This document shows, piece after piece, positions 1-64,000 of a stretch of 64,000 bases of DNA (the stretch's first letter is position 1; every line of letters begins with the position of its first letter). Origin of the DNA: Streptomyces violaceusniger Tu 4113 (GTDB lineage Bacteria > Actinomycetota > Actinomycetes > Streptomycetales > Streptomycetaceae); the NCBI RefSeq assembly GCF_000147815.2, contig NC_015957.1:8866001-8930000 (forward strand). The letters are read 5' to 3'. The position numbers and the translations under genes were made by a program. Below the pieces are notes generated by a model, which saw nothing but the letters and a program-made list of their open reading frames with translations, did no database searches and was not told where the DNA came from.

Positions 1-221
1 CGCCTCGCTTCGAAGAGCCGGAGCGCTTCGTCCCAGTCGCCTCGACGGAGCGCGTCCCGGGTGGGGCTGTCCTTCTCTTCGAAGTGTTGCAGCCGTTCCA
101 ACTTCCAGGACTCGCCGTGACGGATGGCCCTGCGCCGTGTCCGGAAGTCACTGACATAGGCGTCGTCATCGAGTGGTTCGCCTCGGTCGACCGGGAGCGC
201 GGGGGCGCGAAGATCAAGCAT
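1..221 (-). CDS. DUF6879-like protein, C-terminus cut by window edge
   Basis: The reading frame starts at ATG 221 and runs off the left edge, so only the first 73 or so residues are visible. They are rich in charged residues and contain a W-K-L-E-R-x-Q-H-F stretch followed by R-R-G-D-W-D-E-A, which resembles the actinobacterial DUF6879 family, whose biochemical function is unknown. The start codon overlaps the last 8 bases of the preceding small gene, which implies translational coupling. DUF6879 proteins commonly travel with small partner or HTH genes in Streptomyces. The family assignment is from memory of the motif and is moderate; that it is coding is well supported by the coupling and codon bias. 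Confidence 0.65.
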   Translation of the reverse strand, partial: MLDLRAPALPVDRGEPLDDDAYVSDFRTRRRAIRHGESWKLERLQHFEEKDSPTRDALRRGDWDEALRLFEAR

Positions 222-483
222 CGAGAATATCTACCTTTGCCGCAATGAGCATGTTTCCGGGAATCACAACCAGCCGCTCATCGGGCCCGATGGACACGCC
301 AGTCGGTAAATGTGAGGCGTAGACGGCAGTAAGGTCTCGGCCGATTACGGCGACATCGCCGTTGTCAAGCTGCCAGATATCCGGGCACTTTTCTTCGTCC
401 TCGGAGTTCCCAAGCTCTGCCGCCGACTTTCCCAGACGTTTGGCGAATAACGCCGACGGGTCAGCTTCCCAGAGACGAGCCAT
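214..483 (-). CDS. small conserved hypothetical protein, partner of DUF6879 gene
   Basis: This encodes about 89 residues. I chose ATG 483 because a GGAGG lies 6 bases upstream; an in-frame start at 510 would sit before this ribosome site. The C-terminal half (W-Q-L-D-N-G-D-V-A-V-I-G-R-D onward) looks like a small beta-rich domain. There is no signal peptide or membrane segment. It is the first gene of a two-gene unit and overlaps the DUF6879-like gene by 8 bases, so the two probably act together. Function is unknown. Confidence 0.7.
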   Translation of the reverse strand: MARLWEADPSALFAKRLGKSAAELGNSEDEEKCPDIWQLDNGDVAVIGRDLTAVYASHLPTGVSIGPDERLVVIPGNMLIAAKVDILDA

Positions 484-532
484 CAACTGCCTCCGTAATC
501 CCAACGTCACTGACTGTCCATCATCTCAAGGA

Positions 533-549
533 TGACACATGACGTGTCA
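533..549. promoter_or_regulatory. palindrome upstream of the small hypothetical gene
   Basis: TGACAC and GTGTCA form perfect 6-bp arms around a 5-bp centre, about 50 bp upstream of the start at 483. The position fits an operator for the DUF6879 pair, but this is inference from symmetry alone. Confidence 0.3.
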
Positions 550-644
550 GGCATGCTATGACCGTGGCGCCAACGAGCGGCGACGACGCATGGTTCACCG
601 CCGGAGTCCCGATCCCACCGTGACGGACGGGAGACGTAGGTACG

Positions 645-830
645 GTGTCCAGCCTGTCGGACACCCGGAGGAGCCGGAAGCTCACCCTTCTGCGCTGGTC
701 GTACGCGCCCGAGTGGTGGGCCGACCTGCTGAAGCGCACCGGGTTCGTCGACATCGACGCGACGGTGCTCCCCGCACCGAACCCGGAGGACGTCGGCACG
801 CTCATGGTGCGCGCGAGCGCTCCGAAGTGA
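645..830 (+). pseudogene. C-terminal remnant of a SAM-dependent methyltransferase
   Basis: The frame ends in a TGA at 828-830 and encodes about 45 residues resembling the end of small class I methyltransferases: Y-A-P-E-W-W-A-D-L-L-K-R-T-G-F followed by D-I-D-A-T-V-L-P-A-P and a final L-M-V-R-A beta strand. The SAM-binding Rossmann core (D-x-G-x-G) is absent upstream, so only the tail survives. It ends at a strong hairpin. I read it as a decayed gene left by a rearrangement; a very small functional gene is unlikely. Confidence 0.6.
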
Positions 831-834
831 GTGG

Positions 835-881
835 GGGGTGGCCGGAGGGGACCGGATCGCGTCCGGCCCTCCGGCCACCCC
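835..881. terminator. bidirectional terminator hairpin
   Basis: Perfect 15-bp arms (835-849 and 867-881, GGGGTGGCCGGAGGG and its complement) enclose a second 5-bp stem (852-856 with 862-866). It lies between the methyltransferase remnant on the plus strand and the sugar dehydrogenase on the minus strand, so it can serve both. Confidence 0.8.
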
Positions 882-897
882 TACGTCACTTCAACGG

Positions 898-3876
898 CTA
901 CGTTCCCGCGTCCGAGTTGCCGCGCAGTTTCACGTTCGCCGTGCTCGCGTTCTTGATCGCCGTCTCGATCTGGGCCATCGACGAGCCGGAGTTGATCCCG
1001 GGCACGGTCGCGCTGTTCAGGGCGTAGAGCGTGAAGGTGTACGGATGGGTCGAACCGCCGGGGCAGGGGCCGAAGTACTGCTGGGCGTTGGCGCCGCTGC
1101 CCATGGCTTTTTGCTTGGCGCCGCCCTGGCCTGGAACGTTGAATCCGGACGCCAGGGCCTCGGGCAGGGAGAGCTTGGCCGCCGGGATGTCCCAGATCGC
1201 CCAGTGGAGCTTGTTGCCGCTGTTCGCGACATCGGCGAAGACGATGGCCCAGCCGCGTGCGCCGGTGGTTCCGGCGCCCCAGGCGAGCGGGGGCGAGGGG
1301 TCCTGGCCCGCGGTTCCGTCGCCGGCGCAGGTGTGGCGGTCCGGGATGGTCGCGTTGTCCTTGAAGGCGCCGCTGCTCAGCTTGAACTCACCGGCGGTGC
1401 CGTCGTCCGAGTAGACGATGTCGATCCGCAGAATGCGGTCGTTGCCGTCGGTGCCGTCCTTGTCGGTGGAGGTGGTGAGCCAGATGTCGCCGTCGTGGTC
1501 GACCTCGACCGTACGCAGCCGGTCGTAGCTGCCCTGGAAGTACGTCTTCTGCTCGACGAGGTTCGCGGAGGAGTCGATGCGCATCCGGTAGACGCGCTTC
1601 CCCACGGTGGTGGCGACGAAGACATGGTCATTGATGATCGTCAGCCCGCTGGGCGAGGCCGAGGAGGTGGACCAGGTCTTCTTCGGCGCGATGTAGCTGG
1701 AGTCCGAGCAGTCGCCGTCGGTGCCCTCGCAGTTGGGCCAGCCGTAGTTGCCGCCCTTCTGGATGAGGTTGACCTCGTCCATGACGCTGTTGCCGAACTC
1801 GGACTCCCACAGCCGGCCCTTGGAGTCGAAGTCCAGGCCCTGCGGATTGCGGTGGCCCAGCGACCAGACGGCGTTGCCGAAGGGGTTGTCGGACGGGATC
1901 GAGCCGTCGGGGTTGATCCTGAGGATCTTGCCGTTGAGCGAGTTCCGGTCCTGCGCCCGCGATTCGGTCTGGGCGTCGCCCATGGAGGCGTACAGCTTGC
2001 CGTCGGGGCCGAAGCGCAGCCGTCCGCCGTTGTGGAAGCGGCTCTTCTCCATGCCCTGGAGCAGCACCTTGTAGCCGCTGAGGGTGTTGTTCTCCAGCGT
2101 CATCCGGGCGATGCGGTTGCCCTCACTGGAGGTGTGCACGAAGTAGAGGTAGTGGTCGGTGGCGAAGGTCGGGGAGATCTCGAGGCCCAGCAGACCGCCC
2201 TCGCCGCCGGTGGTCTGGGAGTTGGGCACCTTGCCGACCAGGGTCTTCGTGCCGGACTTGGTCAGCTTGTAGACGTTGAAGGTGTTGCGCTCGGTGAAGA
2301 TGCCGGTGCCGTCGGGCAGGAAGCCCAGGCCCCAGGCCACGTCCACGCCGCTGGCGATGGTGCTGACCGTACCGGGGTCGGGGGTGCCGCCCGGCTGGGT
2401 TCCGGAGGTGGTCACCGTGATCTCGGCCGTGAAGGGGGACTTGTTGCCCTTGAGGTCGTACGCCCTGACCTTGAAGGCGTACGCGGTGTTCGGGGTCAGG
2501 CCCGCGACGCTGGTGGAGGTGGTCTCGGAGGTGCCGGACAGCACGCCGTCACGGTAGATCTCGTAGCCCGTGACCTTGACGTTGTCGCTCGACGCGGACC
2601 AGCCCAGATCGACGGTCGTGGCCGTCTTCGAGGGGGAGGCCAGGTTGGCCGGGGCGGTCGGCGGCTCGGTGTCGGGCGGTGCGGGCTCGGTCGCGATGGT
2701 GACGGCGTTGGATGCCTCCGAGGCGTTCCCGGCCGCGTCCCGCGCGAAGACGGTCCAGTCGTACGAGGTCTCGGGGTCGAGGTTCTCGACGGTCGCCGCG
2801 AGGACGTCCGCGCCGACCTTCTTCATCAACTGGCCGTGCTGGTAGATGTCGTAGCCGGTGACGCCCACATTGTCGGTGGCCGCGTCCCAGGCCAGCGAGA
2901 CGGTGGTGGCCGTCGGCTCCTTGTCCTTGCGCAGATTCGCGGGGGCGGTCGGCCGCTCGGTGTCGGCGGGGCCGGTCGGGGTGACGGTCAGCTTGTCGAG
3001 GTTGGGGCCGTCGGCGCCGGAGGTGGTCGCGCGGACCGTGTTGGCGCCGGCCTTGAGCGTGGCGTTCACGCCGACCGTCTTCCAGGTGGTCCAGGCGCCG
3101 GTCGCCGGGAAGGAGAGATCGTCGGCGACGGTGCCGCCGCCCACGGCGATGTCGAGCGGGCGGTCGGCGGAGGCGCTGGCGTAACGGAAGTCGAGCCGGG
3201 CGGGACCGGCCTGTGCCGCGTCGACGGTGAATTCGACGTAGGCGCCCGCGACGACGTCGAAGTTGACGAATCCGGAGCCGGAGTGGCCGTCGTGGTTGGA
3301 CTCGACGGCGCCCTGGGAGATCTTGGCGGATTCGGCCTCGTAGTCGGTTCCGGCCGGTCCGTCGGCGGTGGTGACGTCGATGTAGTCGAGGTTGGGGCCG
3401 CCCTCGGCCGCCGCCGAGGTGGTGCGGATGGTGTTGGCACCGGCCTTGAGGGTGACCGTGGTGGTCACGGACTCCCAGTTGGTCCAGGTGTCGGTGGACG
3501 GGAACGCCAGGTCGTCCACCGCCTGGTCGCCGCCCACGGCGATGTCCAGCGGGCGGTCGGCGGCTGTGCCGTTGGTGTAGCCGAGGGTCAGGGTGGCGCT
3601 GCCCGCGGCCGGGGCGTTCACCGTGAACTCGACGTACGTCCCGGCCGCGTTGTCGAAGTTGACGAATCCGGAGCCGGAGTAGCCGGCGTGGTTGGACTCG
3701 GCCGTCCCCTCGGAGATGACCGCGGACTCGGCCTCGTACCGCACGGGTGCGGCGGCGGCCTTCGCGGCGGAGGGCTGGGCCGCGCTGATGTTCGGCAGCG
3801 TGATGGTCAAGGCCGCGGTGGCCGCGGCCAGGAAGGCACCGACCGCTCGGCGCGGTCTGCGGGGGATGGGCGCCAC
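898..3876 (-). CDS. secreted CBM-CBM-FnIII-FnIII-sugar dehydrogenase-PEBP fusion
   Basis: This encodes 992 residues from GTG 3876; a GGAGG 7 bases upstream decides this start over the longer frame. Order: Arg-rich signal peptide (1-40), two CBM6/35-type domains each opening Y-E-A-E-S-A (about 45-170 and 177-300), two fibronectin III domains (about 300-395 and 400-490, each P-T-A-P-A-N-L), a soluble glucose/sorbosone dehydrogenase beta-propeller (about 500-830, with F-H-N-G-G-R-L-R-F and G-H-R-N-P-Q-G), and a C-terminal YbhB/YbcL PEBP domain (about 840-990). By family it should be an extracellular PQQ-dependent aldose oxidoreductase anchored to polysaccharide; substrate is unknown. The PEBP domain at the end is the unusual part. 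A perfect palindrome precedes it, suggesting carbohydrate control. Confidence 0.9.
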   Translation of the reverse strand: MAPIPRRPRRAVGAFLAAATAALTITLPNISAAQPSAAKAAAAPVRYEAESAVISEGTAESNHAGYSGSGFVNFDNAAGTYVEFTVNAPAAGSATLTLGYTNGTAADRPLDIAVGGDQAVDDLAFPSTDTWTNWESVTTTVTLKAGANTIRTTSAAAEGGPNLDYIDVTTADGPAGTDYEAESAKISQGAVESNHDGHSGSGFVNFDVVAGAYVEFTVDAAQAGPARLDFRYASASADRPLDIAVGGGTVADDLSFPATGAWTTWKTVGVNATLKAGANTVRATTSGADGPNLDKLTVTPTGPADTERPTAPANLRKDKEPTATTVSLAWDAATDNVGVTGYDIYQHGQLMKKVGADVLAATVENLDPETSYDWTVFARDAAGNASEASNAVTIATEPAPPDTEPPTAPANLASPSKTATTVDLGWSASSDNVKVTGYEIYRDGVLSGTSETTSTSVAGLTPNTAYAFKVRAYDLKGNKSPFTAEITVTTSGTQPGGTPDPGTVSTIASGVDVAWGLGFLPDGTGIFTERNTFNVYKLTKSGTKTLVGKVPNSQTTGGEGGLLGLEISPTFATDHYLYFVHTSSEGNRIARMTLENNTLSGYKVLLQGMEKSRFHNGGRLRFGPDGKLYASMGDAQTESRAQDRNSLNGKILRINPDGSIPSDNPFGNAVWSLGHRNPQGLDFDSKGRLWESEFGNSVMDEVNLIQKGGNYGWPNCEGTDGDCSDSSYIAPKKTWSTSSASPSGLTIINDHVFVATTVGKRVYRMRIDSSANLVEQKTYFQGSYDRLRTVEVDHDGDIWLTTSTDKDGTDGNDRILRIDIVYSDDGTAGEFKLSSGAFKDNATIPDRHTCAGDGTAGQDPSPPLAWGAGTTGARGWAIVFADVANSGNKLHWAIWDIPAAKLSLPEALASGFNVPGQGGAKQKAMGSGANAQQYFGPCPGGSTHPYTFTLYALNSATVPGINSGSSMAQIETAIKNASTANVKLRGNSDAGT

Positions 3877-3894
3877 AGGGTTTCCTCCGGACAG

Positions 3895-3919
3895 ACTGAT
3901 AGGAAAGGTTCCTATCAGT
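3895..3919. promoter_or_regulatory. operator-like palindrome upstream of the sugar dehydrogenase
   Basis: Two perfect 11-bp arms (ACTGATAGGAA at 3895-3905 and its complement at 3909-3919) flank a 3-bp spacer. It lies 19 bp upstream of the GTG, so it is in the 5' leader or core promoter. AGGAAA-N-TTTCCT-type palindromes are recurrent before secreted carbohydrate enzymes in Streptomyces. The cognate repressor is not in the window. Confidence 0.65.
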
Positions 3920-4191
3920 GACGCGTAGCGACGCGTCCACGTCAAGAGGCGTGCATGGTGCGGAATTTGGTGTGCACGGCACGGATTTGGTGAGCGCGGC
4001 ATGGATGTACGGACCGTTCCGAACTGAAGTGATCCGCGATGTCACAACTGTGTGCTGGGTGCGATCTGGGGCGGTCACAACCCGGCGGTGGGGCGGCAGT
4101 TGGCCGCCGCGCGGCGTTCTCCATTGCGCACACTGGTTCTACCGAGCAGGTCAGCACGGGCACAACGGATGACGAGTGGGGGGAACGCGCC
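3920..4191. other. intergenic region between divergent genes
   Basis: About 270 bp between the palindrome and the small Cys-rich protein gene. It must hold both promoters. I see no coding frame with Streptomyces codon bias and no strong hairpin or repeat in it. Confidence 0.6.
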
Positions 4192-4395
4192 ATGGCGGAC
4201 GGTTGCCGGGACTGTGAGACGTGTACGAGGTCGTGGCTGGGGCGGCTGCTCCAGAACGCGGCGGTGGGGCTGATGCATGTGGTGACGATCGGCATCAGCT
4301 ATCTGATCAAGAAGGGGTTCAGGCGGCACTGCCCGCAGTGCAAGCACCTGCTGTCACGACACTCGCGCAGGGATGACGGTTCGTTCCGGGACTGA
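4192..4395 (+). CDS. small Cys-rich hydrophobic protein
   Basis: This encodes 67 residues from ATG 4192. The N-terminus has three cysteines (C-R-D-C-E-T-C), the middle (about residues 17-40) is a hydrophobic segment that could be one transmembrane helix, and the C-terminus has H-C-P-Q-C-K-H followed by a basic tail. The cysteines could form a split zinc ribbon. A GGGGGGAACG purine run precedes the start. No partner gene is evident. Function is unknown; conservation of the Cys pattern is my reason to call it real. Confidence 0.7.
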   Translation: MADGCRDCETCTRSWLGRLLQNAAVGLMHVVTIGISYLIKKGFRRHCPQCKHLLSRHSRRDDGSFRD

Positions 4396-4465
4396 GTACT
4401 CCTCACCACGTGAAGGTCGGTTGCCGAAGCGGTCCGAGGCGGTGGGGGCGCCTAGGTCGCCGCCG

Positions 4466-4996
4466 CTATGGAGTGCCCGCCGGGCCCGGGATGGTTGCGC
4501 TGATCATGCCGGTCAGGCGGTGCAGTTGCGCGGTCAGGGCGCGGCGCTCCTGCGGGGTGAACTGCGACAGCGCCTCGTACTGACGCGCCCGCAGCTCCGT
4601 CCGCATCGCCATGAGGCGTTCGGCGCCTTCTTCGGTGAGGCGGACGAGGACCTGGCGCTCGTCCTGCGGGGAGCGACGCCGCGTGATCACACCCTTGGCC
4701 TCCAGTTGCTGGAGCATGCGGGTCGCGGTGGGCACGCTGACCTCGGCACCGGCCGCGAGGCGGCCGACCGGCAGGCCGTCCCCCTCGGCGTCCTGCGCCA
4801 AGGGGTCGAGTAGGGCCACCTGCGACATGGACAGGCCGACGGCGGACTGGCCGACGGTGGCGGCCCGCGAGCGCCGCATGGCGTAGAAGAGCCGGTCGGC
4901 GGCCTGGGCCAGGTCTTCCACGCCCGCCTCGGGGGCCGGTTCCGGCGCGGGACCGGCCGCTGGTTCGCCCGCCTCTTGGTTGCCTGCCTCTCGCAT
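4466..4996 (-). CDS. MarR family transcriptional regulator
   Basis: This encodes 176 residues. After a proline/glutamate-rich head (1-25) comes a MarR winged helix: dimer helix (about 28-45), recognition region V-S-V-P-T-A-T-R-M-L-Q-Q-L-E (about 88-102) and the wing R-R-R-S-P-Q-D-E-R-Q-V-L-V (about 107-120), the diagnostic D-x-R motif. It is divergent from an amidohydrolase, with an inverted repeat between them, so it most likely represses itself and the hydrolase and responds to a small aromatic ligand or oxidant. The ligand is inference. Confidence 0.9.
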   Translation of the reverse strand: MREAGNQEAGEPAAGPAPEPAPEAGVEDLAQAADRLFYAMRRSRAATVGQSAVGLSMSQVALLDPLAQDAEGDGLPVGRLAAGAEVSVPTATRMLQQLEAKGVITRRRSPQDERQVLVRLTEEGAERLMAMRTELRARQYEALSQFTPQERRALTAQLHRLTGMISATIPGPAGTP

Positions 4997-5001
4997 GATT
5001 G

Positions 5002-5035
5002 TTAGCTTACTAAATAAAGTTGGTTAGCAAGCTAA
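5002..5035. promoter_or_regulatory. MarR operator candidate
   Basis: TTAGCTTACTAA (5002-5013) and TTAGCAAGCTAA (5024-5035) form an inverted repeat with one mismatch, in an AT-rich 59-bp gap between the divergent MarR and amidohydrolase genes. Each arm is itself nearly palindromic (TTAG...CTAA). The site covers the likely promoters of both genes. Confidence 0.75.
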
Positions 5036-5055
5036 GCATTAGGAGGCTCATCATC

Positions 5056-6006
5056 ATGACCTTCCCCGCCCGTATCGATGTCCACCAGCACATCGTTCCG
5101 CCCATCTGGGCCGAAACCCTCGCCGCGCACGGCCTCGACTCCGGCGGCTGGGCCATCCCCGCCTGGAGCCCGACCGACGCCATCGCGATGATGGACCGGC
5201 AGGGCATCGCCACCGGCGTCCTGTCGGTCACCGCCCCCGGCGTCCATCTGGGCAACGACGCACAGGCGCGCGACCTCGCCCGCGCCGTCAACGAGTACGG
5301 CGCCGAGGTCGTCAGGGACCACCCCGGCCGCTTCGGCCACTTCGCCAGCGTCCCGCTGCCCGACGTCGACGCCGCCCTGGCCGAGACCACGCACGCGCTG
5401 GACACCCTCGGCGCCGACGGCGTCGTCCTGATGTCCAACGCCCACGGCCGCTACCTCGGCGACCCCGACTTCGAACCGCTGTGGGCCGAAATCGACCGCC
5501 GCGGCGCCACCGTCTTCGTCCACCCCGCCCAGCCGCCGATGCCGCTGCTGCCCGGCACCCCCGCCCCGCTCGCCGACTACGTCTTCGACACCACCCGCAC
5601 CGCCCTCAACCTGGTGCTGAACGGCGTCATGAGCCGCTACCCGAACATGCGCGTGATCCTCTCCCACGGCGGCGGCTTCCTGCCCTACGCCGCGTACCGC
5701 TTCTCCGGCCTGACCTCCACCGTCGTCGACCGCGACCGCGACCGCGAGGCCGAGGACATCCTGCGCGACCTGAAGCGGTTCTACTTCGACACCGCCCTGT
5801 CCGCGAGCCCCAGCGCCCTGCCCGCGCTGCTGGCCTTCGCCGAGCCCGGTCACGTCCTCTACGGCAGCGACTGGCCCTTCGCACCCGAGAACGCCGGGAC
5901 CTACTACAACCACTACCTGGAGACCTACCCCGACTACGCCCCCGGCCAGGCCGAGGCCATCGACCGCGGCAACGCCGAGGCGCTCTTCCCCCGCCTCGTC
6001 CGCTGA
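5056..6006 (+). CDS. amidohydrolase family protein (ACMSD-like)
   Basis: This encodes 316 residues. ATG 5056 is chosen because AGGAGG lies 9 bases upstream. It has the metal ligands of amidohydrolase family 2: D-V-H-Q-H near the N-terminus, a mid-protein F-V-H-P-A, V-I-L-S-H-G-G-G, and the catalytic aspartate in Y-G-S-D-W-P-F. These TIM-barrel enzymes perform decarboxylation or hydrolysis of small carboxylates such as aminocarboxymuconate or resorcylates. It faces a MarR regulator across a shared operator and is followed by an AhpD-like protein with an independent ribosome site. A role in aromatic acid breakdown is inferred. Confidence 0.88.
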   Translation: MTFPARIDVHQHIVPPIWAETLAAHGLDSGGWAIPAWSPTDAIAMMDRQGIATGVLSVTAPGVHLGNDAQARDLARAVNEYGAEVVRDHPGRFGHFASVPLPDVDAALAETTHALDTLGADGVVLMSNAHGRYLGDPDFEPLWAEIDRRGATVFVHPAQPPMPLLPGTPAPLADYVFDTTRTALNLVLNGVMSRYPNMRVILSHGGGFLPYAAYRFSGLTSTVVDRDRDREAEDILRDLKRFYFDTALSASPSALPALLAFAEPGHVLYGSDWPFAPENAGTYYNHYLETYPDYAPGQAEAIDRGNAEALFPRLVR

Positions 6007-6126
6007 CCCGCCCCCCTCGCCGCCGGGAGGGAGACGCAGGTCACATGCGGTCCTGTCACATCTCCCCGAGCCGTTCCGTCAGGGAGGTGTCACCACAGGC
6101 AGAGCAACGGCATAGGAGAGCCCATC

Positions 6127-6600
6127 ATGGATGCTCGCTTGAATCTCTTCGGCAACCCGCTCCTCGGCACGTTCCTGAAGCACATCAACTCCGCGGGCAA
6201 GGCGGTCACGGGCTCGGCGCTGCCGGCCGCGACGCAGGAGCTGGTGAAGCTCCGCGCCAGCCAGATCAACGGCTGCGGCTTCTGCACCGACATGCACACC
6301 AAGGACGCCGCGAAGGCCGGGGAGACCTCGACGCGCCTCAACCTCGTCGCGGTCTGGCGGGAGTCCACGGTGTTCACCGACGCCGAGCGCGCCGCCCTGG
6401 AGCTGGCGGAGCAGGGCACCCGCATCGCCGACGCGGCCGGTGGTGTCACGGACGAGGCGTGGGCGAACGCGGCGAAGCACTACGACGAGGAACAGCTCGC
6501 CGCCCTGGTGGCCATCATCGCCATCATCAACACCTACAACCGCCTGAACGTCATCGTCCAGCAGCCCGCCGGCGACTACCAGCCCGGCCAGTTCGGCTGA
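6127..6600 (+). CDS. carboxymuconolactone decarboxylase / AhpD-like protein
   Basis: This encodes 157 residues. It has the CMD helical fold with the AhpD redox motif N-G-C-G-F-C-T-D-M-H (cysteines near 51 and 54), which in AhpD relays electrons to peroxiredoxin AhpC. A-T-Q-E-L-V-K-L-R precedes it, as usual for the family. A ribosome site (AGGAG) lies just upstream. It follows the MarR-controlled amidohydrolase by 120 bp and may belong to the same stress or aromatic response. Its last codons form the first unit of a 24-bp tandem repeat that crosses the stop. Confidence 0.88.
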   Translation: MDARLNLFGNPLLGTFLKHINSAGKAVTGSALPAATQELVKLRASQINGCGFCTDMHTKDAAKAGETSTRLNLVAVWRESTVFTDAERAALELAEQGTRIADAAGGVTDEAWANAAKHYDEEQLAALVAIIAIINTYNRLNVIVQQPAGDYQPGQFG

Positions 6601-6660
6601 GACCGGCCCGGCCAGTTCGGCCGAGACCAGCCCGGCCAGTTCGGCCGAGACCAGCCCGGC
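6580..6660 (+). repeat. 24-bp tandem repeat crossing a stop codon
   Basis: There are 3.4 copies of a 24-bp unit (6580-6603, 6604-6627, 6628-6651, partial to 6660). The first copy encodes Q-P-G-Q-F-G-stop of the AhpD-like protein. In copies two and three the TGA position reads CGA, so only one C-to-T change in copy one makes the stop. Confidence 0.9.
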
Positions 6661-6678
6661 GTCCGCCGTCGGAAACCC

Positions 6679-7044
6679 TCATGGGCGGTCGAGCCGGAGG
6701 CGCTCGGCCTTCGGCAGCCCCGCGACCACCAGGTCGTAGGAGTCCTCGATGAGCTCCCGGACCAGCCGGTCCGGGAGGCCGCCGTCGACCGTCACCGTGT
6801 TCCAGTGGCGCTTGTTCATATGCCACCCCGGGATGATCAACTCCGGATGCCCCTCACGGAGCCGGCCCGCGTCCGCCGGGTCGCACTTCAGATTCACCGT
6901 GAGGGGGCGGGCGTCCAGTGTCGTCAGGGCGAAGATCTTGCCGACCACCTTGAAGGCCGCGACCTCCGGGTGACGGGAGAACGGGAACTCCTCCACCACC
7001 GCGTTGAAGGAGAGGCAGAAGGACCGCAGTTGTTCGGGGGTCAC
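6679..7044 (-). CDS. MmcQ/YjbR family protein
   Basis: This encodes 121 residues from GTG 7044, chosen because GAGGAG lies 8 bases upstream; the longer frame has no such site. It matches the CyaY-like MmcQ/YjbR fold: F-P-F-S-R-H-P-E-V-A-A-F-K-V near the start, K-I-F-A-L, L-K-C-D-P-A-D-A-x-x-L-R, and the H-M-N-K-R-H-W-N-T-V signature. Members are small basic proteins predicted to bind DNA; the molecular role is unsettled. It stands alone between the AhpD-like gene (convergent) and a NACHT remnant. Confidence 0.88.
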   Translation of the reverse strand: MTPEQLRSFCLSFNAVVEEFPFSRHPEVAAFKVVGKIFALTTLDARPLTVNLKCDPADAGRLREGHPELIIPGWHMNKRHWNTVTVDGGLPDRLVRELIEDSYDLVVAGLPKAERLRLDRP

Positions 7045-7224
7045 TCCGGATTCTCCTCGTACTCGACGTACTCGACCGAAAAGGCTCAAGGGGTGCAACA
7101 AACGCAACAACGAACCCACCGTAGCCCAGGCCTCCGACAGCCGACTGGCGAGAATCCGTGGCGACTCGGCAGAAACGCTCGTGGTTGATGCCACGGCCCG
7201 TGCACAACCTGCCGAAAAGCCCGA

Positions 7225-7734
7225 CTACCGGGCCGCGACCCACTGGTCCACGCGGGACCAGTGGGCGCGGTTCGGCGTCGAGGTGTCGAGGTGTCGAGCG
7301 AGCGCGTGTGCATCGACAGGAACAGGGCCACCGGCGGCGGTGTGACCGCGGATGAAGCGGTGGTGGCCCAGTACGTACGCGCGATAGTCCCGCTCGAAGC
7401 GGGAGAGCCGCCACCGCAGCCGCCGGTCCACGGCGTCGGCGACCCGCTCGACCCACCGGTCGGCGACTTTGCCGTACACCTTGCCAAGGAATCCCAGACC
7501 CGCCGGCAGCGCCCCGTACCCGAGGAAGAGCAGCGGCGAGACGACCGGATGCGCGCTGACCGACGGCCAGAATCTCGCCCCCAGCACCGCCGGCGGCACC
7601 AGACTCGCCACGGCGAGCCCGAACCGCGTCAACACCTCCGCATTGCCTTTGCCGACCGCCGCCGTTCTCCCCCGAACCCTCGGTGCCCCGTTCCCGTGCC
7701 GTCTCTTATACCGGTATACCGGCCATACCGGCAC
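7225..7734 (-). pseudogene. N-terminal remnant of a NACHT/STAND NTPase
   Basis: The frame of 169 codons has two hydrophobic segments (about residues 34-52 and 60-80), then F-L-G-K-V-Y-G-K-V-A-D-R-W-V-E-R and R-R-L-R-W-R-L-S-R-F-E-R-D-Y-R-A-Y-V-L-G-H-H-R-F-I. This resembles the membrane-linked region before the NACHT domain in actinobacterial STAND proteins, which normally continues into V-K-G-L-x-x-x-G. After H-H-R-F-I the similarity stops and the frame ends about 40 codons later. No Walker A motif is present. I call it a truncated gene; a small membrane protein built from that module is the alternative. Confidence 0.5.
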
Positions 7735-8006
7735 GCATTCACCTGCCCCGGTAATTGCCTCGCATTAACGGTTTCCAGTGGGCCCCGGACCCCGAGTTGC
7801 GGCCCCCCACGCGTGGGGTGACGGTGGACATGAGGGGGACACGGGGGCGTGGCAGAACGTGGGGGCTGAAGAAGACGCACAGGACCGCGCCGGTACACGG
7901 GAGCACCGGACCGTCGCCCTTGGGGCCTGGCCTTCCGCGCAGTGGCGCGTGTCCGCGATCCGGGGGAACGCACTGACCGCGACCGCGCACAGGAGCGGAG
8001 AAGGCA

Positions 8007-9353
8007 ATGACGAACGGACCCGGGCCCGTGGGGCCCATGGGTAACGGCCCGAACGGGGAGCGGCCGCCGCAGGTCGGCATGCCGCTGGGGACGCAGCCGA
8101 CGGAATACACCGGGCGGTATGTGGTCCTGCTCGATCAGCGGGAACCCGAGCGCGGAATGGAGGCGCTGCGCTCGTCCGTCGGGATCGCGTCCGTGGAACG
8201 CGTCCGCGGGGCGGAACCCGGTGCGGCGGAGCTGCTGGCGCGGCCCGATGTGTCGGTGGTCTTCGACGAACTCGGCGTCGCCGTCGTCGATGTGCAGCCG
8301 GACCAGCGCCATGCGCTGGTCACCACGGCGGAGGCGGAGCCGACGATCATCGCGACGGAGCCGGAGCGCGTGGTGTACGCGTCGGTGATCACGGAGCCGC
8401 ACCACACGCTGACCGGCTTCTTCCCGATGTACCGCAGCGACGAGGACGAGGTGACCCGGCACACCCGGGCCGAGCTCGCCACCTCGCTGGGACCGGCCTG
8501 GGACGAGCAGAACACCACCTGGGGGCTCCAGGGGATCCGCGCCAACTGGTCGCATCTGACCGGCAGCGGGGTGAAGGTCGCCGTGCTCGACACCGGTGTG
8601 GACACCGATCACCCGGATCTGACCGAATGCGTCGAGGCGGCGGCCTCCTTCGTGTCCGGGGCGAGTGTCGAGGACGGCCATGGCCACGGCACCCACTGCG
8701 TCGGCACGGTGGCCGGTCCGGCCGAGCCCGGGCACGCGCCGCGGTACGGCGTGGCCGGTGAGGCCGGAGTGCTGGTGGGCAAGGTGCTCAGCGACCAGGG
8801 CGTGGGGTCCGACGGCCAGATCCTGGCGGGGATGGCCTGGGCGATCTCCCAGGGCGCCCGGGTGATCTCCATGTCGCTCGGGGCTCCGGTGGAGCCCGGG
8901 GAACTGTTCCCGCAGACCTACGAGAACGTGGCGCGGCGAGCGCTGCGGCGCGGCACCGTGATCGTGGCCGCGGCGGGCAACGAGAGCCGGCGGCCCGGCT
9001 TCGTGGCGCCGGTGGGGCGGCCCGCCAACTGCCCGTCCATCCTGGCGGTGGCGGCGCTCGGCAAGGACCTGGGGACCGCGTTCTTCTCCTGCGGCGCCAT
9101 CAACGGCGAGGGCGGGGAAGTCAATATCGCGGCGCCCGGGGTCGACATCTTCTCAGCCGCGCCCGGCGGGACGTACCAGACGATGAGCGGCACGAGTATG
9201 GCGGCGCCGCATGCCGCCGGTGTCGTCACGCTGCTGGCCCAGGCGCATCCGGAGGCCTCGGCGGCCGACCTCGGCACCCGACTGCGGTCCGGGGCCCATC
9301 CGCTGGCGCAGCCGGCCGCGGACGTCGGCTCGGGTCTGCTCCAGGCCCCGTGA
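8007..9353 (+). CDS. S8 family serine peptidase (subtilase)
   Basis: This encodes 448 residues. The catalytic triad is visible: Asp in A-V-L-D-T-G-V-D-T-D-H-P-D, His in D-G-H-G-H-G-T-H-C-V-G, Ser in M-S-G-T-S-M-A-A-P-H-A-A-G. The oxyanion region is A-A-A-G-N-E-S. There is no signal peptide; instead a Gly/Pro-rich head (1-35) leads into about 150 residues before the peptidase core, which may act as a propeptide-like or substrate-binding domain. The product therefore probably stays in the cytoplasm or leaves by a non-Sec route. Its GTGA stop overlap with the next small gene implies a two-protein system. Confidence 0.92.
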   Translation: MTNGPGPVGPMGNGPNGERPPQVGMPLGTQPTEYTGRYVVLLDQREPERGMEALRSSVGIASVERVRGAEPGAAELLARPDVSVVFDELGVAVVDVQPDQRHALVTTAEAEPTIIATEPERVVYASVITEPHHTLTGFFPMYRSDEDEVTRHTRAELATSLGPAWDEQNTTWGLQGIRANWSHLTGSGVKVAVLDTGVDTDHPDLTECVEAAASFVSGASVEDGHGHGTHCVGTVAGPAEPGHAPRYGVAGEAGVLVGKVLSDQGVGSDGQILAGMAWAISQGARVISMSLGAPVEPGELFPQTYENVARRALRRGTVIVAAAGNESRRPGFVAPVGRPANCPSILAVAALGKDLGTAFFSCGAINGEGGEVNIAAPGVDIFSAAPGGTYQTMSGTSMAAPHAAGVVTLLAQAHPEASAADLGTRLRSGAHPLAQPAADVGSGLLQAP

Positions 9354-9616
9354 GCGGGGACGCTGTGGGGCAGGCGGCGCGGTCCGGGCCGGTCGGGGTC
9401 ATCCTCTCGGTCGACCCGGACCGGTTCGCCCAGGTCGTGGAGGCCGCGCGGCGGGTCGGGCTGACGGTCACCGGTGAGCAGCAGATCCTCGGCTCGCTGT
9501 CCGGGACCATCGCCGAGGACCGGATCCCGGTCCTGGCGGCGGTGGACGGCGTCGAGTCGGTGGACCGGGAACAGATCGTCCGGCTTCCGCCGCCGCCCGA
9601 CCCGCCGATCCGGTGA
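9350..9616 (+). CDS. small partner protein of the S8 peptidase
   Basis: This encodes 88 residues. The GTG start overlaps the protease stop by four bases (GTGA), so translation is coupled. The sequence reads as a beta-alpha-beta fold: V-G-V-I-L-S-V-D, an amphipathic helix, then L-T-V-T-G-E-Q-Q-I-L-G-S-L-S-G-T-I and A-V-D-G-V-E-S-V. This resembles I9-type propeptide/inhibitor domains, so it may be a chaperone or inhibitor of the adjacent subtilase. That role is inference from fold appearance and coupling; related genes have sometimes been labelled as an aldolase without good reason. Confidence 0.75.
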   Translation: MSGDAVGQAARSGPVGVILSVDPDRFAQVVEAARRVGLTVTGEQQILGSLSGTIAEDRIPVLAAVDGVESVDREQIVRLPPPPDPPIR

Positions 9617-9667
9617 GTTCCGGGCTGCGGGGTGCGGGCTCAGCGTTCCGGGCTCCGGGCTGCGGGC

Positions 9668-10216
9668 TCAGACGTGGTTGAACGGTTCGGCGTACGCGAA
9701 GGCCCCCTTGAGGGTCGGCTGATAGGCGGTCAGGGTCCGGACCTGGAAGTAGTCGCCCCAGGCCGGATCCGGGGCCGTGATGCCGTAGTCGGTCGACGGG
9801 CGGAAGCCGAACCGGCCGTAATACGCGGGGCTGCCCAGCAGGGCGACCAGCGATTCGCCGAAGGCGTCCGCGGCGCCGAGCACCGCGTGGACGAGCGCCT
9901 GGCCGACGCCGCGGCGCTGATGGGCGGGGTGCACGCTGAGCGGTCCGAGACCGAGGGCGAGGGCCAGGTCGGAGCCGACATGGCCGCGGGTGCAGACGAC
10001 ATGTCCGATCACCTCGGCACGGTCGGCGGTGGCGACGAACGACAGGGCGGGCAACCAGCCGTCGCTGATCCGGAGTTCGTCCAGCAGCGCGGTCTCGACC
10101 GGGACCGGGGTGTGCGGGGTGCCCGTGGTATCCGAGGTGTCCGACTTCGCGAACGCGGCCGAGGTGACGGCCCGGATGGCGTCGATGTCGGAGCGGGTCT
10201 CTCGTCGGATCAACAT
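9668..10216 (-). CDS. GNAT family N-acetyltransferase
   Basis: This encodes 182 residues from ATG 10216. The N-terminal L-I-R-R-E-T-R-S-D-I-D-A-I-R-A-V-T, the strand V-I-G-H-V-V and the acetyl-CoA loop L-S-V-H-P-A-H-Q-R-R-G-V-G-Q-A-L define the GNAT fold. L-L-G-S-P-A-Y-Y-G-R-F-G-F marks the YhbS-like subgroup. Substrate is unknown. The stop lies in a short direct repeat of GGGCTGCGGGCTCAG. It is convergent with the subtilase pair. Confidence 0.9.
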   Translation of the reverse strand: MLIRRETRSDIDAIRAVTSAAFAKSDTSDTTGTPHTPVPVETALLDELRISDGWLPALSFVATADRAEVIGHVVCTRGHVGSDLALALGLGPLSVHPAHQRRGVGQALVHAVLGAADAFGESLVALLGSPAYYGRFGFRPSTDYGITAPDPAWGDYFQVRTLTAYQPTLKGAFAYAEPFNHV

Positions 10217-10289
10217 CGGGTCAGGATGCGTCCCAACGCGGTGCGGGAGCAAACCAATTGTGCGCCGCCGCGCAGGACGGGCTCCCGGG

Positions 10290-11027
10290 TCAGCCCTTCG
10301 TGGCGCGGGCGGTGAGGGCCCGTTCGACCTGGATGTACGTCACGTCGTGGTCGGCCAGGACATGCGCGGCCACACCGGGGCGGGCGGTGAGGGCGAGCAG
10401 CAGATGCTCATCGCCGATGTGCTTGTCGCCGCGGGCGAGGGCGATCCGCAGCGAGCGCTCCAGCACGGACTTGGCCTCCCGGGAGAATGGGCGGCGCAGG
10501 GGGCGCCTGCCGCGGCGGGGAGCGCGTGCGGAGGCGAATCCGGGAGTGCCTTCGGGGGTGGATCCAGGGGTGGGTCCGGCCGTGGCGAGGGCGCCCACGC
10601 CATGGGCCTCCTCCACCCGCGCGACGATCTCGTCCACGTCGATGCCGAGCCCGGCCAGCGCCTCCACATCGGCGCCGGTGATGCCCCCGCGCCGGCGGAC
10701 CTCGGCCAGGGCCTGCTCGATCGAGGCGCGGCGGCCGTGCGCGCCGAGGGCGGTGAGGACCTCGGCGGCGGGGCTGCCCTTACGGTCGCTGCGGGCACGG
10801 CCGCCGTCCTTACGGCCGCCGGGACCCTCCGTACGGCTGCTGTCGGCACCGCTGCCGCCCGTACGGCCGCTGTCCGTACGGCCGCTGTCCGTACGGCCGC
10901 TGTCCGTACGGTCCAGGAGCGCAAGCAGCAGCTCGGCCTCGCCGACTGTGTCGGCCCCGGTGTCCTCCGCGTGGCGGACGGCGCCGCGTACGACCTCGCG
11001 GGCACTGGTGGTGAACCTCTCGAACAT
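10290..11027 (-). CDS. Clp N-terminal repeat domain protein
   Basis: This encodes 245 residues from ATG 11027. It has two Clp-N type helical repeats, one at the start (M-F-E-R-F-T-T-S-A-R-E-V-V and A-E-L-L-L-A-L-L) and one at the end (S-R-E-A-K-S-V-L-E-R-S-L-R-I-A-L-A and D-E-H-L-L-L-A-L), but no AAA+ ATPase. Between them is a linker with a D-S-G-R-T repeat encoded by three exact 15-bp units (10860-10904). Stand-alone Clp-N proteins may bind substrates or modulate ClpC; this one is coupled to an HTH gene (TGATG), so the pair may sense protein damage. The role is inferred. Confidence 0.85.
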   Translation of the reverse strand: MFERFTTSAREVVRGAVRHAEDTGADTVGEAELLLALLDRTDSGRTDSGRTDSGRTGGSGADSSRTEGPGGRKDGGRARSDRKGSPAAEVLTALGAHGRRASIEQALAEVRRRGGITGADVEALAGLGIDVDEIVARVEEAHGVGALATAGPTPGSTPEGTPGFASARAPRRGRRPLRRPFSREAKSVLERSLRIALARGDKHIGDEHLLLALTARPGVAAHVLADHDVTYIQVERALTARATKG

Positions 11028-11236
11028 CAACGCCTCCCGTGCTTCTTGTGGACCGCCTGCCTGCTGACGCCCAGTTCGGCGGCGATTTCCTGCCACGACC
11101 AGCCCTGGGCGCGGGCGCTGCGCACCTGTACGGCCTCCAGTTGCTCCAGCAGCCGGCGCAGCGCGGCGACGGCGCGCAGTCCGACCCGGGGGTCCCGGTC
11201 GCCCGCGCGCTCGGCGAGATCCGTTGCTTCGGTCAT
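11027..11236 (-). CDS. small helix-turn-helix regulator, partner of Clp-N protein
   Basis: This encodes 69 residues from ATG 11236. The second half is a clear HTH: W-S-W-Q-E-I-A-A-E-L-G-V-S-R-Q-A-V-H-K-K-H, with the N-terminal part forming an amphipathic helix rich in Leu/Arg. The stop overlaps the next start as TGATG. Two identical-arm palindromes lie between this gene and a divergent acetyltransferase, so autoregulation is likely. Confidence 0.88.
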   Translation of the reverse strand: MTEATDLAERAGDRDPRVGLRAVAALRRLLEQLEAVQVRSARAQGWSWQEIAAELGVSRQAVHKKHGRR

Positions 11237-11238
11237 GG

Positions 11239-11256
11239 CGTCAATGTAGGTTGACG
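11239..11256. promoter_or_regulatory. operator palindrome 1 (CGTCAA-N6-TTGACG)
   Basis: Perfect 6-bp arms around TGTAGG, starting 3 bp upstream of the HTH gene start. It is the first of two copies sharing the same arms and spacer length. Confidence 0.8.
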
Positions 11257-11266
11257 CCCGGCTCGC

Positions 11267-11284
11267 CGTCAACATGGGTTGACG
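11267..11284. promoter_or_regulatory. operator palindrome 2 (CGTCAA-N6-TTGACG)
   Basis: Same arms as the first site, spacer CATGGG, centre-to-centre distance 28 bp. It lies 55 bp upstream of the divergent acetyltransferase start, so both genes could be controlled. Confidence 0.8.
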
Positions 11285-11338
11285 AATGAGGCCGTAATTG
11301 GTTCGACGCGGCGGCCGTACGTCCGGCAGCCTCCCGTC

Positions 11339-11983
11339 ATGGACCCCCATTGCTGGCCCCTGTACGGGCTTCGCCTTCGTACGCCGCGCCTGGAACTGCG
11401 GCTTCCCGACATCCCCCTCCTCGACGAACTCGCCGCGGTCGCGGCGGACGGGGTGCACGACCCGGCCGAGATGCCCTTCAGCGTCCCCTGGACCGATTCA
11501 CCCCCGGAGGAGCGCGGACGCAGCTCCTTCCAGCATCTGCTGGGCACGATCGCCGAATGGCGGCCGGAGAAGTGGGCGCTGAGCCTCGCGGTGCTGCACG
11601 AGGGCGCGGTGATCGGGCGGCAGGACCTGTTCGCGACCGAATTCGCGGTCACCCGGGAGGCCGAGACGGGCTCTTGGCTGGGCACCGCCCATCAGGGCAA
11701 GGGCCTGGGCACGGAGATGCGGGCGGCGGTGACGCACCTGGCGTTCGAGGGCTTGGGCGCGCTGTCGCTGACCTCGGGCGCGATGGTGGAGAACGGCCGC
11801 TCGCTGGGGGTCTCCCGGCGGCTGGGCTACCGCCCCGACGGGCTGTCCGTGGTCGCCGTAAGGGGCGAGGCCCGCACCATTCAGCGGCTGCGGCTGGACC
11901 GCGCGGCCTGGGAGGAGCACCGCACCACCTCGGTCGAGATGGCCGGACTGGAGCCGTGCCGCGCGCTGTTCGGCGCTCCGTGA
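11339..11983 (+). CDS. GNAT family N-acetyltransferase (RimL-like)
   Basis: This encodes 214 residues from ATG 11339. It shows L-R-T-P-R-L-E-L-R-L-P at the N-terminus, G-S-W-L-G-T-A-H-Q-G-K-G-L-G-T-E-M-R-A-A-V as the CoA-binding segment, and N-G-R-S-L-G-V-S-R-R-L-G-Y near the end, the layout of ribosomal-protein/amine acetyltransferases of the RimL group. It is divergent from the HTH/Clp-N pair across the twin palindromes. The substrate is not predictable. Confidence 0.88.
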   Translation: MDPHCWPLYGLRLRTPRLELRLPDIPLLDELAAVAADGVHDPAEMPFSVPWTDSPPEERGRSSFQHLLGTIAEWRPEKWALSLAVLHEGAVIGRQDLFATEFAVTREAETGSWLGTAHQGKGLGTEMRAAVTHLAFEGLGALSLTSGAMVENGRSLGVSRRLGYRPDGLSVVAVRGEARTIQRLRLDRAAWEEHRTTSVEMAGLEPCRALFGAP

Positions 11984-12011
11984 TGGGCCTGATGGACCCT
12001 GAGGGCCTCGC

Positions 12012-12090
12012 TTCCTGCTGCAGGCGGGCAACGGCGAGATCATCGCCGTCGGCGAAGCCTACGAGTCCAACGCCCTCGTGCGGGCAACCG
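12012..12090 (+). pseudogene. fragment of a YegP/DUF1508 family gene
   Basis: In one frame from about 12018 the sequence reads L-Q-A-G-N-G-E-I-I-A-V-G-E-A-Y-E-S-N-A, the core of the YegP (UPF0339, DUF1508) fold. No start, no second half of the domain and no stop in register are present. It is a relic about 25 codons long in the gap before the next gene. Confidence 0.6.
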
Positions 12091-12121
12091 CGTTCGCACG
12101 GCGCTGGTTACCCTCCCTTCC

Positions 12122-13228
12122 GTGGTCAAACCTCATATATCGAAGCCGCTGGCCAAGGGGCGCGCATCGCTCCGGCGTCTGCGCAAGGCGTTCCTGCGCC
12201 GCTGGCGCCATCCGCGGCTGAAATGGCCCAAGCGGATCGTGGCCGCCTTCGTCGGCTGCCTGGTGCTGGCCGTACTCGCCGCCGGGATCTCCCTGCGGCT
12301 GCTGTACGCGGGCGATCCCGGGCCCGGTACACAGACCCGGGGCCGGGACGCCGTATGGCTCGGACATGCCTGGGTGGACGGCCGCAAGGGCGAGGCCGAA
12401 CTCCAAGGGCTGGTGCGGCGGGTGCGCGGCACCGGGATCCGCGAGCTGTACGTCCACGCGGGCCCGTTGGAGCATGACGGCACCCTGCCCGAAGGGCGCT
12501 ACCCGAAAGCGGGGTGGCTGCTGAAGGCGGTGCACCGCGAACTGCCCGGCGTCCGCGTCCAGGCGTGGCTCGGCGACGTTCTGGACACGGAGGGCCCGAC
12601 CGGGCTCAGCCTGGCCGACGGCGACAACCACACGCGGATCGTGGGCTCGGCGCGGCAGGTGCTGGACGCGGGGTTCGACGGCGTCCACTTCGACCTGGAG
12701 CCGCTGCACTCCGAGGACCGCGCCTATCTCGCCCTCCTCGACGCGCTGCACGCCCTCACCCGTCCCCGACACGCCCCGCTGTCGGTCGCGGCCCACCAGA
12801 TCGACCCGCTGCCCGCCCTGCACTCGGTCGCGGGGTTCCTCACCGGCCACCCCAAGTGGTGGTCGCAGTCGTACTTCGGGCAGGTGGCACGGCGGGTCGA
12901 CCAGATCGCGGTGATGTCGTACGACACCTCGATGCCGCTGGAGAGCCTCTACGGCGGCTATGTGGCCCAGCAGACGGAACTCGCGCTCGAGGTCACCCCG
13001 CCGACCACGGATCTCCTGATGGGCCTCCCCGGCTACCACACCAACAACTTCGGCCGCCACGCCTGGGCCGAGACCGTCCCGGCGGCGGTCCGCGGCGCCC
13101 GCCTCGGCCTCGGCCGCGAGGACCGGCGGCGTGAGCGCTTCGGGGTGGCGCTGTACGTGGACTACGCGGCGACGGACGACGACTGGGCGGCGTACCGGGA
13201 CGGCTGGGGGCGGCGCGAGGCGGACTGA
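12122..13228 (+). CDS. membrane-anchored glycoside-hydrolase-like TIM-barrel protein
   Basis: This encodes 368 residues from GTG 12122. A long basic head (1-38) precedes one transmembrane helix (about 40-62), so the barrel probably faces outside. Features typical of GH18/putative glycosidase barrels are G-V-H-F-D-L-E-P (catalytic acid region), A-V-M-S-Y-D-T, and L-M-G-L-P-G-Y. The D-x-E motif in F-D-L-E supports hydrolase-like catalysis. It has no obvious operon partner. The substrate is unknown; a cell-wall or oligosaccharide role is a guess. Confidence 0.75.
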   Translation: MVKPHISKPLAKGRASLRRLRKAFLRRWRHPRLKWPKRIVAAFVGCLVLAVLAAGISLRLLYAGDPGPGTQTRGRDAVWLGHAWVDGRKGEAELQGLVRRVRGTGIRELYVHAGPLEHDGTLPEGRYPKAGWLLKAVHRELPGVRVQAWLGDVLDTEGPTGLSLADGDNHTRIVGSARQVLDAGFDGVHFDLEPLHSEDRAYLALLDALHALTRPRHAPLSVAAHQIDPLPALHSVAGFLTGHPKWWSQSYFGQVARRVDQIAVMSYDTSMPLESLYGGYVAQQTELALEVTPPTTDLLMGLPGYHTNNFGRHAWAETVPAAVRGARLGLGREDRRRERFGVALYVDYAATDDDWAAYRDGWGRREAD

Positions 13229-13273
13229 CGGGGGGAGCGTGTGGAGCGGGGGCGTCCGGGGCAGTGCGCCCGG

Positions 13274-14176
13274 TCAGGAGCGGGACGGGGTGACCAGGCC
13301 GGACTCATAGGCCACGATGACCAGTTGGGCGCGGTCACGGGCGCCCAGCTTGCCCATGATGCGGCTGACATGGGTCTTGGCGGTGAGCGGTGAGAGGCCG
13401 AGGGTCTGGGCGGCCTCGGCGTTGTTGAGACCGCGGGCGACGAGGGCGAGCACCTGGCGTTCGCGCTCGGAGAGCGCGGCCAGTGCGGCGGGGGCCGGGG
13501 CACCGGGCGGCGGGGCGTCGGGGAGCCGCAGGACGCGGGCGATGAGGCGGGCGGTGGGGCCGGGCGAGAGCAGGGACTCCCCCGCCGCCACGGTCCGTAT
13601 GGCGTCCAGGAGTTCGGCGGGCCGGGTGTCCTTCACCAGGAAGCCGGACGCGCCCGCGCGCAGCGCCTCGACGATGTGCTCATCGGTGTCGTAGGTCGTC
13701 AGGACGAGGACCTTGACACCGGCCAGGTCCTCGTCGGCGGCGATGCGGCGGGTGGCCTCGATGCCGTCGAGGTCGGGCATCCGAATGTCCATGACGACGA
13801 GGTCGGCGCGGGCGGTGCGGGCCAGTTCGACGGCCTCGCGGCCGGTGCCCGCCTGCCCGACCACGTCCATGTCACGGGCCGAGGAGACCAGCATGGCGAA
13901 GGCGGAACGGACCAGCCTCTGGTCGTCGGCGAGCAGCACCCTGATGGGCGCGGCGCTGCCGGATGACGGATCCGGTGCGGCCGTTCTGGATGTCGGATCC
14001 GGTGCGGCGGGCCCGGACGAAGGGTCCGATGCGGCGGTCCCGGAGGCGCGATCCGGCGAGGTGGCCCCGGGGACGGGATCCACTGGGGCGGCGCCTGACG
14101 CCGGGGCCGCCGGGCGGGCCCCCGGCGCCGGGTCCGACGAGCGAGTCCCTGACGCCGGGTCCGGTGCGGTCGTCAT
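13274..14176 (-). CDS. NarL/LuxR family response regulator with long disordered head
   Basis: This encodes 300 residues from ATG 14176. Residues 1-75 are a low-complexity run of D-P-x-x-G-x-x-A-x-P units, unusual for the family, which normally starts at I-R-V-L-L-A-D-D-Q. The receiver follows, with D-D, phospho-acceptor in V-V-M-D-I-R-M-P-D, and K in L-V-K-D. The C-terminal LuxR HTH is A-L-S-E-R-E-R-Q-V-L-A-L-V-A-R-G and A-K-T-H-V-S-R-I. The start overlaps the kinase stop by ATGA. An internal start that skips the head cannot be excluded. Confidence 0.92.
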   Translation of the reverse strand: MTTAPDPASGTRSSDPAPGARPAAPASGAAPVDPVPGATSPDRASGTAASDPSSGPAAPDPTSRTAAPDPSSGSAAPIRVLLADDQRLVRSAFAMLVSSARDMDVVGQAGTGREAVELARTARADLVVMDIRMPDLDGIEATRRIAADEDLAGVKVLVLTTYDTDEHIVEALRAGASGFLVKDTRPAELLDAIRTVAAGESLLSPGPTARLIARVLRLPDAPPPGAPAPAALAALSERERQVLALVARGLNNAEAAQTLGLSPLTAKTHVSRIMGKLGARDRAQLVIVAYESGLVTPSRS

Positions 14177-15579
14177 GTGGTGGCCTCCCTGGGCGCTGCG
14201 GCGGTCTGTCCGGTGCCCGTACGGCCGCCGGGCGCGCCGCCCCTGCCCCACGGCAGCGCGGCCCTGATCGCGAAGCCTGGGCCGTCCTCGCGTGGTCCGG
14301 CGGTCAGGGTGCCCGCGACGCTGCGGGCCCGCTCGCGCATGCCGACGATGCCATAGCCCGGTTCCGCGGGCGCGGTAAGGGGCTCACCGTCGCCGCCGGG
14401 GCCGTCGTCCACGGCGGCGACGCACAGTTCCCCCTCGTCCCGTACGAGCGTGATCCGCACCCGTGTGCCGGGCGCGTGGCGGACGGCGTTGGTCAGGGCC
14501 TCCTGCACGATCCGGTACGCGGCGGCGCCCACGGCGGGCGACAGCTCGGCCCCCTCCACGCCGACCGTAAGGTCCACGCGTACGCCCGCCGCCTCCGCCG
14601 CCGCGGCCAGGTCGGCGAGTCCGGCGAGCCCCGGCAGTGGGCCGATGTCCTCCTCGTCCGCGTGGTCGGCGTCGCCGTCCGCGCCCCCGCGGAGCACCTG
14701 GAGGGTGGCCCGGAGTTCGGCGCGGGCGTCCCGGCAGGTGTCGGCCATCGCGTCGAGCGCCTTGGCCATCGCCTCGCGGTCCAGCCGTTCGGGGTCGGCG
14801 ATCAGGACATGCGCCGCGACGGAGGTCTGGACGCCGATGAGGGTGATGCTGTGCGCGAGCAGATCGTGCAGATCGCGCGCGATGCGCAGCCGTTCCTCGG
14901 CGACCCGCCGGGCCGCCTCCTCCTCGCGGGTCCGCTCGGCGCGTTCGGCCCGCTCCAGGATCGCGGCGATGTACTTACGGTGGATACGGACCGCCTCGCC
15001 GATCACCACGACCGACAGCACCCAGCCGGAGCTGCGCAGCATGTCGGCGCCGGCGTGCACGCTACTGCCCACGGTCATCATCGTCACCATGCCCGCGAGC
15101 AGGATGCCGACCGTAAGGAAGGACCGCAGCGGCGGGCCGATGACGGCGAGGGTGTAGACGGCGAGGAGCCCGGCCGGGACGACCGCGATATGGACGTTGT
15201 CCATGGCGTGGTACGGCCCGACCATGAGCACCACGGCCGCGGTGACCGCCATCGGGCTGTGCCGCCGCCCGACGAGCGCCACGGCGCTGGCGGTGAGCAG
15301 CGCCCAGCCGATCGCGTCGGGGCGGTGGCCGTTCCGATCGAGGTTGAGCAGGGCCAGCGTGATCTGCAGGACCAGCACCGCACCGGCGATCCCGGCGTCC
15401 ACCCGCCGCCGCCTGCGGGCCTCGTCCCGGGTCTCGGCGGGGCGGGAGCCGCTGTGCAGGGCGCGCAGCACGGAGGCGAGCGCGCGGTGGGCGGTGAAGT
15501 GCACGGTGGAGCGCGCGGCGGGGGGCGCCGGTGGCGTGGTCGCGGGGTGGGTCGCGGGAGGTGCGGGCACGGGCTCCAT
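14173..15579 (-). CDS. DesK/NarX-type sensor histidine kinase
   Basis: This encodes 468 residues. About five hydrophobic helices occupy residues 65-195. The dimerisation box R-I-A-R-D-L-H-D-L-L-A-H-S holds the phospho-His, and the HATPase part has E-A-L-T-N-A-V-R-H-A and the G-Y-G-I-V-G-M-R-E-R-A G-boxes. It is translationally coupled to the response regulator. No extracytoplasmic sensor domain is visible, so it likely senses membrane state or drugs. The next gene downstream of the promoter side is an MMPL exporter on the same strand, a plausible target. Confidence 0.93.
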   Translation of the reverse strand: MEPVPAPPATHPATTPPAPPAARSTVHFTAHRALASVLRALHSGSRPAETRDEARRRRRVDAGIAGAVLVLQITLALLNLDRNGHRPDAIGWALLTASAVALVGRRHSPMAVTAAVVLMVGPYHAMDNVHIAVVPAGLLAVYTLAVIGPPLRSFLTVGILLAGMVTMMTVGSSVHAGADMLRSSGWVLSVVVIGEAVRIHRKYIAAILERAERAERTREEEAARRVAEERLRIARDLHDLLAHSITLIGVQTSVAAHVLIADPERLDREAMAKALDAMADTCRDARAELRATLQVLRGGADGDADHADEEDIGPLPGLAGLADLAAAAEAAGVRVDLTVGVEGAELSPAVGAAAYRIVQEALTNAVRHAPGTRVRITLVRDEGELCVAAVDDGPGGDGEPLTAPAEPGYGIVGMRERARSVAGTLTAGPREDGPGFAIRAALPWGRGGAPGGRTGTGQTAAAPREATT

Positions 15580-15714
15580 CCTCGGGGATCCGCCTCGGGC
15601 CGATCCATAGGGCGGTATGAACGAGCGGTACGTACAAGCGTTGTGACAGGGCGATGCGAAGGGGGTTCCGGACCGGCCGTCCCCTGTGCGGCCGGTCCGG
15701 GCTCAGAGGCGGCC

Positions 15715-17958
15715 TCAGCCGCCGCGTACGGCCGGTTCGGGACGGGCCTCGGGGCCGGAGGCGCCGCCCTGGTCGTCCGAGGCCGAGGAGGCCGAGGAGG
15801 CCGACGAGCCGGGCGAGACCGACGAGGCGGGCGTACGGCGGAAGAGGGCACCCGGCCACCACACCCACCGCTTCAGCAGCAGGCTCGCCGACGTCACCAG
15901 ATACGTCCGCACGAGGAAGGTGTCGAGCAGCACGCCGACCGCCACCACGAACCCCATCTCGACCAGCATCACCATCGGCAGCGAGGCCAGCACCGCGAAG
16001 GTCGCCGCCAGCACCAGACCGGCCGAGGCGATCACCCCGGCCGTCGTGCGCAGCGCGGTCACGGCCGCGTCCGGGACGTCCGCCCCGCGCAGCGACTCCT
16101 CCCGCATCCGGTGCATCAGGAAGATGCCGTAGTCGACGCCGAGGGCGACCAGGAAGACGAAGGAGAGCAGCGGCAGTCCGGGGTCGACCCCGGCGAAGCC
16201 GAAGACCGGGTCGAAGAAGAGCCCGCCGACGCCCATCGCGGCGCCCCACACCGCGACCACGGCGACGACCAGGACCAGCGGCGCGACGAGGCTGCGCAGC
16301 AGGGCCGCGAGGATCAGCAGCACGGCGATCAGCACCAGCGGGATGACCAGCATCCGGTCGCGGGCGTTGGTGTCCTTCAGATCGAGCTGCTGGGCGCTGG
16401 GCCCGCCGACGACCGCGTCGGCGTCCTCGACCCGTACGAGACCGGAGCGCAGGGCGTGCAGGGTGGCCGTCTCCCCGGCCGATTGCGGGGCGCCCTGGGG
16501 GAAGACGTCGATCTCCGTCCAGCCGCCGCCGCTGCGCCCGCTGTCCGCCCGCGCGACCCCCTCCGTGTCGCGCGCCCGCCGCAGCACCTCGTCCGCCCCC
16601 GCGGTGCGCGCCATCACGCTGATGGGCTGGCTGCTGCTGTCCGGATAGGCGCGGGCGAGGGTCCGGGTCGCGGCCACCGACTCGGGCTTGTCGGTGAAGG
16701 TGTCCTCCTGCTTGAGGTCGCCGGGCAGATTGAGCACGCCGATGGCGAGGGCGCCCAGCAGCGCGGCACCGCCGAGCAGAACGGCTCCGGGCCGACGGCG
16801 GGCCGAGCCGCCCATCGCCTCGAAGAACCCGCGCCGGGTCGCCCGCGGCTCGCTGCCGTAGGTCGGGATCAGCGGCCAGAAGATCCGCCGCCCCAGCAGC
16901 ACCAGCACCGCGGGCAGCAGCGTCATCATGGCCACCAGCGCGCAGACGACCCCGACCGCGCCGACCGGGCCCAGTCCGCTGCTGCTGTTGAGGTCCGCGG
17001 CGAGCAGGCACAGCAGCCCGGCGGCGACGGTGCCGCTGGAGGCGAGCACGGCCGGACCGCAGCCGCGCAGGGCCTCGCGCATCGCGTCGTACGGGGCGCG
17101 GTGGCGGCGGAGCTCCTCGCGGTAGCGGGAGACGATCAACAGGGCGTAGTCGGTGCCCGCGCCGAAGACCAGCACCGTCATGATCGAGGAGCTCATGCTG
17201 GTGACGACGAGGTCGAAGCCCTGGACGAGGCCGTAGACGATCGCCATCGCGGCCATGGCGGCGACCCCGACCACCCCCAGCGGCACCAGCCACAGCAGCG
17301 GGCTGCGATAGGTGATGATCAGCAGCAGGGCGACCACCCCGGCGGTGGCGAACATCAGCGTGCCGTCGGTGGAGGCGAAAACCTCCTGGGAGTCGGCGCT
17401 GAGCGCCCCGGGACCGCCGACCTGGACGCTCAGACCCTCGGGGTGGGAGGCGAGCTCGGCGCGGACGTCCTTGACGGCGTCGGCCCGCTCCTTCTCGTCC
17501 GTCACGCCGGTGAGCGCCATGGGGTACATCAGGGTCGTGCCGTCCTTGGACGGTATGGCGCGCGGCGCCTGCCCACCGACGATGTCGTGGCGCCCCGCCA
17601 CCTCGGCGACCTTCCCGCCGGCCGCCTTACGGTCGGCGTCGGTCAGCCCGCCGTCGCGGTGGTAGACGAGGACGAGGTCGATGGTGTCGCCACCGGGCAA
17701 CCGCTCCTGGAGCCGGGCCACCTGGGTGGAGTCGGCGCCCGCCGGGAGGTAGTCGACGGCCGTGTCCCGCTTGACGCCCTCGAGCTTGCCCGCGAAGGGG
17801 ACGGCGACGAGGAGCAACAGCACCCACCCCGCGATGAGCGCCCAGGGCAGTGAGCGGCGCCGGTTGCCGCCGGGCCCGGAGGGCGGCCCGGCCGCGGAGG
17901 GCGGCGCCGCGTCCGGTTGATGGGGATCGCTCGGGATCCCTGACGATGTCGTCTGCAT
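15715..17958 (-). CDS. MMPL family RND transporter
   Basis: This encodes 747 residues from ATG 17958 (a GTG at 17985 is possible). There are twelve predicted helices in two halves: helix 1 at about 40-58, a large extracytoplasmic loop (60-180), helices 2-6 with G-A-G-T-D-Y-A-L-L-I-V-S-R, then a second loop and the repeat with A-L-G-V-D-Y-G-I-F-L-M-H-R. These D-Y motifs are the proton-relay sites of MmpL/actII-3 type exporters of lipids or antibiotics. It lies upstream of, and on the same strand as, the two-component genes with a 135-bp gap. The substrate is unknown. Confidence 0.92.
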   Translation of the reverse strand: MQTTSSGIPSDPHQPDAAPPSAAGPPSGPGGNRRRSLPWALIAGWVLLLLVAVPFAGKLEGVKRDTAVDYLPAGADSTQVARLQERLPGGDTIDLVLVYHRDGGLTDADRKAAGGKVAEVAGRHDIVGGQAPRAIPSKDGTTLMYPMALTGVTDEKERADAVKDVRAELASHPEGLSVQVGGPGALSADSQEVFASTDGTLMFATAGVVALLLIITYRSPLLWLVPLGVVGVAAMAAMAIVYGLVQGFDLVVTSMSSSIMTVLVFGAGTDYALLIVSRYREELRRHRAPYDAMREALRGCGPAVLASSGTVAAGLLCLLAADLNSSSGLGPVGAVGVVCALVAMMTLLPAVLVLLGRRIFWPLIPTYGSEPRATRRGFFEAMGGSARRRPGAVLLGGAALLGALAIGVLNLPGDLKQEDTFTDKPESVAATRTLARAYPDSSSQPISVMARTAGADEVLRRARDTEGVARADSGRSGGGWTEIDVFPQGAPQSAGETATLHALRSGLVRVEDADAVVGGPSAQQLDLKDTNARDRMLVIPLVLIAVLLILAALLRSLVAPLVLVVAVVAVWGAAMGVGGLFFDPVFGFAGVDPGLPLLSFVFLVALGVDYGIFLMHRMREESLRGADVPDAAVTALRTTAGVIASAGLVLAATFAVLASLPMVMLVEMGFVVAVGVLLDTFLVRTYLVTSASLLLKRWVWWPGALFRRTPASSVSPGSSASSASSASDDQGGASGPEARPEPAVRGG

Positions 17959-18086
17959 GCCCCCAGGCTTCCGGCGCGGGGGCACGGATACGTCGCGCCG
18001 GCGGCGGAGATGGCGGCTACTGCGCCGGGGGCGGGACGGGCCCGATTACTCCCGGGGGAGTACGGAGGCGACCCGGAATCGCCGGT

Positions 18087-18758
18087 TCAGAACGCCGCCC
18101 TTGTGGCGGCCAGCAGCCGGGCCGTGTCGTCGGGGCAGATCATCAGGGCCCGGCCGACGGTTTCCAGGACCGCGCGCTCGGCCGGGCGGTACGGGCCGTC
18201 GGCCACGGCGATCCGGGCGCCCTGGAGGAGGATGGCCTCCCGGCCGGTGGGGGCCAGATGCGGGGCCAGCGGCTCCAGGGCCTCATGCAGCTCGATGGCC
18301 AGCGCCGTACCGCACGGGTCCAGGCCGTCGCGCTCGCCGCACGCGCCCGGGAGCCGCCCGGTGTCGGCGGCGAGCGCCTCGATGAGCGCGAGGAGCTGGT
18401 CCTCGCTGCAGTCGGCGAACCCGGCGGCGCGCACCGCGCCGACCGCGACCTGCCGGACCGCCGTCGCCTCGGTGCCGCCCGCGGCGAGGACCGCGAGGGC
18501 CACGGTGTGCACCGCGTCGCGGAGCATCGCGGAGAAGCGGATGGTCGTGGGGTGGTCGAGCACCTCCGTGCCGTAGCGGCTGTCGCAGGCCGCGCATTCC
18601 ACGATGGGCGCGACCGGTCCGCGCGGCAGCACGGGCACGCCGAGCACCACGATGCGACGGCGGCCGGTACGGCGGCGGAAATTGCGGTCACCTCCGCATT
18701 CCGGGCAGAAGAACTCACCATCGCCGACAGTCCGCCACAGAGTGCGCACGCCTACCAC
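18087..18758 (-). CDS. TerB-like protein with zinc ribbon
   Basis: This encodes 223 residues. I chose GTG 18758 (V-V-G-V-R-T-L-W) because homologues begin at this point; a longer frame reaches 18854. The N-terminus has a zinc ribbon made by F-F-C-P-E-C-G-G and V-E-C-A-A-C, the rest is all-helical and ends in G-P-Y-R-P-A-E-R-A-V-L-E as in TerB/DjlA folds. TerB domains are linked to tellurite and phage-related stress, but function here is unknown. No ter operon is nearby. Confidence 0.8.
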   Translation of the reverse strand: MVGVRTLWRTVGDGEFFCPECGGDRNFRRRTGRRRIVVLGVPVLPRGPVAPIVECAACDSRYGTEVLDHPTTIRFSAMLRDAVHTVALAVLAAGGTEATAVRQVAVGAVRAAGFADCSEDQLLALIEALAADTGRLPGACGERDGLDPCGTALAIELHEALEPLAPHLAPTGREAILLQGARIAVADGPYRPAERAVLETVGRALMICPDDTARLLAATRAAF

Positions 18759-18902
18759 ACACAGGTCCCGGTCACGGCGGGCTCGCCGGTGCACCACGTC
18801 ACACCTCCATAACGCTTCGGCCACGTTGCCGCGTTGACGTGATGCTAGCCACATCCATGATGTGACGTCAGTACCCCGAACGGAGACAACAGGCCAAACC
18901 CG

Positions 18903-18934
18903 AGGCCCCGCCCACCTCGCATGGTGAACGGGGC
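18903..18934 (-). terminator. leuA terminator hairpin
   Basis: GGCCCCG (18903-18909) pairs with CGGGGCC (18928-18934), with further imperfect pairing of CCACC and GGTG inside. It is about 80-110 bp past the leuA stop. Confidence 0.55.
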
Positions 18935-19012
18935 CCGTGTGGGTGACAAGGTCAACGGGGTGATGGACCCGTCGGATCCGTCGGATGAGAGATCATCCAC
19001 GCACCGAAAAAA

Positions 19013-20893
<1,881 letters not shown>

Positions 20894-20936
20894 TCACTGC
20901 AACGCCGAACTCCGCGGGGAGGGGGTCGGCCTACGA

Positions 20937-20984
20937 CTACAGGCCCTCGCCGCGGCAGCTAAGAAGAAGCAGCCCGAAACGCAT
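20937..20984 (-). CDS. leuL: leucine leader peptide
   Basis: A 15-codon frame, MRFGLLLLSCRGEGL, lies 127 bp upstream of leuA on the same strand, with four consecutive leucine codons (CTG CTT CTT CTT), a fifth Leu just before TAG. CTT is rare in this genome, which would sharpen ribosome stalling when leucyl-tRNA is low. This is the classic arrangement for transcription attenuation of leuA and such leaders have been predicted for Streptomyces. The ribosome site is weak. Confidence 0.85.
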   Translation of the reverse strand: MRFGLLLLSCRGEGL

Positions 20985-21144
20985 GATGCCGAGCAGCCTA
21001 ACCGAGACGCACCGGCGCGGCGGAACCCGTATCACTATGCGGACCGAAACATGGCCTGCGGAGGAATACACATCTTCCACTCGATTTCAGCAATCATGAC
21101 CGCAAGGCGTGACACTCATCTCACACGGTGCGACATTGCCAGCC

Positions 21145-22254
21145 ATGGACGCCAACGCCAATGCCCCCGCGCAGGCCCGCAGTCACCGCCGTGGCACCTT
21201 CTGCACGATCGTGCCGCCGCATGTCCTCGACAAGCTGTCCCATGCCGAGGACGCCTCGCTGGCCGATCTCGCCCGCCGCACCCTGGAGCACGACGCCCTG
21301 CAGCGCACCCGCCGCCGGATCACCACCGTGCGCGGGGTCCCCGCCGCGCGGGCCGCCGCGCCCTCCGACAAGCCCGAGCGCACCGTCTACGACGCCCACC
21401 GCAAGACCTCGCTGCCGGGGAAGAAGGTGCGCGGCGAGGGCGACCAGGCGAGCGGGGACGACTCGGTGAACCGCGCCTACGACGGGCTCGGCGCGACCTT
21501 CGAGCTCTTCCTCAAAGCGTACGGCAGGCGCTCGATCGACGACTCCGGTCTGCCGCTGAACGCGAGCGTCCACTACAGCGAGGACTACAACAACGCCTTC
21601 TGGGACGGCGAGCAGATGGTCTTCGGCGACGGGGACGGCGAGGTCTTCCTGGACTTCACCATCCCGGTCGACGTCATGGCCCACGAGCTCACCCACGGCG
21701 TCACGCAGTACAGCGCCAACCTCGAGTACTTCGGCCAGTCCGGGGCGCTCAACGAGTCGATGTCCGACGTCTTCGGCTCACTGGTCAAGCAGCATGTCCT
21801 CGGCCACAGCGCCGAGCAGGCCGACTGGCTGATCGGCGCGGGGCTGCTGACGGACCGGGTCACCGGAGTGGCCCTGCGCTCGATGAAGGCCCCGGGCACG
21901 GCGTACGACGACGATGTGCTGGGCAAGGACCCGCAGCCGGGCACGATGGACGACTACGTCCGCACCTCACGCGACAACGGCGGCGTCCACATCAACTCCG
22001 GCATCCCCAACCACGCCTTCTACCTCGCCGCCACCGCCCTGGGCGGCAACGCCTGGGAGCGCGCCGGGCAGATCTGGTTCGACGTGCTGACCGGCGGCGA
22101 TCTGGCCTCCGACGCGGAGTTCACCGACTTCGCCCACCTTACGGTGGCCGCGGCGCACGCCCGCTACGGCGAGGGCGAGGAGCAGACGGCGGTGCAGGAG
22201 GCGTGGGCCGGGGTGGGCATCACCGATCTGCGGGCCCGCGTGGGCGCGCGCTAG
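21145..22254 (+). CDS. protealysin-like M4 metallopeptidase
   Basis: This encodes 369 residues from ATG 21145. It has no signal peptide. The short propeptide starts with the P-P-H-V-L motif of protealysin-type precursors (C-T-I-V-P-P-H-V-L-D-K-L). The zinc site is V-M-A-H-E-L-T-H-G-V with the third ligand in G-A-L-N-E-S-M-S-D, and H-I-N-S-G-I-P-N-H-A-F is the C-terminal active-site helix. It probably acts in the cytoplasm or is exported without a Sec signal. It is followed within 27 bp by an emfourin-type inhibitor gene. Confidence 0.93.
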   Translation: MDANANAPAQARSHRRGTFCTIVPPHVLDKLSHAEDASLADLARRTLEHDALQRTRRRITTVRGVPAARAAAPSDKPERTVYDAHRKTSLPGKKVRGEGDQASGDDSVNRAYDGLGATFELFLKAYGRRSIDDSGLPLNASVHYSEDYNNAFWDGEQMVFGDGDGEVFLDFTIPVDVMAHELTHGVTQYSANLEYFGQSGALNESMSDVFGSLVKQHVLGHSAEQADWLIGAGLLTDRVTGVALRSMKAPGTAYDDDVLGKDPQPGTMDDYVRTSRDNGGVHINSGIPNHAFYLAATALGGNAWERAGQIWFDVLTGGDLASDAEFTDFAHLTVAAAHARYGEGEEQTAVQEAWAGVGITDLRARVGAR

Positions 22255-22281
22255 AGCACGCCATCGGGTAGTGATGGAGCC

Positions 22282-22548
22282 ATGCGCATCTCCGTCACCC
22301 GCACCGGCGGTTTCGCCGGAATCGAGCGCCGGGCCGAGCTGGACACCACCGGCCGGCCCGACGCCAGGCATCTGGACGCCCTGGCCCACCAGGCCGTCGA
22401 GACCGGCCACATCACGGCCGCCCGCGGCGTCCCCGACGGCTTTCAGTACGAGATCACCGTCGACGGCCGCACCATCCACGCCGCGGACCCCCATCTGAGC
22501 GACGCCCAGCGGGAACTGATCCGCACGGTGCTGAAGGAAGGCGCGTAG
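22282..22548 (+). CDS. emfourin-like protealysin inhibitor
   Basis: This encodes 88 residues from ATG 22282. It begins M-R-I-S-V-T-R-T-G-G-F-A-G-I-E-R-R-A-E-L-D-T and contains P-D-G-F-Q-Y-E-I-T-V-D-G-R, which fits the emfourin family, the small proteins that inhibit protealysin-like M4 peptidases and are encoded next to them. The pair therefore forms a self-contained protease/inhibitor module. Assignment rests on sequence pattern plus the diagnostic neighbour. Confidence 0.88.
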   Translation: MRISVTRTGGFAGIERRAELDTTGRPDARHLDALAHQAVETGHITAARGVPDGFQYEITVDGRTIHAADPHLSDAQRELIRTVLKEGA

Positions 22549-22600
22549 GGACGCTCAACGGGGGCTCAGAACCCCCGTCTCCGCAACCGCGTGGGCCGGG

Positions 22601-22703
22601 GCTCAGAACCCCAGCTTCCGCAGTTGCTTCGGGTCGCGCTGCCAATCCTTGGCGACCTTCACATGAAGGTCGAGAAAGACCGGCGTGCCCAGCAGGGCCT
22701 CGA
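22601..22703 (-). repeat. displaced duplicate of the era 3' end
   Basis: 103 bp matches 22798-22900 in the same orientation, 97 of 103 identical, and includes the stop codon plus 33 codons of era. All six differences fall at third codon positions and are synonymous. Upstream and downstream of it the similarity stops abruptly. A shorter, poorer match (ggctcagaacccc plus following bases) lies at 22563-22590. Confidence 0.92.
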
Positions 22704-22799
22704 GCCCCCTCCCTCTGCCGCCCTCGCACCGCTCGGCCCCAGGGGCCTCCCGGGCTTCGCACGGCCGCGCCGGCCTCCGACCGGCAGTGAGAGCCAGGC

Positions 22800-23756
22800 T
22801 CAGAACCCCAGCTTCCGTAGCTGCTTCGGGTCACGCTGCCAATCCTTGGCGACCTTCACATGAAGGTCGAGAAAGACCGGCGTACCGAGTAGGGCCTCGA
22901 TGTGCTTGCGGGACTTGGTGCCGACCTCCTTGAGGCGGCGTCCCTTGGGGCCGATGATGATGCCCTTCTGGCTGGGCCGCTCGATGTAGAGGTTGGCGTG
23001 GATGTCGAGGAGCGGCCGGTCCGCGGGGCGGTCCTCGCGGGGCAGCATCTCCTCCACGACCACCGCGATGGAGTGCGGCAGTTCGTCCCGTACGCCCTCC
23101 AGCGCGGCCTCCCGGATCAGCTCGGCCACCATGACCTGCTCGGGCTCATCGGTAAGGTCGCCCTCGGGGTAGAGCGTCGGGCCCTCGGGCAGCAGCGGGA
23201 CCAGCAGATCCGCCAGCAGGCCCACCTGCTTGTCGCCGACAGCCGACACCGGGACGATCTCGGCCCATTCGAAGCCCAGCTCCGTGCCGAGCCGGTCGAT
23301 GGCGATCAATTGCTCGGCGAGCTGCTTGGACTCGACCAGATCGGTCTTGGTGACGATCGCGATCTTGGGGGTCTTCTTGATCCCCGCCAGCTCGGTGGCG
23401 ATATAGCGGTCGCCGGGGCCCAGCTTCTGGTCGGCGGGCAGGCAGAAGCCGATGACGTCGACCTCGGCCCAGGTGGTGCGCACGACATCGTTGAGCCGCT
23501 CGCCGAGCAGGGTGCGCGGCTTGTGCAGACCGGGGGTGTCGACGAGCACGAGCTGGGCGTCGGGGCGGTGCACGATGCCGCGGACGGTGTGGCGCGTGGT
23601 CTGCGGGCGGTTCGAGGTGATCGCGACCTTCGTCCCCACCAGCGCATTGGTCAGGGTCGACTTGCCCGCGTTGGGGCGGCCGACGAAGCAGGCGAAGCCC
23701 GAGCGGTGCGGGGTCTCCCGCTGCTCGGTCGGGGACGGGGGGGTACCGGCAGTCAT
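22800..23756 (-). CDS. era: GTPase Era
   Basis: This encodes 318 residues from ATG 23756. Era binds 16S rRNA precursor and couples ribosome assembly to growth. G1 is G-R-P-N-A-G-K-S-T, G3 is D-T-P-G-L-H-K-P, G4 is T-K-T-D; the C-terminal KH domain has I-I-I-G-P-K-G-R-R-L-K-E-V-G and ends K-Q-L-R-K-L-G-F. It is separated from the cytidine-deaminase-like gene by a 24-bp tandem repeat. Its last 33 codons use CTA twice and other less preferred codons, whereas the downstream duplicate uses CTG, CGC and GGC. Confidence 0.97.
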   Translation of the reverse strand: MTAGTPPSPTEQRETPHRSGFACFVGRPNAGKSTLTNALVGTKVAITSNRPQTTRHTVRGIVHRPDAQLVLVDTPGLHKPRTLLGERLNDVVRTTWAEVDVIGFCLPADQKLGPGDRYIATELAGIKKTPKIAIVTKTDLVESKQLAEQLIAIDRLGTELGFEWAEIVPVSAVGDKQVGLLADLLVPLLPEGPTLYPEGDLTDEPEQVMVAELIREAALEGVRDELPHSIAVVVEEMLPREDRPADRPLLDIHANLYIERPSQKGIIIGPKGRRLKEVGTKSRKHIEALLGTPVFLDLHVKVAKDWQRDPKQLRKLGF

Positions 23757-23790
23757 GGACCCCATTCTCCCCGATGCCCCGGCCCGCTCG

Positions 23791-23908
23791 GACCAGTCGT
23801 CCCGGGCCTGGTGCGACCAGTCGTCCCGGGCCACGTACGGCCGGTCGTCCCGGGCCACGTACGGCCAGTTGTCCTGGCCCCGTACAGCCAGCCGTCCCGG
23901 CCCCGTAC
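23791..23908 (-). repeat. 24-bp tandem repeat upstream of era
   Basis: Five units of 23-24 bp, each (g/a)(a/g)ccagtcgtcccgggcc-like with a cacgtac or ccgtac end, fill the gap between the cytidine-deaminase-like stop and the era start. The units degrade towards the upstream gene. Confidence 0.88.
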
Positions 23909-23931
23909 GACCGCCGGTGGCGGTGAGTCGG

Positions 23932-24282
23932 TCAGGCAGGCAGCGTGGCCCGCAGGGTGCCGTCGAGGCCCGCCAGCAGCACCGGCGTCCCGGCCCCGCC
24001 GAGGTCCCGGACGGCCGCGCGGTCCTCGTCCGACACGCTCTCCGCCTCGGTCACCACGGCCGCGGCCTCCAGGGACGTGGCACCGCTCGCCACGGCCATG
24101 GCGACGGCGGTCCGCAGGGCGCTCAGCTTCAGCGAGTCGAGGGCCACGGTCCCGGCGACATACGTACGCCCCGTCTCATCGCGTACGGCGGCGCCCTCCA
24201 CCACGGAGTTACGGGCCCGCGCGGAGCGGGCCAGCGTGATGATCTTGCGGTCTTCGGGGTCCAGCTGCGCTGCTTCGCTCAT
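23932..24282 (-). CDS. cytidine deaminase fold protein lacking zinc ligands
   Basis: This encodes 116 residues from ATG 24282. The fold is recognisable: A-A-V-R-D-E-T-G-R-T-Y-V-A-G-T-V aligns with the CDA core, and S-A-L-R-T-A-V-A-M-A-V-A-S-G-A lines up with the active-site helix where real enzymes have C-A-E-R-T-A. The Cys and Glu are replaced by Ser and Leu, and no P-C-x-x-C follows. It is therefore unlikely to deaminate. Conservation beside era in Streptomyces suggests a non-enzymatic role. The gene may share a transcript with era. Confidence 0.85.
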   Translation of the reverse strand: MSEAAQLDPEDRKIITLARSARARNSVVEGAAVRDETGRTYVAGTVALDSLKLSALRTAVAMAVASGATSLEAAAVVTEAESVSDEDRAAVRDLGGAGTPVLLAGLDGTLRATLPA

Positions 24283-24367
24283 GCGGACGAGCATATGCGG
24301 GGCGTTGACCGGCGGTGACGCCGGTGGGGTGGGCGGGGAGCCGGGCCCGCACCCGGGCACACAGCGA

Positions 24368-24403
24368 CCCGCGCCGGGCCGCTGTGCGGCGGCCCGGCGC
24401 GGG
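24368..24403 (-). terminator. terminator of the Ig-repeat gene
   Basis: CCCGCGCCGGGCC (24368-24380) and GGCCCGGCGCGGG (24391-24403) form a perfect 13-bp stem that extends two more pairs, 32 bp past the stop of the Ig-repeat gene. Confidence 0.8.
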
Positions 24404-24434
24404 CGACTTGCGCTGTGCGGGTGTGCTCAGGCCC

Positions 24435-27416
24435 TTACGGGAGGATCGGCGTCGGCTGGAAGGTCAGCGAGGCCGAGCCCGACGACGGGCTCAGGCCCGG
24501 GGCGCCGCCGAAGGAGGCGGTGTAGGTCGAAGCGGTGAGGATGGTCGGCGGGACGGTCACATTGCTGAGCGTCGCCGTGCCGCCGGCGTTGGTGACCGCG
24601 CTGCCCAGCGCGAGCGGGCCCAGCACCGAGTTGGCGACGAAGGTGAGGGTCTGGCCGGGGACCGGGTTGTTCGACGCGTCCCTCAGCGTCGCGCTCAGGG
24701 TCGGGATGATCAGCGTGCCGTTGAACCGCAGCCGGATGGTGGCCGGGGTGGCGGTCACGGTGGTCCCGACCGTCGCCGAGACCACGTTCTGGGTGATCGT
24801 CGGTGAGGTCGAAGGGCCGAAGCAGGTGTCGCCGTTGTAGGTGGCGGTGACCGTGTGCGCTCCGGTGGTGAGGGTGCTGGTGCTGGCCGTCGCCACACCG
24901 GAGGCGTTGAGCGTGCCGGTGAGGGTGGGCCCGCCGCTGATCACGAAGGTGACGGTCCCGGTCGGCGTGCCCGTCGCCGGCGGCACCGGGGTCACGGTGG
25001 CGGTGAAGGTCACGTTCTGGCCGGGCGCGGACGGGTTCGGCGAGGAGGTGAGCGTGGTCGTGGTGCTCGCCTGGCCGACCGTGATGGAACCGGAGGCCGA
25101 CGAGCCCGCGACGCCGGTGTTGCCCCCGTACGTGGCCGTCACCGCGTGGGTGCCCACCGGAATGGCACTGGTCGTCACACACGCCTGGCCGCTGGCGTTG
25201 AGCGTTCCGGTCAAGGTCGGACCGCCCGCGATCACGAACGTCACGGTTCCGGTCGGAGCGCAGGTGCCGGGCACGTTCGTCGTCACCTGCGCGCACAGGG
25301 TCACCGGCTGGCCGCACACCGGAGAGGCGGGCGGGATGGTCAGCGTGGTCGTGGACGCGGCCTGGCCGACGGTGATGGAACCGGAGGCCGACGAGCCCGC
25401 GACGCCCGTGTTGCCCCCGTACGTGGCCGTCACCGCGTGGGTGCCCACCGGAATGGCACTGGTCGTCACACACGCCTGGCCGCTGGCGTTGAGCGTTCCG
25501 GTCAAGGTCGGACCGCCCGCGATCGTGAACGTGACCGTTCCGGTCGGAGCGCAGGTGCTGGGCGCCGCGACCGTCACCTGCGCGCACAGGGTCACCGGCT
25601 GGCCGCACACCGGAGAGGTGGGCAGGAAGCTCAGGGTCGTGGTGGAGACGCCCTGGTTGACCGTGACGGACCCGGTGGTGTTCGACCCGGCGACGCCGGT
25701 GTCGCCGGAGTAGGTGGCCGTCACCGCGTGGGTGCCGACCGGGATGTTGCTGGCCGTCACGCATGCCTGGCCGGTCGCGTCGACCACCCCGGTCAGCGTC
25801 GGACCACCCGCGATGGTGAAGGTGACCGTTCCGGTCGGAACGCAGGTGCCGGGCGGCGTCGTGGTGACCTGGGCGCAGAGGCTGACCGTCTCGCCGCACG
25901 ACGCCGTGCTGGGCGTGATGGTCAGCACGGTCGTCGAGGACGCCTGGTTCACCGTGACGGAGCCGGTCCCTGTCGAGCCCGTGACACCTCCGTCGCCCGC
26001 GTAGGTGGCGGTCACGGTGTGTGCGCCGACCGGGATGGCATTGGTGGTCACGCATGCCTGGCCGCTGGCGTTGAGCGTCCCGGTCAGCGTCGGACCGCCC
26101 GAGACGACGAACGTCACGTTCCCGGTGGGGAGGCATGTGCTCGGTGGCGCGACGGTCACGTTCGCGCAGATGGTCACCAGCTCACCGCAGACGGTCGGGC
26201 TGGGCGAGACGCTCACCGTGGTGGTCGACGTGCCCTGGCCCACGGTGAACGACGCCGAGCCGGTGGAGCTCGCGACACCCGTGTCGCCCGCATACGTGGC
26301 CGTCACGGTGTACGACCCCGCGGTCAGGTCACTGGTGGTGACGCATGCCTGGCCGGTCGCGTCCAGCATGCCCGTGAGAACCGGGCCGCCGGTGATCACG
26401 AAGGTCACCGTGCCCGTAGGCGTACAGGTGCTCGGCGGCGTCACCGTCACCTGGGCGCACAGGGTCACCTCCTCGCCGCAGACCGGAGCGGCCGGGGACA
26501 CCGTGACCGTGGTGGTCGAGGCTCCCTGGCCGACCGTCACCGTTCCGGTGCCGGTCGAGCCCGCGACATTCCCGTTGCCGTTGTAGGTGGCCGTCACGGT
26601 GTGTGTCCCCACCGGGATGTCGGCCGTCACGCACGCCTGGCCACTCGCGTCGAGCGCGGCGACGACGAACGGAACACCGTCGATGGCGAACATCACCGTG
26701 CCCGTCGGGGTACAGGTGCCGGGCGCGACGACCGTCACCTGGGCGCACAGGGTCACCTCCTCACCGCAGACCGGAGCGGCCGGGGACACGGTGAGGGTCG
26801 TGGTCGAGTCCGCCGGGTTGACGGTGAGCGGCGTCAAGGCCGAGTTGGACGCGGCGAAGTTAGTGTCGCCGTTGTAGAACGCGGCGACCTGGTGCGTGCC
26901 CACGCTCAGGGCGGGGACGGTCACGGAGGCGTTCCCGGCTCCGTCGAGGGTCCCGGTCACCGTGGGCCCGTCCGCGCTGACGATGAAGGTGACCGTACCG
27001 GTGGGTGTGCCGGTGCCCGGGGGCACCGCCGCCACATTGGCGGTCAGCGTCACGGTCTCCCCGCAGACGGGCGCGGGCGGCACGAAGGTGACGGTGGTGG
27101 CGGTCGCCGACTGGTTGACCAGTTGGATGGTCGTGCCGGACGAATTGTCCGTGGGATCGGCGATGTTGACGAAGTTCGCCGTGACCTGATGGGGACCGGC
27201 GGTCAGTGGTGTGGAGTCGGTCACGCTGGCCGTGCCCGAGTCGGCCCCGGTTTGAGTGAGCGTTACGGGTCCGATGGTCGGGCCACCGGTGATGGTGAAG
27301 GTCACGTCGCCCCACGGAGGGGTCCCGGCGGTGATGCCGGTGACGGTGGCGGTGTAGGTGACGGTTTGACCGAAGACAGAGGGATTCGGCGTGGAGGTCA
27401 CCACAGTGGTGGACAT
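24435..27416 (-). CDS. giant Ig-like domain repeat protein
   Basis: This encodes 993 residues. Nine Big_3_5-type Ig-like domains of 90-97 residues, each with a P-x-G-T-V-T-F strand and a final H-x-V-T-A-x-Y strand, are followed by one Big_1-like domain. Six central domains (about 3-8) carry four cysteines in fixed places: V-C-G-E, L-C-A-Q-V, G-T-C-x-P-T-G and Q-A-C-V-T. Domains 7 and 8 are nearly identical in DNA. There is no signal peptide, membrane helix or sortase signal, unexpected for a disulfide-rich adhesin-like protein. It sits alone between era and corC clusters, bounded by a terminator and a leader hairpin. Confidence 0.88.
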   Translation of the reverse strand: MSTTVVTSTPNPSVFGQTVTYTATVTGITAGTPPWGDVTFTITGGPTIGPVTLTQTGADSGTASVTDSTPLTAGPHQVTANFVNIADPTDNSSGTTIQLVNQSATATTVTFVPPAPVCGETVTLTANVAAVPPGTGTPTGTVTFIVSADGPTVTGTLDGAGNASVTVPALSVGTHQVAAFYNGDTNFAASNSALTPLTVNPADSTTTLTVSPAAPVCGEEVTLCAQVTVVAPGTCTPTGTVMFAIDGVPFVVAALDASGQACVTADIPVGTHTVTATYNGNGNVAGSTGTGTVTVGQGASTTTVTVSPAAPVCGEEVTLCAQVTVTPPSTCTPTGTVTFVITGGPVLTGMLDATGQACVTTSDLTAGSYTVTATYAGDTGVASSTGSASFTVGQGTSTTTVSVSPSPTVCGELVTICANVTVAPPSTCLPTGNVTFVVSGGPTLTGTLNASGQACVTTNAIPVGAHTVTATYAGDGGVTGSTGTGSVTVNQASSTTVLTITPSTASCGETVSLCAQVTTTPPGTCVPTGTVTFTIAGGPTLTGVVDATGQACVTASNIPVGTHAVTATYSGDTGVAGSNTTGSVTVNQGVSTTTLSFLPTSPVCGQPVTLCAQVTVAAPSTCAPTGTVTFTIAGGPTLTGTLNASGQACVTTSAIPVGTHAVTATYGGNTGVAGSSASGSITVGQAASTTTLTIPPASPVCGQPVTLCAQVTTNVPGTCAPTGTVTFVIAGGPTLTGTLNASGQACVTTSAIPVGTHAVTATYGGNTGVAGSSASGSITVGQASTTTTLTSSPNPSAPGQNVTFTATVTPVPPATGTPTGTVTFVISGGPTLTGTLNASGVATASTSTLTTGAHTVTATYNGDTCFGPSTSPTITQNVVSATVGTTVTATPATIRLRFNGTLIIPTLSATLRDASNNPVPGQTLTFVANSVLGPLALGSAVTNAGGTATLSNVTVPPTILTASTYTASFGGAPGLSPSSGSASLTFQPTPILP
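25069..25650 (-). repeat. near-identical 291-bp domain duplication
   Basis: Positions 25069-25359 and 25360-25650 encode Ig domains 8 and 7 and are almost identical for the first 190 bp of each. The offset is exactly 97 codons. It is a recent duplication or gene conversion within the Ig-repeat gene. Confidence 0.9.
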
Positions 27417-27459
27417 GGAAGCGGCCGCCCTTTCCTGATCTCAGGGAGATGAGCCGCCC

Positions 27460-27489
27460 GGCTCCGCGCGGCGCATGCCGCGCGGAGCC
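27460..27489 (-). promoter_or_regulatory. strong hairpin in the Ig-repeat gene leader
   Basis: Perfect 13-bp arms (GGCTCCGCGCGGC at 27460-27472 and its complement at 27477-27489) with a GCAT loop. It lies 44 bp upstream of the ATG, so it is either a stable leader stem that limits expression or stops read-through from upstream. Confidence 0.75.
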
Positions 27490-27766
27490 ATGGCCTCTGC
27501 ACGGGGGTGCCCATACGGCCGACCTGTCTACGTCAAGCAAGACAAGCCGGCTGTCCCCCGACAGAGGTATGGGCGACCCACCAGTCGGTATCTGCAAGTA
27601 AGCGGGTGCCTACGCCAGATGGACCAGGGAGCGGACGGCTATTCCACTCGTATGGCGCAGCGCGGGCCGCGCGTTGCCGATGCGCTGGCGCGACGGCCCG
27701 CTGTCGCGCAGGCGGGTGCCGCGCCCCGGCGCGTGCCGCGGGAGCGTGGAGGGGCGGACTTCGCGG
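27490..27766. other. non-coding stretch upstream of the Ig-repeat gene
   Basis: About 277 bp with no frame showing convincing codon bias. It should hold the promoter of the Ig-repeat gene. I see no second hairpin or known motif. Confidence 0.55.
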
Positions 27767-27946
27767 CATGACGGCGCGGCCCCGGTTTGTCGGCATGACG
27801 GCGCGGCCCCGGTTTGTCGGCATGACGGCGCGGCCCCGGTTTGTCGGCATGACGGCGCGGCCCCGGTTTGTCGGCATGACGGCGCGGCCCCGGTTTGTCG
27901 GCATGACGGCGCGGCCCCGGTTTGTCGGCATGACGGCGCGGCCCCG
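27767..27946 (+). repeat. 27-bp perfect tandem repeat
   Basis: Six exact 27-bp units beginning catgacggcgcggccccg, plus an 18-bp seventh, from 27767 to 27946. The seventh partial copy is the left arm of the corC terminator, so the array seems to have grown out of that hairpin. Both strands stay open (M-T-A-R-P-R-F-V-G or M-P-T-N-R-G-R-A-V), with no sign that either is translated. Confidence 0.95.
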
Positions 27947-27971
27947 CCCACGGGGGTGTGGACGGGGCCGC
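27938..27971 (-). terminator. corC operon terminator
   Basis: A 14-bp stem with one mismatch: 27938-27951 pairs with 27958-27971, loop gggggt. It lies 30 bp past the corC stop. Confidence 0.8.
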
Positions 27972-28000
27972 GTCGCGGGTGCGCGGGGGCTGCTACAGGG

Positions 28001-29311
28001 CTACTCCGGCTCGGCCGCGGCGGTCTCGCGGACCGGCTCGACCAGCACCGTGACAATGCGGTTGCGGCGGCCCGCCGGGGACTCGGCGGTCAGCCGCAGC
28101 GCCTTGAGCGCGGGGTCGATGCCGCCCTCGGGGACGTCGACCTGGGCCGTGGCGCCCGCGATCGGCACCCGGCCCAGCGCCTTGGCGAGCAGCCCGCCCA
28201 CCGTCTCGACGTCCTCGTCCTCCAGGTCCGTGCCGTACAGCTCGCCCAGGTCGCCGAGGGCGAGCCGGGCGGTCACCCGGTGGGTGCCGTCGCTCAGGTC
28301 CTCGATGGGCGGCAGCTCGCGGTCGTACTCGTCGGTGATCTCGCCGACGATCTCCTCGAGGATGTCCTCGATGGTGACGATGCCGGCCGTGCCGCCGTAC
28401 TCGTCGATCACGACGGCGACATGGTTGCGCTCCTGCTGCATCTCGCGCAGCAGATCGCCCGCGTTCTTGGTGTCCGGGACGAAGGTGGCGGGCCGCATCG
28501 TGGTGGAGACCAGCTCGGCCTCGGCCTCGCGGTTGATATGCGTCTTACGGACAAGATCCTTGAGGTAGACGACCCCGACGATGTCGTCCTCGTTCTCCCC
28601 GGTGACCGGGATCCGGGAGAAGCCGGAGCGCAGCGCGAGGGTGAGGGCCTGCCGGATGGTCTTGAAGCGCTCGATGACCACGAGGTCGGTGCGCGGCACC
28701 ATCACCTCGCGCACCAGGGTGTCGCCGAGCTCGAAGACGGAGTGGACCATGCGCCGCTCCTCGTCCTCGATCAGCGACTCCTGCTCGGCGAGGTCCACCA
28801 GGGCGCGCAGCTCGGCCTCGGAGGCGAACGGGCCCTTACGGAAGCCCTTGCCGGGCGTGAGCGCGTTACCGAGGAGGATCAGCAGCGGCGGGATGGGGCC
28901 CATGACCCGGGCCAGCGGGATCAGCACATAGGCGGCGACGGTCGCGGTGTTGAGCGGATGCTGGGCGCCGATGGTGCGCGGGGAGACGCCGACGGCCACA
29001 TACGACACCAGGACCATCACGCCGATCGCGACGGTCAGCGCCTTCCAGGTCTCGTCGAACTCGCGCAGACTCGCGAACGTGACGACCGCGCCCGCCGCGA
29101 CCTCGCAGGCGACCCTGACCAGCAGCGCCACATTGAGATAGCGGGTGGGGTCCTCGGCGACGAGCATCAGCTTGGCGCTGCCACGCCGCCCGGAGCGCAC
29201 GGCCTCCTCGGCCCGGAACCGGGTGGTGCGGGCGAGACCGGCCTCCGCGCAGGCCGCCAGCCAGGCCACCACGACCAGCAGGACGGTCGCGGCGACGAGC
29301 TGGGCGCTCAT
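28001..29311 (-). CDS. CorC/HlyC family protein (DUF21-CBS-CorC_HlyC)
   Basis: This encodes 436 residues. Three to four hydrophobic helices in an N-terminal CNNM/DUF21 domain (1-190) precede a CBS pair (about 205-330; [11 protein letters not shown] is the hallmark entry) and a C-terminal transporter-associated domain (about 345-425). Members move or sense Mg2+/Co2+ or protect membranes. The start overlaps ybeY by ATGA, the standard actinobacterial arrangement. Confidence 0.93.
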
Positions 29312-29805
29312 CGGACGGTGGGGGCCGGGGAGGGACCGGTCAGGCCCTGCTCCGCGCGCCAGCCGTCGACGATGGCGGCCTGCAGGCCGAACATCTCGGC
29401 GCGCTCATCCGCCTCCTCGTGGTCATAGCCGAGGAGGTGGAGGACGCCGTGGACGGTGAGCAGGTGCAGCTCCTCGTCCATGGAGTGCTCGGTCGGCGCC
29501 TCCTCCCCCTGCTTCTTGGCCACTTCGGGGCAGAGCACGATGTCCCCGAGGAGGCCCTGCGGGGGCTCCTCGTCGTCCTTGGCCGGCGGGCGCAGCTCGT
29601 CCATCGGGAAGGACATGACATCGGTCGGCCCCGGCAGGTCCATCCACTGGATGTGCAACTGCTCCATGGCGTCGGCGTCGACGACGATCACCGAGAGCTC
29701 GGAGAGCGGGTGGATACGCATCCGGGCCAGCGCGTAGCGGGCGACGTCGAGCACAGCCCGCTCGTCGATATCGATACCGGACTCGTTGTTGACGTCGATC
29801 GCCAT
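29308..29805 (-). CDS. ybeY: endoribonuclease YbeY, rRNA maturation
   Basis: This encodes 165 residues. The zinc site [11 protein letters not shown] is complete, and P-T-D-V-M-S-F-P-M is the family signature. YbeY acts in 16S rRNA 3' maturation and 70S quality control. It follows phoH by 12 bp and overlaps the corC start, giving a phoH-ybeY-corC operon. Confidence 0.97.
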
Positions 29806-29817
29806 GAGGGTTCGCGG

Positions 29818-30822
<1,005 letters not shown>

Positions 30823-31014
30823 GGGCCGGCTCTCTGGCCTGCTTCTACCTCCTGGCACAAGGGTTCTCGCCGCTCGACAACCTTGGCTACAAGCTTACGA
30901 CGGAGCACCGACAAGCCCCGAGCACTTTTACTCCTCATCCACTCATCACCTCACTCACCTGGGGCTCCCGCACCCCGGCCGCCCCAGGGTCCGGGGCCTC
31001 GGCCGGGGCCCGCG

Positions 31015-32127
31015 CTACGCCTGGCGGAAACCGATCGTCGGAACGGCCCGGCGCAGCGGCCAGGGGCGGGCGGCGGCCGGGAGCAGCCGGTCGAGGAAGG
31101 CGTAGCGGCGCAGCGCGCGGCCGGGCTGGTCGTCGTAGGAGCGGGCGTGCTGCCACCAGGCGGCGATCTCGACCCAGCCGGGCGCGGAGAGCGAGCCGCC
31201 GAACTCCTGCACCGACAGCGCGGCGGTCAGCCCGGCGAAGGCCAGCCGATCGGCGAGCGGCCAGTCGGCGAGCGTGCCGGTGACGAAACCGGCGACGAAC
31301 ACGTCCCCGGCGCCGGTCGGGTCCAGGGCCTCCACGGAGATCGCGGGCACCTCTGCGGTCTCGCCGGTGCGGCCGTCGACCGCGTACGCCCCCTCGGAGC
31401 CGAGCGTGACGACGGCGAGCGGGACCAGGTCGGCGAGGGCCCGGGCGGCGGCACGCGGGCAGTCGGTGCGGGTGTAGCGCATCGCCTCCTCGGCATTGGG
31501 CAGGAACGCCTCGCAGTGCTCCAGCTCGGCGAGGTCGGCCGGATCCCAGCGGCCGGTGTCGTCCCAGCCGACGTCCGCGAAGACCCTGCTGCCGCGGCGG
31601 GCGGCCTCGGCGACCCACTCCTGGCCGCTGCCGGGCACCAGGGAGGCCACGGCGGCGCGGGCCGGGGGCGGGCAACGGGGCGCGGGCTCCTCGGGCGGCG
31701 GGGCCTCATGGCCGTGGGAGACCATGGTCCGCTCGCCCTCGTAGGCCATCGAGACGGTCACCGGGGAGTGCCAGCCGGGGATCGTGCGGGAGAGCGAGAG
31801 ATCGATGCCCTCGCCGCGGTCCAGGGCGTCCTGGCAGTAGTCCCCGTAATGGTCGTCGCCGAAGGCGGCGGCGAGCGAGGTGCGCAGGCCGAGCCGGGCC
31901 AGGGCGGTGGCCATATTGGCGACGCCGCCGGGGCTCGAGCCCATACCGCGGGCCCAGGACTCGGTGCCGCGGACGGGGGCGGTGTCCAGACCGGTGAAGA
32001 TGATGTCGAGGAAGACGGTGCCGGTGAGATAGACGTCGCACGCCGGGTCACCGGGCCGGCGAACGGCCTCGAGCGGGTCGAGCAGGGGGTAACCCGCTGT
32101 GAGCATGTCGCCTTTGTGTGTCGTCAC
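31015..32127 (-). CDS. PfkB family carbohydrate kinase
   Basis: This encodes 370 residues from GTG 32127, chosen for the GGGAG six bases upstream. PfkB signature 1 is G-G-V-A-N-M-A-T-A-L-A-R-L-G, and signature 2 is D-P-T-G-A-G-D-V-F-V-A-G-F with the catalytic Asp. The lid region T-G-T-V-F-L-D-I-I-F is present. It would phosphorylate a sugar or nucleoside; the residues do not tell which. It is monocistronic between phoH and RNase Z. Confidence 0.9.
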   Translation of the reverse strand: MTTHKGDMLTAGYPLLDPLEAVRRPGDPACDVYLTGTVFLDIIFTGLDTAPVRGTESWARGMGSSPGGVANMATALARLGLRTSLAAAFGDDHYGDYCQDALDRGEGIDLSLSRTIPGWHSPVTVSMAYEGERTMVSHGHEAPPPEEPAPRCPPPARAAVASLVPGSGQEWVAEAARRGSRVFADVGWDDTGRWDPADLAELEHCEAFLPNAEEAMRYTRTDCPRAAARALADLVPLAVVTLGSEGAYAVDGRTGETAEVPAISVEALDPTGAGDVFVAGFVTGTLADWPLADRLAFAGLTAALSVQEFGGSLSAPGWVEIAAWWQHARSYDDQPGRALRRYAFLDRLLPAAARPWPLRRAVPTIGFRQA

Positions 32128-32358
32128 CGCGCTCTCCCAGGTCTGACCGGTCCGCCTCCATCGTCGGATGCGGGTGCGGACAGTGTGCACGATGGCACGG
32201 ACAACGGGCCGGGGACCGGCAAGCGTCACCCCCTCGGGGCGTCTGCCGTGCCGGCGCGCCGCGGCGCGGCGATCCGTCCGACCCCCGCGGCAGGGCGGCC
32301 CCGCCGCGGCGCGGCCTGCACCGACCCCCGCGGCCCGGGCGCCCTCGCCGCGGTGCCC

Positions 32359-33279
32359 TCAGCGCCGTTTGGGCAGCGCCACCGTCATCAGGTCCTCGGC
32401 GACCGTGAGCTGCCCCTCGAACCCGGCGGCCCGCGCCTGGCGCTCGAAGTCGGACGGATCGCCGTAGCGCTGCGAGAAGTGCGTCAGCACCAGATGCCGC
32501 GCCCCCGCCCCGGCCGCGACCCGGGCCGCCTGCCCGGCGGTCAGATGCCCGTACTCGACGGCCAGCGCCTCCTCCTCGTCCAGGAAGGTCGACTCGATGA
32601 CCAGCAGATCGCACCCCTGCGCCAGTGCGGAGACGCCGTCGCACAGCCGGGTGTCCATGATGAACGCGAAGCGCTGCCCCCGGCGCACCTCGCTGACCTC
32701 TTCGAGCGTGACCGTACGTCCCTCGATCTCCAGCGCCCGCTCCCGCTGCAGCCGGCCGATGTCCGGGCCGCGGACGCCGAACGCGGCGAGCCGCTCGGGC
32801 AGCATCCTGCGGCCGTCCGGTTCGATCAGGCGATAGCCGTACGACTCGACGGGGTGCGAGAGCCGGGCCGCCTCCAGCGTGTACGCGGGGGTGCGGGCCA
32901 GCACCGCGCCGTCACCGGCGACCGGCTCCTCGGTCAGCGCCACCGTCTCGCGGTAGGCGGTCGCGTACCGCAGCCGCTCGAAGAACCGCTGTCCGCTCGC
33001 CGGGTAGTGGGCGGTCACCCGGTGCGGCACCCGGTCGAGGTTGATCCGCTGGATCACCCCGGCCAGGCCCAGCGAGTGATCCCCGTGGAAGTGCGTGACG
33101 CAGATCCGGTCGATGTCATGGGCGGCGACCCCGGCCCGCAGCATCTGGCGCTGGGTGCCCTCGCCGGGGTCGAACAGCAGGCCTTCGCCGTCCCAGCGCA
33201 GCAGATAGCCGTTGTGGTTGCGGTGCCGGGTCGGCACCTGGCTGGCGGTGCCGAGGACGATCAGTTCCCGTGCGGACAA
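32359..33279 (-). CDS. rnz: ribonuclease Z
   Basis: This encodes 306 residues. The start is an unusual TTG at 33279, fixed by the conserved N-terminus ([20 protein letters not shown]). The metal-binding H-F-H-G-D-H, the D-T-R-L-C-D loop and C-terminal L-T-H-F-S-Q-R-Y complete the tRNase Z active site, which removes 3' trailers from tRNA. It sits 3 bp after the HIT gene stop, so the two are cotranscribed and a TTG start probably keeps its level low. Confidence 0.95.
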
Positions 33280-33282
33280 GGG

Positions 33283-33642
33283 TTATCCGGGGGGCCAGTT
33301 GAGCCCGCGGCCGCCCAGGACGTGGGCATGGGCGTGGAAGACGGTCTGGCCGGCGCCGGAGCCGGTGTTGAACACCACGCGGTAGCCCGTCTCGACGAGC
33401 TTCTCATCGGCGGCGACCGCGCCCGCCTCGCGCAGCACATCCGCGGCGGCCTGCGGTTCGGCCGCGGCGAGGGAGGCCGCGTCCGGGTAGTGCACCTTGG
33501 GGATCACCAGGATGTGGGTGGGTGCCTGGGGGTTTATGTCACGGAATGCGACGATGGTGTCCGTCTCGCGGACGACGGTGGCCGGCACCTCCCCCGAGAC
33601 AATCTTGCAGAACAGGCAGTCGGCCTGCGGTTCTCCCGCCAC
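33283..33642 (-). CDS. HIT family nucleotide hydrolase
   Basis: This encodes 119 residues from GTG 33642; AAGGAG six bases upstream decides this start over a longer frame from 33669. Cys-x-x-Cys near the N-terminus (C-L-F-C-K-I-V-S-G-E-V-P) and the triad H-A-H-A-H-V-L-G-G place it in the HINT branch, which hydrolyses purine phosphoramidates. It is the first gene of the HIT-rnz pair. Confidence 0.95.
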   Translation of the reverse strand: MAGEPQADCLFCKIVSGEVPATVVRETDTIVAFRDINPQAPTHILVIPKVHYPDAASLAAAEPQAAADVLREAGAVAADEKLVETGYRVVFNTGSGAGQTVFHAHAHVLGGRGLNWPPG

Positions 33643-33719
33643 CGGTGGCTCCTTACGGATCGTCGGCACATACGGTCCGGATGGTACCGGGAGCCCCTGC
33701 CGACGCGAGAGATCGCGGC

Positions 33720-34430
33720 CTATTGGCCCTGACTACCGCCCTCGGTACCGTCCTTACCGGCGCTGTCCCCGGCACCGGTCCGACCGGCGCCGCCCTCGGT
33801 GGTCGGGTGGTCCCAGGGGTGGCTGCGGGTCGGCTGGGGGCTCTCGGTGGTCGGGCGGTCCCACGGGTGACTCCGGGTCGGCTGGGGGGCCTCGGTGGTC
33901 CGGTGGTCCCACGGGTGACTACGGGTCGGCTGAGGGCTCTCCGTGGTCGGACGGTTCCACGAGTGGCTGAAGGTCGGCCGGGGGCTGTCGGTGTCCGGGC
34001 CGCCGCCCTGGCACTCCCCGATCACCTGCGCCTCGAAGACCTTCCGGCCGTCCACCTCGCCGGTCACATCGCCCCGGACGCAGTGGTCCGCGCGTACGTA
34101 GGTGACCCGGCCCTTGATCCTGATGTCCTTGTCGTTGTCGGTCCTGCCGTGGCAGTCCACGCGCGCGTCGGTCTCCCCGGACCGGTCGCTCCGCGAGGGC
34201 GAAGCACCGGCCGTATGGCCGTTCTTGAACTCGGCGTTGCAGCTCATCCAGCGGACGCCGACCCCGCCCCGCTCCAGCGCCTCCGTGACGACCTGGTCCG
34301 TGGTGATCGCGACCGTCACGGAGCTGATGCCGCCGCCGGTCGGCTCACACGCTGTCACCGCGACCGCCGCGCCGACCGCCGCGACGGACAAGAGCGTCCG
34401 TCCCCGCCTTGCCTGACTCAATACCCCCAT
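33720..34430 (-). CDS. putative lipoprotein with Pro-rich tandem tail
   Basis: This encodes about 236 residues. A lipobox V-T-A-C at about residue 28 follows a short signal helix. The middle (40-145) is a small domain with several cysteines (S-C-N-A-E-F, V-D-C-H-G, D-H-C-V-R-G, G-E-C-Q-G). The tail (about 150-215) has four or more units of T-T-E-S-P-Q-P-T-R-S-H-P-W-D, a wall-spanning or disordered stalk. It is monocistronic. The function is unknown. Confidence 0.8.
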   Translation of the reverse strand: MGVLSQARRGRTLLSVAAVGAAVAVTACEPTGGGISSVTVAITTDQVVTEALERGGVGVRWMSCNAEFKNGHTAGASPSRSDRSGETDARVDCHGRTDNDKDIRIKGRVTYVRADHCVRGDVTGEVDGRKVFEAQVIGECQGGGPDTDSPRPTFSHSWNRPTTESPQPTRSHPWDHRTTEAPQPTRSHPWDRPTTESPQPTRSHPWDHPTTEGGAGRTGAGDSAGKDGTEGGSQGQ

Positions 34431-34547
34431 AGGGGATAGGTTCCCATCGGCCGACGCCTATCGGAAGGCCGTCCTCGGCCAGGTACGGGCGCACTGAAGC
34501 GCGAAGAGACCCCAGAGGGGCCCTCTCTCATCCCGGAGGGGCCTCTC

Positions 34548-35291
34548 TCATCCCCAGCGGCCGGTGCGGCCGAGCAGCAGCGCGGCGGCCGCCGTTCCGG
34601 CCGTGGAGGTGCGCAGCACGCTCGGGCCCAGCCGGTACGGCCGCGCGCCCGCCTCCGCGAAGGCCGCCAACTCCTCGGGGGACACGCCCCCTTCGGGCCC
34701 GACGACCAGCACGATCTCGCCGCGCGCGGGCAGTTGGGCGCTCGCGAGCGGTTCGCCGCCCTCCTCGTGGAGCACGGCCGCGAACGCGGCTTCGGCGAGA
34801 AGCAGGGCAACCTGCTTGGTCGTCATCGCGTCCGGGACCTCGGGGAAGGTCAGCCGACGGGACTGCTTGCCCGCCTCGCGCGCGGTCGACCGCCACTTGC
34901 CGAGCGCCTTGAGGCCGCGCTCGCCCTTCCACTGGGTGATGCAGCGGGACGCCGACCACGGAACGACGGCGTCCACACCGGTCTCCGTCATGGTCTCCAC
35001 CGCCAGCTCGCCCCGGTCGCCCTTGGGCAGCGCCTGGACGACGGTGATCCTCGGGTCCGGGGCCGCCTCCTGGCGCACCTCGTCCACCGCGATCTGCAGC
35101 CGGTCCTTGCCCTCGACGGCCGCCACGGTGCCCTGGACGCCCGTACCGTGGCCGTCCGTCAGCACCACGGGCTCACCGACGCGCAGCCGCCTTACGGACA
35201 CCGCGTGGCGCCCCTCCGGGCCCTCCAGCCAGACCCGGGCCCCCGCGGCCGCACCCGCCAGGGAGTCGGCCACGAACACCGGGGCGGTCAC
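34548..35291 (-). CDS. rsmE: 16S rRNA m3U1498 methyltransferase
   Basis: This encodes 247 residues from GTG 35291, whose GTGA overlaps the stop of the upstream gene. It has an N-terminal PUA-like domain (H-A-V-S-V-R-R-L-R-V-G-E), Q-A-L-P-K-G-D-R, and the SPOUT knot with V-G-P-E-G-G-V-S-P-E-E and L-G-P-S-V-L-R-T-S-T-A. It methylates U1498 in the 30S decoding region. It is cotranscribed with the nitronate monooxygenase gene, after which a short repeat crosses its stop. Confidence 0.96.
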   Translation of the reverse strand: MTAPVFVADSLAGAAAGARVWLEGPEGRHAVSVRRLRVGEPVVLTDGHGTGVQGTVAAVEGKDRLQIAVDEVRQEAAPDPRITVVQALPKGDRGELAVETMTETGVDAVVPWSASRCITQWKGERGLKALGKWRSTAREAGKQSRRLTFPEVPDAMTTKQVALLLAEAAFAAVLHEEGGEPLASAQLPARGEIVLVVGPEGGVSPEELAAFAEAGARPYRLGPSVLRTSTAGTAAAALLLGRTGRWG

Positions 35292-36379
35292 GACACCGCA
35301 CCCCGCTGGACCTGAAGGCCCAACTCGGCCCGCGCGGCGTCGAGTTCCACCGCGAGCATCTCCACCAGCCGCGCGGCGGGCAGCTCGCGCGCCAGCCGGT
35401 GCCCCTGCCCGGCCCACAGCGCCATCCCCTGCGGGTCGCCCGCCTTGGCGGCCGCCTTACGGAGGCCCGACGTCATGTGGTGCAACTGAGGGTAGGCGGC
35501 GGGCGCGTGCGGGCCGTGCTCGCGCATGAAGCGGTTGACCAGGCCCCGGGCCGGGCGGCCGGAGAAGGCGCGGGTCAGCTCGGTCCGGCCGAACAGCGGA
35601 TCCGTCATCGCCTGCTTGTGCAGGGCGTTCGCCCCGGACTCGGGGCACACCAGGAACGCGGTCCCCATCTGGGCCGCGACCGCGCCCGCGGCCAGCGCCG
35701 CGGCGATCTGCGAACCGCGCATGATCCCGCCCGCCGCGATGATCGGGACCTGGACGTACTCACGGACCAGCGTGATCAGCGACAGCAGACCGAGCCCGGC
35801 GCCCATCCCGTCGACGGCCGGGTCATTGCTGTACGTGCCCTGGTGGCCACCCGCCTCCACGCCCTGCACACAGACGGCGTCGGCGCCCGCCCACTGGGCG
35901 GTCTGCGCCTCGACGGGCGAGGTCACGGTCACGATCGTGCGGGTGCCGGCCTTGGCGAAGGCGTCGAGGACCGCGCGGGTCGGGCAGCCGAAGGTGAACG
36001 AGACGACCGGAACCGGGTTGTCGAGGAGTACCGCGAGCTTGGCGTCGTACGCGTCGTCCGAGCCCGCGTCCGGGTCGCCCAGCGGAGTCTCGTACCAGGC
36101 CGCCTCACCCGTGAGCCGCGCCCGGTAGGCCCCGACGGCAGCCGCGTCGGCATTGGCCGGCTGCGGCATGAACAGATTGACACCGAAGTGCCGTCCGGTC
36201 AGCCCTCGAAGCTGTTTGATCTCCTCATACATCGCTTCCGGCGTCTTGTAGCCGGCAGCGAGGAAACCGAGGCCACCGGCCTCGGAGACAGTGGCGGCGA
36301 GCTGCGGGCAGGAGGCTCCACCCGCCATCGGCGCCTGCACGATCGGGTACCGGTAAAGATCGGTCAGCGCGGAGGACAT
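35288..36379 (-). CDS. nitronate monooxygenase (class I NMO-like)
   Basis: This encodes 363 residues from ATG 36379. The FMN TIM barrel motifs are Y-P-I-V-Q-A-P-M-A-G-G, A-D-A-V-C-V-Q-G-V-E-A-G-G-H-Q-G (active site) and A-A-G-G-I-M-R-G. Such flavoenzymes oxidise alkyl nitronates such as propionate 3-nitronate. It is translationally coupled to rsmE. The dnaJ 3' duplicate lies in the gap upstream. Confidence 0.9.
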   Translation of the reverse strand: MSSALTDLYRYPIVQAPMAGGASCPQLAATVSEAGGLGFLAAGYKTPEAMYEEIKQLRGLTGRHFGVNLFMPQPANADAAAVGAYRARLTGEAAWYETPLGDPDAGSDDAYDAKLAVLLDNPVPVVSFTFGCPTRAVLDAFAKAGTRTIVTVTSPVEAQTAQWAGADAVCVQGVEAGGHQGTYSNDPAVDGMGAGLGLLSLITLVREYVQVPIIAAGGIMRGSQIAAALAAGAVAAQMGTAFLVCPESGANALHKQAMTDPLFGRTELTRAFSGRPARGLVNRFMREHGPHAPAAYPQLHHMTSGLRKAAAKAGDPQGMALWAGQGHRLARELPAARLVEMLAVELDAARAELGLQVQRGAVS

Positions 36380-36476
36380 GGCCACATCGTGCCATGCCCT
36401 CCACACGGGCTCCCCACCGGATCAGCGGCGCTGCGGGCGCCAGCGGCGCCCTTACGGGCCGTATCGCGGCCCATAA

Positions 36477-36537
36477 GCGCCTACCGTCCGTTGAACGCGT
36501 CCTTCAGCCGCGAGAACAGCCCCTGCTGCCCCGGCTT
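36477..36537 (-). repeat. displaced duplicate of the dnaJ 3' end
   Basis: 61 bp matches 36578-36638 in the same orientation, 58 of 61 identical, and includes the stop codon and 18 codons of dnaJ. The three differences are GAC/GAT, AAC/AAT and GGA/GGG, all synonymous. The gap between copies is 40 bp. Confidence 0.93.
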
Positions 36538-36581
36538 ACCGCACCCCCGGGGGACAACCCCCGTACCCCCGGCCGGAGCGC

Positions 36582-37715
36582 CTACCGCCCATTGAACGCA
36601 TCCTTCAGCCGCGAGAACAGCCCCTGCTGCCCCGGCTTGAATTCGCCGATCGGGCGCTCCTCGCCGCGCAGCTTGGACAGCCGCCGCAGCAGCTCCTCCT
36701 GCTCCGGGTCGAGCTTGGTCGGGGTGGTCACCTCGACATGCACGATCAGATCGCCCCGGCCGCCGCCCCGCAGATGGGTGACGCCGCGCTGGTGCAGCGG
36801 GATCGACTGGCCGGACTGGGTACCGGGCCGGATGTCGACCTCATCCAGGCCGTCCAGCGTCTCCAGCGGCACCTTGGTGCCCAGCGACGCCGCCGTCATC
36901 GGGATGGTCACGGTGCAGTGCATATCGTCACCGCGCCGCTGGAAGACCGGATGCGGGACCTCGTGGATCTCCACATACAGGTCGCCCGCCGGGCCGCCGC
37001 CCGGTCCGACCTCGCCCTCACCGGCGAGCTGGATCCTGGTGCCGTTGTCCACGCCGGCGGGGATCTTCACGGTCAGGGTGCGCCGCGAGCGGATCCGGCC
37101 GTCGCCCGCGCACTCCGGGCACGGGGTCGGCACCACGGTGCCGAAGCCCTGGCACTGGGGGCACGGCCGCGAGGTCATGACCTGGCCCAGGAAGGACCGC
37201 GTCACCTGCGAGACCTCACCACGGCCACGGCACATGTCACAGGTCTGCGCCGAGGTGCCCGGCGCCGCGCCCTCGCCGCTGCACGTCGTGCAGACGACCG
37301 CGGTGTCGACCTGGATGTCCTTGGTGGTCCCGAACGCGGCCTCGCTGAGCTCCACGTCCAGCCGGATCATCGCGTCCTGACCGCGCCGGGTCCTGGAGCG
37401 CGGACCGCGCTGCGAGGCGGACCCGAAGAACGCGTCCATGATGTCGGAGAAGTTGCCGAAGCCCCCTCCGAACCCGCCGGCGCCACCGCCGCCGGCCCCG
37501 GACATCGGGTCCCCGCCCAGGTCGTAGACCTGCTTCTTCTGTGGGTCCGACAAGACCTCGTAAGCGGCGTTGATCTCCTTGAACCGCTCCTGGGTCTTCG
37601 GATCCGGGTTCACATCCGGATGCAGCTCGCGTGCGAGCCGGCGGAATGCCTTCTTGATCTGGTCCTGCGAGGCATCACGCGGCACGCCCAGGACTGCGTA
37701 GTAGTCCGTCGCCAC
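36582..37715 (-). CDS. dnaJ: chaperone DnaJ
   Basis: This encodes 377 residues from GTG 37715. It has the J-domain with H-P-D (residues 33-35), a Gly-rich region (about 75-90), four C-x-x-C-x-G-x-G zinc repeats (about 145-210) and a C-terminal substrate domain. It is the DnaJ2 paralogue linked to hrcA. It abuts the hrcA stop (TAAGTG) so both are cotranscribed from the CIRCE-controlled promoter. Its 3' end carries less preferred synonyms than the duplicate downstream. Confidence 0.97.
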   Translation of the reverse strand: MATDYYAVLGVPRDASQDQIKKAFRRLARELHPDVNPDPKTQERFKEINAAYEVLSDPQKKQVYDLGGDPMSGAGGGGAGGFGGGFGNFSDIMDAFFGSASQRGPRSRTRRGQDAMIRLDVELSEAAFGTTKDIQVDTAVVCTTCSGEGAAPGTSAQTCDMCRGRGEVSQVTRSFLGQVMTSRPCPQCQGFGTVVPTPCPECAGDGRIRSRRTLTVKIPAGVDNGTRIQLAGEGEVGPGGGPAGDLYVEIHEVPHPVFQRRGDDMHCTVTIPMTAASLGTKVPLETLDGLDEVDIRPGTQSGQSIPLHQRGVTHLRGGGRGDLIVHVEVTTPTKLDPEQEELLRRLSKLRGEERPIGEFKPGQQGLFSRLKDAFNGR

Positions 37716-38732
37716 TTACGACTCCGCCAGGATCTGTCCGACGTAACGTGCCACTGCGCGTACCGCTCCCATCGTTCCGGGGTAGTCCATGCGGGTCGGT
37801 CCGACCACGCCGAGTTTGGCGACCGCCTCGTCGCCGGAACCGTAGCCGACCGCGACGACCGAGGTGGCGTTGAGCCCCTCGTGAGCATTCTCATGCCCGA
37901 TCCGCACGGTCATACCCGAGTCCTTGGCCTCGCCCAGCAACTTGAGGAGGACGACATGCTCCTCGAGCGCCTCCAGGACGGGCCGGATCGTCAGGGGGAA
38001 ATCATGCACGAAACGCGTGAGGTTCGCGGTGCCGCCGATCATCAGCCGCTCCTCGGTCTCCTCCACAAGCGTCTCGAGCAAGGTCGACAGCACGATCGAG
38101 ACGGTCCCCCGGTCCTCCTGTTCGAAGGACTCCGGAAGATCCTGCACCAACTGCGGCACATCCGCGAAACGCCGACCCACGACCCGGCTGTTGAGCCGGG
38201 CGCGCAGATCGGCCAGCGAGTCCTCGGTGATCGGGGTGGGGCAGTCCACCATGCGCTGCTCCACCCGGCCGGTGTCCGTGATCAGCACCAGCATCACCCG
38301 GGCCGTGGCCAGCGGCAGCAGCTCCACATGGCGCACCGTCGAACGGGTCAGCGACGGATACTGCACCACCGCCACCTGCCGGGTCAGCTGCGCCAGCAGC
38401 CGGACCGTGCGGCCCACCACGTCATCGAGGTCGACCGCGCCGTCCAGGAAGTTCTGAATGGCCCGCCGCTCCGGGCTGGACAGCGGCTTCACGCCCGCCA
38501 GCTTGTCCACGAAGAGGCGATAGCCCTTGTCCGTGGGGATCCGCCCGGCGCTCGTATGCGGCTGAGCGATGAACCCCTCGTCCTCCAGAGCGGCCATGTC
38601 GTTACGCACCGTGGCCGGGGAGACCCCCAGCCGGTGCCGCTCGGTGAGCGCCTTGGAGCCGACCGGCTCCTCCGTCCCCACATAGTCCTGGACAATGGCA
38701 CGCAGCACCTCGAGTCTGCGTTCGCTGAGCAC
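37716..38732 (-). CDS. hrcA: heat-inducible transcriptional repressor HrcA
   Basis: This encodes 338 residues from GTG 38732, chosen because GGAGG lies 8 bases upstream and homologues begin L-S-E-R-R-L-E-V-L. The winged helix has V-G-S-K-A-L-T-E-R and [16 protein letters not shown], followed by the GAF-like dimer domain. It represses groEL-type heat-shock genes by binding CIRCE, and a CIRCE lies 42 bp upstream, so it autoregulates with dnaJ. Confidence 0.97.
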
Positions 38733-38773
38733 CCCGCGCACCTCCAGTCCAGCGGTCTCATCAGGTCGTCCGC

Positions 38774-38800
38774 CTGGCACTCACCGGGCACGAGTGCCAG
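38774..38800. promoter_or_regulatory. CIRCE element (HrcA operator)
   Basis: CTGGCACTC-N9-GAGTGCCAG is a perfect inverted repeat with the standard 9-bp spacer (38774-38782 and 38792-38800). It lies 42-68 bp upstream of hrcA, the expected place. Confidence 0.93.
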
Positions 38801-38897
38801 AACCCCTTCGCCAAGTGTACGGCGGGGTGCGGTGGCATGGGCAAGAGCCGCCGCTGGCAGCAACTCTCCCCCATCCCCGTTGAGCTAGCGTCGCGGT

Positions 38898-39656
38898 ATG
38901 GAGACGTGTTGGGAAGAGGCAGGCTGGGAGCGGCTCGCACCCGGTGTGGCCCGCCGTCGGTTGCCGGAGTGGGACGAGACGGTCGGCGTGGTCGTCGGCC
39001 GGACCGACATCCTCGTCGTGGACACCGGCGCGACCCTGCGCGCCGGGGCCGAGCTGCGCGCCCTGATCACCCGGCTGACCGGCCGCCGCCCCACCCGGAT
39101 CGCGCTCACCCATCCGCACTTCGACCACGTCCTGGGCTCGGCCGCCTTCGCGGGCTGCGAGGTGTACGGGGCCACGGGCATGGACGAGCTGCTGCGCCGT
39201 GAGCGGGAGACGCTGCGCGAGGACGCGATCCGCCACGGAGTGGACCGGGACGCCGCCACCGAGGCCGTGGACCATCTGGTCGGCCCGCACCACCTGGTCT
39301 CCGGGGAGCTCACCCTGGACCTGGGCGACCGGCCGGTGCTGCTGGCCAATGTGGGGCCCGGCCACACCGCCCATGACCTGGCCGTTCTGGTGCCCGGCCG
39401 GCCCGAGGTGGTCTTCTGCGGCGATCTGGTGGAGGAGTCCGGCCCGCCCCAGGCCGGGCCCGACGCGATCCCCGGCCGCTGGCCCGCCGCCCTCGACCGA
39501 CTGCTCGCCCTCGGCGGCCCGGACGCGCGGTACGTCCCGGGGCACGGCTCGGTCGTGGACGCCGGGTTCGTCCGGGCCCAACGCGACGAACTGGCGGCCC
39601 GCTTCGGCGTGTCTCTCCAGGCGCCCACCCAGGCGCCCACCCAGCCGCCCAACTAG
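38898..39656 (+). CDS. metallo-beta-lactamase fold hydrolase
   Basis: This encodes 252 residues. The metal motif is T-H-P-H-F-D-H, with D-T-G-A-T-L earlier and later ligands in G-P-G-H-T and F-C-G-D-L-V and Y-V-P-G-H-G-S. Substrate is unknown. The 3' end is a short repeat coding Q-A-P-T. An IS element begins on its stop codon: TA of the stop is the target site and the G of TAG is the element's first base, so the coding frame is intact. Confidence 0.9.
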   Translation: METCWEEAGWERLAPGVARRRLPEWDETVGVVVGRTDILVVDTGATLRAGAELRALITRLTGRRPTRIALTHPHFDHVLGSAAFAGCEVYGATGMDELLRRERETLREDAIRHGVDRDAATEAVDHLVGPHHLVSGELTLDLGDRPVLLANVGPGHTAHDLAVLVPGRPEVVFCGDLVEESGPPQAGPDAIPGRWPAALDRLLALGGPDARYVPGHGSVVDAGFVRAQRDELAARFGVSLQAPTQAPTQPPN

Positions 39657-40656
39657 GACTTGTCCGGCCGATCATGTGACTGCCTCGTGTCTGAATCGTT
39701 GATGTGGCATGGGGCGGGGTGATCTGACGGATGCGGAGTGGGAACGACTGCGGCCGTTCCTGCCGGTCAGCAATGGACGTTGTGGCAGGTGGCGGGATCA
39801 TCGACAGGTGATCGACGGGATCCTGCACCGCGTGCGCACCGGGGTGCAGTGGCGTGATCTGCCCGAACGGTTCGGACCGTGGAAGACCGTCTATGAACGC
39901 CACCGGCTATGGTCGGCCGACGGCACCTGGGAACGCCTGCTGCAGCAGGTCCAAGCCGCGGCCGACGCCGCGGGCGACATCGACTGGGACCTGGCGGTCG
40001 ACTCGACCATCGTGCGCGCTCATCAGCACGCGGCCGGTGCTCGCACAGATCCGCCGCCGGCAGCCGCGTCAAAGGGGGCCGAAACAGCAGAACACCAGGA
40101 CGAGCCTCCGTGGCAGAGCCTGCTCGCCCGGCTGGTGGAGGTGGTGCAGGAGGTGAGGGACTGGGCCGCTCGCGCGGCGGACTCACGAGCAAGCTCCACC
40201 TGAGCGCCGACGGCCGCTGCCGCCCGCTGTCCCTGATTGTCACCGGTGGACAGCGGGCGGACTGCACCCAGTTCCAGCCGGTGCTGGAGAAGATCCGCGT
40301 TCCACGGCCGGGGCCGGGCAGACCGCGCACAAAGCCCGACAGCCTCGCCGCTGACAAGGCCTACAGCAACGGGCCCTGCCGCGACTACCTGCGACGACGG
40401 GGCATCCGGCACATCATCCCGGAGAAGTCCGACAGTCAGGCCGCCCGCCTGCGTAAAGGCTCACGCGGCGGACGGCCACCCGGCTTCGACGAGGAACGGT
40501 ACAAGAAGCGCAACACGGTCGAGCGGGCGATCAACAGGTTGAAGCAGTCCCGGGCCGTGGCCACTCGCTACGACAAACGCGGCTACGTCTTCCTCGGCAC
40601 AGCCACCACAGCCGCGCTGGTCATTTGGCTTCGCACATGATCGCCCGGACAAGTCC
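39656..40656 (+). mobile_element. IS5-family (IS427-like) insertion sequence
   Basis: About 1001 bp. The ends are inverted repeats: GGACTTGTCCGGCCGATCAT on the left, and GGACAAGTCC preceded by a close match on the right. TA is duplicated on both sides (39654-39655 and 40657-40658); CTAG is another reading. It holds one two-frame transposase. Both frames look intact. Confidence 0.9.
39709..40640 (+). CDS. IS5-family transposase, expressed by frameshift
   Basis: The first frame (39709-40203) has the N-terminal DUF4096-like domain: L-T-D-A-E-W-E-R-L-R-P-F-L-P, then D-L-A-V-D-S-T-I-V-R-A-H with the first catalytic Asp. The second frame ends at 40640 and has G-R-S-R-G-G-L-T-S-K-L-H, A-A-D-K-A-Y-S (second Asp) and N-T-V-E-R-A-I-N (Glu). 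A -1 shift in the overlap is required; AAAGGGG at about 40071-40077 is a plausible slip site. Two-frame transposases are normal for IS427 group members. Confidence 0.88.
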
Positions 40657-40720
40657 TAGGCGTCCACCTAGTTGTCCGCACTACAGGAGCGGGCGGTCGT
40701 CGCGCGCTATCGTCATCCGG

Positions 40721-41539
40721 ATGCGACAGTACGACCCGGACCTGACCCCGCCCTGGAAGCGGCAGCGGCCCGCCCCCGAGGTCCCCGCCGAACCGGACCT
40801 CGTCGTGGAGGAGGTCACCACCGGCTTCTGCGGCGCCGTGATCCGCTGCGAGAAGACCGCCGAGGGTCCCACGGTCACTCTGGAGGACCGCTTCGGCAAA
40901 CATCGCGTCTTCCCCATGGAGCCGCGCGGTTTTCTGCTCGAAGGGCGTGCCGTCACCCTCGTACGCCCGCGCGCGGCGGCCCCCAGCGCGCCCCAGCGCA
41001 CGGCCTCGGGGTCGATCGCCGTTCCGGGAGCGCGCGCGAGGGTCGCCCGTGCGGGGCGCATCTATGTCGAGGGGCGCCATGACGCGGAGCTGGTGGAGCG
41101 GGTCTGGGGCGACGATCTGCGTATCGAGGGCGTCGTCGTGGAGTACCTGGAGGGCGTCGACGACCTGCCCGCCATCGTCGATGACTTCGCCCCCGGCCCG
41201 GACGCCCGGCTCGGCGTCCTCGTCGATCATCTGGTGCCGGGCTCCAAGGAGTCCCGTATCGCCGCGCAGGTCACCGGCGAGCATGTGCTGGTCCTCGGCC
41301 ACCCCTACATCGACATCTGGGAGGCCGTGAAGCCGTCCTCCGTCGGCATCCCGGCCTGGCCGACGGTGCCGCACGGCCAGGACTGGAAGAAGGGCGTCTG
41401 CCGCGCCCTGGGCTGGCCGGAGAACACCGGGGCCGCCTGGCAGCGGATCCTGTCCACGGTCCACACCTACAAGGACCTCCAGCCGGAGCTCCTGGGGCGG
41501 GTGGAGGAACTGATCGATCACGTCACCGCAGGGCGGTAG
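40721..41539 (+). CDS. DUF3097 domain protein
   Basis: This encodes 272 residues from ATG 40721. The N-terminus R-Q-Y-D-P-D-L-T-P-P-W-K and the motif V-E-G-R-H-D-A-E-L-V-E-R-V-W-G-D-D-L are diagnostic, the latter resembling a TOPRIM-type core. G-V-L-V-D-H-L-V-P-G-S-K-E supports that fold. It is conserved beside hemW and hrcA in actinobacteria. Its biochemical role is unknown. It converges on hemW with one base between the stop codons. Confidence 0.92.
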   Translation: MRQYDPDLTPPWKRQRPAPEVPAEPDLVVEEVTTGFCGAVIRCEKTAEGPTVTLEDRFGKHRVFPMEPRGFLLEGRAVTLVRPRAAAPSAPQRTASGSIAVPGARARVARAGRIYVEGRHDAELVERVWGDDLRIEGVVVEYLEGVDDLPAIVDDFAPGPDARLGVLVDHLVPGSKESRIAAQVTGEHVLVLGHPYIDIWEAVKPSSVGIPAWPTVPHGQDWKKGVCRALGWPENTGAAWQRILSTVHTYKDLQPELLGRVEELIDHVTAGR

Positions 41540-41540
41540 G

Positions 41541-42773
41541 TCAGTCCACCAGGTCCCGCACCACCGCGTCCGCCAGCAGCCGCCCGCGCAGCGTGAGCAC
41601 GGCCTGTCCCCGTCCGTACGGCTCCGGGTCCAGCAGGCCGTCCTCCAGCGCCCGTGCCGCGGCCGCCGCCCCGGCCGGGCGCAGCAGCTCCAGCGGGCAG
41701 CCCTCGGCCAGCCGCAGCTCCAGCAGGATCCGCTCCACCCGGCGCTCCTCGGCGGTCAGCAGCTCCCGGCCCGCGCCGGGCGACCTGCCCTCGCCCAGGG
41801 CCTGCGCATACGCCCCGGGGTGCTTCACGTTCCACCACCGCACGCCGCCCACGTGGCTGTGCGCGCCGGGGCCGGCGCCCCACCAGTCGGCGCCGCGCCA
41901 GTACAGCTCGTTGTGCCGGCAGCGCCCGGCGGGCGAAGTGGCCCAGTTGGAGACCTCGTACCAGGTGAACCCGGCGGCCGAAAGGATCTCCTCGGCGATC
42001 AGATAGCGGTCCGCGTGCACATCGTCGTCGGTCATCGGGACCTCGCCGCGCCGGATCCGCCGCGCGAGCCGGGTGCCCTCCTCCACGATCAGCGCATACG
42101 CCGACACATGGTCCGGCCCCGCCCCGAGCGCCGCCTCCAGGGAGGCCCGCCAGTCCGCGTCGCTCTCCCCCGGCGTCCCGTAGATCAGGTCCAGGTTCAC
42201 ATGGTCGAACCCGGCCGCCCGCGCCTCGGCCACGCACGCCTCCGGCCGCCCCGGGGTATGCGTACGGTCCAGCACCTTCAGGACGGGCTGCCGGGCGCTC
42301 TGCATCCCGAAGGAGATCCGGTTGAACCCCGCCTCCCGCAGCTCCGCCAGATAGCGCGGATCGACCGACTCCGGATTCGCCTCGGTCGTGACCTCGACCC
42401 CCGCGGCCAGGCCGAACTCCTCCCGGATCGCCCCGAGCATCCGCCCGAGATCCGCCGCGGCGAGCAGGGTCGGGGTCCCGCCGCCGACGAAGACGGTCTC
42501 CACGGGCCGTGGGTCGTCGCCCAGCACCTTCCGCGCCAGCCGCACCTCCTCGACGACCTGCTCGGCGTAGTTGTCCCGCGAGGCGAGCACACCGCCGGAG
42601 CCGCGCAGCTCACTGGCGGTGTAGGTGTTGAAGTCGCAGTAGCCGCAGCGGGTGGCGCAGTACGGCACATGCAGATAGAACCCCAGCGGCCGCCGCTCCG
42701 CCCCCGCCAAAGCGGTCGCGGGCAGTGCGCCGTCCTCGGGCATGGGCTCACCATCTGGCAGTACGGAAGGCAT
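41541..42773 (-). CDS. hemW: heme chaperone HemW (radical SAM)
   Basis: This encodes 410 residues from ATG 42773. The radical SAM cluster motif is Y-C-A-T-R-C-G-Y-C-D-F. V-F-V-G-G-G-T-P-T-L and the H-N-E-L-Y-W motif follow, with the C-terminal HemN-like domain. HemW binds heme and delivers it, and does not have coproporphyrinogen oxidase activity, despite older annotation. It stands between the SpoIIE phosphatase and DUF3097. Confidence 0.95.
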   Translation of the reverse strand: MPSVLPDGEPMPEDGALPATALAGAERRPLGFYLHVPYCATRCGYCDFNTYTASELRGSGGVLASRDNYAEQVVEEVRLARKVLGDDPRPVETVFVGGGTPTLLAAADLGRMLGAIREEFGLAAGVEVTTEANPESVDPRYLAELREAGFNRISFGMQSARQPVLKVLDRTHTPGRPEACVAEARAAGFDHVNLDLIYGTPGESDADWRASLEAALGAGPDHVSAYALIVEEGTRLARRIRRGEVPMTDDDVHADRYLIAEEILSAAGFTWYEVSNWATSPAGRCRHNELYWRGADWWGAGPGAHSHVGGVRWWNVKHPGAYAQALGEGRSPGAGRELLTAEERRVERILLELRLAEGCPLELLRPAGAAAAARALEDGLLDPEPYGRGQAVLTLRGRLLADAVVRDLVD

Positions 42774-42900
42774 GCCCCCATTGTCCGTCACGGCCCGCGC
42801 CGCCGGGACCACGATGCGCGGGGCCCCAGAGCCTGGAGCCCGGGGCCCCCGCCTGGGCCCGTCCGGCGGAACGTCGCCGGACTGGGCATCGACGGACAGG

Positions 42901-42930
42901 GCCTCGCCGGAGCGGGCCTCGCCGGAGCGG
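42901..42930 (-). repeat. 15-bp tandem repeat at the phosphatase stop
   Basis: Two exact copies of GCCTCGCCGGAGCGG (42901-42915 and 42916-42930) abut the stop at 42933, with a degraded copy before them. Confidence 0.8.
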
Positions 42931-42932
42931 GC

Positions 42933-45032
42933 CTAGACCACCTTGAGGACCAGCATCGCCAGGTCGTCGTCCGGTGGCTCCGCCGCGAACTCGTCCACCG
43001 CCTGCCGCACCCGCTCCGCGACCTCCCGCGCGCTCAGCCCCGCGCACAGCGCGAACGCCGCCGCCAGGCCGTCCTCGTCGTCGAACTGCCGGTCGCCGGA
43101 TCGGTGCTCCGTCACCCCGTCCGTCACACAGAGCAGCGTTTCCCCGGGCGCCAGATCGAACGATTCACTCTCGTACGTCACATCGTCCACAACGCCCAGC
43201 AGTATCTGCGGCGCCGCGACGGTCCGCACCTCGCCTTCGGGCCGCAGCACCAGCGGCAGCGGATGCCCCGCGCTGGCCAGCGTGCAGCGCACCCCCTGGC
43301 CCTCGCCCAGCGGCTCCAGCTCCCCGTACAGCAGCGACAGGAACCGCGCGACCCCGCCGCCCGCCGGGAGCCCCGTGCCGACCAGGCCGCCGTCCATCAG
43401 CTCCATGACCCCGGCGGGGCCTCCCACGGCCTCCACACCGGCCGCCACGGCCTCCGCGGCGCCCTCGACCGCCTGCTCCACCGCCTCCTCGCCCAGGAGC
43501 TGGTTGAGCCGGTCCAGGACCTCTCCCACGCCGTATCCCTCGCGGGCGAGCAGCCGCAGCCAGGGCCGGACGAGGCCGGTCACCACGGCCGCCTCCGGGC
43601 CGTTTCCGCAGACGTCGCCCAGGACGAAGCACCAGCGGCCGTCACCGGCCGGGAAGACGTCGTAGAAGTCGCCTCCGGCCGAGATGTCGCCGGTGGGCTC
43701 GTACACGACCGCCGACTCGACACCGGGGATGCGCGGGATGACGGACGGCAGCAGCCCGCGCTGCAGCACCCGGCTGATGGTCGCCTGCCGGGTGTAGCGG
43801 CGGGCGGAGGCGAGCGCCAGGGCGACGCGGCGGGCGAAGTCCTCGACCAGACCGACCGCTTCGGCCGGCATCCGCACCAGCCCGGCGCGCCCGAGCAGCA
43901 GCGTGCCGAGCGCGCGGCCGCCCGCGACCAGCCGGCAGGCGAGGGCCGCGCCGCCGGGCCCGTACGCGGCGGGGTCGGCCGGCCAGGGCCACTCCACGGC
44001 GCTGCCGCGGACGGCCGCGGGCACCTGGGGCGGCTCCTTCTCCAGCACCCGCCGCAGGCCCTCGATACGCCCCTCGCTGGCGTGCCAGACCCGGGCCAGC
44101 CGGGGCGGGCCGCTCGTGGAGTCGAGCCAGATCGCGCACCAGTCGGCGAGCCGGGGCACCAGGAGCTGTCCGGCGAGCGAGGTCACCATGTCCTCGTCGA
44201 ACTGCCCGGCCAGCAGGTCGGACGCCTCGGCGAGGAAGGAGAGCGCGCCGCGCTGGATCCAGTCGGGGTCGAGGCGGACGGGGGCGCGGCCCGGCGCGGG
44301 CGCGACGATCTCGACGGCCTCCTTACGGCCTTCACGAACGACTCCCGCGCCCTCGGGGACGGAGCCCAAACCCTCGCGGACGGCCCCCGCCCCGAACCCG
44401 CCCTCGGGCTCGGCCACGGTGCCGGTCGCCGGGTCCATGGCTGCCGCGGCGTCCATGAAACCCGAGCCCATGGCGCCCGCCCCCGCGGCGGCCGCGCCCG
44501 AGGGCGCCACCGCCATCTGGAACCACACCGACTTGGTCGCCCGCCGGTAGGTCGTCCCCCAGGACTCGGCGATCTCGGCCACCAGCCGCAGCCCGTGGCC
44601 ACCGGCGTACTCCGGCCGCTCGTCCGGATCCGGCGGATCGCCGCGCACCACCCGGGTGGGATGGTGGTCGGTCACCTCCACGACCAGGGACGGCGGTTCG
44701 CCCTCGCGGTCCGACACATCAAGCGCACAGCTCACCTCGACGGCGGTGCCGGCGTGCACCACCGCGTTGGTGACCAGCTCGCTCACCAGCAGTATGGCCT
44801 CGTCCGCGACCCGGTCGGTGACCCGGTCGGCGGCCGGGACCTCGAGCGCGGCCCAGTCGGCGAGGGCGGTGCGGACGAACCGGCGGGCGGCCGAGGCCGC
44901 GAGCGGAGTGCAGGGCAGGCTGACGCGTGCCGAGGCACTGGTACGAACGGGGCCGACCCCACCCCCGACCGGTAGTACAACCCCACCGCCCTCAACCGAC
45001 CCACCAGAAGTGGCAGAAGATGACGTCCCCAC
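42933..45032 (-). CDS. SpoIIE-type phosphatase with RsbW-like and GAF domains
   Basis: This encodes 699 residues; AGGAG lies 7 bases before GTG 45032. Order: HATPase (about 45-170; E-L-V-T-N-A-V-V-H-A and G-H-G-L-R-L-V), Gly/Ala-rich linker (about 175-250), GAF-like domain (about 255-430), and a PP2C/SpoIIE phosphatase (about 450-695; G-G-D-F-Y-D-V-F-P, G-D-V-C-G-N-G-P-E-A-A and P-D-D-D-L-A-M-L-V). It should control an anti-anti-sigma factor and combine kinase-like and phosphatase halves in one chain, as many Streptomyces regulators do. The target is not in the window. Confidence 0.93.
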   Translation of the reverse strand: MGTSSSATSGGSVEGGGVVLPVGGGVGPVRTSASARVSLPCTPLAASAARRFVRTALADWAALEVPAADRVTDRVADEAILLVSELVTNAVVHAGTAVEVSCALDVSDREGEPPSLVVEVTDHHPTRVVRGDPPDPDERPEYAGGHGLRLVAEIAESWGTTYRRATKSVWFQMAVAPSGAAAAGAGAMGSGFMDAAAAMDPATGTVAEPEGGFGAGAVREGLGSVPEGAGVVREGRKEAVEIVAPAPGRAPVRLDPDWIQRGALSFLAEASDLLAGQFDEDMVTSLAGQLLVPRLADWCAIWLDSTSGPPRLARVWHASEGRIEGLRRVLEKEPPQVPAAVRGSAVEWPWPADPAAYGPGGAALACRLVAGGRALGTLLLGRAGLVRMPAEAVGLVEDFARRVALALASARRYTRQATISRVLQRGLLPSVIPRIPGVESAVVYEPTGDISAGGDFYDVFPAGDGRWCFVLGDVCGNGPEAAVVTGLVRPWLRLLAREGYGVGEVLDRLNQLLGEEAVEQAVEGAAEAVAAGVEAVGGPAGVMELMDGGLVGTGLPAGGGVARFLSLLYGELEPLGEGQGVRCTLASAGHPLPLVLRPEGEVRTVAAPQILLGVVDDVTYESESFDLAPGETLLCVTDGVTEHRSGDRQFDDEDGLAAAFALCAGLSAREVAERVRQAVDEFAAEPPDDDLAMLVLKVV

Positions 45033-45217
45033 TGTGCGGCTCCTGAAGAAGCTCCGTCATAACGCCGTATCCGTAACCGTATCCGGCACGGACAGAGTGA
45101 CAGACGGACCGCCCTCATATGCACCTGGTTACGCAAGTGAACCGCGATAAGGGGAAAATTCATGTGTCCGGCGGGCCGGTCGACCTGAAATCCGGTGCGG
45201 GGTCGTATCCTTGCCCG

Positions 45218-47107
<1,890 letters not shown>

Positions 47108-47136
47108 GGCATCCTCCGGGGCCCGCCTCATTGCTT

Positions 47137-47154
47137 GGTGACTCGCGAGTAACC
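47137..47154. promoter_or_regulatory. palindromic operator candidate upstream of fadD
   Basis: GGTGACTCGCGAGTAACC is an 18-bp palindrome with one mismatched pair around a perfect ACTCGCGAGT core, 30 bp upstream of the GTG. Such TetR-type sites often control acyl-CoA ligase genes. The regulator is not nearby. Confidence 0.6.
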
Positions 47155-47351
47155 TTCGAGTGATGATCAGAGTAGGGGCCGAATCCTTACCGCGTAAGGG
47201 GTGAGCGTCACGTTGTTCTCACGAGATGCCCAAGAGGTTCCCCCGCACACAGCAGGCCCGGCGCATCCATCACGCCAGGCCCGCTGACCACACTCGTTCC
47301 GTGGGCTGCCCCCTCACCCTTGCCAGGGCTCCGCGCCCGCCCGGGGCGGCC

Positions 47352-49229
47352 CTACTTCTTCGCCTTGGCGTCCTTACCGTCGGAGTCGGAGGACAGCACC
47401 GCGATGAAGGCCTCCTGCGGGACCTCCACGTTGCCGACCATCTTCATCCGCTTCTTGCCTTCCTTCTGCTTCTCCAGCAGCTTCCGCTTACGGGAGATGT
47501 CACCGCCGTAGCACTTGGCGAGGACGTCCTTACGGATGGCACGGACCGTCTCACGGGCGATGACCCGGGAGCCGATGGCCGCCTGGATGGGCACCTCGAA
47601 GTTCTGCCGCGGGATGAGCTCGCGCAGCTTGGCGACCAGCCGGACGCCGTACGCGTACGCCTTGTCCTTGTGGGTGATCGCCGAGAACGCGTCCACCTTG
47701 TCGCCGTGCAGCAGGATGTCGACCTTGACCAGCTCCGAGGTCTGCTCACCGGTGGGCTCGTAGTCCAGCGAGGCATAGCCGCGGGTCTTGGACTTGAGCT
47801 GGTCGAAGAAGTCGAAGACGACCTCGGCCAGCGGCAGGGTGTAGCGGATCTCGACCCGGTCCTCGGAGAGGTAGTCCATGCCGAGCAGCACCCCGCGGCG
47901 GTTCTGGCACAGCTCCATGATCGCGCCGATGAACTCGCTCGGGGCGAGGATCGTGCCCCGGACGACCGGCTCGTGCACCGTGTCGATCTTGCCCACGGGG
48001 AACTCGCTGGGGTTGGTCACCGTGTGCTCGCTGCCGTCCTCCATCTCCACCCGGTAGACCACGTTGGGTGCGGTGGCGATCAGGTCGAGATTGAATTCGC
48101 GCTCCAGGCGCTCACGGACGACCTCCAGGTGCAGCAGCCCGAGGAAGCCGACGCGGAAGCCGAAGCCGAGGGCGGCCGAGGTCTCCGGTTCGTAGACCAG
48201 CGCGGCATCGTTGAGCTGCAGCTTGTCCAGGGCCTCGCGCAGCTCCGGGTAGTCGGAGCCGTCCAGCGGATACAGCCCCGAGAACACCATCGGCTTCGGG
48301 TCCTTGTAACCGCCCAGAGCCTCCTGCGCACCGCGGGTGACCTGGGTGATCGTGTCCCCGACCTTGGACTGGCGGACATCCTTCACACCGGTGATCAGAT
48401 AGCCCACCTCGCCCACGGAGAGCCCGTCGGCGGGGGTCATCTCCGGGGAGTTGGTGCCGATCTCCAGTAGCTCATGGGCGGCGCCGGTGGACATCATCTT
48501 GATCCGCTCGCGCTTGCTGAGCGTGCCGTCGACGACCTTCACATAGGTCACGACGCCCCGGTAGGCGTCATAGACGGAGTCGAAGATCATCGCGCGGGCG
48601 GGGGCGTCATAAACGCCCACCGGGGGCGGAACGAGCTCGACGACCCGGTCCAGCAGCTCGGCCACGCCCTCACCGGTCTTCGCGGAGACCCTGAGCACGT
48701 CGGAGGTGTCGCAGCCGATGAGATGCGCCAGCTCGGCGGCGTACTTCTCGGGCTGGGCGGCGGGCAGGTCGATCTTGTTGAGGACCGGGATGATCGTGAG
48801 GTCGTTCTCCATCGCCAGATAGAGGTTGGCGAGGGTCTGGGCCTCGATGCCCTGGGCCGCGTCGACCAGCAGGAGGCAGCCCTCACAGGCAGCGAGGGAG
48901 CGCGAGACCTCATAGGTGAAGTCCACATGGCCGGGGGTGTCGATCATGTTGAGGATGTGGGTGGCCGGCTCGCCGCCCTCGTCCTTCGTCGGCGCCCAGG
49001 GCAGCCGGACCGCCTGGGACTTGATCGTGATGCCGCGCTCGCGCTCGATGTCCATGCGGTCGAGGTACTGCGCGCGCATCTGCCGCTGATCAACCACACC
49101 GGTCAGCTGGAGCATGCGGTCGGCGAGCGTCGACTTGCCGTGGTCGATGTGCGCGATGATGCAGAAGTTACGGATCAGAGCCGGATCGGTACGGCTAGGC
49201 TCCGGCACATTGGTAGGGGTCGCGGGCAC
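47352..49229 (-). CDS. lepA: elongation factor 4 (LepA)
   Basis: This encodes 625 residues from GTG 49229, AGGACC upstream. The GTPase has [17 protein letters not shown] and N-K-I-D-L-P; EF-G-like domains follow, and the LepA-specific C-terminus has [19 protein letters not shown]. LepA back-translocates or helps assemble ribosomes. It is divergent from rpsT, the common actinobacterial arrangement. Confidence 0.97.
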
Positions 49230-49316
49230 GCAGGGTCCTGTGTCTAGGCGGGACTCGGTGTTATCGGTATGGGTCAGTCCCGTCCATGGTCCCATGAATG
49301 GCGACCTCTTCCGGGT

Positions 49317-49346
49317 TTGGGACGCCATGGACCCTGCTGGTAACCT
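49317..49346 (+). promoter_or_regulatory. rpsT promoter candidate
   Basis: TTGGGA (49317-49322) and TAACCT (49341-49346) with an 18-bp spacer resemble a vegetative promoter. The leader to rpsT would be about 115 nt. Confidence 0.45.
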
Positions 49347-49467
49347 GGCCGACTGTGTCTCGTGCCCCTCGCTGACGGACACCTCCATGGACTCTCATGG
49401 ACACCTCCGCGGGCACGGACGCACACCGAAGCAAGCGAAACCCAACGAACCTGCGAAGGCTTTCTAC

Positions 49468-49734
49468 GTGGCGAACATCAAGTCCCAGATCAAGCGGAAC
49501 AAGACGAACGAGAAGGCGCGCCAGCGCAACAAGGCGGTCAAGTCCGAGCTGAAGACCGCCATCCGCCGCACCCGCGAGGCCGTGGCCGCCGGTGACGCCG
49601 AGAAGGCCACCGAAGCCGCCCGCGCCGCCGGGCGCAAGCTCGACAAGGCCGTCAGCAAGGGTGTTCTGCACAAGAACAACGCCGCCAACAAGAAGTCGGC
49701 GATCGCCCAGCAGGTCGCCGGTCTCAAGGGCTGA
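49468..49734 (+). CDS. rpsT: 30S ribosomal protein S20
   Basis: This encodes 88 residues from GTG 49468 ([14 protein letters not shown]). Length and lysine/arginine content are as expected for S20, which binds 16S rRNA helices 9 and 44. A strong intrinsic terminator lies downstream. Confidence 0.97.
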
Positions 49735-49924
49735 CACCCTCCCGGCCGATCTCGAAGGCTGACCCTTCCGGGGCACACCGCCCCACCCCGCCGCCGTTTG
49801 GGCACAGCGGTCCCTCTCACCCGCTCCGACCGGCAGCCGAGAGCTTCTTCAGCTCTCTCAGCGGCACCGCGCCGCACGCGGCCTGCGTTCGCCACGCGGG
49901 TGCGGCGCACTCGATCGACGCGAA

Positions 49925-49965
49925 GGCCCCGCGCCTGTCCTTTCCCCAAGGACAGCGCGGGGCTT
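49925..49965 (+). terminator. rpsT terminator
   Basis: GGCCCCGCGCCTGTCC pairs with GGACAGCGCGGGGC across an 8-9 nt loop (one bulge), followed by TTTCGCGCTT. It is a strong rho-independent terminator. Confidence 0.88.
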
Positions 49966-49993
49966 TCGCGCTTAATTCGGGTATGTTCACGTC

Positions 49994-51007
49994 ATGTCGA
50001 CACCGGGGGAAACACCCAATCCGTACGGCCCGCCGCAGCCGCCCCAACCCCCTCAGCCCCCTCAGCCACCTCAGCAGAGCTCGCCGCAGGGCCCTCCGCA
50101 GAGTGCGTCGCCGAGCCCGCCGGAGATTCTGTCTCAGGGGCCCCACGGGTCACCGCAGGGGCCGCCGCAGAGCCCGCCGCCCGGCCCGTACGGTCAGGTG
50201 CCGCCCCAGCCTCAGCCGCCCCAGCACTCTCCGTACGCGTACGCCCAGCCGACGATGCCGTCCATCCCCCTGGGCGGTGGGTACGGGCCGATGGGCATGC
50301 CACCCGGGGCTCCGCCCACGGGCTCCGGAGGCGGGGGCGGCGGCAAGGGCTGGCTGTGGGGGCTGGGCGGGGCCGTCGTCGCCTCGGCGGTCTGGGCCGG
50401 GGTGCTGTTCGCCACGGGAGGGTTCGAAGACGGGACGAAGGCCGATCTCGCGGGCTACCGCTATCGGACCAATCTGTGCACCCCGACGGATACCCAGCCC
50501 TTCGAGGACGCCGGGTACGAGCAGAAGGACCAGAGCGGGTCGTCGTCGACATCGACGTCGAACCCGCAGCACAGCAGCTCCGAGAACGCCGCGCTGGACT
50601 CGATGACCTGCAATATCGACTTCGAGCCGAGCGGCTCGAGCAGCAGCGACTACTCCTCGGTCTGGCTCTACACCACGGCGTCGCTGCACAAGAAGACCAA
50701 CCCCGGGCCGGAGTTCGAGGCCCAGTACCGGTCGTACGAGGACCAGAAGACGTCCGCCTACAGCTACGAGGTGAGCCCGGTCAGCGGGCTGGGCGACGAA
50801 GCGTATGTGGTGAAGCAGAAAAACAGCAGCAGCTCCAACACCGGCGCCTATGTGATCCTCGCCGTGCGGGACGGCTGGATGACCTATCAGTCGACCTGGT
50901 CGCAGTATGTGTCGTCCTCGTCCAGCGGCTCGGCCAAGACGCCCGAGGAAGCCACCGAGCTGCTCAAGAAGAGCGCCGAGTCGACGCTGGAGAAGATGAA
51001 GGCGTAA
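49994..51007 (+). CDS. Pro-rich membrane protein with Ser-rich outer domain
   Basis: This encodes 337 residues. The N-terminus (1-110) is a P-P-Q-P-type run, then G-G-G-G-G-G-K-G-W and one transmembrane helix (about 118-136). The outer domain (140-337) has two Cys (N-L-C-T-P and M-T-C-N-I), several Ser-rich stretches, and ends K-S-A-E-S-T-L-E-K-M-K-A. This is a common actinobacterial membrane-protein layout with no known function. A duplicated 30-bp segment follows the stop. Confidence 0.85.
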   Translation: MSTPGETPNPYGPPQPPQPPQPPQPPQQSSPQGPPQSASPSPPEILSQGPHGSPQGPPQSPPPGPYGQVPPQPQPPQHSPYAYAQPTMPSIPLGGGYGPMGMPPGAPPTGSGGGGGGKGWLWGLGGAVVASAVWAGVLFATGGFEDGTKADLAGYRYRTNLCTPTDTQPFEDAGYEQKDQSGSSSTSTSNPQHSSSENAALDSMTCNIDFEPSGSSSSDYSSVWLYTTASLHKKTNPGPEFEAQYRSYEDQKTSAYSYEVSPVSGLGDEAYVVKQKNSSSSNTGAYVILAVRDGWMTYQSTWSQYVSSSSSGSAKTPEEATELLKKSAESTLEKMKA

Positions 51008-51115
51008 CTCGCGGGGCCGAGCCGGGGCCGCCGCTCCGATCGGATGCGGAGGGCCGATCCCGGGCCGCCGCTCGGATCGGATGCGGATTGCCGCAGGCGG
51101 CCCCTCGGCCAGGGC

Positions 51116-52111
51116 CTACGGCTGACCTCGGCCCGCCCGGGCGGCGCGGACGATCGTGACGACCGCCTTCTCCAGGGCATACGCCGGATCGTCTCCGCCG
51201 CCCTTGACCCCCGCGTCGGCCTCGGCGACGGCGCGCAGCGCGACCGCCACTCCATCCGCCGACCAGCCGCGCATCTGCTGCCGCACCCGGTCTATCTTCC
51301 ACGGCGGCATGCCCAGCTCACGGGCGAGATCGCCGGGGCGGGCGTTGCGCGGCGCCGAGGCCAGCTTGCCGATCGCGCGCACGCCCTGGGCCAGGGCGCT
51401 GGTGATCAGCACCGGCGGCACCCCGGTGGAGACCGCCCAGCGCAGCGCCTCCAGCGCCTCGGCCGCACGGCCCTCGACCGCGCGGTCGGCGACGGTGAAG
51501 CTGGACGCCTCGGCGCGGCCGGTGTAGTAGCGGGCGACGATGGCCTCGTCGATCGTGCCCTCGACATCGGCCACGAGCTGGGAGACCGCGCTGGCCAGCT
51601 CGCGCAGATCGCTCCCGATGGCGTCGACCAGAGCCTGGCATGCCTCGGGGGTGGCGGACCGGCCGGTGGCGCGGAACTCCGAGCGCACGAACGCCAGTCG
51701 GTCGGCGGGCTTGGTCATCTTGGGGCAGGCGACCTCGCGCGCCCCGGCCTTACGGGCGGCGTCGAGCAGCCCCTTGCCCTTGGCCGCGCCCGCGTGCAGC
51801 AGCACCAGCGTGATCTCCTCGGCGGGGGCGCCGAGATAGCCCTTCACGTCCTTGATCGTGTCGGCCGACAGATCCTGTGCGTTCCGCACCACGACCACCT
51901 TGCGCTCGGCGAAGAGCGAGGGGCTGGTGAGCTCGGCGAGGGTGCCGGGCTGGAGCGCGTCGGGCATCAGGTCGCGCACATCGGTGTCGGGGTCGGCCGC
52001 GCGGGCAGCCGCCACCACCTGCTGCACGGCGCGGTCGAGCAGCAGCTCCTCCTGGCCCACGGCGAGCGTCACGGGGGCGAGCGGATCGTCGGTCGTCGTC
52101 TTCCTGGCCAT
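51116..52111 (-). CDS. holA: DNA polymerase III subunit delta
   Basis: This encodes 331 residues from ATG 52111. It has the delta signature A-V-G-Q-E-E-L-L-L-D-R-A-V, A-E-R-K-V-V-V-V-R-N-A, C-P-K-M-T-K-P-A and A-L-R-W-A-V-S-T-G in the C-terminal collar. It opens the beta clamp in the loader. It is divergent from a small conserved gene and convergent with the Pro-rich protein. Confidence 0.95.
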   Translation of the reverse strand: MARKTTTDDPLAPVTLAVGQEELLLDRAVQQVVAAARAADPDTDVRDLMPDALQPGTLAELTSPSLFAERKVVVVRNAQDLSADTIKDVKGYLGAPAEEITLVLLHAGAAKGKGLLDAARKAGAREVACPKMTKPADRLAFVRSEFRATGRSATPEACQALVDAIGSDLRELASAVSQLVADVEGTIDEAIVARYYTGRAEASSFTVADRAVEGRAAEALEALRWAVSTGVPPVLITSALAQGVRAIGKLASAPRNARPGDLARELGMPPWKIDRVRQQMRGWSADGVAVALRAVAEADAGVKGGGDDPAYALEKAVVTIVRAARAGRGQP

Positions 52112-52165
52112 CGCGGTCCAGCATCCCACGGACCACCGACAACCCCGCCGCGTACTGCCGTCCGG

Positions 52166-52444
52166 ATGTCCGACAATGTTCCGGTGATCGATGAAGGACC
52201 GACCGGCGCCCGGCACATCCTGGTGCTGCCCGACCGCGACGCCGCGGAGGAGGTGGCCGAGGCTCTGCCGGAGCGCTTCGGCATCGCCCAGGAGCCCCAG
52301 TTGGTGCGGGAAGCGCTGGCGGGCGAGGACGACGCCGAGGACGCCCAGTGGCTGGTGGTGATCGAGGACCCGGCCAAGCGCCTGGACCCGGCGGCGCTGG
52401 ACGCGCTCGCGGACGAGTACGACGGCTGGCTGGAGGCCGAATAG
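52166..52444 (+). CDS. small acidic conserved hypothetical protein
   Basis: This encodes 92 residues from ATG 52166, divergent from holA. It is acidic (D/E-rich) with H-I-L-V-L-P-D-R-D-A-A-E-E-V-A-E-A-L and L-V-V-I-E-D-P-A-K, a small alpha/beta pattern. No function can be named. After the stop there is a GAAGGCGGTCGCT repeat (about 52490-52530). Confidence 0.75.
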   Translation: MSDNVPVIDEGPTGARHILVLPDRDAAEEVAEALPERFGIAQEPQLVREALAGEDDAEDAQWLVVIEDPAKRLDPAALDALADEYDGWLEAE

Positions 52445-52540
52445 CCTGGCCCCTGGCCAGGGTCATGGCTCATCGTGGTCACTGAAGGTCGTCGTTGAAG
52501 GCGGTCGCTGAAGGCGGTCGCTGAAGAGGGGGCTCCGAGG

Positions 52541-53083
52541 ATGAGTGGGACTGTGACGGCAGTCAGCAGCAATGGCGAGTACTCGTTCACCAAGCCGAAC
52601 CGGGACGGCATCACACTGCTCGCCGGCCTCGGTGTCGAGGGCGACGTCCATGCCGGCGTGACGGTCAAGCACCGCTCACGCGTCGCCCAGGACCCCACCC
52701 AGCCGAACCTGCGCCAAGTCCACCTCATCCATGAAGAGCTCTTCGCCGAGGTCGGTGCCGAGGGATTCAAGGTTTTGCCCGGTGACCTCGGCGAGAACAT
52801 CACCACCCGTGGCATCGATCTGCTCGGCCTGCCGGTCGGCACGCTGCTGCGCATCGGCGATGACGCGGTGCTGGAGGTGACCGGCCTCCGCAATCCCTGT
52901 CTGCAGATCGACACCTTCCGGAACGGGCTCCTGAAGCGGGTCGTCGGCCGCGATGAGGCCGGGAACATCGTGCGCAAGGCCGGAATCATGAGCATCGTGA
53001 AGGAAGGCGGCACGGTGCGCCCGGGCGACACGGTCACAGCAGAGCTCCCCACCGGCCCCCACCACCCCCTGGACCGGGTCTGA
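52541..53083 (+). CDS. MOSC domain protein
   Basis: This encodes 180 residues. The N-terminal V-S-S-N-G-E-Y-S-F-T-K, G-L-G-V-E-G-D-V-H-A-G and the MOSC end T-G-L-R-N-P-C-L-Q-I-D-T-F identify it, with the conserved Cys in N-P-C that carries sulfur in molybdenum-cofactor sulfurases. The role here is unknown (YiiM-like detoxification is possible). It is the first gene of the variable segment after holA. Confidence 0.9.
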   Translation: MSGTVTAVSSNGEYSFTKPNRDGITLLAGLGVEGDVHAGVTVKHRSRVAQDPTQPNLRQVHLIHEELFAEVGAEGFKVLPGDLGENITTRGIDLLGLPVGTLLRIGDDAVLEVTGLRNPCLQIDTFRNGLLKRVVGRDEAGNIVRKAGIMSIVKEGGTVRPGDTVTAELPTGPHHPLDRV

Positions 53084-53125
53084 CGGCTTCCCGGCGGGGC
53101 GGGATCGTCCGGGGCACATTCTTCC

Positions 53126-53236
53126 GGAGGCGTCCGTTCCGGAGGCGTCTGCTCCGGAGGCGTCTGCTCCGGAGGCGTCTGCTCCGGAGGCGTCTGCTCC
53201 GGAGGCGTCTGCTCCGGAGGCGTCTGCTCCGGAGGC
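53126..53236 (+). repeat. 15-bp tandem repeat
   Basis: Seven copies of GGAGGCGTCTGCTCC (the first has one or two changes) plus a partial eighth, 43 bp after the MOSC stop. Units are exact from 53141. Confidence 0.95.
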
Positions 53237-53283
53237 ACTCAAATTCCCGTGCGCGACATCCGGCCGGGCCCCACACTGCGCGC

Positions 53284-54219
53284 ATGGAGGAAGCCTCCGG
53301 CCCCGGGGCCGTCACGCCCGCACCGCAGTCGAGTGAGCTACTGGGGCATCCGCCCGATGCGCGGCTGCTGATCGTCAACTGCGATGACTTCGGCATGTAT
53401 CCGGCGATCAACGCCGCGGTGATCGAGTCGATCGAAGAGGGCATCGCCAGTTCATGCAGTCTGATGGTCCCGTGTCCCGCGGCGCCGCAGGCCATGAAAC
53501 TGCTCGGCCGACGGCCGCGGATCCCGTTCGGAATCCATCTCACCCTGGTGTGCGAGATGCCCGACTACCGATGGGGGCCGATCGCCGCCAGGGAACGAGT
53601 TCCCTCAGTGCTGGACCCCGAGGGTGAACTGTTCCCACCGACGCTCGCCGGACGGGCGGCCCTGCTCGGCCAGGCCCGGCTCGATGAGATCGAGTTCGAG
53701 TTCCGCGCCCAGATCAATGCCGTCGCCGACGCCGGGCTCACGCCGACCCATCTGGACTTCCACTGCCTGGCCGATGGCGGCCGCGAAGACATCCTCGACC
53801 TGACGGTAGGGCTGGCCGCGGAGTACGGCCTCGCGGTCCGGGTCTGGCTCGAACCCGCGCGCCAGAGGATGCGGCACCGGGGGCTGCCGGTCACCGATAA
53901 CGACTTCCTGGACAGCTTCTCGCTCGCCATCGAGGGAAAGGCGGCCCGATACGTTCAGATGCTGCGCGACCTGCCTGCCGGGCTCAATGAATGGGCGGTG
54001 CACCCGAGTGTGGGAAACCAGGATTCGCAGGCCGTCGACGATGGCTGGCGCGTGCGCCGGACGGACTACGAGTTCCTGATATCGCCTCAGGCCCGTGAAA
54101 TTCTCCAACAGGAGGACATCTTTGTAATCGACTACCGGACGATCCAACGCGTCTGGGGCATGACTCTGACGCCGGAGAAGCCCGCTACGACCTTCATTCG
54201 TCCTGCGCCAGGGCCTTGA
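53284..54219 (+). CDS. YdjC/ChbG family carbohydrate deacetylase
   Basis: This encodes 311 residues. N-C-D-D-F-G-M-Y-P-A (metal Asp pair), F-G-I-H-L-T-L (His ligand) and T-H-L-D-F-H-C (His ligand) are the ChbG/HpnK active site, which removes acetyl groups from chito-oligosaccharides. There is no signal peptide. The gene ends overlapping a truncated DJ-1 gene on the other strand. Confidence 0.9.
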   Translation: MEEASGPGAVTPAPQSSELLGHPPDARLLIVNCDDFGMYPAINAAVIESIEEGIASSCSLMVPCPAAPQAMKLLGRRPRIPFGIHLTLVCEMPDYRWGPIAARERVPSVLDPEGELFPPTLAGRAALLGQARLDEIEFEFRAQINAVADAGLTPTHLDFHCLADGGREDILDLTVGLAAEYGLAVRVWLEPARQRMRHRGLPVTDNDFLDSFSLAIEGKAARYVQMLRDLPAGLNEWAVHPSVGNQDSQAVDDGWRVRRTDYEFLISPQAREILQQEDIFVIDYRTIQRVWGMTLTPEKPATTFIRPAPGP

Positions 54220-54508
54220 CGAGTTCTTTCGCGAGAGGGCCCGAAGAAGCCGGATTCTGCCCGGTGAAGAGGTTGCGGTCCACGACCGTATAGGGCTCCC
54301 AGGCGGGACCCCGCGAGTATTGGGTGGGCAGCGTCTTCAGCTCGTCCTCCAGCAGCCACTCGGCTTTGTCGGCGAGACCGACGTCGGCCTCCTCTTCATT
54401 GCAGAAACCCGTCAGACGGTAGTCGGCGAACGGTGTGTCGCCGTTCGCGTCACGGGTGGCGAGGAGAGCGGCGGGACTTTCGTATTTCCTCCCCGCTTCC
54501 GGCTTCAT
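54194..54508 (-). pseudogene. truncated DJ-1/PfpI family gene (3' part)
   Basis: The frame encodes the C-terminal half of a type 1 glutamine amidotransferase-like (Hsp31/YhbO) protein: L-T-G-F-C-N-E-E-E-A-D-V-G-L-A-D-K, L-L-E-D-E-L and D-R-N-L-F-T-G-Q-N-P-A-S-S-G. The N-terminal half with the nucleophile Cys is missing. Similarity stops near 54475, exactly where a 52-bp sequence repeated at 55251 begins, so the break may be a recombination junction. Confidence 0.75.
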
Positions 54509-54527
54509 CTCAGCCGAAGCGGCGAGG
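54476..54527. repeat. 52-bp direct repeat, left copy
   Basis: 54476-54527 matches 55251-55302 at about 45 of 52 positions in the same orientation, beginning ACTTTCGTATTTCC. It sits between the truncated DJ-1 gene and an acetyltransferase stop. Confidence 0.75.
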
Positions 54528-55055
54528 TCAGTCGCCGAGGACCCGCTCCCACAGCAGCCCGTCCCGCCAGCTCCCGTCGAGAAAGATCGAGGAGTGCGCG
54601 ACGCCGTACGGACTGAACCCGTTGCGGCGCAGCACCCGCTGCGACGGCAGATTCTCCAGATTGGTGGACGCCTCGGCGCGGTGCAACCCGAGTTCGTCCG
54701 TCATCACCCGCAGTACAAGCCCGACGGCGTGCCCGGCGTGCCCTTGATTCTGGGCGACGCTGGCGATCCAATATCCGACCGAGCCACGACGCAGGTGCGG
54801 CTGCGGCAGGATGCCTCCGACGGTGACCTGCCCGATCACCTCGTCGTCGGCGAGCACCACGCCCGGCCAGACCGAGCCGGCTCGGTATCCGGCCAGCAGG
54901 CTGTCGATCCGCTCCGCCTGGCCCTCCGGGGTCAAGAAGTCGGCCGGCTGGGCCGGTTCCCACGGCCGGAAAGCCTCGAAGTCCCGCACCCGATGCGCGG
55001 CTATCGGGCCGGCGTCGGTGGGCTCGATCAGGCGGATTCTGGTGCTGCTGCGCAT
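54528..55055 (-). CDS. GNAT N-acetyltransferase (RimJ-like)
   Basis: This encodes 175 residues from ATG 55055. R-I-R-L-I-E-P-T-D-A at the N-terminus, G-S-V-G-Y-W-I-A-S, G-H-A-G-H-A-V-G-L-V-L in the CoA loop and N-L-P-S-Q-R-V-L-R-R-N-G-F at the C-terminal end fit the RimJ group. It is enclosed by the 52-bp direct repeats, so it may have arrived as a unit. Confidence 0.88.
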   Translation of the reverse strand: MRSSTRIRLIEPTDAGPIAAHRVRDFEAFRPWEPAQPADFLTPEGQAERIDSLLAGYRAGSVWPGVVLADDEVIGQVTVGGILPQPHLRRGSVGYWIASVAQNQGHAGHAVGLVLRVMTDELGLHRAEASTNLENLPSQRVLRRNGFSPYGVAHSSIFLDGSWRDGLLWERVLGD

Positions 55056-55250
55056 GGGCTGATCCTCGTCGCGGTGCGTCGGATGAGACGGCCAGCCTAT
55101 GCAAGGGTCCCCGCGCCGCCGCGCCCTACGCTCGCCGGAGGATCGAGTTGATCGCGCAGCTTGTGTTCTCGATGCCCTGCACGCAGAAAGTGCCTTCCGC
55201 TTAGACCGACAGAACCCCTTGAAAAGGTTCATCGTCCCAGCTCAGAAGGA

Positions 55251-55302
55251 ACTTTCGTATTTCCTTCCCGCTTGCGGCCTCATCTCAAACGAAACGGTGA
55301 GG
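55251..55302. repeat. 52-bp direct repeat, right copy
   Basis: See the left copy at 54476. Here it precedes the start of the second acetyltransferase gene at 55316 by about 14 bp, so it could carry its promoter or ribosome region. Confidence 0.75.
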
Positions 55303-55315
55303 CTAAGCTCTCGCC

Positions 55316-55846
55316 GTGGACGACACGACACCTGGCATGCGCGTCAGGCCGGGCGGCCTGGCCGACGCGCCGGCCATCCTGGACATGCTCGACTCCGCGG
55401 TGGCCTGGATGAACGGTCGCGGCAACACCGAGCAGTGGGGCACGACGCCGTATTCGCAGAAGACCGGCGGGGTGGCGCGGGTCGAGCGGTACACGACCGA
55501 GAATGCCCCGTATATCGCGGAGTTGGACGGAACGCCCGTCGGGGCCATGGTGCTGGACTCCGGGCCCAGCCCGCAGGTGCCGATCGCACCGGCCAAGGAA
55601 CCCGAGCGGTACGTCCGGATGCTGGTCTCCGACCGACGACACGCCGGCCTGGGCATCGGGGCGGCGCTGCTGGCACACGCCGTCGAGGAGACCCGGCGGG
55701 CCGGCGTGGGGCTGCTGCGGGTCGACTGCTGGGCGGGCGGCGGGGGCGAACTGGTCGCGTTCTACGAGCGCAACGGTTTCACCGCCACCGACCGCTTCCT
55801 GTCCGGGGCCTGGCCCGGACAGGTGCTGGCCCGGCGGGTCGACTGA
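55316..55846 (+). CDS. GNAT N-acetyltransferase
   Basis: This encodes 176 residues from GTG 55316. M-L-V-S-D-R-R-H-A-G-L-G-I-G-A-A-L-L is the CoA-binding segment; V-A-F-Y-E-R-N-G-F is the terminal motif. An N-terminal W-M-N-G-R-G-N-T-E-Q-W-G segment is like those of small-molecule acetyltransferases. The substrate is unknown. Confidence 0.9.
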   Translation: MDDTTPGMRVRPGGLADAPAILDMLDSAVAWMNGRGNTEQWGTTPYSQKTGGVARVERYTTENAPYIAELDGTPVGAMVLDSGPSPQVPIAPAKEPERYVRMLVSDRRHAGLGIGAALLAHAVEETRRAGVGLLRVDCWAGGGGELVAFYERNGFTATDRFLSGAWPGQVLARRVD

Positions 55847-55887
55847 CGGCACGGGCAGGCAGAGCGGGGCAGGGCAGCGCGCCACAG

Positions 55888-55915
55888 TGGCATCACATGG
55901 CACCACGTGGCACCA
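55888..55915. promoter_or_regulatory. upstream octamer array
   Basis: TGGCATCA, TGGCACCA and TGGCACCA at 55888, 55898 and 55908, spaced 10 bp, match the octamers at the RHH gene start. More GGCACC/GGCGCC words follow to about 55990. Confidence 0.6.
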
Positions 55916-56055
55916 CCAGAGGCACCAGAGCACCCGAGGCGCCGCATGGCGCCGCATGGCGCCGCATTGATGCAATTCGGCACCAACACGTTTCCGCAGA
56001 CCAGAGCCACCTGACGCACCCCGGGCCACGGCCGCACCCCTTACGGCCTTGCGCG

Positions 56056-56085
56056 TGGCGCCATTGTGGTGCCACTATGGCGTCA
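56056..56085. promoter_or_regulatory. RHH operator array over the start codon
   Basis: Three octamers TGGCGCCA, TGGTGCCA and TGGCGTCA at 56056, 56067 and 56078, spaced 11 bp, with the last ending on the A of ATG. One helical-turn spacing is typical of ribbon-helix-helix operator arrays. Confidence 0.75.
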
Positions 56086-56618
56086 TGGACCTCACGCCGT
56101 ATGTCGACAACCTCCGCCGCGAACTCGCGGTGGCCGCCGAAGCCGGCGGCGAAGAAGCCCGCGAGCTGGCCGACCGGCTCACCGCTCCCCTGGAGTCGGC
56201 GACCCGGCTGACGATGCTCAATGTGCTCTCCGCCGCGATGGACGAGATCACCCGTGAACTCGCCCCCGGCTCGGTCGACGTACGGCTACGCGGGCTCGAC
56301 CCCGACTTCGTGGTGACACGGCCGGCAGGCGGCGAGGCGTACGAGGACAAGAGCGGACCCGCCGAGCCGCTCAAGGCACCGGCCCCGGTACCCGCCGACG
56401 GCGACGACGGCGGCGGCACCGCCCGCGTCAATCTGCGCCTGCCCGCCCACCTCAAGGCGCGCGCCGAGGAGGCCGCGAACCGCGAGGGCCTGTCGGTCAA
56501 CGCATGGCTGGTACGAGCCGTGTCGGCCGCGGTCGACGGCGGCGCCCCGTCACGTACGACGGAGCAGCCGCGCACCACCCGCACCGTCGGACAGAGCTTC
56601 ACGGGCTGGGTGCGCTGA
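56085..56618 (+). CDS. HicB-like / Arc-type ribbon-helix-helix protein
   Basis: This encodes 177 residues from ATG 56085. The N-terminal half is an alpha-beta HicB-like region (V-D-N-L-R-R-E-L-A-V-A-A-E-A-G), and the C-terminal R-V-N-L-R-L-P-A-H-L-K-A-R-A-E-E-A-A-N-R is the beta strand and first helix of an RHH DNA-binding domain, continued by S-V-N-A-W-L-V-R-A-V. It likely represses its own operon through the octamers. No HicA toxin is adjacent, so a toxin-antitoxin label would be wrong. Confidence 0.85.
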   Translation: MDLTPYVDNLRRELAVAAEAGGEEARELADRLTAPLESATRLTMLNVLSAAMDEITRELAPGSVDVRLRGLDPDFVVTRPAGGEAYEDKSGPAEPLKAPAPVPADGDDGGGTARVNLRLPAHLKARAEEAANREGLSVNAWLVRAVSAAVDGGAPSRTTEQPRTTRTVGQSFTGWVR

Positions 56619-56713
56619 CCGCGCCCCGGCTACGCCACCTCACCCACCCCACCTCACCCACACCACGTCCCACCAGCAGGGACGCCACGACGACCCAAGA
56701 GGACGGGACAGCC

Positions 56714-57571
56714 ATGCCTTCTTTCGACGCTCCTTTCGACACTCCCGAACCGATCTCGGTCACCGCCCACGTGGAGGCCGGATCCATCCGGTTCATCGCC
56801 GCCGACCGGCTCGACACCCTCGTCGACGTGCGGCCCCGCGACCCGAAGAAGGACCAGGACGTACGGGCGGCCGATCAGTCCGAAGTGCGGTACGCGAGTG
56901 GCCTGTTGACCATCAGGACGCCCAAGCAGCGCTATCTCATCGGGCGCACCGGCACCGTCGATGTGACGGTCGAACTGCCCACCGGCTCGCAGGTGGAGAT
57001 GACCGGCGCCTGGGCCCAGGTGCACGGCGAGGGGCGGCTCGGCGAGGTCCGGGTGAAGACCTCGTCGGGCGATGTGCGCCTCGACACCACCGGGCCGCTG
57101 CACCTGATCGCGTCCCACGGCACCATCACCGTGGACCGCGTCGAGGGGCCCGCCGAGATCACCACGAGCTCCGGCAGCCTGCGCGTCGGTGCCATCGACG
57201 GCGCGGCCGTCCTGAAGAACTCCCACGGCACCACGACCGTCGGCGACGCCCTGGGCGATCTGCGGGTGAGCGGCGCCAACGGCGACATCTTCATCGAGCA
57301 CGCCGAGGGCTCGGTCACCGCCACCACCGCCCACGGCGCCGTCCGTCTCGACGAAGTCGCGCGCGGCACGGTCCAGTTGGAGACCTCCTACGGCGCCATC
57401 GATGTCGGCATCCGCGAGGGCACGGCCGCCTGGCTCGACGTCAGCTCGAGCGCCGGACAGGTGATCAACGCGCTCACCGCGTCCGAGAGCCCGGACAAGT
57501 CCGAGGACACCGCCGAGGTCAGGGCCCGTACCCGCTTCGGCAACATCAACATCCGCCGCGCCCGGGCCTGA
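56714..57571 (+). CDS. DUF4097 beta-solenoid protein
   Basis: This encodes 285 residues from ATG 56714. It has repeating short strands such as V-K-T-S-S-G-D-V-R-L, I-T-T-S-S-G-S-L-R-V and V-T-A-T-T-A-H-G-A-V-R-L, the DUF4097 solenoid seen in many actinobacteria. There is no signal peptide. It lies between the RHH regulator and the ABC genes and is probably cotranscribed with them. Confidence 0.88.
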   Translation: MPSFDAPFDTPEPISVTAHVEAGSIRFIAADRLDTLVDVRPRDPKKDQDVRAADQSEVRYASGLLTIRTPKQRYLIGRTGTVDVTVELPTGSQVEMTGAWAQVHGEGRLGEVRVKTSSGDVRLDTTGPLHLIASHGTITVDRVEGPAEITTSSGSLRVGAIDGAAVLKNSHGTTTVGDALGDLRVSGANGDIFIEHAEGSVTATTAHGAVRLDEVARGTVQLETSYGAIDVGIREGTAAWLDVSSSAGQVINALTASESPDKSEDTAEVRARTRFGNINIRRARA

Positions 57572-57637
57572 TCCGCTCCATCTCCCGGTAACCAAGATCA
57601 CTTCACCGCTCACCACGCCTTCGAAGGGGAGGGCCCC

Positions 57638-58639
57638 GTGCCTTCATCTGTCATGCCCACGTCCAGGCACGGCGGCCAGCAGCCGCCTGCCGTCTCCACC
57701 GCAGATCTGCGCAAGTCGTACGGCGACAAGACCGTCCTCGACGGCATCGATCTGCGCATCCCGTCCGGCTCCGTGTTCGCGCTGCTCGGGCCGAACGGCG
57801 CCGGAAAGACCACCACCGTGCGGATCCTGTCCACGCTGATCGCGGCCGACGGCGGCCAGGCCCAGGTCGCGGGCCACGACGTCGCCACCTCACCGGAAGG
57901 GGTGCGCGCCGCGATCGGCGTCACCGGGCAGTTCGCCGCACTCGACGACCTGCTCACCGCCGAGGAGAACGTGCTCCTCATGGCCGACCTGCTGCGCCTC
58001 GGCAAGCGCGAAGGACGCAGGCGGGCCAAGGAACTGCTGGAGCGGTTCGACATCGCGGACGTCGCGCACAAGCGCGCCGCGTTCTTCTCCGGCGGTATGC
58101 GGCGCCGGCTCGACCTCGCCATGACGCTGGTCGGCGACCCGCAGGTGATCTTCCTCGACGAGCCGACGACCGGGCTGGACCCGCGCAGCCGCCGCACCAT
58201 GTGGGAGACCGTGCGCTCACTGGTCGCCAGTGGTGTCACCGTCTTCCTCACCACCCAATACCTGGAAGAGGCCGACCAGTTGGCCGACCGGATCGCCGTG
58301 CTCGACGGCGGCCGGATCGTCGCCGAGGGCACCGCCGACGAGCTCAAGGCGCAGATCCCCGGCAGCCATGTACGCCTGCGGTTCACCGACCCCGACGAGT
58401 ACGAGCGCGCGGCCGCCGCCTTCCCCGACGCAGCCCGGGACGATGAGCAGCTCGCCCTGCGCGTCGCGGGCAACGGCGATCTCGACTCGCTGCGCGCCCT
58501 GTTCGACCGGCTCGACGCCGCCCGTATCCGCGCCGTCGACTTCTCCGTGCACACCCCCGACCTCGACGACGTGTTCCTCGCCCTGACCGGCGACGGCAGC
58601 ACCAACACCGCGCGCCACGTGAAGGAGACCCTGCGATGA
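57638..58639 (+). CDS. DrrA-like ABC transporter ATP-binding protein
   Basis: This encodes 333 residues from GTG 57638. Walker A is G-P-N-G-A-G-K-T-T-T, the signature is F-S-G-G-M-R-R-R-L, Walker B is V-I-F-L-D-E-P-T-T-G-L-D. A C-terminal DUF4162 extension is present. These proteins power daunorubicin-resistance-type exporters. It overlaps the permease start by ATGA. Confidence 0.95.
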   Translation: MPSSVMPTSRHGGQQPPAVSTADLRKSYGDKTVLDGIDLRIPSGSVFALLGPNGAGKTTTVRILSTLIAADGGQAQVAGHDVATSPEGVRAAIGVTGQFAALDDLLTAEENVLLMADLLRLGKREGRRRAKELLERFDIADVAHKRAAFFSGGMRRRLDLAMTLVGDPQVIFLDEPTTGLDPRSRRTMWETVRSLVASGVTVFLTTQYLEEADQLADRIAVLDGGRIVAEGTADELKAQIPGSHVRLRFTDPDEYERAAAAFPDAARDDEQLALRVAGNGDLDSLRALFDRLDAARIRAVDFSVHTPDLDDVFLALTGDGSTNTARHVKETLR

Positions 58640-59418
58640 GCACGCTCACCTACGCCGTGCACGACTCGATGACGATGCTGCGGCGCAATATCAAGCACGC
58701 GCTGCGCTATCCAGGCGTCTCGCTGGGCGCCTCCATGATGCCCATCATGATGCTGCTGCTGTTCGTGTACGCCTTCGGCGACTCGATCGGCGCCGGCATA
58801 GGCGGCGGCCGGGACGCGTATCTGAACTATCTGACGCCCGGCATCATCATCATGGGGGTGGCTTCCGGCTCGATGTCGACCTCGGTCGCGGTCTGCACCG
58901 ACATGACCGAGGGCATCATCAACCGCTTCCGCACCATGAACATCACGCGCTCGTCGTTCATGACGGGCCATGTCGTCGGCAGCGTCCTCACGACGATGGT
59001 GAGCCTGGTCCTGGTGGTGGGCGTCGCCCTCGCCATCGGCTTCCGGCCGAACGCCAACCCGCTGGAGTGGCTGGCCGTCGCCGGTCTCCTCACAGCCATC
59101 GCGTTCGCCGTGACGTGGCTGTCGTGCGCGCTCGGCCTGATCTCCAAGACGGTGGAGTCCGCGAGCAACAAGCCGCTGCTGGTCCAGTTCCTGCCGTTTC
59201 TCGGCTCGGCGTTCGTACCGGCCGAGTCGATGTCCCCGGGCCTGCGCTGGTTCGCCGAGTACCAGCCGTTCACACCGATGACCGAGACACTGCGCGGTCT
59301 GCTCTCCGGCTCGGAGATCGGCAACGACGGCTGGATCTCGCTCGCCTGGTGCGCCGGTATCGCCCTGGTCGGCTACGTCTGGTCGCGCTCGCTCTTCAAC
59401 AGCAACACCACGCGCTGA
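58636..59418 (+). CDS. DrrB-like ABC-2 permease
   Basis: This encodes 260 residues with six membrane helices. A-L-R-Y-P-G-V-S-L-G precedes helix 1; helices follow at about 30-48, 65-85, 110-135, 140-165, 178-195 and 230-250, and the ABC-2 signature region F-L-P-F-L-G-S-A-F-V-P is present. It forms the membrane part of the DrrA-type exporter. The substrate is unknown. Confidence 0.94.
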   Translation: MSTLTYAVHDSMTMLRRNIKHALRYPGVSLGASMMPIMMLLLFVYAFGDSIGAGIGGGRDAYLNYLTPGIIIMGVASGSMSTSVAVCTDMTEGIINRFRTMNITRSSFMTGHVVGSVLTTMVSLVLVVGVALAIGFRPNANPLEWLAVAGLLTAIAFAVTWLSCALGLISKTVESASNKPLLVQFLPFLGSAFVPAESMSPGLRWFAEYQPFTPMTETLRGLLSGSEIGNDGWISLAWCAGIALVGYVWSRSLFNSNTTR

Positions 59419-59426
59419 ACACCGGA

Positions 59427-59485
59427 ACACACCCGGGCGGGGGGCCCACTCACCGGCAGAGCGTGAGCACCCCGCCCGGGTGTGT
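59427..59485. terminator. bidirectional terminator between the ABC operon and comEC
   Basis: Perfect 16-bp arms (ACACACCCGGGCGGGG at 59427-59442 and complement at 59470-59485), with an inner CTCAC/GTGAG stem. It serves the convergent permease and comEC genes. Confidence 0.85.
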
Positions 59486-59491
59486 CCGCGC

Positions 59492-62296
59492 TCAGGGCCC
59501 ACCGTGGCCTCCGAGCACCGCGCGCAGCCCCGGGTCTCGCAGCACCGCGATCGGCCCGTCGGTGTCGGTCCGCAACACGGCGGCTCCCTGGCCGCGCAGG
59601 GCGGCGATGGTGCGGGGCGACGGATGGCCGTAGGGGTTGTCCGCGCCACAGGAGATCAGGGCGAGGCGGGGTCTGAGGCGGCGGAGCAGGTGCGGGTCCT
59701 GGTAGGCCGAGCCGTGGTGGGCCACCTTGAGGACATCGACCTCGGGGAGGGTGGGGTGCGCCGTCTGCAGGGCCTGCTGGGCCGGGGGCTCCAGGTCGCC
59801 GAGGAGGAGCAGGGTCAGGCCCGCCGTGCGGACGAGGAGGGTGACGCTCGCGTCGTTCGGCCCCTCGGCCCCGGCCGGGGCGGGCGGGGGCGCAGGCCAC
59901 AGGACCTCCCAGGCCAGCGGGCCGAAGCGCCGCCGCTCCCCCGGCACCGCCGCGACGACCGGGACATGCGCCGACCGGGCCCTGCGCCGTACGAACTCGG
60001 CCTGGCCGGGCGGCTCTTCCAGACCGGTCGTCTCGATGGCGCCGACCGCGCGCCCGCGTAACGCACCGGTCAGCCCGGCCACATGGTCGGCGTGGAAGTG
60101 GGTCAGGACCATCAGCGGAATCCGGACGACGCCCAGCGAGCGCAGACAGCGGTCGACGGCCCGCGGCTCGGGCCCGGTGTCCACGACGACGGCCGTACCG
60201 GGCCCCGCGGCCAGGACGAGGGCGTCGCCCTGGCCGACATCACACGCCACCATCCGCCAACCGGGCGGTGGCCAGCCGGTGATGATCCGGGCCAGGGGTA
60301 CCGGGCGTACGACGGCCAGCAGCACCAGCAGGGCGCACACGGCGCACAGCAGGCGGTGGCGCAGCAGTCGACGGCCGACGAGGACCACGGCCAAGGTGAC
60401 GACGGCCAGCAGCAGCGCGCCGGTCCAGCCGTCCGGCCAGCCCGCCTCGGCCCCGGGCAGCGCCGCACCGGTGCGGGCCACCTGAGCGATCCACCCGGCG
60501 GGCCAGCCCGCCGGCCAGGCGATCCACGCGGCGACCGGCGGCGCGACAGCGGCCACCGCGAGTGCGGCGAACCCGAGGACGGTGGCGGGGGCTACCGCCA
60601 CCTCCGCGATGAGATTGCAGGGAATCGCCACCAGGCTCACCCGCGCGGCCATCGCCACCACGACCGGTGCGCAGACCGCCTGGGCCGCGGCGGCGGCCGC
60701 CAGCGCCTCGGCGAGCCGGGGCGGTACACCACGGCGCCGCAGGGCCGCGCTCCATCCCGGTGCGATGGTGAGCAGGGCGCCGGTGGCCAGCGCGGAGAGC
60801 AGAAAGCCGTAGCTCCGGGCCAGCCAGGGGTCGTAGAGCACCAGCGCGAGGACGGCGGCGGCCAGGGCCGGGAGCAGGGAGCGGCGGCGGCCGGTGCCGA
60901 GGGCGAGCAGCGTGATCAGCCCGCAGGCGGCGGCGCGCAGCACACTGGGCTCGGGTCTGCAGACGATGACGAAGGCGAGCGTGAGCCCGCCGCCGAGGAG
61001 GGCGGTCGTTCGCAGCCGGATGCCGAGCGCGCCCGCGAGACCGCGCCGCTCGGCCCGCCCGGCCAGCCGCGGCGGACCCGTGAGCAGGGCGAGCACCAGC
61101 GTGAGATTGCTCCCGGAGACGGCCATGAGGTGGAGCATGTCCGTGGCCCGGAACGCCTCGTCCAGTTCGGGCGGCACCCGTGAGGTGTCCCCCACGACCA
61201 GCGCCGGAAGCAACGCCCGCGCGTCCGGGGAGAGTCCGTCGGTCGCGGTGCGCAGCCCGGCGCGCAGCCGCCCGGCCAGCCGCTGGACCGCGCTGGGCGG
61301 ACCCGTGACCCGCGGGGGTCCGCCGCCGTTCACGCGCACCACGGCCGCTATACGGTCCCCGTCGCGCAGGGGCGGCGCCAGGCGGCCGTGGACACGCAGC
61401 CGGGTGGACGGCAGCAGCCCGAGCCAGGCCGCCCGCTCCTCACCGGCCCTCGGGTGGACCGTCACCAGGACGGGTGTGCGGGTGGTGGTCGTGGTGCCGT
61501 CCGAGCCGGTGACCCGGCCGGTCTCGGCCTCCAGGACCACGGACGCGGGCGCGAGCGCCGCGCCCCGCACGCGTGGCCGAGTGAGCCGTGGATCCCCCGT
61601 GACCGTCACCTCGGCGGTGGCCTCGGCGTACTCCCGGGCCAGCGCGGGCACCGGGCCACGGCGTACGTCCGCCCCGTGCAGCCCGGCGACCGCCCCCGCG
61701 GCGGCCCCGCACAACAGCACGGCCGCCACCGCCCCTGCCGTACGTCGCCCACGCCACACGACGGTGCGGGGCGGTGGCGAAGTGTCTTGCTGCCGCGTCA
61801 CGTTGTGGCCTTCGCCGGTGCCCGGACGCCTGCCGGCCCCGAGTGCGGCATCAGGCGCGGCATTGGGCACGGCACCGGGCGACCGACCGGCCGTCGACGG
61901 CGGTGCCTTCCGCTCCGGCCGGCGAGGCTCGGCGCCGCGTGGTCGCGACGGGGTGGGTTCGAGCGCCCGTCGGCCGTCCTGGAGCGGCACCGGCGAGAGC
62001 ATGTCCGGGCCGCGCCGGGGGCTCAGTGCGCCGCGTCGTTGTCCACCCGATGCCGCTGCTCGTCGGCGAGCCCGGACGAGCAGCGCTGCCGCCACGAGGG
62101 AGGCAACCGTGCAGGCGAGGGCCACCATGTGGGCCGGTGCGTCCAGGGCGAGCGCCGCCGCTGCCCAGGCGGCCAGGGCCGGGGGCACGAGGCGGAGGTC
62201 GGGTGGGCCCTCCTGGCGTGGCTGTGACGCACCGCGCGGGGACACGGCCGCCGCATGGACCGGGGCGCGGGTCCGCCGGGGCCTCGCGACCGTCAT
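59492..62296 (-). CDS. DNA internalisation protein ComEC/Rec2
   Basis: This encodes 934 residues. It has N-terminal membrane helices with a large DUF4131/OB-like outer segment (about 210-350), the ComEC competence core (helices about 370-650; M-A-V-S-G-S-N-L-T is diagnostic), and a C-terminal metallo-beta-lactamase domain with L-T-H-F-H-A-D-H. By family it forms the inner-membrane DNA channel and degrades the other strand. Its start overlaps the comEA stop. Function in Streptomyces transformation is not established. Confidence 0.94.
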   Translation of the reverse strand: MTVARPRRTRAPVHAAAVSPRGASQPRQEGPPDLRLVPPALAAWAAAALALDAPAHMVALACTVASLVAAALLVRARRRAAASGGQRRGALSPRRGPDMLSPVPLQDGRRALEPTPSRPRGAEPRRPERKAPPSTAGRSPGAVPNAAPDAALGAGRRPGTGEGHNVTRQQDTSPPPRTVVWRGRRTAGAVAAVLLCGAAAGAVAGLHGADVRRGPVPALAREYAEATAEVTVTGDPRLTRPRVRGAALAPASVVLEAETGRVTGSDGTTTTTRTPVLVTVHPRAGEERAAWLGLLPSTRLRVHGRLAPPLRDGDRIAAVVRVNGGGPPRVTGPPSAVQRLAGRLRAGLRTATDGLSPDARALLPALVVGDTSRVPPELDEAFRATDMLHLMAVSGSNLTLVLALLTGPPRLAGRAERRGLAGALGIRLRTTALLGGGLTLAFVIVCRPEPSVLRAAACGLITLLALGTGRRRSLLPALAAAVLALVLYDPWLARSYGFLLSALATGALLTIAPGWSAALRRRGVPPRLAEALAAAAAAQAVCAPVVVAMAARVSLVAIPCNLIAEVAVAPATVLGFAALAVAAVAPPVAAWIAWPAGWPAGWIAQVARTGAALPGAEAGWPDGWTGALLLAVVTLAVVLVGRRLLRHRLLCAVCALLVLLAVVRPVPLARIITGWPPPGWRMVACDVGQGDALVLAAGPGTAVVVDTGPEPRAVDRCLRSLGVVRIPLMVLTHFHADHVAGLTGALRGRAVGAIETTGLEEPPGQAEFVRRRARSAHVPVVAAVPGERRRFGPLAWEVLWPAPPPAPAGAEGPNDASVTLLVRTAGLTLLLLGDLEPPAQQALQTAHPTLPEVDVLKVAHHGSAYQDPHLLRRLRPRLALISCGADNPYGHPSPRTIAALRGQGAAVLRTDTDGPIAVLRDPGLRAVLGGHGGP

Positions 62297-63681
62297 GGCC
62301 GGACCAGCGGGCGCAGATCGGCGAACCGGCGCTCGCCGATGCCGTTCACCTCGCGGAGTTCATCGATGGAGCGGAAACCTCCGTGCTGGGTGCGGTAGTC
62401 GATGATGTGCCGGGCCAGGACGGGGCCGACTCCCGGGAGGGTGTCGAGCTGTTCGGCGGTCGCGGAGTTGAGGCTGACCGAGCCACCGGGCGCCCCGGGA
62501 CCGGCCGGTGAGTTCGCGCCGTTGGCCACGTTCGGGTCACTGGGTGCGTTCGGGCCGTTGGGTGCGTTCGGTGCGCCAGCGGCCGGATCTGCTGCCGCAC
62601 CCGCTGCGGGTGGTCCGCCCGCGGGGGCGCCGACGACGATCTGCTCCCCGTCCACCAGTGGCCGGGCTCGGTTCAGCCCGCTCAGGTCGGCGCCCGGTCG
62701 TACTCCACCCGCCGCTTCGAGGGCGTCGGCGACCCGCGCCCCGGGCGGCAGCTTCCGCAGCCCCGGACGGCGGACCTTGCCGGTCACATCCACCACGACC
62801 GTGCGACCGCCACCGGATGGGGTGAGCCGTCCCCTGGGCATCGAACCGGGTTCGGAGGGCGCGGCGCGCGGGGGCTCCGGATCCGGTGCGCGCACGGTCT
62901 GGGGACGGCCGGTCCAGAAGTGATACGCCGCGAAGGCCACCGCGGCGAGCAGGGCGACCGTCAGGGCGGCGACCGTTCTCAGCTCCATACCGCAGCGCAA
63001 CTGAAGCCAGACCGGCAGCCGCTCGCGCAGGGCGAGCCTTACCCGGTCGCGTCGGCGCAGCGGCCCGCCCCCGGGCGCGTCCTCGGACGCCTCCTCGGAT
63101 GGCCCTTCGCGCGCGTCCCGGGACGACCCCTTGCACGCGTCTCGGGGCAGCCCCTCGGGCTCGTCCCCGGGCGGCCCCTCGCGTACGTCCCGGGGCGGCC
63201 CCTCGGGCTCGTCCCTGGACGGCCCCTCTCGCGCGTCCCTAGGCAACTCCTCCCTCGCGTCTCCTAACCACCCCTCGCGCGCCTCTCGGGGCGGCTCCTC
63301 GGGCTCGTCCCCGAACAGCCCCTCGTTCCTTACCTCCCCGCTCCGTACCTCCTCCGCCTCCGCCTCCGCCTCCACAGCCGACGCTTCCCTGGCCAGGCCC
63401 CCCTCGTCCCGGGCCTTCGCAACGCCCCTCGGCCCATCCCGGCTGCCCAGGGCGATCGACCCGACCGCGATCGGGGGCGCCGACGGTGTAGAGAAGAGCG
63501 CTGCCACTCGGCTGGCGCGTGAGGGGGTGATGGGCTGGGTCTGGCGGTGGGTCCTGCGGCCGTGGCCTCCAGCGCCAGAGAGGCCGGTGCCGGACGGCGG
63601 GCGGGGGCGGCGGCCAGCCCCGCCGTCGCGATGACGGCCGCGCCCCGGACCCGTGGTTACTGTGCGTGATCGTGTCCTCAT
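62293..63681 (-). CDS. ComEA-like DNA-binding protein with acidic repeat head
   Basis: This encodes about 462 residues from ATG 63681 (start uncertain). The head (about 70-215) is low-complexity: repeats like R-D-A-R-E-G-P-S-R-D-E-P-E-G. Then one transmembrane helix (about 235-255), a SLBB domain (V-D-V-T-G-K-V-R-R-P-G-L), and the C-terminal HhH pair (L-N-S-A-T-A-E-Q-L-D-T-L-P-G-V-G) that binds double-stranded DNA. It is in an operon with comEC. The cytoplasmic acidic repeat is not usual for ComEA. Confidence 0.88.
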   Translation of the reverse strand: MRTRSRTVTTGPGRGRHRDGGAGRRPRPPSGTGLSGAGGHGRRTHRQTQPITPSRASRVAALFSTPSAPPIAVGSIALGSRDGPRGVAKARDEGGLAREASAVEAEAEAEEVRSGEVRNEGLFGDEPEEPPREAREGWLGDAREELPRDAREGPSRDEPEGPPRDVREGPPGDEPEGLPRDACKGSSRDAREGPSEEASEDAPGGGPLRRRDRVRLALRERLPVWLQLRCGMELRTVAALTVALLAAVAFAAYHFWTGRPQTVRAPDPEPPRAAPSEPGSMPRGRLTPSGGGRTVVVDVTGKVRRPGLRKLPPGARVADALEAAGGVRPGADLSGLNRARPLVDGEQIVVGAPAGGPPAAGAAADPAAGAPNAPNGPNAPSDPNVANGANSPAGPGAPGGSVSLNSATAEQLDTLPGVGPVLARHIIDYRTQHGGFRSIDELREVNGIGERRFADLRPLVRP

Positions 63682-63811
63682 GCACCCGACGGTAGGCACA
63701 AGCGGCCGATCGCGCCGATCCGCTTCAATTCCCGGGGATAACCCCCAGGTTGTGGATAACTCCGCCACCCCACCGAGTGAGGAGCGTTGCCGAAGTACCG
63801 CCCACCCTCCG

Positions 63812-64000
63812 CTATCGCGGAGAGACCACAGCTCCCAGCAGCCCCGGCCCGGTGTGGGCCCCGATCACCGCGCCCACCTCGCTCACATAGAGCTCCGCCA
63901 GCCCCGGCACCCGGTCCCGCAGCCGCTCCGCGAGCGCCGCCGCCCGTTCGCCCGCCGCCAGGTGCTGCACCGCGATGTCCACCGGGCTCCGGCCGGCCCG
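63812..64000 (-). CDS. DegV family protein, 3' end only
   Basis: The last 62 residues are visible and end in V-G-A-V-I-G-A-H-T-G-P-G-L-L-G-A-V-V-S-P-R. H-T-G-P-G is the fatty-acid-phosphate region of DegV/FakB fold proteins. Its 5' part is outside the window. Confidence 0.88.
   Translation of the reverse strand, partial: RAGRSPVDIAVQHLAAGERAAALAERLRDRVPGLAELYVSEVGAVIGAHTGPGLLGAVVSPR

Follow-up and report, generated by a model that had tools for sequence, protein, structure and literature searches.

A short structured element in Streptomyces lies between two copies of the 3′ end of era and recurs with duplicated ends of other genes

Genomic islands and plasmids integrate in the 3′ ends of genes or tRNA genes and restore them, and the short dispersed repeats of bacteria include the MITE, REP, ERIC and MIRU sequences. 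We know of no short bacterial repeat each of whose copies comes with a duplicate of the 3′ end of the gene next to it. In fungal mitochondria, mobile ORF (homing endonuclease) elements carry a foreign C-terminus, as the sections of PMC3630166 that we draw on describe for atp6 in Allomyces and for atp6, atp9, cox2 and nad3 in Glomus; for mitochondrial atp6, the same sections report a native end that differs from that of a close relative only synonymously. Among insertion sequences, IS1549 and IS1634 of the IS1634 family produce long direct repeats of variable length, 8–514 bp, according to the part of PMC2266710 used here.

We focus here on a Streptomyces element that resembles each of these systems in part. 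Like the islands and plasmids that integrate at 3′ ends, it is found with a restored gene end and a displaced end kept at its other side; those, however, carry an integrase and have one target each, whereas the Streptomyces element has no integrase and many unrelated targets. Like MITE, REP, ERIC and MIRU sequences, it is short, noncoding and foldable, and it occurs in few to dozens of copies. With the mitochondrial elements, as those sections of PMC3630166 present them, it would share an insert that brings a gene end fused to the host gene, a native end displaced downstream and a donor from another lineage; unlike them, it is about 90 nt long, noncoding, structured and chromosomal, with no room for an endonuclease ORF and with one core at about 16 genes. 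Long direct repeats of variable length surround the insertion as they do at IS1549 and IS1634, but, set against that part of PMC2266710, the Streptomyces element has no transposase and no visible inverted ends, the differences between its repeats are constrained by coding, and its junction is A^(T)C. What is new is the element family and its duplication of gene ends; the architecture is well supported, and the mechanism given below is a proposal. No description of the element was found in a literature search that left most subscription journals outside and that had to look for an element without a name.

The locus lies in a 64,000-nt stretch of an 11.1-Mb Streptomyces genome (G000:C3:8866001-8930000), the whole of which we call the window. 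The working era gene occupies 22800-23756 on the minus strand and encodes a protein of 318 aa with GTPase and KH domains, its stop codon TGA lying at 22800-22802. The last 101 nt of the gene, stop included (22800-22900, minus strand), have a displaced copy at 22603-22703 on the same strand, in which the complement of the stop is found at 22603-22605. A repeat search reports this as a direct repeat of 104 nt (22600-22703 and 22797-22900) with 94% identity and starts 197 bp apart, far above chance (BLAST E about 2e-42); a GCC that follows the era stop (22797-22799, minus strand) is common to both copies, and similarity stops there. The original prediction, made from the letters of this stretch, had described just such a recurrence; the spacer, which it gave as 94 bp, measures 93 bp (22704-22796) when the 104-nt repeat is taken. 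It had also counted six differences, all synonymous, and the in-frame comparison agrees (6 synonymous, 0 nonsynonymous). From gene to displaced copy, the codon changes are CTA>CTG, CTC>CTG, GGT>GGC, CGT>CGC, CAG>CAA and CTA>CTG, so the displaced copy has the more typical codons, as had been claimed, in five of the changes, whereas the fifth, CAG>CAA, runs the other way, CAA being a rarer codon than CAG.

Read from the working gene, the spacer begins with a left segment, TGGCTCTCACTGC (22784-22796), which is also present in L009, continues with a structured core, P1-P4 (22716-22783; a match of 69.1 bits to our covariance model R1 at G000:C3:8888716-8888783), and ends with a purine-rich right end (22704-22715), whose GGGGGC abuts the displaced tail; all three are on the minus strand. 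Beyond the displaced tail, a weaker era-tail-like match on the minus strand (22563-22595; 76% identity in the repeat search) is probably an older remnant. The genes that follow are ordinary neighbours: an Emfourin-domain gene (22282-22548, plus strand), convergent to era and outside the element, and an M4 metallopeptidase gene (21109-22254, plus strand). Two genes upstream of era, 24435-27416 on the minus strand encodes a 993-aa protein with nine matches to PF16640, a bacterial Ig-like domain.

Comparison of relatives with and without the duplicate, which had been proposed as a check, finds both kinds. L009 and L013, from genomes close to that of the window, share both the 101-nt tail and the spacer with it, and their displaced tails differ from their own working tails at 3 and 5 positions, all synonymous. 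Since two other genomes thus show the same arrangement, an assembly error seems unlikely to lie behind the duplicated tail. L008, on the other hand, with an era protein 99.7% identical, lacks the 197-bp unit and retains, by eye, the 22563-22595 remnant, and would be either an empty site or a deletion product. In a set of 111 era loci, two include under 100 bp of downstream sequence, and at least four places are present twice as identical sequences. A search behind each gene of this set finds 12 distinct places with a displaced tail of 24 bp or longer, two shorter matches (13–15 nt) not being counted; a separate search adds three more genomes (G018, G020 and G035). The displaced tail of the window is as many differences (6) away from L037 as from its own working tail, and 7 differences separate the working tail of the window from L008. 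In the clade of the window, no other working tail in the set is closer to a displaced tail than its own working tail (differences of 6, 3 and 5). A recent duplication within the strain with equal drift, which the original prediction had named as one refutation, is not what the era data look like, though the displaced tails are at least as close to their own working tails as to others.

The 93-bp era spacer is not leftover sequence: it is one copy of a dispersed, noncoding, structured element of about 85–100 nt. Compared with its own genome, the spacer has four further good matches, at a thiolase gene, a plsC-like gene (two in tandem) and a response-regulator gene, in every case behind the gene. 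Beyond the spacers of the thiolase and plsC-like genes lies a repeat of the end of the gene concerned; at the response regulator, the core is present and a duplicate is not detectable. The covariance model gives seven matches at E<=1 in the window genome, one of them weak (0.6), and among them is an additional good match behind obgE with a duplicate of 111 nt. Spacer matches at E<=1e-4 occur in at least 39 of 121 Streptomyces genomes, the window genome included, a lower bound with seven candidates scored per genome. In a class-wide sample of 246 genomes, taken with strict filters and with 20 candidates scored per genome, eight match, again with the window genome among them; all eight are Streptomyces, one of 103 genera, and within the genomes sampled the element is confined to Streptomyces. 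Some genomes are rich in copies: G088 has 34 core matches at E<=1 and 26 at E<=1e-4, and G172 has 18 at E<=1e-4.

The core folds into P1 (5 bp) and, after it, a long hairpin (P2-P3-P4) in which two internal loops of the GA type are conserved. In an alignment of 29 diverse copies, the same one from which the fold was drawn by hand, 93.1% of cells are standard pairs and 12 pairs have changed on both sides; double-changed cells number 58 against 15.8 ± 3.5 in shuffles (0 of 500), and versions of the fold slid along the alignment drop to 30–47% paired. This covariation of the core pairs argues for selection on the folded strand. Rfam has 0 matches at gathering threshold in window positions 20000-26000, and at E<=1 it gives two matches, far below threshold, among 15 loci. 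The right end is purine-rich, typically GCGTCAAGAAGGGG or GGAGGGG, and is followed by T or C and then directly by the displaced gene end; it is constant, and longer 5′ forms of the element occur in some genomes (G088 and G172). In L312 the right end, GCGTCAAAAGGAGTGAGTGCG, is present in about five head-to-tail repeats. Tandem arrays of core plus duplicated end, with a period of about 160–200 bp, are seen in L205, L266, L286 and L217, as expected from recombination between the duplicated ends.

Sixty-six of 123 distinct copies have a flanking direct duplicate, defined as a match at E<=1e-4 beginning no more than 30 nt from the core, and 57 have none. The duplicate contains the end of a long upstream ORF in 52 of the 66, and these 52 represent 27 different C-terminal strings from about 16 genes: era, obgE, an acetyl-CoA acyltransferase (thiolase), a plsC-like acyltransferase, a PhoP-like response regulator, a low-molecular-weight phosphatase, MoaE, UDP-glucose dehydrogenase, methionine aminopeptidase, a class I lysyl-tRNA synthetase-like gene, a FabI-like reductase, a CooC-like ATPase and a PQQ-repeat protein, with three unnamed genes completing the number and with all names besides Era being our own reading of the sequences. 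Most of these targets look like conserved genes. Among the copies without a duplicate, a good part have the right end facing a convergent gene. In 13 of 124 copies (e.g. L313, L139, L224 and L278), a facing ORF of at least 90 codons stops on the element's own TCA or TTA, though L204 at least owes this to chance in GC-rich DNA, as others may; in 13 more of the 124, the facing ORF stops 9–19 nt beyond the core, often at the edge of the element.

The junction between element and displaced tail is sharp and has a base preference. Among the 122 copies examined, 43 have clean sense junctions, and in 37 of these the base of the working gene just before the start of the displaced tail is A (background 0.16, p 9e-24), as it is in the working era of the window, where homology to the displaced copy begins at CACA^TCGAGG with A at −1. 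The preference persists in 22 of 28 junctions after repeats of the same gene end and length are dropped and in 24 of 30 distinct 8-mers; all 30 contain A^C or A^TC no more than three bases away from it, a positional freedom under which some matches are likely to be due to chance. The sharp A^(T)C junction and the constant right end are, taken together, the mark of a targeted joining reaction and not of random recombination. On the other side, similarity stops no more than 8 nt past the stop codon in 28 of the 43 junctions (median 5 nt), as expected of alleles with different origin; it continues for 17–47 nt past the stop in 10 of the 43.

The differences between working and displaced ends are biased towards silent ones. 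Over the 52 duplicates, with the first two codons after the junction skipped, there are 79 synonymous and 32 nonsynonymous differences, a nonsynonymous fraction of 0.288 where 0.584 is expected if the displaced copy decays freely and the working copy changes silently only (p 2.7e-10), copies of one gene across species being non-independent in these counts. Taking one duplicate per C-terminal string gives 59 synonymous and 23 nonsynonymous differences (p 2.4e-8), a safer count, yet one that separates variants of one gene and keeps the most different duplicate per string. With a transition-only expectation derived from the era codons (nonsynonymous 0.478), the p value is 3.6e-5, and a smaller set of 83 copies with no codons skipped gives 75 synonymous and 35 nonsynonymous. 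Fifteen of the 52 duplicates are identical over the compared codons, 20 have silent differences only and 17 have at least one nonsynonymous difference. The coding count left out 14 of the 66 duplicates, which are without a long ORF, and read L004 and L286 in the wrong frame; both are identical, so 0 differences were added. As the nonsynonymous share lies below the expectation from decay, the displaced ends, as a group, acquired much of their difference while they were still working gene ends. That random decay would not spare coding sense had been argued for era in the original prediction, and the argument carries over to 52 duplicates at about 16 genes. In this mostly synonymous divergence (79 against 32), working and displaced C-termini of the Streptomyces pairs are also like those of the mitochondrial elements in the sections of PMC3630166 cited above.

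At era, the tail is also more divergent than the rest of the gene. Between the window and G164, 7 of 101 tail positions differ against 10 of 799 elsewhere (p 0.0014), and between the window and G149, 12 of 101 against 2.1% elsewhere. Among 110 era sequences, tails are on average 2.5–5.5 times as divergent in pairs that differ by 0.1–4% elsewhere, while at 12–15% divergence the ratio of tail to rest is 1.0; one close pair, L015/L017, shows the opposite trend (tail 1.0%, rest 2.5%). The close/distant synonymous ratio in 30-nt windows is 0.61–0.77 in the last 150 nt of era and mostly 0.22–0.52 in the body, with one window at 0.65, for 18 close pairs picked by hand, mostly from the list of the 110-sequence comparison; 25 rule-chosen pairs agree, with 0.50–0.73 in the last 150 nt against 0.09–0.55 in the body. 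Pairs have clades in common and are not independent of one another. A control gene upstream of era (no Pfam match) has a ratio of 0.14–0.59, but 0.85 in its last 30 nt (11 pairs), and so does not serve as a clean negative. The PhoP-like regulator shows no significant excess of tail divergence, and plsC offers one usable pair (p 0.18), comparisons with G149, plus those with G095 at plsC, having been dropped because the wrong stretch was aligned (rest 61–74% different). The era data have the pattern of repeated import of foreign gene ends; import is clear at this gene, and the PhoP-like gene does not reproduce it. Species that lack the element have divergent era tails as well, so import at era does not necessarily depend on it.

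The reading that we consider best, and moderately probable, is that a gene-end copy and the element enter together as a unit at a preferred site, that the native end is pushed downstream and that ends are exchanged between strains. The inserted unit would consist of a copy of the target's C-terminal codons and stop, followed by the left segment, the P1-P4 core and the purine-rich right end, and it would lie where an A^(T)C, its preferred site, occurs in the gene's 3′ coding end. The gene would be kept intact, as the unit would bring, or be paired with, a working gene end, and the native end would become the displaced tail downstream. The unit would spread among strains mainly via homologous exchange in the conserved gene; working and displaced ends would be alleles with separate ancestries, distinguished by silent changes, and recombination between the two tails would yield tandem arrays or delete the element. 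Such a unit would explain why the displaced side has a sharp A^(T)C edge, why similarity breaks off near the stop codon and where the silent differences come from. The data themselves show a repeat family with its fold, a sharp junction with a base preference, a synonymous bias and, at era, an excess of tail divergence; we infer that the working end is the incoming one, and likewise the order of events and the route of transfer. As the displaced tail is not farther from its own working tail than from others, intragenomic gene conversion must be added. Against this reading we count the 15 identical duplicates among the 52, which also fit simple recent duplication, the 10 of 43 junctions with long similarity past the stop, the 57 of 123 copies without a duplicate, the missing tail excess at the PhoP-like regulator, the divergent era tails in species that lack the element, the opposite trend of L015/L017, the rise at the end of the control gene and an enzyme search that came up empty. 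The first of two explanations offered in the original prediction, replacement of the target's 3′ end by an integrating element that was later lost, fits well as to the replacement and fails as to the loss, since the spacer itself is the element. The reading that we consider best combines this explanation, with the element still in place, and part of the second one, DNA from a related strain. A classical integrating element does not fit: 93 bp has no room for an integrase, the window is without a tRNA gene, and none of five neighbouring proteins scanned is an integrase. Going further, and only tentatively, one may picture a protein-free bacterial analogue of the mitochondrial C-terminus swappers, in which a structured RNA or DNA of about 90 nt, served by an enzyme in trans (possibly RNA-guided), would home into housekeeping genes at A^(T)C sites of their 3′ coding ends, put the end that it carries in place of the gene's own and in this way shuffle 3′ ends across the genus.

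Long direct duplicates around a core could also arise by transposition with a long, variable target-site duplication followed by decay and gene conversion, the displaced tail then being the right-hand copy of the target. Such repeats are made by IS1549 and IS1634 (in the part of PMC2266710 used here), and the duplicates that flank the Streptomyces core reach 100% identity over 32, 74 and 106 nt (L204, L208 and L207); L008 may be an empty site, and the similarity that extends 17–47 nt beyond the stop in 10 of 43 junctions also speaks for this route. We nevertheless judge it rather unlikely, given the synonymous bias and the loss of similarity within 8 nt past the stop in 28 of 43 junctions; furthermore, terminal inverted repeats were not seen by eye, and IS1634-family transposases are above the cut-off in none of five genomes, G088 and G172 among them, with weak matches in four of the five. 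The second explanation in the original prediction, DNA from a related strain, is supported for the tail sequence by its synonymous-only differences and by an excess of divergence between close relatives that is limited to the last ~100–150 nt of era. In a version restricted to era, with foreign DNA entering by homology-facilitated illegitimate recombination and with no strict mobile element, it would draw on an era 3′ end that has seemingly been replaced repeatedly across the genus, but the same core and junction preference recur at about 16 genes in many species, which contradicts an event of era alone and leaves this version highly improbable.

Two other proposals start from the element itself. 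The core could be the scaffold of a guide RNA and the gene end that follows it the guide, with a Cas12/TnpB-like protein acting in trans to home into gene ends: the core is structured in an RNA-like manner and has a fixed 3′ end with gene-end sequence directly after it, A^(T)C before the matching site could serve as a TAM, and among the proteins of copy-rich G088 is one of 666 aa whose Cas12f1-like TNB domain scores just above the cut-off. The core closest to that gene is about 5 kb off, however, and the core is present in none of the 20 TnpB-family (PF07282) loci examined with flanks of 1.5 kb, out of 26 matches listed. In 15 of 52 cases the working end would match the guide perfectly, so that an active nuclease would cut its host, and the first 20 nt are not enriched in mismatches (3.7%, then 3.7, 3.6 and 3.4% in the next three bins), which together make a guide RNA improbable. 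Still less can be said for a SINE-like retroposon with a fixed 3′ end, a variable 5′ end and long duplications made by target-primed reverse transcription: it would suit the constant right end, the longer 5′ forms in G088 and G172 and the tandem 3′ repeats in L312, but PF00078 is unmatched in G088, G172, G097 and G149 (RVT_1 is present in two of six genomes, G000 and G164, and absent from these four). With copy-rich genomes that have no reverse transcriptase, the retroposon was rejected.

Several further candidates were set aside. Protective seed mismatches in the working ends were not found, and identity of the element with the right-end RNA of TnpB was rejected, the core being missing from the 20 TnpB loci examined. 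Y1 transposases have 0 matches in G088 and G172 and two each in G000, G097 and G149. As to an attP, the displaced tail has no phage match, and its three matches in a plasmid collection (74–79%) look like ordinary era genes, one being annotated as era. One record filed in that collection, NZ_LT559118.1 (Nonomuraea, 11.85 Mb), is chromosome-like. The gene for the 666-aa protein of G088 (L338:6838-8838) is convergent to an rpoD-like sigma factor gene.

If the reading that we prefer is true, Streptomyces harbours a widespread and apparently undescribed short mobile element that would be harmless in gene ends by virtue of its paired working end, and that would have kept a natural record of how species exchange gene ends. 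It would also help to explain the excess of silent variation at the era 3′ end, which would mislead trees built on that end, and it would imply a targeting enzyme whose preference is simply for A^(T)C.

Other sequences are found in the same position behind era. In L114, a unit that includes 24 nt from the end of era is repeated directly behind the gene, and the type-1 core is absent. In L049, L062, L110 and L116, a 'type 2' spacer (CGCGCGGCGGYAGCCGCAYRTTGATKCAGC or part of it, read by eye) lies between era and displaced tails of 52 to about 150 bp, one of which includes a run of N; the same gene-end architecture may be used by more than one element family.
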